NCBI GenBank assembly: GCA_003554525.1
Contig: PWGO01000021.1
Coordinates: 1 to 34,575, forward strand
From: Syntrophomonadaceae bacterium
GTDB taxonomy: Bacteria > Bacillota > Dethiobacteria > DTU022 > PWGO01
Direction: 5' to 3'
DNA: 34,575 nt
Part shown: in pieces, positions 1 to 34,575 of the stretch
Layout of the letters: each line of letters starts with the position of its first letter
Position numbering within the stretch: position 1 is the first letter of the stretch
Notes under the pieces: generated by a model
The model's input: the letters and a program-made list of their open reading frames with translations, nothing else
What the model was told of the DNA's origin: nothing
Database searches by the model: none
Made by a program: the position numbers and the translations under genes

Positions 1-117
1 CACCATCACGATGATAGGTATCCCGCGGAATTGGGCAAACTTCCAGGACAGCAGCGAAAGAAACGACCTAGAAGAAGAGGTACCAGAGGGAAAGGTCGAA
101 AAATTAATTACAGCTAG
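1..117 (+). CDS. possible 3' end of an element gene (partial)
   Basis: The window opens inside an open frame that ends at TAG 115-117. Frame 1 gives 38 residues with a very basic, glycine/arginine-rich tail (a QQRKKRPRRR stretch) of the kind seen at the disordered end of a DNA-binding protein. Frame 2 is also open, to TAA 152-154, so the frame is not certain. If real, it would be cargo of the integrative element whose integrase lies just downstream. No family is recognised. Confidence 0.3.
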   Translation, partial: HHHDDRYPAELGKLPGQQRKKRPRRRGTRGKGRKINYS

Positions 118-235
118 AAAGGATTTTAGCTCACCCCTGAGAGCTCCCCTTTAAGGTTGCAGCTCCCCCAAAAAGGGGAATCTATGTACTTTTAGCAGTC
201 CATAAATTTTGTGTTTCGGAAGGAGGGATAATAGT

Positions 236-394
236 ATGCAGGAATATCTATCTGTTAGGGAAGTTTTAGCAAGGCTGGAAGACCTCAAAGAAGAAGGATA
301 CCGATATATCCCCATTACAGATATGCTATTTCACATCTTAGAATTAGAAGATAATGACTTAAAAAAAATCTCGCAAGCCGATTCAAGCAAATAA
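236..394 (+). CDS. small element-borne protein, 52 aa, unknown
   Basis: The ATG at 236 is preceded by a strong GGAAGGAGGG ribosome binding site at 218-226 (about 9 nt spacing). This is better than the upstream in-frame TTG at 209, which lies before that site. The product is acidic and mostly helical (it begins MQEYLSVREVLARLEDLKEE), with no signal peptide, membrane segment or cysteine. It is not recognisable as a known excisionase. Its position directly before the integrase, in the same direction, is where many integrative elements keep a small regulatory or excisionase gene, but that role is only inferred from position. A 7-bp GC-rich hairpin (400-418) follows the stop codon without a T-tract. 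Confidence 0.6.
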   Translation: MQEYLSVREVLARLEDLKEEGYRYIPITDMLFHILELEDNDLKKISQADSSK

Positions 395-399
395 TCTAT

Positions 400-418
400 G
401 CGCCGTGCCATACGGCGC
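400..418 (+). other. GC-rich hairpin between the small ORF and the integrase
   Basis: GCGCCGT and ACGGCGC form a perfect 7-bp stem around a 5-nt loop, six bases after the stop codon of the 52-aa ORF. No T-run follows, so it is not a classical intrinsic terminator. It could weaken read-through into the integrase gene or protect the 3' end of the upstream message. Confidence 0.35.
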
Positions 419-476
419 TTACATATATATTTAGATAAAGTTTGTTTCCTTTACCTAAAAAAAGGAGTTGATGCCT

Positions 477-1712
477 ATGAAGGTAAAAAGACTAACTAAA
501 AAGAAGTTTAATGTAGTAGCCTCTCCTGTTCGCAGGAGGGATCAAATGCCGATCAGAAGGTTGCAAAAAGGCAAATATGAGATCTCAGTGGACACAGGTC
601 AACGTTATTCAAATGGTAGGAAAATATATCGAAGGGAGCGGATCACTGGCAACGAAAAAGATGCCAAGCGGAAAGAAAGGAATATGCAGGAGCAGATCCT
701 GCAGGAGCTTCAGCAACTTAAGGAGCAACAACATCCTCAACAAAAAAATAGCAAAAATACACCGTCGTTTCAAGAGCTTGCAGAAAGGTGGTTGTCAATG
801 CAGGAAAGCCTAAAGAAAGAGTCCACACTAAGGAGATATCGCCAAATATTAAATAATGAAATATTGCCCATATTTGGAAAAATGCAAATAGACGAAATTA
901 CACCTGACCATGTAGAGGATTTTTACTACAATCCTGAAAAGAAGGGCAAAGCTCTTCATAACCACAAGTCCATTATCAACACGGTAATGGAGCAAGCAAA
1001 AAAGAAGAAATATATTAGCGGTGAACACTACAGGAATATAGCAGAAATCCCAATTCCTAGCTGGGAATCAAAAGAGGTAAACTGCTTAAAAGATGACAAA
1101 GATATAGCCGATCTGCTATTTCAACTTTGGCTTTTAGAAAGTGTTTTGTTTGTTCCAACCTATATAGCAACCGCCACAGGGGGAAGGAGAGGGGAAATAT
1201 GTATGTTGCAGTGGATACACATAGACTTTGATAATCTTATCATTACATTCATCAAAATGAACACGAAAAACAAAGAAACAAGAACAGTAAAAATTACTGA
1301 GGTTGAAGGGGATATGCTAAGGGAAGTTAAAGAATATAGGAACGCCTCTGATCATGATTATGTATGTATTAACAGTCTTGGCAATCCCACGAACCCAGAG
1401 ACACTCTCCTCAAACTTCCGAAAAATGGCAAGAAAGTTAGGCTACAATATCAATTTCCATTCCCTGAGGCATTCCCACAACGTGATTCTGCAGTACAACG
1501 GACTCACTAGACGATATATTCAGGAAAAGATGGGATGGAAAGACTCACGAATGCTTGATCGATATTCTCACATCATAGAAGATCGGGAAGATCCAGTTGC
1601 TGCTGAAGCAATACAAAATATAACTTCTAAACTCAAAAGCAAAATTGACACAAACTCTGACACAAACAAAGAAAATGGCCCTCCCAAAGGAGAGCCGAAT
1701 TCCGATATGTAG
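477..1712 (+). CDS. int: tyrosine-family site-specific integrase
   Basis: Phage/ICE-type tyrosine recombinase of about 411 aa. It has an N-terminal basic arm-binding region (about residues 1-75), a SAM-like core-binding domain (TPSFQELAERWLSMQESL, about 100-180) and a C-terminal catalytic domain. The catalytic set is visible: Arg in TGGRRGEICMLQW, HSLRHSHN (H-x-x-R), GW in MGWKDSR and the nucleophile Tyr in MLDRYSHI. It therefore looks intact and active. ATG 477 is chosen because GGAG at 464-467 is 9 nt away; ATG 471 is only 3 nt from it. The last codons encode a DTNSDT tail. The stop codon TAG 1710-1712 directly touches the CCA end of a tRNA-Thr gene, so this is the integrase at the tRNA end of an element lying to the left. 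Excision would regenerate a circle carrying attP next to this gene. Confidence 0.95.
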   Translation: MKVKRLTKKKFNVVASPVRRRDQMPIRRLQKGKYEISVDTGQRYSNGRKIYRRERITGNEKDAKRKERNMQEQILQELQQLKEQQHPQQKNSKNTPSFQELAERWLSMQESLKKESTLRRYRQILNNEILPIFGKMQIDEITPDHVEDFYYNPEKKGKALHNHKSIINTVMEQAKKKKYISGEHYRNIAEIPIPSWESKEVNCLKDDKDIADLLFQLWLLESVLFVPTYIATATGGRRGEICMLQWIHIDFDNLIITFIKMNTKNKETRTVKITEVEGDMLREVKEYRNASDHDYVCINSLGNPTNPETLSSNFRKMARKLGYNINFHSLRHSHNVILQYNGLTRRYIQEKMGWKDSRMLDRYSHIIEDREDPVAAEAIQNITSKLKSKIDTNSDTNKENGPPKGEPNSDM

Positions 1713-1740
1713 TGGAGCCGACATGGGGAGTCGAACCCCA
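1713..1740. other. inferred attachment-site core in the tRNA 3' end
   Basis: An integrase gene ending one base from a tRNA CCA end is the usual geometry for elements that recombine into the 3' part of a tRNA gene. The core should be a stretch of the T arm and acceptor stem, duplicated at the far (left) end of the element, which is outside the window. Its exact length cannot be set here, so the interval is only indicative. Confidence 0.45.
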
Positions 1741-1788
1741 AACCTGCGGATTACGATTCCGCTGCTCTGCCAGTTGAGCTATGCCGGC
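1713..1788 (-). tRNA. tRNA-Thr (anticodon CGU)
   Basis: Read on the minus strand this is a complete 76-nt cloverleaf with encoded CCA. The acceptor stem is GCCGGCA with TGTCGGC (one G-T pair), the D stem GCTC/GAGC, the anticodon stem GCGGA/TCCGC with loop ATCGTAA (anticodon CGT, reading ACG Thr codons), and the T stem TGGGG/CCCCA with loop TTCGACT. The discriminator base is U. The 3' end at 1713 touches the integrase stop codon, so the 3' half of this gene is the likely integration target. It has its own promoter at 1799-1827. Confidence 0.95.
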
Positions 1789-1798
1789 TTGCATCCTT

Positions 1799-1827
1799 AT
1801 TTTAACCTAAAAACCCCGTCATTTCAA
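1799..1827 (-). promoter_or_regulatory. sigma-A promoter of tRNA-Thr
   Basis: On the minus strand TTGAAA (1822-1827) and TAAAAT (1799-1804) are separated by exactly 17 bp. The -10 ends 10 bases before the mature tRNA 5' end. This is a good vegetative promoter and shows that the tRNA can be transcribed independently of the elements around it. Confidence 0.75.
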
Positions 1828-2048
1828 GGGTTTTGAGGAATTGCTTTTTCTGGAAGATCAGGTCCGGTATCCAGCTGTGTGTCAAATATGTGTCAAATAG
1901 TATCGTTATCTTCACGGCCTACTATTTTGGCGCTTTCTCTTTCAGCAACTTCGAAGTCTTTTTCTGGTTCTTTTTCTCCGTGCAAAAAATTTTGAAATAT
2001 CGTTCCCAGTAATTTATTGCCTGCTTTTTCTACGTGCCAGTATATATT
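1824..2048 (-). pseudogene. decayed tail of a second tyrosine integrase (tentative)
   Basis: An open minus-strand frame of 75 codons without a start. It begins with a YWHV segment that resembles the Y-S-H-V around the nucleophile of tyrosine integrases. It then runs through a charged helix (FQNFLHGEKEPEKDFEVAER), reaches an in-frame TGA at 1893-1895, and continues to HIFDTQLDTGPDLPEKAIP and a final TGA at 1824-1826. The DTQLDT tail resembles the DTNSDT tail of the intact integrase across the tRNA. Lack of a 5' part and the internal stop argue for a relic of an older insertion at this tRNA. It overlaps the -35 region of the tRNA promoter. The family call rests on short motifs only. Confidence 0.4.
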
Positions 2049-2111
2049 TTATGTAAAGCTTGTCATAAAATATATTCAAGATATTTGCTCAGCGCATAAA
2101 GTACAATTTAA

Positions 2112-2145
2112 AGCTCTTTGGTCGCATTGACCAAAGAGCTTTTTT
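2112..2145 (+). terminator. strong intrinsic terminator
   Basis: A perfect 12-bp stem (AGCTCTTTGGTC with GACCAAAGAGCT, loop GCATT) is followed by TTTTT on the plus strand. On the minus strand the tail is only TTTAAATTG, so it is stronger for plus transcripts. It also lies just downstream of the broken minus-strand gene at 2176-2431. No intact plus gene ends here, so it is probably a leftover of the region's earlier content. Confidence 0.75.
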
Positions 2146-2175
2146 GTGCAGAAGCACGAGCTGCAGTAATATACA

Positions 2176-2431
2176 TCAGCACATTTTGCAGCAGCCTCCT
2201 GGTTTTTTAGACTTCTTAAACCAGTGGAATGAATATGCGTTTTTATGCCACATTTTAATGGTTTGAAGTGAATAGAAAACCATATAGTTTTGCCATGCAG
2301 GCCAAAACAAATATAGCAGTACCCAGAATTGTCGGAAAGCGGGTGTTGGTGTAGGTTTAGGAAGTTTGCCAGCTTCTATTTGGTGATTTATTAGGGAAAC
2401 AAAGGCAGTGTTCTTTCCTTAGTGGCCGCAT
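2176..2431 (-). pseudogene. frameshifted small membrane-like gene with a Cys-rich tail
   Basis: A minus-strand ATG at 2429-2431 opens a frame (MRPLRKE) that runs out after 24 codons. The -1/+1 shifted frame continues without stop for 80 codons to TGA 2176-2178. That frame encodes LINHQIEAGKLPKPTPTPAF, a very hydrophobic tryptophan-rich segment (FWVLLYLFWPAW), a basic stretch and a GGCCKMC ending. The joined protein would be about 84 aa with one membrane helix and a C-terminal CCxxC. The composition is far from random, so a single-base indel in a real small gene is likely. The family is not recognised. The strong hairpin at 2112-2145 lies 30 bases past its stop. Confidence 0.45.
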
Positions 2432-2499
2432 TTTAGCGCCGTTTGACTTGTTTAGCACTTCCCTTCTACAGGAATAATCGATGGAAATACCGTTTATAA

Positions 2500-2528
2500 T
2501 TGAATTGTACAGGCAAAAAAAGTATAAT
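2500..2528 (+). promoter_or_regulatory. promoter of the toxin-antitoxin pair, with direct repeats
   Basis: TTGAAT (2500-2505), a 17-bp spacer and TATAAT (2523-2528) form a good sigma-A promoter 36 bp before the antitoxin ATG. The 10-mer TATAATTGAA occurs at 2495-2504 and again at 2523-2532, spaced 28 bp, so it covers both promoter boxes. Repeats over a promoter are typical operators for antitoxin autoregulation; that use is inferred. Confidence 0.6.
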
Positions 2529-2563
2529 TGAAATAGACAGTTTAAAGAAGGTAGGTGACAGGA

Positions 2564-2839
2564 ATGTCTAATCTAGAAATATCTAAAAAAGAAATAGTTG
2601 AATATAAAAAACTCAGCATTATAGCTGAGTTGACCCCTTTGAAAGAATATGTAAAACTGCTGGAAAAAAAACATGAGTGTAACTTTAAGGAATTTGAAAA
2701 GAAAGTTAAAGAAGCTCCCGAGGATTTTGAAATGTGGGATGACTATATTGAATGGAAAGCTTATCAGGAAAAGATTAACGAACTAAATAAAAGGCTTGGG
2801 AGTATTGAAGATGCAAAAGATATTAAATTTACTGAATAG
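2564..2839 (+). CDS. antitoxin-like coiled-coil partner of a TumE-type toxin
   Basis: A 91-aa cytoplasmic, charged, mostly helical protein. It carries the sequence MWDDYIEWKAYQEKI between two predicted helices, and its N-terminal half (IVEYKKLSIIAELTPLKEYV) looks like a coiled coil. It has no HTH that can be recognised by eye. The start is ATG 2564, with AGGTGA just upstream, rather than the in-frame GTG at 2555. It overlaps the toxin gene by 29 nt, which implies translational coupling. Small proteins of this kind sit directly upstream of DUF6516 genes in other clostridia and archaea (from memory of such loci). Acting as the antitoxin is inferred from order, overlap and the repeat-bearing promoter. 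Confidence 0.65.
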   Translation: MSNLEISKKEIVEYKKLSIIAELTPLKEYVKLLEKKHECNFKEFEKKVKEAPEDFEMWDDYIEWKAYQEKINELNKRLGSIEDAKDIKFTE

Positions 2840-3158
2840 CTCAGGTATTGTATATGGTTATGAGGTATTGGATTTTAAACAAGGGGATTGCTTTTCGTAT
2901 CTTAAATTAAGAGCCGAATTAATTAATTCAACATATTTATATGTAAGAATTTACATATCAAGAGTGGATTATATATACTCTTTCCATTGGCAAGATAAGA
3001 ACAATAATCTAATAATTAGATGGGATAACGCTCCGCATCATAATAATGTCAGCACTTTTCCTCATCATAAGCATATAGGAGAACAGGTAACCGAATCTTA
3101 TGAAGTAACTGTAGAAGAGGTTTTAAGTTATATTGGAAAAGAGACTAAATGGTTTTAG
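2811..3158 (+). CDS. TumE-family (DUF6516) toxin-like protein
   Basis: A 115-aa protein with the family's signature in the second half: YSFHWQD, RWDNAPHH and FPHHKHIG, followed by a VEEVLSYI helix. The histidine/aspartate-rich WDNAPHH and PHHxH segments are the conserved core of DUF6516 proteins, annotated as the toxin of TumE-type toxin-antitoxin systems; the cellular target is not well defined. ATG 2811 is chosen: GGGAG at 2798-2802 lies inside the upstream gene at 8 nt spacing, and the TTG at 2796 precedes that site. It overlaps the antitoxin-like gene by 29 nt. All conserved segments are present and no frameshift is seen, so the cassette may be functional. Confidence 0.75.
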   Translation: MQKILNLLNSSGIVYGYEVLDFKQGDCFSYLKLRAELINSTYLYVRIYISRVDYIYSFHWQDKNNNLIIRWDNAPHHNNVSTFPHHKHIGEQVTESYEVTVEEVLSYIGKETKWF

Positions 3159-3269
3159 AATCAATTCTGGAGAATGTATTAAGTTTTGTGTAAATGGCAA
3201 TGACTACCATTAAACGAAAAGAGTTGCCATTTATTCAAGACTTGAAATACAAAATTATCAGGGAGTTAG

Positions 3270-3376
3270 CTAAAGATTGCTTCCATCATACCCCCCATAG
3301 GCTAACTTGCTGCCATCGGGCGAGTATTCCATATCAAAAATTTGACCTTCGTGAATATCCAGAACCCTTTTTGTAC
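3270..3376 (-). pseudogene. WD40/TolB-like fragment left of the IS630 insertion
   Basis: On the minus strand the sequence next to the IS encodes VLDIHEGQIFDMEYSP followed by DGSKLAYGGYDGS and then a stop at 3270-3272. G-x-I-F-x-M-x-Y-S-P-D-G is the classic beta-propeller (WD40/TolB) repeat pattern. This piece is not in frame with the secreted-protein ORF on the other side of the IS (5190-5675): removing the IS joins that ORF to a different frame ending at 3302-3304. Either the host gene was already frameshifted or two different relics meet here. The rest of 3159-3378 contains no supportable gene. Confidence 0.5.
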
Positions 3377-3378
3377 TA

Positions 3379-3402
3379 GTACAGCGTCCCATAAATTCGT
3401 TC
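3379..3402 (+). repeat. IS630 left terminal inverted repeat
   Basis: 24 bp, starting GTACAGCGTCCCATAAATTC. It is perfectly complementary to 5166-5189 and directly preceded by the TA duplication at 3377-3378. Confidence 0.92.
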
Positions 3403-3510
3403 CCATCGAACCCTTTACTCCTTCTGGGGGTTCGTGAAGTGCGTAGTTCTTTTCCATATAATAATCTCAAAAAAAAATTGCAAAACAGGGCTATATTGCC
3501 ATAATTTACC

Positions 3511-3539
3511 TTGTACTATTTCCACACCTGTTGTATGAT
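3511..3539 (+). promoter_or_regulatory. IS630 internal promoter
   Basis: TTGTAC (3511-3516) and TATGAT (3534-3539) are spaced exactly 17 bp, 33 bp before the first ORF of the element. It would drive the 58-aa ORF, the transposase and the 99-aa ORF as one message. Confidence 0.6.
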
Positions 3540-3572
3540 GGGAGATAAGAAACCCTTAAAGGAGCAGGTGCC

Positions 3573-3749
3573 ATGCAAACCTACGATATCAAATATCTGG
3601 TGTCAAGGCTCACCTTACAGCAATTTTGGGTACGGGAAACCTGTACTGCCCTTAAAGAGAAGCCTACTTGCTGGCAAAAAGTTCAGTTATTACCTGTAAA
3701 CAGATCGCTGTGGAGGTTTGCTCTTTTTGTCAAGGGGGGTCGGCAGTGA
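3573..3749 (+). CDS. small ORF preceding the IS630 transposase, 58 aa
   Basis: The ATG at 3573 has a clear AAAGGAG at 3558-3564 (8 nt spacing), and the frame is open to TGA 3747-3749. The product (it begins MQTYDIKYLVSRLTLQQFWV) is basic and tryptophan-containing, with no recognised domain. Its end overlaps the start of the transposase in another frame by about 23 nt. It may be a small IS protein, a leader whose translation controls transposase expression, or the 5' part of a frameshift-made fusion. The transposase alone already has a full-length N-terminal HTH domain. Confidence 0.5.
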   Translation: MQTYDIKYLVSRLTLQQFWVRETCTALKEKPTCWQKVQLLPVNRSLWRFALFVKGGRQ

Positions 3750-4833
3750 TCCGACCCAAGAGCAAAGAGGTGAACTGCAAACCATCTTGGGCAGCCATAA
3801 ATCCGAACAGCGTTTATTTCTCAGGGCTTCGATTGTCTGGCAGCTGTTTGAAGAGAGGCGCCCGGTAGCCAAGGTCGCCCGAAACCTACAAGTATCGGCA
3901 AAAACCGTGCGTAAATGGGAATCCCGTTTTATGGACCAGGGCATGGACGGTCTTGATGACCTGCCGCGGATTGGTGCTCCGCCCAAGTTTCGTGTTGAGC
4001 AACGCTGTGAAATTATTGCCATCGCTTGTGATAAGCCGGAAAATTACGGTTTCGAAGGGGAGGCCAAATGGACGCTCAACACCCTGACAGAAGCAGTCAA
4101 CAAAAACATCGACACCCTTGAGATAAGCCGCAGCAGTGTGCACCGCACTCTGACGGAAGTGGATTTAAAACCGCACCGGATCAATATGTGGCTGCACAGC
4201 ACAGACTCCGAGTTCAAGGAAAAAGTAAACGACGTAGTCGCACTGTACAATGAGCCGCCCCAAAACGCCGTTGTCTTATGCGTCGATGAAAAAACCGGCA
4301 TGCAGGCCACAGAACGCAAATATAAAACCGAAGGACCGCAGCCGGGCAAACAGGGCAAATACGAACACCATTACAAACGCCACGGCACCCAGTCGCTGTT
4401 CGCTGCGTTTAATACCCAAACCGGTCATGTAACTGGTTGGTGTAACGATACAAGAAGAGCAGAAGACTTGCTCGAGTTCATGGAAGTATTGGCAGGTAAA
4501 TACGCGCATGTAGAGAAAATAATCATCATCTGGGATAACCTGAATACCCACTTAGACGGCCCATCAAAGCGCTGGACAGAATTTAACAAAAGGCACGGGA
4601 ACAAGTTCGAGTTTCATTACACTCCCATCCACGCTTCCTGGGTCAACCAGGTGGAGCTTTTTTTCTCCATTTTACAGAAACGCTGCTTAAAACACGGTAA
4701 CTTCCGCTCTGTCCAGGACCTGAAAACAAAGGTCATGGCCTTTATCCGGCGCTGGAATGAAAAAGAAGGGCACCCGTTTAACTGGACTTTTCGTGGTTAT
4801 CCCTTGCAAAACCAAAAGAAAGAGGTGGCATAA
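3727..4833 (+). CDS. IS630-family DDE transposase
   Basis: About 368 aa. The N-terminal part is a helix-turn-helix region (VAKVARNLQVSAKTVRKWE, then a second winged-helix segment around ISRSSVHRTL). A DDE catalytic domain follows, with Asp in VVLCVDEKTG, Asp in IIIWDNLNTH and Glu in HASWVNQVELFFS, which is the IS630 D-D-E arrangement. It binds the 24-bp ends and moves the element by cut-and-paste into TA. TTG 3727 is the more likely start because TGGAGG at 3711-3716 is 10 nt away; the TTG at 3718 is too close. The stop codon is followed immediately by the ATG of the 99-aa ORF. No disabling mutation is visible. Confidence 0.92.
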   Translation: MSRGVGSDPTQEQRGELQTILGSHKSEQRLFLRASIVWQLFEERRPVAKVARNLQVSAKTVRKWESRFMDQGMDGLDDLPRIGAPPKFRVEQRCEIIAIACDKPENYGFEGEAKWTLNTLTEAVNKNIDTLEISRSSVHRTLTEVDLKPHRINMWLHSTDSEFKEKVNDVVALYNEPPQNAVVLCVDEKTGMQATERKYKTEGPQPGKQGKYEHHYKRHGTQSLFAAFNTQTGHVTGWCNDTRRAEDLLEFMEVLAGKYAHVEKIIIIWDNLNTHLDGPSKRWTEFNKRHGNKFEFHYTPIHASWVNQVELFFSILQKRCLKHGNFRSVQDLKTKVMAFIRRWNEKEGHPFNWTFRGYPLQNQKKEVA

Positions 4834-5133
4834 ATGCCCAAGGACCGCAAAATGGCCAACAAACATGCGTCCGAAAAAATCTTGCACCTGCTGAAAGAAA
4901 AGGGGATTGACCATTTATACATCCAGGCAAGAGGAGACCACTTGGTGCTCTATTCCCTGGAAGACGAAGAAAAGATCAACCGCATCCGGTTTACCCGGGT
5001 ATCGGTCAATAAATACCAGCTCAGCATGGCCAACCACCAGGGCCGCTGGGAGAAAACACCGTCTATCGGAACAATCCCGGAACTTGTGGAATTACTGATC
5101 GAACAATTCTCCTTTACGCTGGCAAAGTATTAA
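4834..5133 (+). CDS. IS630 passenger ORF, 99 aa, unknown
   Basis: It begins at the ATG directly after the transposase TAA, with AGAGGTGG a few bases upstream, so it is probably translated by coupling. The product is a soluble alpha/beta protein (ILHLLKEKGIDHLYIQARGD, then strand-rich RIRFTRVSVNKYQLSM) ending in a hydrophobic helix. It has no catalytic motif that I recognise. Its stop lies 32 bp inside the right inverted repeat, so it is part of the element. It might regulate transposition or be a fortuitous cargo gene. Confidence 0.7.
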   Translation: MPKDRKMANKHASEKILHLLKEKGIDHLYIQARGDHLVLYSLEDEEKINRIRFTRVSVNKYQLSMANHQGRWEKTPSIGTIPELVELLIEQFSFTLAKY

Positions 5134-5675
5134 CCGGGAAATACTTCTCTGATATTTTTTTCAAAGAACGAATTTATGGGACGCTGTACTAGTATGAAGC
5201 CACTTTCTTTTTCCGTATTATAATAATAGTTCCTTCTTCCAATCTTATATACTATATCATATTCAGGTAACTCTTCTATATGCAAGCTTGAATCAAATGG
5301 TCCTAATAGCATAAAAAACTCATAACTATTTTTTTCTTTATTAAAATCAAGCATTAATTTGTACCTTATTTTACCATTATAGGTAACAAAATAGTGCTTC
5401 CCGGTTTTATTTAAATCAAAATCCTTAAACTTTGGCGTTTTATTTTCTTTCATTATTGCTTCCCCTTGAGTTAATGGATTAAAATGGTAAACTTTTGCTT
5501 CATTTTTTACCTTTGGCCTTATAAATTCTTTTTCTTCCATTTCTATTTCTTCCATGATTCTGTCTTCAGTTTCTTCCAACCAATTATTGGCTACTTCTTC
5601 AGGAGTCGATTCAGCAAAAGCGTAAGTTTTAGTAAATAACAATAAACAAGCAATTATCATAATACTCTTTATCAA
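5130..5675 (-). pseudogene. exported protein gene truncated by IS630
   Basis: The frame starts at TTG 5675 with AGGAG 8 nt upstream and opens with a signal peptide (hydrophobic MIIACLLLF core, probable type I cleavage after TYAFA). The native part covers about 161 residues to position 5190; the last 20 residues up to TAA 5130-5132 come from IS sequence. The body is acidic near the N terminus (an EETEDRIMEEIEMEEKEF stretch), then strand-rich (HYFVTYNGKIRYKLMLDF, YDIVYKIGRRNYYY). No family is recognised. The left flank of the IS carries a beta-propeller-like fragment in a different frame. AT-rich codon use differs from the flagellar genes and suggests acquired DNA. A palindromic repeat sits 29 bp upstream of the start. 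Confidence 0.7.
5166..5189 (-). repeat. IS630 right terminal inverted repeat
   Basis: 24 bp, the exact reverse complement of 3379-3402, followed by TA at 5190-5191. The 3' end of the interrupted minus-strand gene now reads through this repeat into the IS. Confidence 0.92.
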
Positions 5676-5704
5676 TTATACCACTCCTTTTATTTTTTTA
5701 AATT

Positions 5705-5850
5705 GTAACTACTCAGGCATCCACTGCTGCGCCAGGGGGACGGTTACATCGTCTTCCCTTCGGACCTCCGCTTCGCTCCGGTGACGCTCGAACCGTCCCC
5801 GCAGGCGCAGCATGCCTCTTAACTTACTTTTACTTGGCTTGAGTAGTTAC
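5705..5850 (-). repeat. palindromic mobile-like repeat, copy A (146 bp)
   Basis: The ends are inverted (GTAACTACTCA at 5705-5715; TGAGTAGTTAC at 5840-5850). Inside them GCTGCGCC (5726-5733) pairs with GGCGCAGC (5804-5811), and GGGGACGGTT pairs with AACCGTCCCC (5791-5800), so the whole unit can fold into one long hairpin. It is flanked on both sides by the 8-bp direct repeat TTTAAATT (5697-5704 and 5851-5858), the mark of a transposition event. It has no coding capacity. A near-identical copy is at 10448-10595 and a diverged one at about 22050-22202. Best read as a MITE-like element; a GTAA terminus with 8-bp duplication would fit mobilisation by an IS66-type transposase, which is an inference. 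Confidence 0.88.
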
Positions 5851-5884
5851 TTTAAATTTTAGATTCAACAACCAGTATCTTCTT

Positions 5885-6010
5885 CTATATTATAAATATG
5901 GTATAGCCATTTATCTTTAATACCTTCATATCTTCGGCTATAGCAGCTGCTATAGAAATAACTAAAATTGCAGTTGCAACAAAAGAGGCTAATATAAAAA
6001 ATTTTTTCAT
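5885..6010 (-). CDS. 41-aa exported peptide
   Basis: The frame runs from ATG (6008-6010) to TAG (5885-5887). It encodes a charged start (MKKFF), a long hydrophobic stretch (ILASFVATAILVISIAAAIA) and a short tail of 16 residues ending TIFII. This is either a short secreted or membrane-anchored peptide or the intact 5' end of a longer gene lost by an early stop. The ribosome binding site is weak (AAAAGAG). Two perfect palindromes lie 30-65 bp upstream of its start and could be operators. No homologue is recognised. Confidence 0.45.
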   Translation of the reverse strand: MKKFFILASFVATAILVISIAAAIAEDMKVLKINGYTIFII

Positions 6011-6040
6011 GGGATAAAGCTCTTTTCAATTTTTGTTTAC

Positions 6041-6073
6041 CCTAATCGATTAAGGTGATAATGTTATAACATT
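6041..6073. promoter_or_regulatory. two adjacent palindromes, operator-like
   Basis: CCTAATCGATTAAGG (6041-6055, with core TAATCGATTA) and AATGTTATAACATT (6060-6073) are separated by 4 bp, so the centres are about 18-19 bp apart. They lie upstream of the 41-aa peptide gene (minus). Such a tandem pair fits two dimers of a regulator; the protein is unknown. Confidence 0.4.
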
Positions 6074-6394
6074 TTAAATACAATATATCACCTCATTTTT
6101 TTTGTAAACCCATATTATGTATATGTATATTGCTTTGCGGGGGCTTATTTCCTTCGATGAGCTTAATTTAGCCTTCGACTAATACATCTAATACATCAAT
6201 AAAAAAAAGGTCATTTTAGCCGGGAGGGGGCCAGAAACATCAGCGGTTATTTCATTTACTATTTCTTCGCTTACTGCATTCTGCGTTGTCTATATAATCG
6301 TTACAGTAAAAGGATTTATAACCATACTTATAGAATACAGCAACAAGTTGATCGGCCTAACAATATTCTTGATTCCCTCGGAAGGAGTTTAAGC
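6074..6394. other. AT-rich gap without a supportable gene
   Basis: This 321-bp stretch holds a perfect 9-bp tandem duplication (TAATACATC at 6180-6188 and 6189-6197). It also holds an open plus-strand frame rich in hydrophobic residues, running from about 6200 to a stop at 6390-6392 but lacking a start codon and ribosome binding site. The methyltransferase ribosome binding site (GGAAGGAG) is at its right end. No clear promoter was found for the methyltransferase. Confidence 0.5.
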
Positions 6395-7651
6395 ATGTGC
6401 AAAGAAACAACAGTACATAACTATTTAAAAGATTTTGTATTTGAAGAATCCGGCAACATGTCTCTTTTTTCACCTGACAATAAGACCATCACAGAAACGT
6501 ATTATCTACAAGACTGTACCATAACCAAATTTATAAATGAATTTTGGACCTCTAAACAACGAAAGGCTTCTTCTATTCATGAAATTTCTTATAGAGCCTG
6601 TTTTAAACCTCAATTGCCCCGCTTCTTTATTAATCTTTTAACACATCCGGAGGAAGTAATTTATGATCCTTTTAGTGGTAGAGGCACTACTACCGTTGAA
6701 GCAGGTTTGTTAAACAGAAAAGTTATCTCCAATGACATAAACCCGTTAAGTAAAATATTTACACTACCCAGGCTGGGAGTGCCTGGAGTTGACGAGGTAA
6801 TAAACCGGTTAAACAAAATACCTTTGTATAAAGACTTGAAAGCTGACCTGGATTTGTCAATGTTTTATCATCCAGACACTGAATCGGAAATCGTATCTAT
6901 TAAAAATTACCTGGAAGAACGGAAACAAAAACATAAAGAAGATAATATTGACTGTTGGATTAGAATGGTAGCCACCAACAGGTTAACCGGGCATTCAAGG
7001 GGTTTTTTCTCCGTTTACACCTTGCCGCCAAATCAAGCAGTTTCTCCAGAAAGACAGATAAAAATAAATGAAAAAAGAAATCAAAAACCCGGGTATAAAA
7101 ATACCAAAGAAATAATTATTGGTAAAACCAAAAGTTTACTAAAAAATTTAAAAGAAAATGAAATAATTAATTTAAAAAACGCCTATCAAACCGGTGTTTT
7201 TCTGGAAAAAGATGCTAGAAACACTGAAGAAATCCCCGGCAATACTGTTAAATTAACTGTGACTTCTCCACCTTTTTTGGATATTGTGCAGTATTCTAAA
7301 GACAACTGGTTAAGATGCTGGTTCAACAACATAAATACTAAAGAAGTTGAAAAACAAATTACCATGTCGCGAACAGTAGAAGAATGGTCTTCCATTATGC
7401 AAAATGTTTTCTTTGAGCTTTATAGAATAACCAAACCAGGGGGGTGGGTAGCTTTTGAGGTCGGTGAAGTTAAAAATGGAAAAATTAATCTAGAAGAATA
7501 TATTGTTCCAACAGGTATAAGGGCCGGTTTTAAATGTACTGGCATATTAATTAATCTGCAAGAATTTACCAAGACATCTAATATATGGGGTGTAAAAAAC
7601 AACAACGCCGGCACCAATACCAACCGTATTGTTTTGTTTTATAAAGAATAA
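6395..7651 (+). CDS. solitary DNA methyltransferase (N4-cytosine/N6-adenine type)
   Basis: 418 aa. The S-adenosylmethionine-binding motif I is DPFSGRGTTTVEAG (residues 91-104), followed by ISNDINP (motif II region). The catalytic motif IV is TSPPF (residues 290-294) in LTVTSPPFLDIVQYS. S-P-P-F/Y is typical of N4-cytosine or related amino-methyltransferases with the order motif I before IV; the recognition part is probably in the long basic stretch between them. The start is ATG 6395 with GAAGGAG 8 nt upstream. No restriction endonuclease gene is nearby, so it is an orphan methylase or the survivor of a restriction-modification system. It is low in GC and lies in the accessory stretch between the IS and the core genes, which supports transfer. 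It ends at a bidirectional terminator. Confidence 0.85.
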   Translation: MCKETTVHNYLKDFVFEESGNMSLFSPDNKTITETYYLQDCTITKFINEFWTSKQRKASSIHEISYRACFKPQLPRFFINLLTHPEEVIYDPFSGRGTTTVEAGLLNRKVISNDINPLSKIFTLPRLGVPGVDEVINRLNKIPLYKDLKADLDLSMFYHPDTESEIVSIKNYLEERKQKHKEDNIDCWIRMVATNRLTGHSRGFFSVYTLPPNQAVSPERQIKINEKRNQKPGYKNTKEIIIGKTKSLLKNLKENEIINLKNAYQTGVFLEKDARNTEEIPGNTVKLTVTSPPFLDIVQYSKDNWLRCWFNNINTKEVEKQITMSRTVEEWSSIMQNVFFELYRITKPGGWVAFEVGEVKNGKINLEEYIVPTGIRAGFKCTGILINLQEFTKTSNIWGVKNNNAGTNTNRIVLFYKE

Positions 7652-7736
7652 TGGTAACTGCTCACGGTGTGAAAGCTTAGGGGAAAAAAGCCCCCCCACC
7701 TTTAATTCCTCCCCCGCCAGGGGTTAGCCCGGCAAA

Positions 7737-7775
7737 ATTTAAAGCTGGCTCTTCAAAACAGAGCCAGCTTTAAAT
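7737..7775. terminator. bidirectional terminator between converging genes
   Basis: A perfect 16-bp stem (ATTTAAAGCTGGCTCT with its complement, loop TCAAAAC) is edged by A/T runs on both sides, so it can stop the methyltransferase (plus) and the lipoprotein (minus) messages. The 85 bp before it (7652-7736) contain GGTAACTGCTCA, resembling one end of the palindromic repeat family, but no second end. Confidence 0.75.
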
Positions 7776-7796
7776 CAATGATTAAACTTAAGGGGA

Positions 7797-7958
7797 TTAT
7801 TCCATCATATCATCTTTAAGTTCTTCACCCTTTTCCATAAACTCATCCTTCTGGTCCAAAATATCATCCTTATCCTTTTCACCATCGTCACATCCTGCTA
7901 CCCCTACCATGGCAATCATAAGCAGTACAGCCAAAAATAAAGACATTTTCTTTTTCAT
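7797..7958 (-). CDS. small acidic lipoprotein, 53 aa
   Basis: ATG 7956-7958 is preceded by AGGAGGAG at 7 nt spacing. The product has a lysine-rich start, a hydrophobic core and a lipobox VAGC with Cys at residue 23, so it should be lipidated and anchored on the outer face of the membrane. The mature part is only about 30 residues, made of Asp/Glu/Lys repeats (DDGEKDKDD) and likely a coiled helix. No known function. The terminator at 7737-7775 follows it, so it is a monocistronic gene. Confidence 0.8.
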   Translation of the reverse strand: MKKKMSLFLAVLLMIAMVGVAGCDDGEKDKDDILDQKDEFMEKGEELKDDMME

Positions 7959-8155
7959 GTTATTCTCCTCCTTATTAAAGATATTTCGTAAAAATTATTC
8001 GTTAATAAATAGTAAATTACCTTCCAGTCATGAAAAATTTTCAATTATTTTGATTTTATCTCCGGTATCAGTTTGTAACCATATATCTTACCGGTGATTG
8101 TTTCCTTAGTCAAATCCTTCGCCGCCATGTTATTAGAAATGGCCTGCTTTCATCT

Positions 8156-8587
8156 TTAACTGTCTTCGGAATCGGTAAACAGGTCTTCATAATCAAGAGT
8201 AAATTCTATTAACCTGGTAGCCATATATATCGGCACTTCAAAGCGCAAGGCAAGGGCTACTGCATCACTGGGCCTTGCATCGAGGCAGTAATTCTCTTCA
8301 CCCTGGTACAAGTGTATTTCCGCGTAGTAAGTGTCATCTTTTATATCGGAGATGACTATTTTTTCTACTTCTCCTTTAAGTGTTTTGCAAAAATTTACTA
8401 GCAGGTCGTGGGTCAGCGGACGCGGAGCCGATTTTCCTTCCAGAGGTATTGCTATAGCCTGGGCTTCAAAAGCTCCTATAACTATAGGCAATACCGTTTT
8501 TTCTTCGCTATCCGTTAACAGTAAAGAATAACTACCCTGTTGCGACATGGCAATTGTTTTTACCTGTAATTCTATCAGCTCCTTCAC
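8156..8587 (-). CDS. bifunctional nuclease family protein (BFN/DUF151)
   Basis: 143 aa. The single BFN domain is recognised by LPIVIGAFEAQAIAIPLEG near residues 33-52, the THDLL segment, and LDARPSDAVALALRFEVPIY near residues 101-120. Plant members have been reported as nucleases; bacterial ones are widespread and little characterised, so nuclease activity here is only a family guess. An acidic tail (DLFTDSEDS) follows. The start is given as GTG 8585-8587; other members begin near the IELQVKTI segment, and AAGGAG at 8576-8583 could serve an unusual start a few codons later, so the first residues are uncertain. A four-unit 13-bp tandem repeat lies directly upstream. Confidence 0.85.
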   Translation of the reverse strand: MKELIELQVKTIAMSQQGSYSLLLTDSEEKTVLPIVIGAFEAQAIAIPLEGKSAPRPLTHDLLVNFCKTLKGEVEKIVISDIKDDTYYAEIHLYQGEENYCLDARPSDAVALALRFEVPIYMATRLIEFTLDYEDLFTDSEDS

Positions 8588-8593
8588 CCCCTC

Positions 8594-8644
8594 TCATGGT
8601 TCTAACTCATGGTTCTAACTCATGGTTCTAACTCATGGTTCTAA
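8594..8644 (-). repeat. 13-bp tandem repeat in the leader of the BFN gene
   Basis: TCATGGTTCTAAC (plus strand) is repeated three times at 8594-8632, with a fourth unit lacking its last base (8633-8644). The array ends 6 bp before the GTG start of the minus-strand BFN gene. On that strand each junction reads ATGAGTTAG, a two-codon start-stop unit. The array could change length by slippage and alter leader spacing or translation. Confidence 0.9.
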
Positions 8645-8649
8645 AATAA

Positions 8650-8662
8650 CGGGAAGCACCCG
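8650..8662 (-). terminator. weak terminator after the carbonic anhydrase gene
   Basis: On the minus strand CGGG-TGCTT-CCCG is followed by TTATTTT. The stem is only 4-5 bp, so this is a weak candidate, 28 bases after the stop codon of the gamma-carbonic anhydrase gene. Confidence 0.3.
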
Positions 8663-8689
8663 AATTTACTTGACTTTGAACCGGCCACG

Positions 8690-9208
8690 TTATTCCCCAA
8701 GGTGTTCCATGTAGCAGCAGGCCCGGTGCCAGTATTGTTTATAGTGCCCCTCACGTGTAGGGTGCTCCCGGGAAGATAACTCCCGCACCACTTTCGCCGG
8801 TGAGCCCAGGGCCAGAGTGCCCGGGGGAATAACGGTTCCCGAAGGCAACAGCGCTCCTGCTCCTACGATGGCGCCGGCTCCTACCCTGCTCCCGTTTAGT
8901 ATTACCGTTCCCATACCTATCAGCACTTCATCTTCAACTGTACATCCGTGCAAAACGGAGTTATGCCCCACAGTAACCATGTCCCCAATTTCCGTAGGGT
9001 AGCCTTCGTCGGTATGCAAAGTGGAGTTATCCTGCACGTTTGTTTCCCGGCCTATAGTTATTCTGTCAATATCTCCACGCAACACAGTGTTAAACCATAT
9101 ACTGGAGCAGGAATCGATGTAGACGTTTCCAATAATATACGCACCCGGGGCGACAAACGTTTCCCGGGCCAGCTGCGGGTAATATCCATTAAAGGTTATG
9201 ATTTTCAT
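8690..9208 (-). CDS. gamma-carbonic anhydrase family protein
   Basis: 172 aa, left-handed beta-helix made of hexapeptide repeats (for example VGAGAIVGAGALLPSGTVIP), ending in an alpha-helix. The zinc ligands expected for the family are present: His65 in TLHTD and His82/His87 in VGHNSVLHG. It therefore may be a metal-binding trimer with carbonic anhydrase activity, though many members of this YrdA/PaaY-like group are poorly active or act on CoA esters. It overlaps the UPF0280 gene by 20 nt, so the two are co-translated with the NIL-ferredoxin gene ahead of them. Confidence 0.88.
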   Translation of the reverse strand: MKIITFNGYYPQLARETFVAPGAYIIGNVYIDSCSSIWFNTVLRGDIDRITIGRETNVQDNSTLHTDEGYPTEIGDMVTVGHNSVLHGCTVEDEVLIGMGTVILNGSRVGAGAIVGAGALLPSGTVIPPGTLALGSPAKVVRELSSREHPTREGHYKQYWHRACCYMEHLGE

Positions 9209-9989
9209 TCCCGGCCCCCTTTATTTTATTTTGGTTTTCTTTTTCGGTAGCAGACAGCCTACACAGCTGAATTTCACCCCATGCAGCCAGCTCGTCTTCG
9301 CAAATTATCAATATCCCAGTTACGCCCTCAATATCTCTGCAGTTTTCTATGGTCACCGGGAGGTCTTTTTTGCTTTTTATTTCGTTTCCCAGGGCAGTAG
9401 CAGCGGCATCAGCAAGAGGTACAGAGGGAGAAAGCACTACTACGGCATCTGCTTTGCCCTTGCTGTAAGAAGGGCCCAATACCCCGGAAGAAGTACATAT
9501 CCCCAGAGGGGTCTGCTGTGGGGATATCTTCAAACCTGTTTTGCCGCTTAAAGGAGAATCCCCGGCGTATATACTTATAACCCTGGTATGCCTGGAATAC
9601 AGAAAAATATCCCCCCCGTTTTCCACAATCACTTCTTTAACCCCCTGCTGCAGCAGGTGCTTTCCCGCTATTTCCGCAAAAACCCCCGCAACCGCAGCCA
9701 TAGGGCCTACCCGGGCAGTATTCCCGGCCTTGACCATGCGATGCACTATTAGCGGTGCATTTTCTATCAGGTACGGCTCCAGGGTTTCCTTAAATCCAGG
9801 GTTTTCTTTAATATAGTTCTCCAGCTGAAGGCGGTGCTTCCATATAATTTTTTCCAGGGACCCTTTTAATTCTTCCCGGAAGCTCTCCCTGTCTACTGCA
9901 ACCCACAGGTCAGTTTCTTTGATATTTACTTTAAAATCAAAAAGGTCACTGCTTCCCAGACTCTCCCTGTAAAACCGGCGTGAACTCAT
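9189..9989 (-). CDS. UPF0280 family protein (ApbE-like fold, COG2122)
   Basis: 266 aa, the usual length for the family. Signature segments are APLIVHRMVKAGNTARVGPM, VIVENGGDIF, GICTSSGVLGPSYSKGKADA and ADAAATALGNEI, which parallel the flavin-transferase (ApbE) core. In methanogens the COG2122 member has been linked genetically and biochemically to homocysteine formation from aspartate semialdehyde and sulfide, together with a DUF39 protein and a NIL-ferredoxin. Here it directly follows a NIL-ferredoxin gene (TAATG overlap), which supports a shared role in sulfur/methionine metabolism. No DUF39 gene is present in the window. Confidence 0.88.
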   Translation of the reverse strand: MSSRRFYRESLGSSDLFDFKVNIKETDLWVAVDRESFREELKGSLEKIIWKHRLQLENYIKENPGFKETLEPYLIENAPLIVHRMVKAGNTARVGPMAAVAGVFAEIAGKHLLQQGVKEVIVENGGDIFLYSRHTRVISIYAGDSPLSGKTGLKISPQQTPLGICTSSGVLGPSYSKGKADAVVVLSPSVPLADAAATALGNEIKSKKDLPVTIENCRDIEGVTGILIICEDELAAWGEIQLCRLSATEKENQNKIKGAGNENHNL

Positions 9990-10405
9990 TAAGTTTCTTC
10001 CTTAATAGCCTCTATAGCCCGCACAGGGCATACCATCAAACAATGCTCACAGGCTACACATTTACTTTCGTTAAAATTTACACGCATTTCAGGGCGCTGG
10101 ATTTCCAGGGCCCCTGTAGGACAAAAAGCAGAACAGGAGCCACATTCTGTACACAAATCTTCTCTCCAGACTATTTGCTGCTGCAGGCCAAATATACCCA
10201 AACCCTGTTCTTTTAGCCAGTCTACGGCTTTCAAGTATTTTTCCTGGTCTCCTTCTATTTCCACTACCATCCTGCCTTCTTTCCTGGGACTAATATCAGC
10301 TTTTAGAATATTTACTTTTAGATCAAAATCTTTTACCAGGTTATAAATTACCGGTTCCTCCACTACATGGGTAGGATATTTCAGGACAATTTTTTGCTTG
10401 CTCAT
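9989..10405 (-). CDS. NIL-domain 2[4Fe-4S] ferredoxin
   Basis: 138 aa. The N-terminal NIL domain (residues 1-75, strand-rich with KVNILKADISPRKEGRMVVE) is the small-ligand-sensing fold also found in methionine ABC transporters. The C-terminal part has two complete cluster-binding motifs, CTECGSCSAFCPTG and CVACEHCLMVCPVR. It is probably the electron carrier for sulfide incorporation into homocysteine, as proposed for the methanogen homologue that works with DUF39 and UPF0280 proteins. ATG 10403-10405 has a ribosome binding site (AGGAGGAT) upstream. A palindromic repeat copy begins 43 bp upstream, and a lone -10-like TATAAT (10609-10614, minus) lies beyond it, so transcription may cross the repeat. 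Confidence 0.9.
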   Translation of the reverse strand: MSKQKIVLKYPTHVVEEPVIYNLVKDFDLKVNILKADISPRKEGRMVVEIEGDQEKYLKAVDWLKEQGLGIFGLQQQIVWREDLCTECGSCSAFCPTGALEIQRPEMRVNFNESKCVACEHCLMVCPVRAIEAIKEET

Positions 10406-10447
10406 GTTTATTATCTATCCTCCTTTAACCGCGTAACTTAATTATTT

Positions 10448-10595
10448 GTAACTACTCAGGCATCCACTGCTGCGCCAGGGGGACGGTTCCATCGTCTTCC
10501 CTTCGGCCTTGCGCACAGCTAAAGGTGACGCTCGAACCGTCCCCGCTCAGCGCAGCATGCCTCTTAACTTACCCTTCCCTGGCTTGAGTAGTTAC
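10448..10595 (-). repeat. palindromic mobile-like repeat, copy B (148 bp)
   Basis: It has the same ends (GTAACTACTCA ... TGAGTAGTTAC) and the same internal arms (GCTGCGC with GCGCAGC; GGGGACGGTT with AACCGTCCCC) as copy A, with differences mainly in the central loop region. The flanks are AATTATTT (10440-10447) and AATTATTA (10596-10603), an 8-bp direct repeat with one mismatch. It is in the same orientation as copy A relative to the downstream minus-strand gene, which starts 43 bp away. If transcribed it would place a long hairpin in the leader of the NIL-ferredoxin operon. Confidence 0.88.
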
Positions 10596-10660
10596 AATTA
10601 TTAAAGCTATTATAACATATTACTGCAGCAGGTGAGTACCTCCCTTATAGAGGTACAATA

Positions 10661-10685
10661 TAAAAGCCTGAATTATTTACCAGGC
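10661..10685 (-). terminator. terminator of the flagellar/chemotaxis operon
   Basis: On the minus strand GCCTG and CAGGC close a 10-nt loop and are followed by TTTTATATT, 30 bases after the cheR stop. A second, 7-bp hairpin (GTACCTC/GAGGTAC, 10636-10656) follows without a T-run. Together they separate the motility cluster from the NIL-ferredoxin operon. Confidence 0.55.
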
Positions 10686-10715
10686 ATTTTATTGCAGCGA
10701 TATTGAATTTTATAT

Positions 10716-11498
10716 CTACTTTTTACGGTAAATAGCAGAATATTTCCTTTCCAGCCCAAAACGATGCGCTTCACTGATATATTCGGCACATCCAATTACC
10801 AGGTACCCTCCCAAAGGCATGAGGTTAACAAACCGGTTTATAACCTCTTCCTGAATCTCTGTTTTAAAGTAAATAAAAACATTACGGCACAAAATAAGGT
10901 GCATAGTTTGCAAACCGTGCAGGGGCTTTAACAAGTCCTGCTGACGGTAGGTTACCATGTTTTTATACCTGTCTTTTATATAGTACCAATCTCCTTCTTT
11001 ATTAAAACATTTACCCAGCAACGCCGTAGGAACTTTTTCTACCTGCCTCCAGCTATACTTTCCTTCACGGGCTCTTTCCAGGGCTTTCTGGTCAAAATCG
11101 CCGGCCAGTATACTAGCGCGGTTGTGAGCATTTAATTCTTCCAGTATTATGGCCACGGTATAAGGCTCTTCCCCGTTGGAACATCCGGCGCTCCATATGT
11201 TTATGTCTTTAAATTTTTGTAAGAGCTCCGGCAGTACATTTTTTTTAAGATTTTCGTAAACGTGTTCGTCCCGGAAGAATCCAGAGGTATTTATAGTCAG
11301 ATAAGTCAGGAATTTATTTAGCGCTTCCTGGTCAGTATCCAGCCACTGGAAGAAGTCTTGAAATCCCGTACAACCTTCCCGGGTAATCATCTGCCGTATT
11401 CTTCTCTCCATCTGGCGCTGCTTGTAGCTGTCCAAATCCAGTGAAGTTTTTTCCCTAAACTTTTTTTTAAATTCTTCAAAGTCCCACTCTTTATTCAC
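10716..11498 (-). CDS. cheR: chemotaxis protein methyltransferase CheR
   Basis: 260 aa. It transfers methyl groups from S-adenosylmethionine to glutamates of chemoreceptors. The N-terminal helical domain has SYKQRQMERRIRQMI. The catalytic domain has the SAM-binding IWSAGCSNGEEPYTVA (about residues 99-114), GDFDQKAL and the LILCRNVFIYF segment. GTG 11496-11498 follows AGGAGGTATAC. It is the last gene of the cluster, 18 bp after cheB. No chemoreceptor gene is in the window, so the receptors are encoded elsewhere. Confidence 0.95.
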   Translation of the reverse strand: MNKEWDFEEFKKKFREKTSLDLDSYKQRQMERRIRQMITREGCTGFQDFFQWLDTDQEALNKFLTYLTINTSGFFRDEHVYENLKKNVLPELLQKFKDINIWSAGCSNGEEPYTVAIILEELNAHNRASILAGDFDQKALERAREGKYSWRQVEKVPTALLGKCFNKEGDWYYIKDRYKNMVTYRQQDLLKPLHGLQTMHLILCRNVFIYFKTEIQEEVINRFVNLMPLGGYLVIGCAEYISEAHRFGLERKYSAIYRKK

Positions 11499-11516
11499 CG
11501 TATACCTCCTAAACTG

Positions 11517-12662
11517 CTACTTTCTGGGTTCGCGGGCAGATTTTTTTATTCCTTCTTTTAATTTCCTGGCCCATTGAACTATCTCCGATGATATACCTGA
11601 CAGGGGAGCAATTATGTCACTGCTTCCACTGGAAATTACTGCTTCGGGCATTCCCTTTACCACTGCTGTGGCCGGATCCTGGACTATTACACAGGAAAGG
11701 GATTTTTGTTTTTTCAGCTTTCTGGTAGACAAAGAACCGTCTTTACCCATGCCGGTTAGAACCACTGCTACTACTTCATAAGGGCTGTCAATGAGAGATT
11801 CCAGCATGACATCAAATGCCGGACGAACATGGTGCACCCGTTCTCCCCGGTCCAGCAATGTCCTTCCGTTTTTATCCAGCACCAGGTGGTAGTTTCCGGG
11901 GGCCACATAAACTCTGCCTTCGTAGAGTTTGTCCCCGTTAACGGCTTCTTTTACGCGAAAAGGGGAAGCTGCATCCAGGCGCCGGGCAAAAGAAGAGGTA
12001 AACCCCGAAGGCATATGCTGAGTTATCATCACCGCGGCAGGCAGACTGGCGGGCAGTTTGTTTAAAACTTCTTCCAGGGCGCGCGGCCCCCCCGTCGAAG
12101 CACCCATGGCCACTACTACCTTGGCTTCTTCTTGCTTTGCTTCTTTTTGAGCTGCGGGAATTTGTTCTTTTTCCCTGGTAACCTTTGCTGTTTCCCGGTG
12201 GGAGACTATATCCAGCCTTGCTGTTGCAGCAGCCTTTATCTTCAGTGGAAGCGTTTTTTTAAGTTCTTCTAAAGTTTCCCCGCTTTTAAGGCCGGTAGGC
12301 TTTGGAACAAAATCAACCGCACCGGCGTTCAAGGCTTCCAGGGTGATTTCACTTCCTTCAAAGGTATGGCTGCTAACAATTATTACTGGCAATGGATTTT
12401 TGGCCATCAGTTGCTTAAGGCTGGATATTCCATCCAGCCTGGGCATTTCCAGGTCCATGGTCATTATATCGGGATCGATTTTTTCTCTTTTACGAAGTGC
12501 TTCTTCCCCGTTGCGGGCCGTTCCGGCCAGTTCCATTTCGGGGTGCTGTTCCACTATATCGCCAATAATCTTTCTCATGAAAGCAGAATCATCTACTACC
12601 AGAACCCTTATGTGCTGCTTGGTCTTCCCGCCTTTCCTGCCCGATCTTTTGTCCTGGTTCAA
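11517..12662 (-). CDS. cheB: chemotaxis response regulator methylesterase CheB
   Basis: 381 aa, two domains. The receiver domain has the acidic pair VVDDSAF (residues 24-25) and the phosphoacceptor Asp70 in IMTMDLEMPRLDG. A linker of about 50 residues leads to the methylesterase/deamidase domain with the Ser-His-Asp triad in MGASTGGPRA, ITQHMPSGF and LTGMGKDGS. It removes receptor methyl groups when phosphorylated by CheA. It starts with TTG at 12660-12662, overlapping the cheD stop (TTGA), with GGAGAG 7 nt upstream. The N terminus has an extra basic stretch of about 16 residues before the receiver. Confidence 0.95.
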   Translation of the reverse strand: MNQDKRSGRKGGKTKQHIRVLVVDDSAFMRKIIGDIVEQHPEMELAGTARNGEEALRKREKIDPDIMTMDLEMPRLDGISSLKQLMAKNPLPVIIVSSHTFEGSEITLEALNAGAVDFVPKPTGLKSGETLEELKKTLPLKIKAAATARLDIVSHRETAKVTREKEQIPAAQKEAKQEEAKVVVAMGASTGGPRALEEVLNKLPASLPAAVMITQHMPSGFTSSFARRLDAASPFRVKEAVNGDKLYEGRVYVAPGNYHLVLDKNGRTLLDRGERVHHVRPAFDVMLESLIDSPYEVVAVVLTGMGKDGSLSTRKLKKQKSLSCVIVQDPATAVVKGMPEAVISSGSSDIIAPLSGISSEIVQWARKLKEGIKKSAREPRK

Positions 12663-13147
12663 AGTCTTTTCTCTCCTCTACCTACAGTTGATATAGTCAC
12701 TTTTCCTGTATCGACATAAAGCTTCATGGTACGCCCGTGGCTGCCGCCAACATCTTCTGCCAAAACCGGTATATTTAGTTCCTTCAAGGTTTTACGGACC
12801 ATTTCCAGGTTCCGCTCTCCTATTCCCATTACATTGGAGTTATCTCCAAATAGTTTGCTTCCCCCGGCAATTTTAGCTACTACCCTGGACCTTTTAGCGC
12901 CAAGTTTCTCCATATTTTCTACCAGCAGGGGAAGAGCGGTGTCTGCAAATTTAGCCGGGTTGTATTTTTCTGAGGGTTTTTTCATAAACTGCTTGCTGTC
13001 CGATAGCAGCACATGGGCCAGCCCTCCTACTTCCGCTTGTTCATCATAAAGAGCTATACCTACGCAGGAGCCCAACCCTATTGTGACAAGAAGCCCCCCT
13101 TCCTTCTTGACTGCCAGGTCTGCTATCTTTACCTTTATTGTCTCCAT
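12659..13147 (-). CDS. cheD: chemoreceptor glutamine deamidase CheD
   Basis: 162 aa. The catalytic Cys28 in TIGLGSCVGIALYD and His45 in GGLAHVLLSDS are present. The domain is completed by AKIAGGSKLFG and the C-terminal EDVGGSHGRTMKLYVDTG. CheD deamidates receptor glutamines and, in Bacillus, forms a complex with CheC that links adaptation to CheY-P level. The ATG follows the cheC stop with no gap, so the two partners are co-translated. Confidence 0.95.
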   Translation of the reverse strand: METIKVKIADLAVKKEGGLLVTIGLGSCVGIALYDEQAEVGGLAHVLLSDSKQFMKKPSEKYNPAKFADTALPLLVENMEKLGAKRSRVVAKIAGGSKLFGDNSNVMGIGERNLEMVRKTLKELNIPVLAEDVGGSHGRTMKLYVDTGKVTISTVGRGEKRL

Positions 13148-13762
13148 CTACTCTACTCCCATTAAATTAAATAAAGAATCTAAGGCGCCCTGGTTGGGTA
13201 ATATAAGAACGGTACCTTCAATATCTTCCTGCTCGGTTTGAATAGTGGTTTTCAAAAGAATCAGGTAATCATCTGTAGTCACCGTTTCCGCAATAATGGT
13301 GCCTACTATAGCCCCGGCCATATCTACAGCCAGCTTTGGCGGAGATGACTGAAAAGATCTGTCAGTCATAAAAGAAAGCGCACTTAAATAAGACCCGGCA
13401 ACAATATTGCCTACTTCGGTTAATAAGGAAAGTTCCATCTCTTCGGTAGTATTTTCCGGGGGCAGCAGTCTTTTTATCAGGTAACGCACTGAGCTTAGGG
13501 ACAGGACAAACAGCAAAATCAGATCTATGTCCGTATCTTCGTTAATCGATTCTATATAGACTCCCCCTACCGCGTCTTCCGGTGCACCAAGGTGTTCAGG
13601 AATTTCCTGAATAGGCTCCACTGCAACCTGGGGCACATCCATGGTGATTTTTTCCTCATTTAGCATGGCAGACAGGGAGGTTGCAGCACTCCCTACTCCA
13701 ATATTGGCCATTTCCCGGAGCATGTCCAGGCGATCTTCGGTTACCTTCGGCATTTCATCCAT
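13148..13762 (-). CDS. cheC: CheY-P phosphatase CheC
   Basis: 204 aa. It carries two copies of the E-x-x-N phosphatase signature: Glu17/Asn20 in LREMANIGVGSAATSLS and Glu116/Asn119 in LLTEVGNIVAGSYLSALS, so both active sites look intact. It dephosphorylates CheY-P and binds CheD, encoded next to it. ATG 13760-13762 is preceded by GAGTGAGGT. FliY (17280-18386) carries the same kind of sites, so the cell has at least two CheY-P phosphatases, as in B. subtilis. Confidence 0.95.
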   Translation of the reverse strand: MDEMPKVTEDRLDMLREMANIGVGSAATSLSAMLNEEKITMDVPQVAVEPIQEIPEHLGAPEDAVGGVYIESINEDTDIDLILLFVLSLSSVRYLIKRLLPPENTTEEMELSLLTEVGNIVAGSYLSALSFMTDRSFQSSPPKLAVDMAGAIVGTIIAETVTTDDYLILLKTTIQTEQEDIEGTVLILPNQGALDSLFNLMGVE

Positions 13763-13780
13763 AAGTTACCTCACTCCGTT

Positions 13781-14143
13781 TTAGCTGCCCACTTTCTGCA
13801 GCGCTTCTTCAATCCGATCCGGTTGAAAAGGTTTGACCACAAAGTCTTTAGCCCCGGCGTTTAAAGCATCAATAACCAGGGATTTTTGACCCATGGCGCT
13901 AACTACAACTATCTTGGCGTTGGGATCTTTTTTAATTATTTCTTTTATTGCTGTCAGTCCATCCACGTTGGGCATGGTAATATCCATGGTTACCAGAGCG
14001 GGTTTGTGTTCATCATACATGTCTATCGCCTGTTTTCCATCCTCGGCTTCTCCAATTACCTCGTAACCATTTTTTTCTAAGATGTTTTTTAAAGTCATTC
14101 GCATAAACGCAGTGTCATCAGTAATTAATACTGTCTTGCCCAA
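13781..14143 (-). CDS. cheY: chemotaxis response regulator CheY
   Basis: 120 aa single receiver domain. The acidic pair is Asp9-Asp10 (ITDDTAFMR), the phosphoacceptor Asp54 (VTMDITMPNVDG), followed by VVSAMGQ and the conserved Lys in VVKPFQP. It carries the CheA signal to the FliM/FliY switch. TTG 14143 is chosen because GGGAGGG (14150-14156) is 6 nt away; the TTG at 14149 touches that site. The gene starts inside the last 26 nt of cheA, which couples its translation to the kinase. Confidence 0.95.
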   Translation of the reverse strand: MGKTVLITDDTAFMRMTLKNILEKNGYEVIGEAEDGKQAIDMYDEHKPALVTMDITMPNVDGLTAIKEIIKKDPNAKIVVVSAMGQKSLVIDALNAGAKDFVVKPFQPDRIEEALQKVGS

Positions 14144-16709
14144 TTTCAACCCTCCCGTCTTCTAACAAACCTACTACATCAATAATCAACGAGACGCTAC
14201 CATCACCCAGCACTGTCGCACCAGCAATTCCTTTCAATTCTCTCAGATAACCTCCCAGGTTTTTGATTACTACTTCCTGCTGGCCTACCATTTCGTCCAC
14301 AATAAGCCCTACCACTTTTTCGCCGGAAGCTACCACTACCACCGGATACTCTTCCCAACCCTCTTTGGTTACTGGAAATTCAAGCATTTCATTTAAGAAG
14401 TGGATGGGTATAACTTCATCCCGGAGGTTGGCTACCCAGCCTTTCTGGATGGTTTTAATTTGTTCTGGCTCCATGTACACATTTTCTCTTATAGTTTCAA
14501 TGGGTATAGCATAGACGTGGTTGTCTGCTTTCACCATCAATGCTTTGATAATAGCCAGGGTAAGCGGTAGTCTCAGCACAAATCGGCTTCCTTCGCCTGT
14601 CTCACTGGATACTTCCACCGAACCCTGCATGGCTTCAATATTATTCTTAACCGCATCCATTCCTACACCCCTGCCTGAAACCTCGGAAACAGTCTCGGTA
14701 GTGCTAAAACCGTTATAGAATATAAGATTGTAGGTTTCTTCGGCTCTAAATTTTTCCGCTTCTTCCGGGGTAATAACTCCCTTTCTCACAGCAGATTCCT
14801 TTAACTTTTCCGGGTCCATACCTTTGCCGTCATCTTCTACCGTGATAACCACATGGCTACCCTCGTGGTGCGCCATAAGGTATATATTTCCTTTTCTGTT
14901 TTTGCCCTGCTTTTCTCTTTCTTCAGCATTTTCCAGACCGTGGTCAATGGCATTGCGGATAAGGTGTACCAGCGGGTCGGAAAGCTGATTGATAAGTGAG
15001 CGGTCCAGTTCCGTGTCTTCCCCGCTGATATGCAGCTGCACCTCTTTGCCTTTTTCTTTGCCAATATCCCTGACCATGCGGGGAAAACGGTCAAAAACCT
15101 GTTTTATGGGAACCATCCTGAGTTTCATGGAGGCGTTTTGTAAATCGGTTGCTATCCGGTCCAGCTGTTCCAGGCACCGGTCAAGTTCTTCCGACTGTCC
15201 CTTGCCCAGTTCAAGCACCTGCGTGCGGTTAATAACCATTTCTCCCACCAGGTTAATTAACTCATCCAGCTTTACCGTTTCTACCCGTACTGTTTTTTCC
15301 ACTACACCGGACTTAGAAGCGTCTTGGACCCCTTTATCTGCTGCGGCTTTATCCGCATTCCCCTTTTTACCGGCCGCTTCAGCCGCCTTCCCCTCTTTTT
15401 CCGCCGGTTTTTCCTGCACGCCAGCCCCGTCTTCTGTATCCGGGGGAGCCGGTTCGGAAGGAGGAGGAGCCGGCCCTGTTTTTTCTTTGATCTCCCAGGG
15501 GAATATATCTACTTTCTCTATTTCGGTAATATTTAATAGCGCATTGCGCACTTCTTCCTTGGCCATAGATTCGGAAACTACCGCTACCAAAAAACTTAGT
15601 TCAAAATTTTCCTCGTCCAGGTCACTCATGGAAGGATAAGTGGTTATTATCTCCCCGTTGTCTTCCAGTTCCCTTAGAACCATGTAAGCCCGAACCGATT
15701 TCATCATGACCCCTTCTTTAAGGGTTATCTGAAATAAATACCCCTCTCCGCCTTTATTCAAGGCAGAACGCAGGTTTTCTTTTTCCGTTTCATTTAAAGG
15801 TAATTCAAACGTAGAATCGCCCGGATCGCCTACCACCTCGGCAGAAGGAGCCGCTTCTTTTTCCGCCTGTTCTACTTCCTTCCTAGTTTCAGCCGGGGCA
15901 AATTCTTCCGTGTTCCAGGGCAAAAACTCTACTTTTTCTACTTCAGCAATATTCAACAAAGAATTTTTAACTGTTTCCTGGTCTGAGTAAAGCAGCACTA
16001 TTCCCACGATAAAACTACGATCAAAATTTTCCTGTTCCAGGTCGTTCATGGGAGGGGAGGTGGTTATAATATCACCGTTTTTTTCTAATACTTGCATTAC
16101 CATGTAAGCCCGCACCGATTTCATTAAAGAATCTTCTCTTAAAGTAATATTAACTATACAGCTGGTGCCTCCCATACGCAGGCCGTATTTCAGTTTCTGC
16201 TTTTCTTCTTCGTTTAAATCAAGATACTCCTGGCCGGAAGCGGTTTTATCTCCCGGAGGAGAAGGTGGTGCCACCGGTACACTTTCTTCTTTTTTTTCTT
16301 TAGTTTCCCCGGTTCCTTTATCTGCCGGGGTATCCCTGAAGTTTTTGATCCTTTCCAGCAGCTCGGAGGCGGATTTTTTATCTTCTTCCGAAGGATCATC
16401 CGGGCTTACCAGCAGCCTCTGCAGCAGATCCACTCCGTCAAAAAGCATGTCTACTTTTTCCGCAGAGGGAGACAGCTCGCCAGATTTTAATTCTTCCAGG
16501 AAATTTTCCAGGCTATGGGACACCTCGGTAATTTGATCGTAGCCCATGGTCCCCGCCATTCCCTTTAAACTGTGCATTACTCGAAACATTTCGGTAAGAT
16601 TGTTAGCGTCTTCCGGGTTTTTTTCCAGGTTTAAAAGGCAGCTGTTCAAGGTCTGTAAGTATTCTTGAGCTTCCGCCAGAAAAAGCTCTTTGTATTCTGA
16701 ACTATCCAC
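14118..16709 (-). CDS. cheA: chemotaxis histidine kinase CheA with two P2 domains
   Basis: 863 aa, long for the family (about 650-700). Domains: P1/HPt with phospho-acceptor His46 in VMHSLKGMAGTMG; a first P2-like domain at about 164-267; a second at about 304-407; a Pro/Ala/Lys-rich linker to 470; the P3 dimerisation helices (ETVKLDELINLVGEMVINR, 477-495); the P4 ATPase with N box HLIRNAIDHGLE (582-593), G1 VEDDGKGMD (624-632) and G2 GRGVGMDAVKNNI (679-691); and the P5 CheW-like domain to the end. The two P2 units share MKSVRAYMV at 196-204 and 336-344, an exact 140-residue offset, plus LLNI-E-EKV endings. P2 docks CheY and CheB for phosphotransfer, so this kinase may bind two response regulators at once. 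It overlaps cheY and follows cheW by 28 bp. Confidence 0.95.
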   Translation of the reverse strand: MDSSEYKELFLAEAQEYLQTLNSCLLNLEKNPEDANNLTEMFRVMHSLKGMAGTMGYDQITEVSHSLENFLEELKSGELSPSAEKVDMLFDGVDLLQRLLVSPDDPSEEDKKSASELLERIKNFRDTPADKGTGETKEKKEESVPVAPPSPPGDKTASGQEYLDLNEEEKQKLKYGLRMGGTSCIVNITLREDSLMKSVRAYMVMQVLEKNGDIITTSPPMNDLEQENFDRSFIVGIVLLYSDQETVKNSLLNIAEVEKVEFLPWNTEEFAPAETRKEVEQAEKEAAPSAEVVGDPGDSTFELPLNETEKENLRSALNKGGEGYLFQITLKEGVMMKSVRAYMVLRELEDNGEIITTYPSMSDLDEENFELSFLVAVVSESMAKEEVRNALLNITEIEKVDIFPWEIKEKTGPAPPPSEPAPPDTEDGAGVQEKPAEKEGKAAEAAGKKGNADKAAADKGVQDASKSGVVEKTVRVETVKLDELINLVGEMVINRTQVLELGKGQSEELDRCLEQLDRIATDLQNASMKLRMVPIKQVFDRFPRMVRDIGKEKGKEVQLHISGEDTELDRSLINQLSDPLVHLIRNAIDHGLENAEEREKQGKNRKGNIYLMAHHEGSHVVITVEDDGKGMDPEKLKESAVRKGVITPEEAEKFRAEETYNLIFYNGFSTTETVSEVSGRGVGMDAVKNNIEAMQGSVEVSSETGEGSRFVLRLPLTLAIIKALMVKADNHVYAIPIETIRENVYMEPEQIKTIQKGWVANLRDEVIPIHFLNEMLEFPVTKEGWEEYPVVVVASGEKVVGLIVDEMVGQQEVVIKNLGGYLRELKGIAGATVLGDGSVSLIIDVVGLLEDGRVEIGQDSINY

Positions 16710-16737
16710 CGGACTTGCTCCCTCCTTTCTAATAGCC

Positions 16738-17256
16738 CTAGCTGGTACCCGCCTCGTCCTCGCTCAGGGTTAATTCCTCCAGAGCTATTTGCTCTTCCGA
16801 AGTAAGTATTTTTTCTAATTCCAGGATAATAATAAGCCGGTCTTCTTTTTTGCCCACCGCCCTTATCAGGTCGGTTCTTGCTCCCGCAACGCTTCCCGGG
16901 GCCTCGTGTATGGAATCTTCCGGCAACCGTATAACCTCTGTTACGGAATCTACTATCAGTCCTACCTCGTTACCGCTTACTTCAACTATAATAATCCTGG
17001 ATTCATCATCCCTTTTGACTTCAGTAATCCCAAATCTTTTCCGAAGATCGATAACAGGTATTACTTCTCCCCGGAGGTTAATTACTCCTTCTACAAAATC
17101 AAGGGACTTGGGAAGCGGAGTAATTTTGCTTAGTTTCAATACCTCTCTTACCTGCTGGATATCTACTGCAAATTCTTCATTTTCCAGTATAAAAGCCACC
17201 AGCTGTACCTCTTCTACTACTTCTTTTTCCTCGTCCTTCTTCTCAGACCTGGCCAT
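16738..17256 (-). CDS. cheW: chemotaxis coupling protein CheW
   Basis: 172 aa SH3-like CheW fold. Typical segments are QLVAFILENEEFAVDIQQVR, ITPLPKSLDFVEGVINLRG, EVIPVIDLRKRFG and GLIVDSVTEVIRLP. It links chemoreceptors to CheA in the membrane arrays. It has a short acidic start and a roughly 20-residue acidic tail beyond the domain. GGAGGTGA lies upstream of its ATG. It sits between fliY and cheA. Confidence 0.95.
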   Translation of the reverse strand: MARSEKKDEEKEVVEEVQLVAFILENEEFAVDIQQVREVLKLSKITPLPKSLDFVEGVINLRGEVIPVIDLRKRFGITEVKRDDESRIIIVEVSGNEVGLIVDSVTEVIRLPEDSIHEAPGSVAGARTDLIRAVGKKEDRLIIILELEKILTSEEQIALEELTLSEDEAGTS

Positions 17257-17279
17257 GCACCCATCACCTCCCGTATTCT

Positions 17280-18386
17280 TTAACTCAAATTCCTTGAAGC
17301 ACTTGAAGCACTTCTTTTTACCTTAATATCTAGACTGGTAACCCTTACCCCCAGCTGACCGTTTACTACCACTACTTCTCCCCGGCCCACCATCATATCG
17401 TTAACGTATATCTCTACAGGCTCCCCGCTGTGCTTTTCCAGCTCTATAACACCTTCTTCACCAAGGGTAAAGAGTTTGCCCAGAGGAACCCGGGTTCTTC
17501 CCAATATAACCTCAACTTCCACGGGCACATCCTTGACCATTTCCAGCTGCCTGATTCTTTCTTCCAACGGAGTGTCCGGGTCTAATGGCTGTCTTTCCCG
17601 GGAATACAACACCTTTTTTTCTTCCTGACCTTTTTCCTGGCCTTTGCCTTCTTCTGAAGGAGGCTCTTTTTTTTCGCCTTTCTCCGTTTCTTCTATTAGA
17701 CTTTCAATCTCATCCTGGCTGAGCACGTTGTTTTTCTCACTGCTGCTTTCTTTTCCGCTTTCCGTTTCCGGGGCAGCTGCGGGTGCAGTTTTTTCTTCCT
17801 GCGGCAACAAGAACTTTACCATTTCCCTGGCGAAAGGTAATGGTATAACCTGCAAAAGAGTGCTGTCCAGCATGTCTTCTACTTCAATACGGAAAGATAC
17901 CTGGACCAGCTCTTCATCTCCTTCCAGGGTAACCACGCTGGTTTCCTCTTCCCCCAGGTTCTTTTTTTCTATATGGGGGGGGCTAATCTCAATGCTGCGG
18001 TTAAACATCTCCGACATGGAAGTAGCGGCATAGCCCATCATCTGGTTCATGGCTTCACCTACCGCACTTACCTCCACTTCTCCCAGCTCCTGGGACATGC
18101 TTTCCATATCCATCCCCATCATCAGCGAAGCTATAACCAGGGCATCTTTCTCTTTTATTACCAGCACGTTTTCCCCTTCCAGCCCGGAAAGGTACCGTAT
18201 CTGCAGCACCAGGCAGGGAATAGGGTAATTGCTTTTTATGTCACTGGCGGTAACCAGCTCCAGCTCCGGCGTGGTAATGCGGACGTTTTTACCCAGAATG
18301 TTCGACAACGCCGTGGCTGCAGAGCCCAGGGAAATATTCCCCACTTCCGAGAGCGTATCCCTTTCTATGTTACTCAATTCCGCCAT
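17280..18386 (-). CDS. fliY: flagellar switch phosphatase FliY
   Basis: 368 aa. The N-terminal CheC-like domain has two E-x-x-N sites, in LSEVGNISLGSAATALS (Glu14/Asn17) and GEAMNQMMGYAATSMS, so it should dephosphorylate CheY-P at the switch. A charged linker (about 205-275) leads to a C-terminal FliN/SpoA domain (VPVEVEVILGRTRVPLGKL to GQLGVRVTSLD). It has a basic tail. ATG with GGGAGG upstream. It follows a separate FliN gene; many Gram-positives have only FliY. Confidence 0.95.
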   Translation of the reverse strand: MAELSNIERDTLSEVGNISLGSAATALSNILGKNVRITTPELELVTASDIKSNYPIPCLVLQIRYLSGLEGENVLVIKEKDALVIASLMMGMDMESMSQELGEVEVSAVGEAMNQMMGYAATSMSEMFNRSIEISPPHIEKKNLGEEETSVVTLEGDEELVQVSFRIEVEDMLDSTLLQVIPLPFAREMVKFLLPQEEKTAPAAAPETESGKESSSEKNNVLSQDEIESLIEETEKGEKKEPPSEEGKGQEKGQEEKKVLYSRERQPLDPDTPLEERIRQLEMVKDVPVEVEVILGRTRVPLGKLFTLGEEGVIELEKHSGEPVEIYVNDMMVGRGEVVVVNGQLGVRVTSLDIKVKRSASSASRNLS

Positions 18387-18407
18387 ACAGGCAGCCTCCC
18401 TTGCAGT

Positions 18408-18758
18408 CTATCCAAGTTTCTTCACTCTTTCTTCCGGTTTGATTATGGAAGTAACTTTAATACCAAAATGATCCCCAATAGTCACTACCTCGCCTCGTGC
18501 CACCAGTTTACCGTTCACCAGCACGTCCACCGGCTCGTTTATAATGCGGTTAAATTCAATGACTTTCCCCGTGGTAAGGGAAAGAAGGTCCTGGACAGTC
18601 ATCCTGGTTTCCCCTACCCTGACCGAGATCTCCAGGGGAAAATCCAGTATCATCTCCAGCTTACGGTCCACCGCTTTATCGTCAGTAGACTGCCCGTCCT
18701 GCTCCAGCAGCTCGTTTATCTCTTCGGAAGATAAAAGGTTGTTTTCTTCAGAGGTCAT
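18408..18758 (-). CDS. fliN: flagellar switch protein FliN
   Basis: 116 aa from ATG 18756-18758, which overlaps the fliM stop as ATGA and has AAGGAGG about 11 nt upstream; an in-frame start 30 nt further out lies before that site. The N-terminal LLSSEEINELLEQ motif resembles the start of FliM/FliN proteins, and the C-terminal SpoA domain is complete (DFPLEISVRVGETRMTVQDL to GDHFGIKVTSI). It forms the base of the C-ring, with FliM and FliY encoded on either side. A third SpoA-domain protein is encoded at 31432-31983. Confidence 0.92.
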   Translation of the reverse strand: MTSEENNLLSSEEINELLEQDGQSTDDKAVDRKLEMILDFPLEISVRVGETRMTVQDLLSLTTGKVIEFNRIINEPVDVLVNGKLVARGEVVTIGDHFGIKVTSIIKPEERVKKLG

Positions 18759-19744
18759 TCTTTTTCTTCCTCCCTTCCTCCCATCCACGCGGTTATTTTC
18801 AAGGCCAGCTTTTTCCCTATCAACCCCGGCTGCCCTTTAAACAGGGGAAGGTTCTGGACGTACACTTCCAGGGGTTCACCTTCTTTCCGGTCCAGCTGCA
18901 GCACGTCTCCTTCTTGAAGGTGCAGGAAATCTTCCAGGGTTATCACCGTCGACCCCAAGAGCGCCTTTGTTTCCACCCTGGAATCTTGTAAAAACTTTTT
19001 TAGCTCATCTTTTTTTAGTTTGTAAGTAGCCTGCTGGTACTGGTTAAACCACTGCTGTGCCGTCAGGCTGGATAATACCCGGTCCAGGGTTATATAGGGG
19101 AAACACAGGTTGATCATGGCCTTGGTGTCCTGGATCTGCGCGGTCATGGTTACCAGGGCCACTGTTTCACTGGTAGCTATAACCTGGTTAAACTGGGGAT
19201 TTGTGTCCATGCTTTCTATCTGAGGATCAAGGTCGGCAATCCCTTTCCACACATAACTCAAGTTGTCCAGCATCTTTTCGTTAATTTGCCTCATTACCGA
19301 CATTTCAATCTCCGTCAGCTCCCTGGGATCGGGCATGGTTTTCCCGTCCCCGCCAAATACCAGGTCTATAAAGGCAAAAACAAAAGAAGGATTGGTCTCT
19401 GCCATGGCAACTCCCAGGTCGTTGGACATGTTGAATATGGTCATTAAAGTAGGAACGGGAAGAGAATTTATAAATTCTTCGTAGGTAACCTGGCTGACCG
19501 ATTCCACTTCAAGCTGCACCGGCACCCTCAAATAAGCTGTTAAATAGTTGCCCATTATACGGGCGTAATTTTCGTGGATTATCTGCAAGGTGCGAAGCTG
19601 CTCTTTGGAAAACTTGGTAGGACGCCGGAAATCATACAGCTGAAACTCTTCGCCGCCTTCTTCTGCTTCTTCTTCAATTTCTCCTGTAGATACTGCGGAA
19701 ATCAGGGAATCGATCTCTTTTTGGGAAAGAACATCTTTACTCAT
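18755..19744 (-). CDS. fliM: flagellar motor switch protein FliM
   Basis: 329 aa. The N terminus has VLSQKEIDSLISAVSTGE, the short CheY-P-binding helix region. The middle domain follows (YDFRRPTKFSKEQLRTLQII, then LVFGGDGK), and the C-terminal SpoA domain ends the protein (TVITLEDFLHLQEGDVLQLD). It connects CheY-P to the rotor through FliG. AAAGGAGGGG precedes its ATG. It starts the fliM-fliN-fliY switch block. Confidence 0.95.
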   Translation of the reverse strand: MSKDVLSQKEIDSLISAVSTGEIEEEAEEGGEEFQLYDFRRPTKFSKEQLRTLQIIHENYARIMGNYLTAYLRVPVQLEVESVSQVTYEEFINSLPVPTLMTIFNMSNDLGVAMAETNPSFVFAFIDLVFGGDGKTMPDPRELTEIEMSVMRQINEKMLDNLSYVWKGIADLDPQIESMDTNPQFNQVIATSETVALVTMTAQIQDTKAMINLCFPYITLDRVLSSLTAQQWFNQYQQATYKLKKDELKKFLQDSRVETKALLGSTVITLEDFLHLQEGDVLQLDRKEGEPLEVYVQNLPLFKGQPGLIGKKLALKITAWMGGREEEKE

Positions 19745-19810
19745 CTTCTTCCCCTCCTTTACTCAAAGCTGCCTGGTAAATACTCAAACCCAGTAAACCC
19801 GGGCGTTACG

Positions 19811-20587
19811 CTACCTTTTCGCCTGGAGAGCCAACACCCACAACTCATTTGCCGTGCTTACAGAGCGCGCACTGGATTCCAGGGCCCTTTGCATCTTTAT
19901 CAGCTCGGCCATCTCCCGGGAAATGTCCACGTTGGAAGATTCCAGGAAGTACTGCTGTAGGGTACCCCTGCCCTCTTCGCCGGGGGACCCGGCCCGCGGC
20001 TCTCCCGAAGTTTCCGATTCCAGGTAAAGGCCGTTCTCTACTTTTTCCAGGCCATCCGGATTGTTAAAGGTATAGGTTTCTATTTGCCCCAGCTCCGTGC
20101 GCTCCCCATCTTCATCTTCCGTATAAACTTCGCCTTCCTGGCTTATAGAAACACTGTCTAACGGTATTTCCTCCAGGGTAAAATCTGTATCCAAGAGTTC
20201 GCCGGAAGCAATGGTTAAATTTCCATCTGCATCTTTATAAAAACTGCCCTGCCGGATATAAGCTTCACCCCCGTCCGGCCCGATTACTCTAAAAAAACCG
20301 TCTCCTTCAATGGCCACGTCCAGGGGGCGACCCGTCTGCTCCAGTGTTCCTTGTTCAAAAGAGGTAATTACCGAGGAAACCCGGGAGCCTTTCCCCCCCT
20401 GCACTTCCCCTTCAGGGTTTACCGGAATTCTTCTTTCTGCCAGTTCCCGGTAAACCAGGTCGCTGAAGGAGGCGCGGGAGCTGTTAAACCCGGTTGTATT
20501 TACATTAGCCACGTTGTCGGCTACCTGGTCTACGCCACCCTGGAACGCTTTTATTCCCGTAAAACTGTTGGATATAGCACGGTACAT
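19811..20587 (-). CDS. flhP: flagellar rod protein, FlgG/FlhP-like
   Basis: 258 aa. The N-terminal rod motif is present (FQGGVDQVADNVANVNTTGF), as are the middle VAIEGDGFFRV and the C-terminal coiled segment (LESSNVDISREMAELIKMQR, then ALESSARSVSTANE). This is the FlgF/FlgG architecture. Genes of this type encoded in pairs away from flgE correspond to FlhO and FlhP of B. subtilis, the distal rod. The second position suggests FlhP, but FlgG is an equally valid name. Confidence 0.85.
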   Translation of the reverse strand: MYRAISNSFTGIKAFQGGVDQVADNVANVNTTGFNSSRASFSDLVYRELAERRIPVNPEGEVQGGKGSRVSSVITSFEQGTLEQTGRPLDVAIEGDGFFRVIGPDGGEAYIRQGSFYKDADGNLTIASGELLDTDFTLEEIPLDSVSISQEGEVYTEDEDGERTELGQIETYTFNNPDGLEKVENGLYLESETSGEPRAGSPGEEGRGTLQQYFLESSNVDISREMAELIKMQRALESSARSVSTANELWVLALQAKR

Positions 20588-20635
20588 GCTCTCACCCCTT
20601 ATGGTTTAAATATCACGCCGGCAAACAGCAGGCGC

Positions 20636-21409
20636 TTACCGCAATGCGCCCAGTTCGTTGGCGGCGGTCTCCAGTATAGCATCCTGGGTAATCATTACCC
20701 GCTGTGCTGTCTCAAAACCGTTCCTTGCTTCCAGCATGTCTACCATCTCCCGGGCAAGATCTACGTTGGAATTTTCAATAAATCCCTGCCATACCCGGGT
20801 TGCTTCCACCGGTTCTTCCAGCGGAGCTTCTTCCGCCTCATACAGGTTGTCTCCTTCCTTGACCAGCTCCGCCTCTTCATCAAAAGCTACCACCTGTAGC
20901 TGGTCTACCTGTTCTCCACCCACGTATATGGAACCATCCTGTTCCACTACCGTCTCCTGTCCTTCAGTTTCATCCAGCGACAGGTTGATGGGGCCGTCTT
21001 CGCCCTGTACCATATTTCCTTCTGTGTCCACCAGGAAGCCTTCTTCGTCAAGGAAAAACCTCCCGTTCCTGGTATATCTTATTTCGTCATCTACTTCTAC
21101 TTCAAAAAAACCTCCGCCTGTCAGGGCAAAATCCAGCTCTCTGCCGGTTTCTTCCAGTTCGCCCTGGGTCATGTGGGTGTATTCTTCGTCAATAGCAACA
21201 TTATAAGCCATACTGCCCACCGGTGTTAACCCACCTGGCCTGCCGCCGCCCGAACCTGTCCGGGCAACAAGCCATTCCGCAAAACTGGTCTGCACGGTTT
21301 GGTCTTTATTGTATCCAGGAGTATGCTGATTGGAGAGGTTGTTGCCAGTAGTTTCCAGCTTCATCTGCTGCGCCAGCATGGCGCCTTCCGCCATATAAAG
21401 TCCTCTCAC
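20636..21409 (-). CDS. flhO: flagellar rod protein, FlgF/FlhO-like
   Basis: 257 aa, the same family as the next gene and transcribed just before it. It has the motif MKLETTGNNLSNQHTPGYNK near residues 17-36, FALTGGGFFEVEV in the middle, and the C-terminal FIENSNVDLAREMVDMLEAR. It is markedly acidic. GTG 21407-21409 is the start, with AGGAGGG 7 nt upstream; the in-frame ATG five codons later is less well placed. It builds the rod between the basal body and the hook. Confidence 0.85.
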   Translation of the reverse strand: MRGLYMAEGAMLAQQMKLETTGNNLSNQHTPGYNKDQTVQTSFAEWLVARTGSGGGRPGGLTPVGSMAYNVAIDEEYTHMTQGELEETGRELDFALTGGGFFEVEVDDEIRYTRNGRFFLDEEGFLVDTEGNMVQGEDGPINLSLDETEGQETVVEQDGSIYVGGEQVDQLQVVAFDEEAELVKEGDNLYEAEEAPLEEPVEATRVWQGFIENSNVDLAREMVDMLEARNGFETAQRVMITQDAILETAANELGALR

Positions 21410-21460
21410 GCCTTAACCCTCCTTTTATAAATTTGACTCTTTTAAACTTCAACCCGACCT

Positions 21461-21943
21461 CTACTTGTTCCTTAAAGATAAAATAAGCTCTACTTCTCCC
21501 TGGCCCATTCCGGTTTCTTTAACTATATCTTCTATTTCTTTTCCTTCTTGCCACAAATCAAGCACCCGTTCCTGTTTGCCCCCTCCAGATGAATTCGTTC
21601 TTTCTTTTCTTTTGTTGCCAAAACCCAATAATTCTTCCCGGCCTTCGGGAGCTGCCGGGAAACTTTCCCGGTTTCCCGCCCCTTCTTCCCGGTTAACCGG
21701 CTTCCCTTCACCTTTATCCTCCAGGGCCTTCTCTTCTACCAGGTTGAGGCGAGTTTCTATTTCTTCCACCTTGCTCTTCAAGTTATGTAATCTTCCTTCT
21801 ATTCCTTCCGCAAGCATCTCTTTCTTAAACGAGCTGTTAATTAAACTTGCTTCACCGGCTTGCCTGTTCCAGTGGAATGCCAGCCCTATTCCCGCTGCAA
21901 TTCCCAAAAGCATTCCCACCACTAATCCCAGAATTAACTCCAA
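21461..21943 (-). CDS. SwrB-like membrane-anchored flagellar protein (DUF6115-like)
   Basis: 160 aa. A single N-terminal membrane helix (ELILGLVVGMLLGIAAGIGL) is followed by a coiled coil (about 40-75), a disordered charged region, and a C-terminal module VLDLWQEGKEIEDIVKETGM ending GEVELILSLR. That last module is the mark of DUF6115 and SwrB-type proteins. Being directly downstream of the flagellar sigma factor matches swrB in B. subtilis, where the product promotes export-apparatus activation. Function by analogy only. TTG start with GGAGG about 12 nt upstream. The repeat copy C separates it from the sigma gene. Confidence 0.7.
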   Translation of the reverse strand: MELILGLVVGMLLGIAAGIGLAFHWNRQAGEASLINSSFKKEMLAEGIEGRLHNLKSKVEEIETRLNLVEEKALEDKGEGKPVNREEGAGNRESFPAAPEGREELLGFGNKRKERTNSSGGGKQERVLDLWQEGKEIEDIVKETGMGQGEVELILSLRNK

Positions 21944-22049
21944 TGAGGTTATACCTCCAAGACCGTTTTATAAACTACACGCTCTTGCATCTGTTAACTT
22001 AATATTTTCTACACCGCACCCTGATTTTCCTGTCGCAAAATTTTTTGCA

Positions 22050-22202
22050 ATTGCTCAGTCGGTTAATGCTGTGCCGGGGAAAGGGGATAAGCCCCGATTG
22101 CCTTTTTCTGATAACTCTAACCTGGCCTGTATTGGCTCGAACCGTCCCTTCAGGCACAGCAGCTTCACCTTACCCCTCATTTTGCTCCACCTGAGCAGTT
22201 AA
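22050..22202 (-). repeat. palindromic repeat, diverged copy C
   Basis: The left end has GCTCAG (22053-22058) and the right end CTGAGCAGTTAA (22191-22202). The arms GCTGTGCC (22068-22075) and GGCACAGC (22153-22160) correspond to GCTGCGCC/GGCGCAGC in copies A and B, with a C-to-T change on one side matched by G-to-A on the other. GGCTCGAACCGTCCC is shared with the other copies. It lies in the same orientation, upstream of the swrB-like gene, and its right end is read as the last codons of the sigma-factor gene. No clean direct repeats are visible, as expected for an old insertion. Confidence 0.65.
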
Positions 22203-22943
22203 TATTTTTTTAAGTTTCTGCAAGGCGCGCGCATGTAGCTGCGACACTCTTACATTGGAAACCTCCAGTACTTCAGCTATTTCTTTCTGGGTCAACTCCT
22301 CCTGATAGTGCAGGGCAAGAATTACGCGGTCCCTTTCCGGCAGCTTCTCCAGGGCACGGGCCAAAAGATCTATCTTTTCTTTTTCTTGCAATACCGCCCC
22401 GGGGTCTTCGCCGGAAGATATCACCTCCTCCAGTTTCATGCCGGCGTCCTGATCTTCCCCAAAAAGCACCGTTTCCAGGGAAAGCAGTGAATAAAAATTG
22501 CATTGTCTCCAGACTTCTTCTACCTGCTCGCCGGACCAGTTCAGTTCCCTGGCTATTTCTTCCGGGGTAGGGCTCCTCTGCAGCTCGTGACCTGTCTTTT
22601 CTTCTGCTTCCTGGACCTGGCGGAGTCGGGAAAAAAACGAGCGCGGAGCCCAGGCCATTTTCCTGAGCTCATCAATCATGGCTCCTTTTATTCTCCGGGA
22701 AGCAAAAGCGGAAAATTTTATCCCGCGGGAAGGATCGTACTTTTCCCATGCATCCAGCAAACCCACTATGCCGCATCCTATAAGATCATTTTCTTCCAGC
22801 GCCGCAGGAAGCGCCATACTGAATTGAGAGGCGATTTTTTTAACCAGGGGGAGGTATTGAATTACTGCTTCTTCTTTTTCATCTTTCCGTACTTCTTTAG
22901 CATCACGGTACGGCAAGGCACTCACCTCTTCAATTCGTATCAA
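22170..22943 (-). CDS. fliA: flagellar sigma factor (sigma-28, FliA/SigD type)
   Basis: 257 aa. Region 2 shows YLPLVKKIASQF, DLIGCGIVGLLDAWEKYD and GIKFSAFASRRIKGAMIDELR. Region 3 has RSPTPEEIARELNWS. Region 4 has LPERDRVILALHYQEELTQK and an HTH ending SNVRVSQLHARAL. It directs RNA polymerase to late flagellar and chemotaxis promoters (TAAA-N15-GCCGATAA type). The start is TTG 22943; a later TTG with AGAGGTGA upstream is possible. The last 10 codons (TAQVEQNEG and stop) are encoded by the end of the diverged repeat copy C, so the native C terminus has been replaced or extended. Confidence 0.93.
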   Translation of the reverse strand: MIRIEEVSALPYRDAKEVRKDEKEEAVIQYLPLVKKIASQFSMALPAALEENDLIGCGIVGLLDAWEKYDPSRGIKFSAFASRRIKGAMIDELRKMAWAPRSFFSRLRQVQEAEEKTGHELQRSPTPEEIARELNWSGEQVEEVWRQCNFYSLLSLETVLFGEDQDAGMKLEEVISSGEDPGAVLQEKEKIDLLARALEKLPERDRVILALHYQEELTQKEIAEVLEVSNVRVSQLHARALQKLKKILTAQVEQNEG

Positions 22944-22975
22944 CTCGCCCCTTTTACAGCTTCTAACCCACTTTC

Positions 22976-23740
22976 TTATTCTTTACTCATGCGGCGCCTC
23001 ATTTCTTCAAATATATAACTTATTATCAGGTCTCTAACTTTTTCTTCCATGCTGGTAAATTCCACCCCTACCCGGTAGAGGTTGGCGCCGTCTACTTTAG
23101 ACTTGCTCGAACGGGAAACCCTGCCTTTAAGCATCAGGCTGTCATTGCCCAGGTTGAGGTGTATCAGCAGGAAAGAGCCTTCCGGGATGCGGCGGGAAGT
23201 AGTAAACTGCATGCCCCCGCCCGATATATCTACTGTAAAACACCGGTAGCCCGGTCCAAGTTCCCCGGTATCCTGAAGATAACCTTTCTCTTTAACTCGC
23301 TCCCTTTCTAAAGGCTGGTACCAGGAGTGCAACAAACCGGAGGCTTGCTGGATGGATATGTCCCCCTTTTGCCCTTCTCCACTTCCGTCAATCACCCAGT
23401 ATTCCATCTCCAGGTTGCAGGGAAAACGGAAAAATTGCCTGCGCTGCCAACGGCTTATTTTTGCCGGGTACTGTATTTCCACCAGCATAACCTGGTCCTG
23501 GTAGTAACCAACCACCGTAGAATTAAATTCGTACAGGGCATCATCTCCTATGATGTGAAAATTCCACCTGCTGCTTATGGGCATAACCAGTTTTTCCCTG
23601 AACGTGGAAAGAGGTTCGTTAATATAAAAGCTGTCCGGACCTACTTCCTGGATAGTAGAATGGTAATAGTTTTGTTTTTCTTCATCCAACACCCTTATCC
23701 GGGAGTTAATTTGAAATACTTTCTTCTCTTTTTCCTTCAA
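22976..23740 (-). CDS. PilZ-domain c-di-GMP receptor, YcgR/YpfB-like
   Basis: 254 aa. The N-terminal YcgR-N-like domain (about 8-95) is followed by a PilZ domain. That domain has the c-di-GMP-binding R-x-x-x-R in RRQFFRFPC (Arg101 and Arg105) and D-x-S-x-x-G in FTVDISGGGMQF. A roughly 40-residue insertion separates the two motifs. Both binding motifs are intact, so it should bind c-di-GMP and slow or stop flagellar rotation, as YcgR and YpfB do. Being inside the flagellar operon supports that role. Confidence 0.88.
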   Translation of the reverse strand: MKEKEKKVFQINSRIRVLDEEKQNYYHSTIQEVGPDSFYINEPLSTFREKLVMPISSRWNFHIIGDDALYEFNSTVVGYYQDQVMLVEIQYPAKISRWQRRQFFRFPCNLEMEYWVIDGSGEGQKGDISIQQASGLLHSWYQPLERERVKEKGYLQDTGELGPGYRCFTVDISGGGMQFTTSRRIPEGSFLLIHLNLGNDSLMLKGRVSRSSKSKVDGANLYRVGVEFTSMEEKVRDLIISYIFEEMRRRMSKE

Positions 23741-23767
23741 TCCCGGACCCCCTTCCTCCGTCTTTTG

Positions 23768-24667
23768 CTATTTCAAAAACTTCTGGAGCTTCTGCAGGAA
23801 ACCTCCCACTCCTTTTTTGGCTTCTTCCTGTCTTTCCTCCCCTTCTTCACTGTAAATAAACCTCTGCGCTATCCTCTGAATAGAGAGGGAGGCTGGACTC
23901 TGCGGGTAGCTCAATACCAGGGGTTCACAGTTCTGTACCGCCCTGGTTACCATGGAATCACGGTTTATGGGGCCTAAAAAGTTAACCTCCAGGTTGGAAA
24001 GATACTTGTCTACTACCTTGTTTAAACGGTGGAACACCTCTTCTCCCTGGGAGATGTCTTGAGCAAAATTTACCACCAGGTGCACCCTGTTTTTTATTTC
24101 TTTTTCGTTGATTACTTTGATCATTCCGTAAGCATCAGTTAGTGCTGTGGGCTCCGGCGTAGTTACTATTATAGCTTCATCGGCTGCGGCTACAAAACTT
24201 ATAACGTTGCGGGAAAGCCCCGCTGCAGTATCTATAAAAAGAACGTCGCCTTCACTTTCCAAAACCTGCAAGCGATCTACCAGCCTGCCCCGCTTGTCCC
24301 GGTCCAGGTTGGCCATGTTAAACATTCCAGAGCCCCCGGGTATAATTTTAATGTTATGGGGTCCCTCCATCATGATGTCTTTTATATCCATATTCCCGGC
24401 CAAAACATCTTCCAGGGTGTGACGGGGGAAAGCGTTTACCAGCACGTCCACATTGGCCATTCCCAAATCCGCATCGATTACAATCACCCGGTAATTCCAG
24501 CTTGCCAGCGTAAGGGCCAGGTTAACTACCAGGTTAGTTTTACCCACTCCCCCTTTTCCGCTGGAAACTGCAACTACACGACAGCGGCTCCGGGGAGAAA
24601 TCTTCCTATCCTCTTCAACATTGTTCTGGCGGCTTATCTGCCGCAACCGTTCTGCCTGATCTACCAT
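23768..24667 (-). CDS. flhG: flagellar number regulator FlhG (MinD-like ATPase)
   Basis: 299 aa. The N-terminal DQAERLR motif (residues 3-9) is the segment by which FlhG stimulates the FlhF GTPase. The deviant Walker A is SSGKGGVGKTN (residues 35-45). DADLGMANVDVL and LFIDTAAGLS follow, with a C-terminal basic membrane-binding helix (FLQKLQKFLK). It limits flagellar number and position with FlhF. It overlaps flhF by 7 nt. Confidence 0.94.
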   Translation of the reverse strand: MVDQAERLRQISRQNNVEEDRKISPRSRCRVVAVSSGKGGVGKTNLVVNLALTLASWNYRVIVIDADLGMANVDVLVNAFPRHTLEDVLAGNMDIKDIMMEGPHNIKIIPGGSGMFNMANLDRDKRGRLVDRLQVLESEGDVLFIDTAAGLSRNVISFVAAADEAIIVTTPEPTALTDAYGMIKVINEKEIKNRVHLVVNFAQDISQGEEVFHRLNKVVDKYLSNLEVNFLGPINRDSMVTRAVQNCEPLVLSYPQSPASLSIQRIAQRFIYSEEGEERQEEAKKGVGGFLQKLQKFLK

Positions 24668-25800
24668 GCTTCCACCTCCACCAGCCTGGAGGGTATGTTT
24701 ACTTCCCTGGCCACCTGTAAATCATCAGGGACATTCTGCCCGTTGGTAAGGTAAACCAGGGGAACCCCCGTGAAGTATATTGCATTTAATACAGCGCCCA
24801 GTGAGCGAGTTTCATCTATCTTGGTAACTATGAGCCGGTTGAATCCCAGGTTGTGAAAACTGTTGGAGATATATTTTATATCTTGCCACCTGGTAGTTGC
24901 ACTCATTACCAGATAATTTTCCGAGTCGGGCAGTTCTCTTACATAGCCCGCCATTTCCTGCAACTGCATAAGGTTGCCCGTTCCCCGGCCCGCAGTATCA
25001 ATCAGCACCCGGTCACAGTATTCCAGCCTTTTTAAAGCTTCCCTTAAATCTTTTTGGCTCATTGCCACTTCCAGGGGCACATCCACTATTTCCGAATAAG
25101 TTTTTAACTGTTCTACGGCTCCTATACGGTAGTGGTCTATAGTGATCAACCCTACTCTTTCGTTCTGGTAAATGGAATACCTGGCTGCAAGTTTGGCCAG
25201 GGTTGTGGTTTTACCAACCCCCGTAGGGCCCAGGAAAACCTGCAGGCGTGATGATTTTTCTTCGGCATAGCTCATTCTTTCCGCTACTTTTTTCTCTATA
25301 ACCATGGCCATAACGTCCCTGGTCAGTTTTACTTCCCCGCTCAAATTGACCTGGATCTCTTCCATAATTTCCTCAATTAGTTCCGGGTTGACATCGTGGT
25401 TCTCCAGATGGTTTTTCCAGCAGGCCACAGTTTCGCTTTCCTGCTCGTTTTGCAGCTGCCCGCTGTTCTGGAGCAACAGTTTATGCATCATGCTTTTTAA
25501 TTCATGCAGGCCTTCATGCATATCCTGCCCGGTTAAAGGGCTGTTCCTTGCCGGGTGGTTCTCCTGCCTCTCTTTTTCCTTTTCCTTTTCAGAAAAATCG
25601 CCGTTGTTGCTTTTTTCCTTCTCTTGCACTTGCCTGTCCAGTGCAGCCAGAATCTCCAGGCGCCTGGGTTTAAAAAAGCCTTTAATGCCTTTTTCCCGGA
25701 CAGTGCGGCTGTCAATAATAATCGCATCCTTGCCCAGGTCTTTTTTTACCAGCTGCAGCCCTTCCTGCAAGTTTTTGGCATAGAACTTCCTAACTCTCAT
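24661..25800 (-). CDS. flhF: flagellar GTPase FlhF (SRP family)
   Basis: 379 aa. A basic N-terminal B domain with a charged, disordered stretch (about 58-95) precedes the N and G domains. G1 is GPTGVGKTTTLAKLA (191-205), followed by TIDHYRIGAVEQL, VLIDTAGRGTGN and VTKIDETRSLG. It marks the site where new flagella are assembled, with FlhG encoded immediately downstream. It overlaps flhA by 11 nt. Confidence 0.95.
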   Translation of the reverse strand: MRVRKFYAKNLQEGLQLVKKDLGKDAIIIDSRTVREKGIKGFFKPRRLEILAALDRQVQEKEKSNNGDFSEKEKEKERQENHPARNSPLTGQDMHEGLHELKSMMHKLLLQNSGQLQNEQESETVACWKNHLENHDVNPELIEEIMEEIQVNLSGEVKLTRDVMAMVIEKKVAERMSYAEEKSSRLQVFLGPTGVGKTTTLAKLAARYSIYQNERVGLITIDHYRIGAVEQLKTYSEIVDVPLEVAMSQKDLREALKRLEYCDRVLIDTAGRGTGNLMQLQEMAGYVRELPDSENYLVMSATTRWQDIKYISNSFHNLGFNRLIVTKIDETRSLGAVLNAIYFTGVPLVYLTNGQNVPDDLQVAREVNIPSRLVEVEAW

Positions 25801-27895
25801 CTTCGCTGATCACCCCTACTGCTTCCACTTTTACCTGTGGAAGTATCTCGTTTATGGAAATCACCGGTACATCAGGCAGAAACCGCTCCAACAACCGGCG
25901 GAAAGGTAGCCGGATTTTCGGGGAAGTAATTATTACCGGTGATATTCCCCGGCCCCTTACCTTTTCTACCAGGTTTGACAGCCCTTCCATCAATTTTTGG
26001 ACCCGCTGAGGATCCATAACCGGCATGGTTCCCTGGGAAGTATTCTGCAAAGAACTGGCTATAACGTTCTCCAGGGAGGGGTCTACAGTAATTACCCTGA
26101 GCATATCTTCCTGGCCAAGATACATGCTGGTAATAACCCGGCTCAAGGATTCCCTGGCCGCTTCGGTAAGGACATCAGTGTCCCTGGTGGATTTGCCCTG
26201 GTCCGCCAGGGTTTCCAGTATAGTTACCAGGTCGTGAACCGGCACCCCTTCCCGCAGCAGGTTCTGCATTACCTTCTGCACCTCGCCTACCGACAACACG
26301 TCGGGAACCAGCTCCTCCACCAGGGCGGGCTGATTTTCCTTAACCGTATCGAGCATGTCTTTTACCGCCTGGCGGCTGAGCAATTCGTAAGAATAGCGAT
26401 TTATTATATCGTTTAAGTGCGTGATTAAAACCGTGGGCGCATCCACCACGGTGCAACCCAAGATTTCAGCCCGTTCTTTTTGATCCGGCCTGATCCACAA
26501 AGCGGGAAGCTGGAAAGTAGGTTCCCGGGTAGAAATACCGCTCAACTCCTCCGGGAGTTCCCCTTCCGGGTTTAGAGCCAGCATGTAGCCGTTCCGCAGC
26601 TCTCCCCGGGTCACTTCGCTACCCTTGATTTTAATGACGTAATGGTTGGGCGGCAGCTGCAGGTTGTCCCGGATGCGTATAGGCTGTAAAATTATACCGA
26701 GCTCGTTTACCGCCTTGCGGCGGGCCGCGGTTATCCTTTCCAACAGGTTGCCGCCCCTCTCCGCGTCAGTTAAAGGCACCAGGTTGTATCCCACTTCGAT
26801 TTCCAGCATCTCCACTTTAAGCAGCGAACTAAAATCTTCCGGCTCAGTTGAGGGTGCCGCAGCCATTTCTTCTTTTTTCTTTTCTTCTTCAACTTCCACC
26901 GTTTTCTGTTTTTCCTCACGCATAAGTATAAAAGCCAGCAACCCACAACCCGAGGCCAGCACCAGGAAGGGTTCCCATGGGAAATTGGGAAGTATGGCTA
27001 TCACCAAAAGGAGCCCCGCGGCTATAAAAATTACCTTGGGATAAGAAAGTAACTGCCCGGTTACCTCTTCCCCGAAAGAGCCTTCTGCTGTAGAGCGGGT
27101 AACCAGCATACCCGCCGCCGTGGAAATAAGCAGGGCAGGTATCTGGGCCACCAGGCCGTCGCCTACGGTAAGGGTAGTATAGGTATCTAAAGCCCCGCCG
27201 AAATCCATGTCCATTTGCAACATTCCTATAGCCAGGCCTCCCAGGATGTTTATAAGCACTATGACAATACCGGCAATGGCATCACCCTTGACGAACTTGC
27301 TGGCCCCGTCCATAGAGCCGTAAAAATCCGCCTCTCTTTGCAAATCTTCTCTTCTTTTTTTGGCTTCTTCCTCGTCAATAAGTCCGGCGTTGAAATCGGC
27401 ATCTATACTCATCTGCTTTCCGGGTAGGGAATCAAGGGAAAACCTGGCCGCTACTTCCGCCACTCGCCCGGCGCCGTTGGTAACCACCACAAATTGCACC
27501 ACGGTAATGATAATAAATATAATCATACCCACTATAACCTGTTCTTGAATAACCACATCTCCAAAGGTGTCGATAACATCTCCCGCATCCGCCTGGGAAA
27601 GGATCAAGCGGGTAGAAGAAATGTTCAGGGCCAGCCGGAAAAGGGTGGCGGCCAAAAGCAGGGAAGGGAAAACGTTTAAATGGCGCGTTTCACTGATAAA
27701 CAGGGTGGTAAGAAGCACTATCAGGGCAAAGGCAATATTAAGGGTGAGCAAGAAATCAAGCATTATAGTATGAATAGGAATAATTATAATGGCCACTACC
27801 AGGATAAACGCTACCCCGGCCAGGACATCGGTATTGGCCATGAGAAGCTGCCAGGGCGATTTTTGGTTGATGGTAAAGCGGGACGGAATATTCAC
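25790..27895 (-). CDS. flhA: flagellar export gate protein FlhA
   Basis: About 701 aa. Eight N-terminal membrane segments contain the conserved loop (MSIDADFNAGLIDEEEAKKR) with the Asp residues implicated in proton use. The cytoplasmic domain for chaperone-substrate docking follows, with VVDAPTVLITHLNDII and a C-terminal SPKIRLPFRRLLERFLPD. GTG 27893-27895 is chosen, as AAGGGGG lies 7 nt before it; an in-frame GTG 18 nt upstream lies before that site. It overlaps flhF by 11 nt and follows flhB by 76 bp. Confidence 0.95.
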   Translation of the reverse strand: MNIPSRFTINQKSPWQLLMANTDVLAGVAFILVVAIIIIPIHTIMLDFLLTLNIAFALIVLLTTLFISETRHLNVFPSLLLAATLFRLALNISSTRLILSQADAGDVIDTFGDVVIQEQVIVGMIIFIIITVVQFVVVTNGAGRVAEVAARFSLDSLPGKQMSIDADFNAGLIDEEEAKKRREDLQREADFYGSMDGASKFVKGDAIAGIVIVLINILGGLAIGMLQMDMDFGGALDTYTTLTVGDGLVAQIPALLISTAAGMLVTRSTAEGSFGEEVTGQLLSYPKVIFIAAGLLLVIAILPNFPWEPFLVLASGCGLLAFILMREEKQKTVEVEEEKKKEEMAAAPSTEPEDFSSLLKVEMLEIEVGYNLVPLTDAERGGNLLERITAARRKAVNELGIILQPIRIRDNLQLPPNHYVIKIKGSEVTRGELRNGYMLALNPEGELPEELSGISTREPTFQLPALWIRPDQKERAEILGCTVVDAPTVLITHLNDIINRYSYELLSRQAVKDMLDTVKENQPALVEELVPDVLSVGEVQKVMQNLLREGVPVHDLVTILETLADQGKSTRDTDVLTEAARESLSRVITSMYLGQEDMLRVITVDPSLENVIASSLQNTSQGTMPVMDPQRVQKLMEGLSNLVEKVRGRGISPVIITSPKIRLPFRRLLERFLPDVPVISINEILPQVKVEAVGVISEDES

Positions 27896-27971
27896 GTTTT
27901 TTCCCCCTTGCACTGCATCGTATTCAAGCCGGGTTCAAAAATCCGGCAAACTAAAACACTGCTTTTTTTAT

Positions 27972-29135
27972 CTATTCTTTTTCTTTCATGCGGTAAACCA
28001 TGGCCAGTATTTCAGCTACCGCCTGGTACATTTCCACCGGTATTTCTTCCCCAAGTTCAGTGTTTTCCCAGATAGCCCGGGCCACCGGCGGGTTCTGCAC
28101 TACCGGAACTTCGTTCTCCTCTGCTATTTCTCTTATCTTGCGGGCTATGACTTCCACCCCCGAAGCAACCAACACGGGGGCTTCATCTTCCCCCTCTTTA
28201 TACCTTAAAGCTACAGCAACTTCGGTAGGGTTGGTAATAACCACGTCCGCAGACGGCACTTCCTGCAGCATCCTCTGGCGGGCTATGTGCCTCTGTTTTT
28301 CTTTTATCTTGCTCTGGATTTGAGGATCCCCCTCCAGTTGTTTGTGCTCTTCTTTTACTTCCCGCTTGCTCATGCGCAGCTGCTGCTGGAACTCGTACCT
28401 CTGGTAAATCCAGTCCAGAAAAGCCAGCCCCAAAAAAACCAGACCTACCGCCAGGCCAATCCTCACCATTACATGCCAAAACAGGTTGGCGGCAATGGCT
28501 ACTTCCTGGCCCACCAGAAGCAACATCTCTTCCAAATACCCCCGCAGAAACAAAAAGGTTACCGAGCCTATAATGGCAATTTTGGCTATGGCCTTGAAAA
28601 ACTCAAAGAGAGCCTTGCGAGATATTATCTTTTTTGCTCCCTCCACGGGATTTATCTTGTTGAACTTGGGCTTTATATGTTCCCCCGCAAAAAGAAAACC
28701 TACCTGCACCATGTTGGCTACTACTGCTATCAACACTGCAACTACAAAAACAGGAAAAATAATGCTAAAGTATAAACCTATAGCCTCACTCAACATGGCT
28801 CCCGCGTTGGCCTGGGAATATTCGGCATGTGCCGCACCCGCCAGATAATGAGACACCATATTCTCCAGGGCAGGGTAAACCATATTGCTTAAAAGCAGGA
28901 ACAAAAACATTACCCCCAGGATATTAAGGGCAGAATTAAGCTCCATGCTTTTAAAAACCTGTCCCTTGCGCCGCGCTTCCTTTAAACGGTGCGGCGTAGG
29001 CTCCTCGGTTTTATCCCCTTCATCCTGCCCTTCAGCAAAAAGCTGCAAGTCCCATCCGCTCTTAAAAACGTTTTCTAAGGGGCGGGGCACCCTTTTGTTT
29101 TCCATTCCGGCGCCGGTATCATTAACCTCGAGCAC
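27972..29135 (-). CDS. flhB: flagellar export switch protein FlhB (NPTE variant)
   Basis: About 387 aa. An N-terminal cytoplasmic stretch has KTEEPTPHRLKEARRKGQV. Four membrane helices follow, then a cytoplasmic domain. The self-cleavage site reads NPTE (in VVITNPTEVAVALRY) instead of the usual NPTH, while the rest of the domain (PPVARAIWE, IPVEMYQAVAEILA) is normal. FlhB switches export from rod/hook to filament proteins. GTG 29135 is preferred: it overlaps the fliR stop (TAGTG) and has GGGAG 8 nt upstream; in-frame alternatives are TTG 29150 and ATG 29105. Confidence 0.93.
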   Translation of the reverse strand: MLEVNDTGAGMENKRVPRPLENVFKSGWDLQLFAEGQDEGDKTEEPTPHRLKEARRKGQVFKSMELNSALNILGVMFLFLLLSNMVYPALENMVSHYLAGAAHAEYSQANAGAMLSEAIGLYFSIIFPVFVVAVLIAVVANMVQVGFLFAGEHIKPKFNKINPVEGAKKIISRKALFEFFKAIAKIAIIGSVTFLFLRGYLEEMLLLVGQEVAIAANLFWHVMVRIGLAVGLVFLGLAFLDWIYQRYEFQQQLRMSKREVKEEHKQLEGDPQIQSKIKEKQRHIARQRMLQEVPSADVVITNPTEVAVALRYKEGEDEAPVLVASGVEVIARKIREIAEENEVPVVQNPPVARAIWENTELGEEIPVEMYQAVAEILAMVYRMKEKE

Positions 29136-29914
29136 TAGGCCCACTCCCAAATAAACATCTCAAAAGTATTCATGAACCGCTCCAGCAGCACTTCCATAAC
29201 CCCGCTTAACAGCGGCAAAACTAAGGCCAGTAGAAATACGGAAAGCACTACTTTTATAGGTAACCCCAGTATAAACACGTGTACCTGGGGCACTGTTTTT
29301 CCCAGGAAACCTAAAGACATGTCCACCATCATAAGCACAATGATAATGGGAGCGCTTATTTGAAAAGCCAGAATAAATACGTGTGAAAAAAGCCTGAATA
29401 CGCTTTCCACGTTTTCCGGGCCAAACAGCCCGCTCCCCAGCGGTATAAAATTAAAGCTGTGCGCTAGGGCCCTTATCAAGTAATGGTGCCCGTTTATAGT
29501 CAGGTAGTACACCAGGGCGAATATATACAAAAACTGGCCTAATATGGTAGTCTGGGCTTCCAAATACGGGTCAAATTCACCTGAAAGCATCATCCCCCCT
29601 TTAAGGGCTATCATATCGCCCGCGAACATGAATAGCGAAAAAAACATCACGGTCATAAAACCCAGGGCCAGGCCGGTAAGAAGTTCGTTGACCAGTATCC
29701 CCGCAAACTCCAGTCCGTGCACAGGTTCCAGGAACAGCTCTTCTCCCAGGGTGAGCATCATAAGCAGCGCCAGGACCATGGAAAAGAACACCCGCAGCTG
29801 TGGGGGTATGCCTCCCCAGGAAAAAAAGGGGAAAAGCATGGCAAACCCCGATATCCTCACCAGCACCATCAGGTAACCCATCCATGCCTGCATGTCCACC
29901 ACATCTATTACCAC
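29135..29914 (-). CDS. fliR: flagellar export protein FliR
   Basis: 259 aa with about six hydrophobic segments. It begins with the AWMGYLMVLVRISGFAMLFP segment and has FPFFSWGGIPPQLRVFFSMV, MIALKGGMMLSGEFDP and GKTVPQVHVFILGLPIKVVL, all diagnostic for FliR/SctT. It forms the core of the export gate with FliP and FliQ, encoded just before it. GTG 29914 start with AAGGAAGGTG about 10 nt upstream. It shares its last base with the flhB start. Confidence 0.94.
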   Translation of the reverse strand: MVIDVVDMQAWMGYLMVLVRISGFAMLFPFFSWGGIPPQLRVFFSMVLALLMMLTLGEELFLEPVHGLEFAGILVNELLTGLALGFMTVMFFSLFMFAGDMIALKGGMMLSGEFDPYLEAQTTILGQFLYIFALVYYLTINGHHYLIRALAHSFNFIPLGSGLFGPENVESVFRLFSHVFILAFQISAPIIIVLMMVDMSLGFLGKTVPQVHVFILGLPIKVVLSVFLLALVLPLLSGVMEVLLERFMNTFEMFIWEWA

Positions 29915-29956
29915 AACGTCCCCACACCTTCCTTATGTCTTCCCTGGCAGGCTGCG

Positions 29957-30223
29957 TCAAAGAACACCCAGCCCGTCTACCCAGAGCTGCTGGGTAAAAT
30001 CTACTACCAGGCCCACTACCCAGTTGCTAAACAACATAACCGAAACCAGCACGGCAATTATTTTGGGCACAAAAGCAAGGGTAGGCTCCTGCACCTGGGT
30101 GGTAGCCTGCAGCACGCTAACCAGTAACCCTACCGACAATCCCAGGCCCAATATGGGAGCTACCATCAATAAAATTACAGTAACCGCTTCCCGCAGTATA
30201 TCTACAGCTTCATCCGGCGACAT
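29957..30223 (-). CDS. fliQ: flagellar export protein FliQ
   Basis: 88 aa with two membrane helices, the normal FliQ size. It contains AVDILREAVTVILLMVAPIL and LQATTQVQEPTLAFVPKIIA, the family signature. ATG 30221-30223 is the start because GGGGGAGG lies 7 nt upstream; the longer frame starting in fliP adds 20 unrelated residues. The stop is 42 bp before fliR. Confidence 0.94.
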   Translation of the reverse strand: MSPDEAVDILREAVTVILLMVAPILGLGLSVGLLVSVLQATTQVQEPTLAFVPKIIAVLVSVMLFSNWVVGLVVDFTQQLWVDGLGVL

Positions 30224-30240
30224 ATCTTTTCCTCCCCCTG

Positions 30241-31038
30241 TCAGGAAAAACTTTCCAGCAAAGACCTTACCACCAGGTGCCACCCGTCCACCAGGACAAA
30301 AAGCAGTATTTTAAACGGAAGAGAAACTATTACCGGGGGCAGCATAAACATCCCCATGGACATAAGGGTACTGGCTACCACCATGTCTATTATTAAAAAA
30401 GGAACAAAAATTCTAAACCCCATTTCAAAAGCCGTCCTTAATTCGCTGACCACAAAAGAAGGAACCAGCACCTGCAGTGGAACATCTTCCCTTACTTCCG
30501 GGGGTTCTCTTTCAGCTATGTCCAGGAAAAGACTAAGATCCCGGTCCCGCGTATGATCCAACATAAAGCTCCTCAAAGGATCCACTGCTTCCTCAAAAGC
30601 TTCCTCCTGGGTTATCTCTTCCTGCTGATAAGGTTGCAAAGCGTTTTCGTTTATTTCCTCCAGCCGCGGAAACATTATAAAAAAGGTCATAAACAAGGCC
30701 AGCCCGACTAAAACCTGGTTGGGGGGAACCTGCTGCGTCCCTATTGCGTTGCGGACAAAAGAAAGAACTATTACTATCCGGGTAAAAGAGGTCATCAAAA
30801 CCACAAATGCCGGGGCCAGGGTAAGCACGGCCAGCAACAGAATGATCTGCAGGTAGCCGACCAGCTCTACCGGTTCCCCTTCCTCTTCTACCTCTATCCC
30901 CGGAACAGGAAAAGGCTGGGCTTCCACTGCTCCCCACAGGTTTAAAAATGCAAAAACCAGGAAAAACAGTGTCAGTATAACCGCTGATTTTATTATCCAG
31001 TTTCCACGTTTTAACCGCAATTTTCCCTGTAACCTCAT
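30241..31038 (-). CDS. fliP: flagellar export protein FliP
   Basis: 265 aa. The N-terminal basic signal (RLKRGN followed by a hydrophobic stretch ending AVEAQ) is the cleavable signal peptide typical of FliP. The family body follows, with VVLMTSFTRIVIVLSFVRNA, IGTQQVPPNQVLVGLALFMT, and a C-terminal MGMFMLPPVIVSLPFKILLF. FliP is the main ring component of the export gate. The 18-bp gap to fliQ and 15-bp gap to fliO fit one operon. Confidence 0.95.
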   Translation of the reverse strand: MRLQGKLRLKRGNWIIKSAVILTLFFLVFAFLNLWGAVEAQPFPVPGIEVEEEGEPVELVGYLQIILLLAVLTLAPAFVVLMTSFTRIVIVLSFVRNAIGTQQVPPNQVLVGLALFMTFFIMFPRLEEINENALQPYQQEEITQEEAFEEAVDPLRSFMLDHTRDRDLSLFLDIAEREPPEVREDVPLQVLVPSFVVSELRTAFEMGFRIFVPFLIIDMVVASTLMSMGMFMLPPVIVSLPFKILLFVLVDGWHLVVRSLLESFS

Positions 31039-31053
31039 TTCCCGCCCGTTAAT

Positions 31054-31401
31054 TTACTTGGGGTCGTAAAATTTTTTAAGCAAACGAGAAAACTGGCTGC
31101 CTCCTTCTTCCGTTTCTGCAGCATAATAATTGTCTATTTCGGCCAGTTCTTCTTCCGATATTTCTTTAAGCAGCGATACGTTGCCCTGGGATACCCCCAG
31201 CAGCAAAAGCTTTTCACCCGCCTGCACCAATAAAAGCATGGTACTGCCCCTGTGGTCCAGGGGAATTTTTTCCCGGATTTTTATTCTCCCGTCTCCACCA
31301 GGGCGGGCCATGGGACGGAGCCCAAACCGGATAAAAACGTAAGCGGAAAAACACACCAGTAACAGTATAAATATCACGGAAACTATTTCAAAACCCGGCA
31401 C
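31054..31401 (-). CDS. fliO: flagellar export assembly factor FliO
   Basis: 115 aa. One N-terminal membrane helix (VSVIFILLLVCFSAYVFIRF) is followed by the small beta domain typical of FliO/FliZ (KIREKIPLDHRGSTMLLLVQ, then EKLLLLGVSQGNVSLLKEI) and a charged tail. FliO stabilises FliP during gate assembly. GTG start with GGGGG 10 nt upstream. The position directly before fliP is usual. Confidence 0.88.
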   Translation of the reverse strand: MPGFEIVSVIFILLLVCFSAYVFIRFGLRPMARPGGDGRIKIREKIPLDHRGSTMLLLVQAGEKLLLLGVSQGNVSLLKEISEEELAEIDNYYAAETEEGGSQFSRLLKKFYDPK

Positions 31402-31431
31402 TTACAGCTATCCCCCTGTCTTTACTACCCG

Positions 31432-31983
31432 CTATCTTTCACTTTCTTCCTGCTCACCCAGGAATGAAACAACCCTGACTCCAAAGCGTTCGTTTATTAC
31501 CACTACTTCACCCTGGGCAAAAGGGATTTCATTTACCAGGATGCTTATACTTTCATCGGCCAGGCGGTTTAACTTTAACAGAGAACCTTTCTCCAGCCCT
31601 ATCAGGTCCCTTACCTTTAACTGGGTTTTTCCCAGTTCCGCGCTAACAGAGAGGGGTATATCGCTAAATGTCTCTACGTCCAGAAAGCCTTGCCTGGATT
31701 CGGTGTGCGTAAAAGGAGCAAATTCAACTTTTTCCACTACCGGCCTGTCTCCCCGGTCAGGGACTTCGGCATTTTCCTGCTTGCCCTCTTTTACTTCTGT
31801 TTTATCATTTTCCGCCCGGCTATCCTCCTCGTTGCCGGAAACCGGCGGGCTTTCCTGCTCTTCTCCCAAAGAAGCGGCACGCAACTCTTCAGGATCTGCC
31901 TCCCCTCCCGTGCTTTCCTGCATTTCCTCGTATTTGCTGATATACTTCTGGTAATCATTCTTTTTTTGGTTTTCTTCTTCCAT
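31432..31983 (-). CDS. third FliN/SpoA-domain protein
   Basis: 183 aa. The first about 100 residues are acidic and probably disordered, with no CheC-like site. The C-terminal about 75 residues are a clear SpoA domain (DIPLSVSAELGKTQLKVRDL, KGSLLKLNRLADESISILVN, FGVRVVSFL). ATG 31981-31983 has GGGGG 6 nt upstream; an in-frame start 15 nt earlier lies before that site. It lies between fliL and fliO, where B. subtilis has fliM and fliY, and far from the other fliN gene. It may build part of a mixed C-ring or act in export (the C-ring FliN binds FliH). Confidence 0.85.
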   Translation of the reverse strand: MEEENQKKNDYQKYISKYEEMQESTGGEADPEELRAASLGEEQESPPVSGNEEDSRAENDKTEVKEGKQENAEVPDRGDRPVVEKVEFAPFTHTESRQGFLDVETFSDIPLSVSAELGKTQLKVRDLIGLEKGSLLKLNRLADESISILVNEIPFAQGEVVVINERFGVRVVSFLGEQEESER

Positions 31984-32000
31984 AATTATCCCCCGCATGA

Positions 32001-32507
32001 TTACTGAATTATAAACTCTCTAAAATACACCTCTTTTATTTCTCCCGAGGTAAGAAGAGCGTTTAACTCCCGCCTTATCTCTTCTTTTAGCATGCTTTGG
32101 CCATTGTCGGGATCTTGAAGCTCTTCCACACTTTTGCTGCGTAAGACCGCATTTATTCGATCCCTTCTCTCGTTGTATCGTTCATCCAGCTCATCTTCCA
32201 GGTCCCCTTCCTCAAAAGCCAGGACTATTTCCAGCTTCATGTAGTGGCCACCCCTTGGTTCCGCCGGGTTGGTAGTAAATTCATCCAGCTCGTATTCGTA
32301 AGGATACTGGCCTTCGTAAGTTTCCTCTTCGAAAACTCCCTTTACAAATGCCCAGGTCTCTTCCCCAAAAAACAACAGAACTCCTACCACTACAAATCCC
32401 AACAACAGTGGAAGCCCTACCTTAAACAACAGGGAGCGCGATTTCTTGGGCGAGCTCGATTCGCTTTCTTTGTTTTCTTCCTGGGCCCTTTTGTCTTTAA
32501 CATCCAT
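32001..32507 (-). CDS. fliL: flagellar basal-body protein FliL
   Basis: 168 aa. A charged cytoplasmic N terminus is followed by one membrane helix (GLPLLLGFVVVGVLLFFG), then an outer domain with HYMKLEIVLAFEE, SMLKEEIRRELNALLTSG and the C-terminal KEVYFREFIIQ. FliL surrounds the stator and supports torque at high load. It lies right after motB, consistent with stator function. ATG with AGGTGA upstream. Confidence 0.9.
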   Translation of the reverse strand: MDVKDKRAQEENKESESSSPKKSRSLLFKVGLPLLLGFVVVGVLLFFGEETWAFVKGVFEEETYEGQYPYEYELDEFTTNPAEPRGGHYMKLEIVLAFEEGDLEDELDERYNERRDRINAVLRSKSVEELQDPDNGQSMLKEEIRRELNALLTSGEIKEVYFREFIIQ

Positions 32508-32531
32508 AAAATCACCTGCCTGTTTTGTTTA

Positions 32532-33290
32532 CTAAAACACGGATATAACTATGGTAACCCTGCGGTTGCGTTCCCGGCCTTCTTCCGTTTCGTTGGAGGC
32601 AACAGGGTGGTGCTCTCCGTAACCTATAGCCTGCAGCTGTTCCGGCTCCAGCCCTTCTTCTTCCACCAGGTAGCGGACTACCGTTACCGCCCTCATGGCC
32701 GAAAGCTCCCAGTTTGAGGGGAACTCTGCAGTGCTTATAGGAAGGTTACAGGTATGGCCTTCCACCAGCACGTTGCTGGGGATCTCCCGCAACAGGTCGG
32801 CCAGCTCTTCCAAGAGGGACCAGGCTTCCGGCTTGAGTTCGGCTTGCGCCCTGTAAAACAGCAGCTTATCCGGCAGATGCATAACAATTCCCCGGTCTGC
32901 TACCAGTTCCGGTTCTACTTCATCTTGCAGCCCTTCTTCCGCCAGGAAATCTTCAACCTCCTCCATTATTTCCCGGGCTTCTTCCCACTGTTCCAGTAAT
33001 TCCTGCACCTGCGGGTCCATGGGAGCTTCATCCCCGGTATGGGGAAGGTACTCGTCTTCTTCTTCGATATCGCGTCCTTCATCCAGGATACTGGGATGGC
33101 CGGTAAAAGAAGTCTGTACCGCGGCCATCACCTGCCGGAAGCTTTCTTCATCGATGATGGACATGGAAAACAGGAGTATGAAAAAAGCCAGCAGCAGGGT
33201 AACCATATCCGAATAAGTCTGCATCCAAAGGGGAAGGCCTCCTTCACCCTCCTTTTTTCTTTTCCTCTTAAAACCTTTCTTATCAGACAT
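32532..33290 (-). CDS. motB: flagellar stator protein MotB
   Basis: 252 aa. A basic N terminus is followed by one membrane helix with the ion-binding Asp28 in TYSDMVTLLLAFFILLFSMS. A plug/linker region of unusually high Glu content follows (about 65-125), then an OmpA-type peptidoglycan-binding domain (VLVEGHTCNLPISTAEFPSN, AIGYGEHHPVA, NRRVTIVIS). It anchors MotA to the wall. The helix resembles sodium-type PomB/MotS sequences, but the ion cannot be assigned with confidence. It overlaps motA by 8 nt. Confidence 0.94.
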   Translation of the reverse strand: MSDKKGFKRKRKKEGEGGLPLWMQTYSDMVTLLLAFFILLFSMSIIDEESFRQVMAAVQTSFTGHPSILDEGRDIEEEDEYLPHTGDEAPMDPQVQELLEQWEEAREIMEEVEDFLAEEGLQDEVEPELVADRGIVMHLPDKLLFYRAQAELKPEAWSLLEELADLLREIPSNVLVEGHTCNLPISTAEFPSNWELSAMRAVTVVRYLVEEEGLEPEQLQAIGYGEHHPVASNETEEGRERNRRVTIVISVF

Positions 33291-34107
33291 CCATGGTCGC
33301 CCCCTCGGCTTTTTCTTCCCGGCTTCTCCTCTCTTCTTCTTCCAGCCTTTCTCTTTCCGCAGGGGAAAGGTATGCCTTTAACTGCTCCTTCAGCAGACGG
33401 GGATTAATCCCGCTTTGCAGGGCAAGCAGGGCTTCTATTACCGCCTCTTTCCTCTGCATCTCCTGCTCGCTGTATACAGCCAGTTTACCCGCTATAGGGT
33501 TGAATAATAGGTTGGCAAACATTATCCCGTAAAAAGTGGTAATCAGGGCTACCGCCATCCCCGGCCCGATGGCGTCAGGGTCATCGAGGTCAGCCAGCAT
33601 GACTATCAAACCTATCAGGGTCCCGATCATACCAAAAGCAGGTGAAAGAGTACCCCAGGTCTTGTAAAGGTTTTGACCCAGCTGGTGCCTGGTTTCCAGG
33701 GCTTCCAGCTCCGTGTTAAGTATGTGCCTGATGGCGTCGGGTTCAAAGCCGTCTATAACCATCCGCAGCCCGTTGCGCATGAAGGGATCTTCTATCTCTT
33801 CCAGTTCATCCTCCAGCACCAGCAAGCCTTCCTTGCGGGCCTTTTGGGCCAAATAAACAAACCTTTCGTTAAGGGTGGCCACGTCTTCGTCTTTCCTGAC
33901 AAAAGCCTGCTTGGTTATCTGAATCACCATCTTGATATCTTCCGACCTGAAGAAGATCAAAAGCGCTCCAAAGGAACCGCCAAGGGTAATCATGAGGCCT
34001 GCCCAATCCAAAAATTGACCTATATCTCCCCGGAGAATTATGCCTGTTAAAACAGTTCCACATCCTATCAGTATCCCCAGGATAGTGGTAATATCCGGTC
34101 TTTTCAA
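33283..34107 (-). CDS. motA: flagellar stator protein MotA
   Basis: 274 aa with four membrane helices. The conserved cytoplasmic loop is present (ARKEGLLVLEDELEEIEDPF, MVIDGFEPDAIRHIL), as are helices 3 and 4 (TLSPAFGMIGTLIGLIVML and AVALITTFYGIMFANLLFNP). It has a charged tail of about 25 residues. TTG 34105-34107 is the start, with AAGGAGGTG 7 nt upstream. A strong hairpin precedes it at 34129-34159. Stator and flagellin-sigma genes in one cluster imply co-regulation. Confidence 0.95.
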   Translation of the reverse strand: MKRPDITTILGILIGCGTVLTGIILRGDIGQFLDWAGLMITLGGSFGALLIFFRSEDIKMVIQITKQAFVRKDEDVATLNERFVYLAQKARKEGLLVLEDELEEIEDPFMRNGLRMVIDGFEPDAIRHILNTELEALETRHQLGQNLYKTWGTLSPAFGMIGTLIGLIVMLADLDDPDAIGPGMAVALITTFYGIMFANLLFNPIAGKLAVYSEQEMQRKEAVIEALLALQSGINPRLLKEQLKAYLSPAERERLEEEERRSREEKAEGATMDV

Positions 34108-34128
34108 CTGGCTGCACCTCCTTAAAGG

Positions 34129-34159
34129 AAAAAGGGGAAGGGGGAATTCCCTTCCCCTT
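34129..34159 (-). terminator. intrinsic terminator between flgE and motA
   Basis: On the minus strand AAGGGGAAGGG and CCCTTCCCCTT form a perfect 11-bp stem around a 6-nt loop, followed by TTTCCTTT. It starts 11 bases after the flgE stop and ends just before the motA ribosome binding site. It probably reduces transcription from the hook gene into the stator genes. Confidence 0.6.
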
Positions 34160-34169
34160 CGCCATTCAC

Positions 34170-34575
34170 CTACCTCTGCATGTTAATCACTTCGGTAAGT
34201 ATCTCGTCAGAAGAAGAAATAACCCGGGTATTGGCCTGAAATCCCCGGCTGGAAGTAACCAGCTCCGTAAACTCGTCTGCAAGGTCAGCGTTGGACATTT
34301 CCAGGGAAGAATCCTGTATAACGCCTCTTCCGCCCTCTCCGGGCAGCCCTATGCGGGCTTCCCCGGAGTTGGCAGTTTCCGCAAAGAGGTTACCCCCTTC
34401 TTTACTCAAACCTTCCGCGTTGGGGAAATACGACATGGCAGCATAACCCAGCACTTCCCTCATGCCGTTGGAATAGGTGCCGCGGATAGCGCCGGTTTCT
34501 TCGATGTCGAAGTCTATGAGCTCCCCGGCCGAGAATCCGTCATGATCGTCTACTATAACTTCGGAATCCTCAGAA
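34170..34575 (-). CDS. flgE: flagellar hook protein FlgE, C-terminal part (partial)
   Basis: The gene enters from the right edge; about 134 C-terminal residues are visible. They contain IRGTYSNGMREVLGYAAMSY, FPNAEGLSKEGGNLF, ANSGEARIGLPGEGGRG and the C-terminal coiled-coil domain ending LVTSSRGFQANTRVISSSDE and EVINMQR. These match the hook subunit; the FlgG family shares the last segment, but the SGEARIG-loop and order fit FlgE best. It is the most upstream gene seen in the cluster. Confidence 0.85.
   Translation of the reverse strand, partial: SEDSEVIVDDHDGFSAGELIDFDIEETGAIRGTYSNGMREVLGYAAMSYFPNAEGLSKEGGNLFAETANSGEARIGLPGEGGRGVIQDSSLEMSNADLADEFTELVTSSRGFQANTRVISSSDEILTEVINMQR

What the first reader, a model, noticed from the sequence alone, without database searches (positions are those of the whole stretch)
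5705..5850. Palindromic MITE-like repeat family with 8-bp target duplication
Copies A (5705-5850) and B (10448-10595) share ends GTAACTACTCA and nested complementary arms. Copy A is flanked by exact TTTAAATT repeats and copy B by AATTATT(T/A). That is direct evidence of transposition of a non-coding 146-148 bp unit. The GTAA terminus and 8-bp duplication would suit an IS66-type transposase in trans.
Basis: partly seen in the sequence, partly recalled or inferred. Interest (0 to 1): 0.65.

Follow-up and report, generated by a model that had tools for sequence, protein, structure and literature searches.

The report
IS66-type mini-transposons carrying shared hairpin cargo
The two repeats are real non-autonomous mini-transposons (MITEs) with the ends and 8-bp target duplications of IS66 insertion sequences; their hairpin centre is a cargo that also rides in a second, unrelated kind of mini-transposon in related bacteria.

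Summary
Both copies lie exactly where stated. They belong to a large family: 106 exact GTAACTACTCA ends in the genome. Of 35 TIR-bounded elements, 22 have 8-bp target duplications (≤1 mismatch; shuffled-flank mean 0.98, maximum 6), and no other length fits. The IS66 reading holds. Plasmid elements ISGka4, ISGst1 and two more IS66 elements from Bacilli have GTAACTAYTYAG ends with exact 8-bp duplications. A same-order relative (G021) carries a decayed IS66 tnpC element with GTAACTGCTCAG ends, an exact duplication, and a 165-bp MITE derived from it. Near tnpC genes of this subfamily the end occurs in 10 of 12 loci, against 0 of 12 in other IS66 loci. No IS66 transposase is in the host's draft genome, so the helper is missing, unassembled or lost. 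The unexpected part is the centre. GGGGACGGTTC…GAACCGTCCCC stays conserved across genera while the arms diverge. It also rides in a second chassis with CACTACAGCGAAAG ends and 4-bp YTAR-type duplications (11 of 14 exact). The same motif bounds RAYT genes in relatives. The MITE is a new member of a known kind; the shared, REPIN-like cargo makes it a new variant.

The parts
5697..5704 (.). left 8-bp target duplication of copy A (TTTAAATT)
5705..5850 (+). MITE copy A, 146 bp
5705..5718 (+). left terminal inverted repeat GTAACTACTCAGGC (IS66-type end)
5736..5800 (+). REPIN-like palindromic core GGGGACGGTTACATCGTC...GACGCTCGAACCGTCCCC (cargo)
5837..5850 (-). right terminal inverted repeat
5851..5858 (.). 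right 8-bp target duplication of copy A (TTTAAATT)
10440..10447 (.). left target duplication of copy B (AATTATTT)
10448..10595 (+). MITE copy B, 148 bp
10479..10544 (+). REPIN-like core of copy B
10596..10603 (.). right target duplication of copy B (AATTATTA, 1 mismatch)
22047..22202 (+). decayed third copy (ends GCAATTGCTCAG / CTGAGCAGTTAA, core remnant GCTCGAACCGTCCCT, flanks AATTTTTT / TATTTTTT)
   Evidence: read from the sequence
7654..7690 (+). one end of a second, core-less subfamily with the same terminus (GTAACTGCTCACGGTGTGAAAGCTTAG...); far end not found; extent approximate
   Evidence: compare L050, L035

Best explanation
The units are MITEs of the IS66 type (single-tnpC subgroup, ISGka4/ISGst1-like). 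An IS66 transposase acting in trans binds the GTAACTACTCA ends, moves the 146-bp unit and leaves an 8-bp duplication in AT-rich DNA. Shown: ends, duplications, copy number, the same ends and duplication on IS66 transposase-bearing elements, and birth of a MITE from an IS66 element in a relative. Inferred: that an IS66 transposase moved these particular copies, since none is in the assembly. The arms are free to change, but the centre is a REPIN-like palindrome (GGGGACGGTTC...GAACCGTCCCC), probably derived from a RAYT-type element (RAYT: REP-associated tyrosine transposase). It is carried as cargo and is not needed for transposition, because core-less members also have duplications. The same cargo rides a second MITE chassis with different ends and 4-bp duplications. 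The confidence given is for the IS66-type MITE; for the RAYT origin of the core it is about 0.6.
For: 106 exact ends. 22 of 35 pairs have 8-bp duplications, null mean 0.98 and maximum 6, only length 8 works; 13 carry the core and 9 do not. IS66 element L148:1096-2110 has 24-bp TIRs and duplication AAAAAATA; its 165-bp deletion derivative has AAATAAAC. ISGka4, ISGst1, Planococcus and Anoxybacillus IS66 elements have GTAACTAYTYAG ends and exact 8-bp duplications. Ends sit beside tnpC in 10 of 12 loci against 0 of 12 for other IS66 loci. Full element G033:C122:1528-3971 has perfect 21-bp TIRs, TnpC and a DruA-like ORF. Cargo: 17 A-chassis and 15 B-chassis elements classified by TIR, 12 of 17 and 11 of 15 with their own type of duplication; Y1/RAYT genes bounded by GGGGACGGTTC / GAACCGTCCCC in 7 of 30 loci.
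Against: No IS66 transposase was found in the host draft at E 0.001 with PF03050 or at E 0.01 with the G033 TnpC, although many copies there are 99% identical and look recent. The complete G033 element lacks a target duplication. No exact orthologous empty site could be shown, because synteny around copy B is not conserved in relatives. No RAYT with exactly the core's inner sequence (CCATCGTC) was found.
Confidence: 0.9

Rival explanations
1. The units are moved by a non-IS66 transposase present in the host that happens to use GTAA ends and 8-bp duplications.
For: No IS66 gene in the host draft.
Against: The 12-bp end and 8-bp duplication match named IS66 elements and IS66 loci of the same order, while other IS66 loci lack the end. 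About 18 contig ends of the draft lie inside this repeat (contig lengths), so multicopy elements are under-assembled.
Confidence: 0.07
2. The whole 146-bp unit is a single RAYT-mobilised repeat (a large REPIN/BIME) and the outer ends are incidental.
For: Core ends equal the ends of RAYT genes in relatives; the core occurs in copies where no TIR was recognised (23 of 65, many of them with degenerate A ends).
Against: RAYT/IS200-type transposition is not known to make target duplications (general knowledge), while these have 8-bp duplications directly outside the TIRs. Core-less members also show them.
Confidence: 0.02
3. The core is conserved because it is a useful RNA or DNA hairpin (mRNA stabiliser, protein-binding site, regulator), not a mobile cargo.
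For: The core is conserved in sequence across genera while arms vary; strong fold; both window copies sit just upstream of a minus-strand gene start.
Against: No Rfam match; no terminator-like site inside the unit; presence in two MITE chassis is typical of mobile DNA. Not excluded.
Confidence: 0.2
4. The two chassis exchange the core by recombination or template switching between palindromes, without any RAYT acting on it.
For: In G040 both chassis share the core plus about 12 bp of arms on each side (CCGCTAAGCCAC...TGGCnCCGCTTA).
Against: Does not explain how the core first entered, nor why its ends equal the ends of RAYT genes.
Confidence: 0.35

Closest known systems
IS66 family, single-tnpC elements ISGka4 (pHTA426) and ISGst1 (pGS18)
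   Same: End GTAACTATTCAG (one base from GTAACTACTCAG) and an exact 8-bp target duplication, both tested on the plasmid sequences
   Different: The window units have no gene, are 146-148 bp, and carry a GC-rich palindromic core
Bacterial MITEs with a known parent IS (MITEPsy1, PMC3189936; MITECca01 of an IS982 element, PMC9769881)
   Same: Short non-coding units with the TIRs of a parent IS
   Different: Parent family is IS66; a conserved cargo is shared with a second MITE chassis
REPINs / RAYTs (PMC3116915, PMC2817692)
   Same: Inverted pair of the motif that bounds RAYT-type (Y1, NF047646) genes in relatives
   Different: Inner stems of the RAYT-flanking REPs (X...X') are not kept; the copies in this genome lie inside MITEs with target duplications
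[quoted passage not shown]
   Same: REP dimer nested in a longer palindrome
   Different: There the outer palindrome was not identified; here it is a MITE with TIRs and target duplications

Membership tests
MITE | short, no coding capacity, multicopy, terminal inverted repeats | tested here: met
MITE | flanking target-site duplications of fixed length | tested here: met
   8 bp in 22 of 35, null 0.98
IS66 family (non-autonomous member) | GTAA...TTAC ends shared with transposase-bearing IS66 elements | tested here: met
IS66 family (non-autonomous member) | 8-bp target duplication | tested here: met
IS66 family (non-autonomous member) | IS66 transposase in the same genome (expected for an active family, not required of a MITE) | tested here: not met
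   PF03050 and the G033 TnpC find nothing in G000, a 190-contig draft, 96.6% complete
IS66 family (non-autonomous member) | mobilised by an IS66 transposase | not testable with these tools
   needs a transposition assay
REPIN / RAYT system (core only) | pair of inverted motifs that also flank RAYT genes | tested here: met
   GGGGACGGTTC / GAACCGTCCCC at both ends of 7 of 30 Y1 genes in relatives
REPIN / RAYT system (core only) | each REP folds as its own hairpin as in the RAYT flank (X-motif-X') | tested here: not met
   the X' stem is absent after GGTTC in the core; the isolated half-core folds weakly, z -0.61
REPIN / RAYT system (core only) | dedicated RAYT with the same core in the host | tested here: inconclusive
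   host Y1 genes are partial or have GGGACA-type flanks
CGTC-tagged REPs (PMC3733652) | CGTC tag, 8-9 bp stem beginning with AT, loop of 4-5 | tested here: not met
   CGTC is present but no such stem follows (read)

The most novel reading that the evidence does not exclude
RAYT-type miniature palindromes use DDE-type MITEs as vehicles: they enter the palindromic centre of MITEs of different families (IS66-type, and a YTAR-duplicating type), even stacking a second GGGGACA palindrome in the first one's loop, and so spread without their own transposase. This would explain REP families that lack a dedicated RAYT and REP dimers found inside unexplained long palindromes.
Probability: 0.35. Interest if true: 0.7.

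Novelty: new variant of a known kind. Interest (0 to 1): 0.5.

Why it matters
It ties a large orphan repeat family in a little-studied anaerobe lineage to a definite transposase family. It also gives a clear case of a REPIN-like palindrome riding inside two independent MITE types with their own target duplications, which offers a concrete, testable route for the spread of REPs that have no transposase of their own.

Tried and rejected
Looked for IS66 in the host genome: none. The 2.7-kb stretch between two ends on C91 holds ORFs that read as a cold-shock protein and a DEAD-box helicase (my reading of the translations) and has no target duplication, so it is not taken as a transposon. Orthologous empty site through cheR next to copy B: the NIL-ferredoxin neighbour was not found beside cheR in relatives. 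The short 52-68 bp forms are better read as deletions at short repeats than as pre-insertion chassis. Rfam scan of copy A: nothing. Terminator scans: none inside the units; one weak site at 10666-10685 outside copy B. Literature: the core string occurs in no relevant held paper. Three distant genome hits of the end-plus-core pattern (Lachnospiraceae, Propionibacteriaceae, Oribacterium) lack the full architecture when read.

Full report
OBSERVATION. The sequence at 5705-5850 and 10448-10595 is as described. Copy A is bounded by GTAACTACTCAGGC / GCTTGAGTAGTTAC and by exact TTTAAATT duplications; copy B by AATTATTT / AATTATTA. The end motif is far above chance in the window (6 sites with up to 1 mismatch, 0.24 expected), and the unit folds much better than shuffles as RNA or DNA.

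FAMILY IN THE GENOME. The host genome (2.3 Mb, 190 contigs, 96.6% complete) has 106 exact GTAACTACTCA sites (0 for the reversed-pattern control) and 44 BLAST matches to copy A, many at 99% identity and many cut by contig ends. Loci around the sites were collected. Of 35 distinct TIR pairs, 22 have an 8-bp duplication with at most 1 mismatch. Shuffling right flanks among elements gives mean 0.98 and maximum 6 in 2000 trials, and no other length from 4 to 11 gives more than one. Some of the 35 pairs are wrong pairings or tandem ends, so the fraction is a lower bound. Targets are 83% A+T in a window of 54% A+T. Several subfamilies share only the ends: the 146-bp unit with the GC-rich core, a 'CACGGTGTGAAAGCTTAG...GGTGTCAAGTTACC' subfamily of variable length (up to about 350 bp), and short deletion forms.

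LINK TO IS66. Pfam DDE_Tnp_IS66 finds nothing in the host, but 14 of the 60 genomes searched (host and relatives) have it. A complete element in G033 (L086:1528-3971, 2444 bp) has a perfect 21-bp TIR GTAACTACTCAGCCTACCAGT, TnpC (NF033517, 320 bits) and a DruA-domain ORF; it has no duplication. In G021 a decayed tnpC element (L148:1096-2110) has the 24-bp TIR GTAACTGCTCAGCTCTTTGACAAA with an exact 8-bp duplication. Less than 1 kb away, a 165-bp unit with the same TIR, made of the element's two ends, has its own exact duplication: a MITE derived from IS66 by internal deletion. For loci matched by the G033 TnpC, 10 of 12 have an inward GTAACTRCTCAG (at most 1 mismatch) nearby; 12 other IS66 loci have none. 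On plasmids, ISGka4, ISGst1 and the Planococcus and Anoxybacillus IS66 elements have GTAACTATTCAG or GTAACTACTTAG ends and exact 8-bp duplications. The IS66 assignment of the ends is therefore tested, not recalled.

THE CORE. The centre GGGGACGGTTCCATCGTC...GACGCTCGAACCGTCCCC is almost unchanged between MITEs of different genera and families, while the arms between TIR and core are hardly alignable. The half-core pattern occurs in 21 of 60 genomes, also where the exact GTAACTACTCA end is absent (G008: 16 cores, 0 exact ends). Reading 65 core loci, nearly all from relatives, gave 17 with IS66-type ends (12 with 8-bp duplications of at most 1 mismatch), 15 with another terminus, CACTACAGCGAAAG, of which 11 have exact 4-bp duplications (TTAA, CTAA, CTAG, ATAG, GTAG), ten with one recognisable end and 23 unassigned, many of them with degenerate A ends. 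For 14 B elements the shuffled-flank null for exact 4-mers is mean 2.4, maximum 8, against 11 seen. A and B chassis in the same genome (G040) share the core and about 12 bp of arm on each side. A second palindrome (GGGGACACACC...GTCCCC) sits in the core's loop in some copies of both chassis.

ORIGIN OF THE CORE. Among 30 Y1-transposase loci from core-rich relatives, 7 are bounded by GGGGACGGTTC on the left and GAACCGTCCCC on the right, and 3 by GGGGACGGGG-type motifs. One tested protein passes the NCBIfam REP-associated tyrosine transposase cut-off (89.3 against 80) and another falls just short (79.6). The core therefore looks like a miniature of a RAYT-type element (inference). It is not a textbook REPIN: the inner stems of the RAYT-flanking REPs are missing.

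HOW IT WORKS. Shown: insertion with 8-bp duplication, IS66-type ends, MITE formation from IS66 in a relative, and dispensability of the core for insertion (9 core-less members with duplications). Inferred: trans-mobilisation of these copies by an IS66 TnpC that is unassembled or lost, and the cargo status and RAYT origin of the core. Unknown: how the core passed between chassis.

COMPARISON. MITEs with known parents are well known (MITEPsy1, PMC3189936; MITECca01, PMC9769881). REP dimers inside long palindromes were noted in Anabaena and Halothiobacillus without identifying the outer palindrome, and CGTC REPs were said to lack a dedicated transposase (PMC3733652). The present case identifies the outer palindrome as a MITE. 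In a scan of 84,980 species genomes the pattern end-plus-core falls almost only in MAGs labelled Syntrophomonadaceae, Dethiobacter or unclassified Bacillota/Firmicutes (the window's own genome may be left out of that scan).

LIMITS. The host is a fragmented draft; relatives are at genus-to-order distance, so no exact empty site was available; the sampling of core loci is not random.

Noticed in passing
22047-22202: A third, decayed copy with both ends, core remnant and a 7-of-8 target duplication.
   Followed up: partly
7654-7690: One end of a core-less subfamily with the same terminus (GTAACTGCTCACGGTGTGAAAGC); no second end found.
   Followed up: partly
8593-8644: Four head-to-tail copies of the 13-mer CTCATGGTTCTAA between two ORFs.
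   Followed up: no
3374-3402 and 5166-5194: A perfect 29-bp inverted repeat (TACTAGTACAGCGTCCCATAAATTCGTTC) 1.8 kb apart, spanning a DDE_3 transposase gene at 3718-4833; may be its ends or a duplicated fragment.
   Followed up: no
L086:3006-3875: The complete IS66 element in a relative carries a DruA-domain (PF14236) ORF beside tnpC, a possible accessory gene or a link between Druantia's DruA and transposons.
   Followed up: partly
L159, L173, L175, L176, L306, L332, L334, L344: A second MITE chassis with CACTACAGCGAAAG ends and YTAR-like 4-bp duplications; its parent transposase was not sought.
   Followed up: partly
L053 and L054 (host contig C157): Two near-identical broken Y1 genes flanked by GGGACAAAGGGACAGGTCCATTGTCCC hairpins, a RAYT-type arrangement in the host with a related but different motif.
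   Followed up: partly
L172: One core lies inside a third kind of palindrome (TGTATATATTCAGT...ACTGAATATATACA).
   Followed up: no

Follow-up and report, generated by a model that had tools for sequence, protein, structure and literature searches.

The locus considered here raises the question of whether a CheA chemotaxis kinase can carry two copies of P2, the response-regulator docking domain, and, if so, how the second copy arose and what it might do. The window, by which we mean the whole 34,575-nucleotide stretch of contig PWGO01000021.1 of a Syntrophomonadaceae bacterium, contains the gene run fliM-fliN-fliY-cheW-cheA-cheY-cheC-cheD-cheB-cheR (Table 1), and this arrangement identifies the kinase as that of flagellar chemotaxis. 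The Pfam domain order in the 863-aa open reading frame is Hpt, P2 (twice), H-kinase_dim, HATPase_c and CheW, with Hpt (P1), H-kinase_dim (P3), HATPase_c (P4) and the CheW-like domain (P5) all above the Pfam cut-off and in the expected order. The presumed phospho-acceptor of P1 is His-46, within the motif MHSLKG that starts at residue 45, and P4 has the motifs NAIDHGLE (at 586), DDGKGMD (at 626) and GRGVGMD (at 679). On its domain content, the protein is a CheA histidine kinase in which a tandem pair of P2 domains separates P1 from P3. Its closest solved relatives are the CheA structures 3ja6 and 1b3q. The Thermotoga maritima CheA (1U0S; core 1B3Q, 3JA6) shares the P2 fold and the P1-P2-P3-P4-P5 layout, but it has one P2. 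The neighboring CheY is the likely docking partner of P2 in the window CheA, and the receiver domain of CheB likely provides a second one.

Table 1. Features of the cheA locus, in window coordinates; residue numbers are those of CheA.
Feature	Residues	Position	Strand	Remarks and evidence
cheA		14118..16709	-	863 aa, GTG start; P1-P2a-P2b-P3-P4-P5; ORF list, Pfam
P1/Hpt domain	4-93	16431..16700	-	Pfam PF01627, E 1.8e-16
P2a (first P2 domain)	164-268	15906..16220	-	PF07194, 78.2 bits
P2a-P2b linker	269-303	15801..15905	-	E/A/P/K-rich; sequence composition, pLDDT <50 in model
P2b (second P2 domain)	304-408	15486..15800	-	PF07194, 83.6 bits; AlphaFold model vs 1u0s_A
P2b-P3 linker	409-470	15300..15485	-	P/A/E/K/G-rich; sequence composition
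P3 dimerisation, P4 kinase and P5 CheW-like domains		14118..15299	-	Pfam; motifs
cheY		13781..14149	-	122 aa, overlaps cheA 3' end; Response_reg E 3.7e-32
cheC		13148..13762	-	CheY-P phosphatase family
cheD		12659..13147	-
cheB		11517..12662	-	receiver and methylesterase domains
cheR		10716..11498	-
cheW		16738..17256	-
fliY		17280..18386	-	CheC-like and FliN-type domains

An initial annotation of this DNA had proposed that the CheA contains two tandem P2 domains, and the profile search bears this out: PF07194 is called twice in the reading frame (147 bits in total), and each of the two segments individually scores far above the cut-off of 23 bits. By sequence, P2a also matches 1u0s_A, the P2 domain of the T. 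maritima CheA in complex with CheY (E 2.8e-6, phmmer). When P2b was modelled with AlphaFold, using P2a as the sole alignment partner, the result had the alpha/beta fold of P2, and 1u0s_A was its only match in the PDB at E <0.001 (Foldseek; TM 0.78 on target, rmsd 2.2 A, E 1.1e-5). A single-sequence model of both domains together is of low confidence (pLDDT 61); in it, P2a is a helix followed by beta-alpha-beta-beta-alpha-beta, and the order of structural elements is alike in P2b. The PDB search with this two-domain model was noisy, with 1u0s_A ranked third. The possibility that the second segment is something other than P2 is ruled out by the PF07194 matches and the match of the P2b model to 1u0s_A.

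The two copies are clearly homologous. As the initial annotation had observed, the sequence MKSVRAYMV recurs at a spacing of exactly 140 residues (residues 196 and 336), and the MAFFT alignment places LLNI-(A/T)-E-(V/I)-EKV plus a Pro-Trp pair at the C-terminal end of each copy. Protein identity lies between 51 and 53%, being 52% across 107 residues by BLASTP (E about 1e-37) and 51% in the 109-column MAFFT alignment, which has a single gap close to the C-terminal end. Without gaps, the pair scores 277 under BLOSUM62, far above chance, as shuffled sequences average -83 (sd 22). At the DNA level the copies are 64% identical, and 49% identical at third positions, so that they are old and, as had been claimed, diverged, and are not an artefact of assembly; a very recent duplication is ruled out by the same figures. 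In sequence terms, then, the duplication is not a recent one. The suggestion that the second P2 explains the length of the protein holds for most of the extra residues, the single-P2 CheA of the sister family being about 690 aa long.

The other genome of the family that we compared has the same gene order around a CheA with one P2. Its CheW, CheY, CheC, CheD, CheB and CheR are 49-71% identical to those of the window, and its CheA is 53% identical over the part from P2b to P5. We looked for P2 pairs within a single reading frame in those genomes of the class and of the phylum sample that had at least two PF07194 matches, a count that would miss copies too diverged for the Pfam profile. A tandem P2 was found in one of the 44 P2-bearing genomes of the class, that of the window itself, and the Pfam P2 profile found none in the other 43. 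Across the phylum sample the count was 3 of 247, the other two genomes being G352 and G297. A search of the retrieved relatives from the order, using P2 profiles built from the present data, found no second P2 of the window type. The double arrangement is thus unusual among related CheA proteins, as the initial annotation supposed, and the idea that it is common to the order or class was dropped, such an arrangement having been found neither among the order relatives nor elsewhere among the 44 P2-bearing genomes of the class. Long CheA reading frames in three further genomes (G285, G296 and G139) each have one P2 above the cut-off.

In a phylogenetic tree of P2 sequences, each tandem pair grouped with itself and none grouped with another tandem pair. 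The window P2a and P2b are mutual nearest neighbors both by identity and by tree path, a relationship with moderate support (branch support 73/65); when set against the other labelled groups, they stay together in 98% of bootstrap trees. Since the two copies are nearest each other and the syntenic locus in the related genome has a single P2, the most likely origin is an in-place duplication in the window lineage, in which the P2 domain plus its linker would have been copied in tandem. The CheA proteins of G352 and G297 likewise have two PF07194 domains in one chain, and their copies pair internally in the tree, apart from those of the window. This tree structure suggests that the tandem P2s of the three genomes come from separate in-place duplications.

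The initial annotation was mistaken in limiting known CheA proteins to a single P2 each. CheA2 of the Borreliaceae has two, designated P2alpha and P2beta in Borrelia burgdorferi, and its authors proposed, as the initial annotation did for the window protein, that they raise the local concentration of CheY (PMC10703414). In their survey of 13,673 CheA sequences, Berry, Andrianova and Zhulin (Berry et al. 2023, PMC10782961) reported P2 duplication in all Borreliales and in several further independent cases; these depart from the canonical CheA in the same way as the window protein does, although the main text names only the Borreliales. The B. burgdorferi CheA2 resembles the window CheA in being a chemotaxis kinase with a tandem P2 pair joined by a short linker, and both pairs are thought to bind CheY and thereby to raise its local concentration. 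The two proteins differ in the length of that linker (18 residues in B. burgdorferi, about 35 here) and in the identity between the copies (26%, compared with 51-53% here). A further difference is the extended P3 of the Borrelia CheA2; we saw no such extension in the window CheA, whose Pfam P3 match spans 59 residues. Single-P2 CheA proteins occur in the same order and family, which makes the window duplication probably independent of the Borrelia event. Given the published duplications, the window CheA is one more representative of an architecture already known, though rare, and not a new class of system. What it adds is a clean instance of a P2 duplication confined to one lineage, of the kind that recurs among CheA proteins, for which a relative in the same family has the single-P2 version at the same locus; comparing the two proteins could provide a natural experiment in the role of extra docking sites.

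We compared both copies with 26 P2 positions that are each kept in at least 75% of 26 single-P2 relatives. P2b retains 23 of the 26 and P2a retains 20, the losses in P2a including Q171, G176, Q206 and D213; K-S-V-R, Y-M-V, the Pro, both Phe positions, and the I and E near the C-terminus are kept in both. With most of the conserved positions in place, both copies look maintained and probably dock CheY and CheB. The P2a branch in the tree is the longer (0.65, against 0.24 for P2b), and this, with the lost residues, means that P2a could bind weakly or bind another partner. In the extreme, P2a might be a decaying or repurposed spacer that no longer docks CheY, leaving the task to P2b. The branch lengths and the lower count of conserved positions point that way, but P2a still scores 78 bits against PF07194 and retains the K-S-V-R-x-Y-M-V helix as well as the conserved P, F, I and E positions, and we regard its decay as very unlikely.

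A second way in which the copies might differ involves another chemotaxis cluster in the same genome, on contig C189, with its own CheA, CheR, CheD, CheB and CheY. The C189 CheY is 78% identical to that of the window, so that one P2 might serve the window CheY and the other CheB or the C189 CheY, and a single kinase would then split its phosphate flow between partners by way of separate tethers. Roughly half of the residues differ between the copies, as such specialisation would allow, and the presence of two similar CheYs here, where the single-P2 genome of the same family has one close CheY and one CheA, is a weak hint in its favor. That correlation, however, comes from one pair of genomes; moreover, most of the strongly conserved P2 positions are common to both copies, and the C189 CheY has a CheA with a P2 of its own. 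Specialised copies are therefore an unlikely explanation, though less so than the loss of docking by P2a.

The reading we prefer, at a probability of about 0.75, is a lineage-specific tandem duplication of P2 and its linker after which both copies probably dock CheY and CheB and raise the local concentration of these regulators. The domain assignments and retained positions on which it rests come from comparison of sequences and models, and the in-place origin from synteny and the P2 tree. Under this arrangement P1 would carry the phosphate while P2a and P2b, on flexible linkers, would bind the CheY and CheB receivers, so that a CheA dimer would offer as many as four docking sites and regulator would be more concentrated near phospho-P1; we infer the docking by both copies and its effect on concentration from the known function of P2. 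In E. coli CheA, tethering by P2 is established to speed phosphotransfer to CheY, according to the survey cited above (PMC10782961), which also describes phosphotransfer as possible without P2 and reports that half of CheA proteins lack the domain. For the latter reasons, the extra P2 could be neutral.

The second CheA of the genome (C189, locus L048, 3291-5816, - strand) has one clear P2. This is followed at residues about 280-372 by a domain that scores 14.6 bits, below the Pfam P2 cut-off of 23, and that matches P2 with a probability of 68% in a profile comparison in which shuffled controls did not exceed 10%. If this is a divergent P2-type domain, as it may be, each of the two CheA proteins in the genome would have two.

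P2 also occurs outside CheA-length proteins in the genomes searched. A 295-aa protein in G320 (locus L045, 1997-2884, + strand) has only Hpt and P2 by Pfam, without a kinase, and might act on its own as a phosphotransfer and docking protein; P2 matches in reading frames of 297-304 aa were also seen in further genomes of the phylum (G178, G278, G194, G291 and G120). In G273 (locus L046, 1871-2146, - strand), a 91-aa reading frame consists of the P2 domain alone and adjoins a reading frame that, judged by eye, looks like a response regulator whose C-terminal part is HDOD-like. A P2 reading frame of the same length is found in G250.

The low-coordinate end of the window, which lies outside the chemotaxis cluster, has a phage-type integrase gene (468-1712, + strand) and a DNA methylase-like gene (6395-7651, + strand), a possible remnant of a mobile element.
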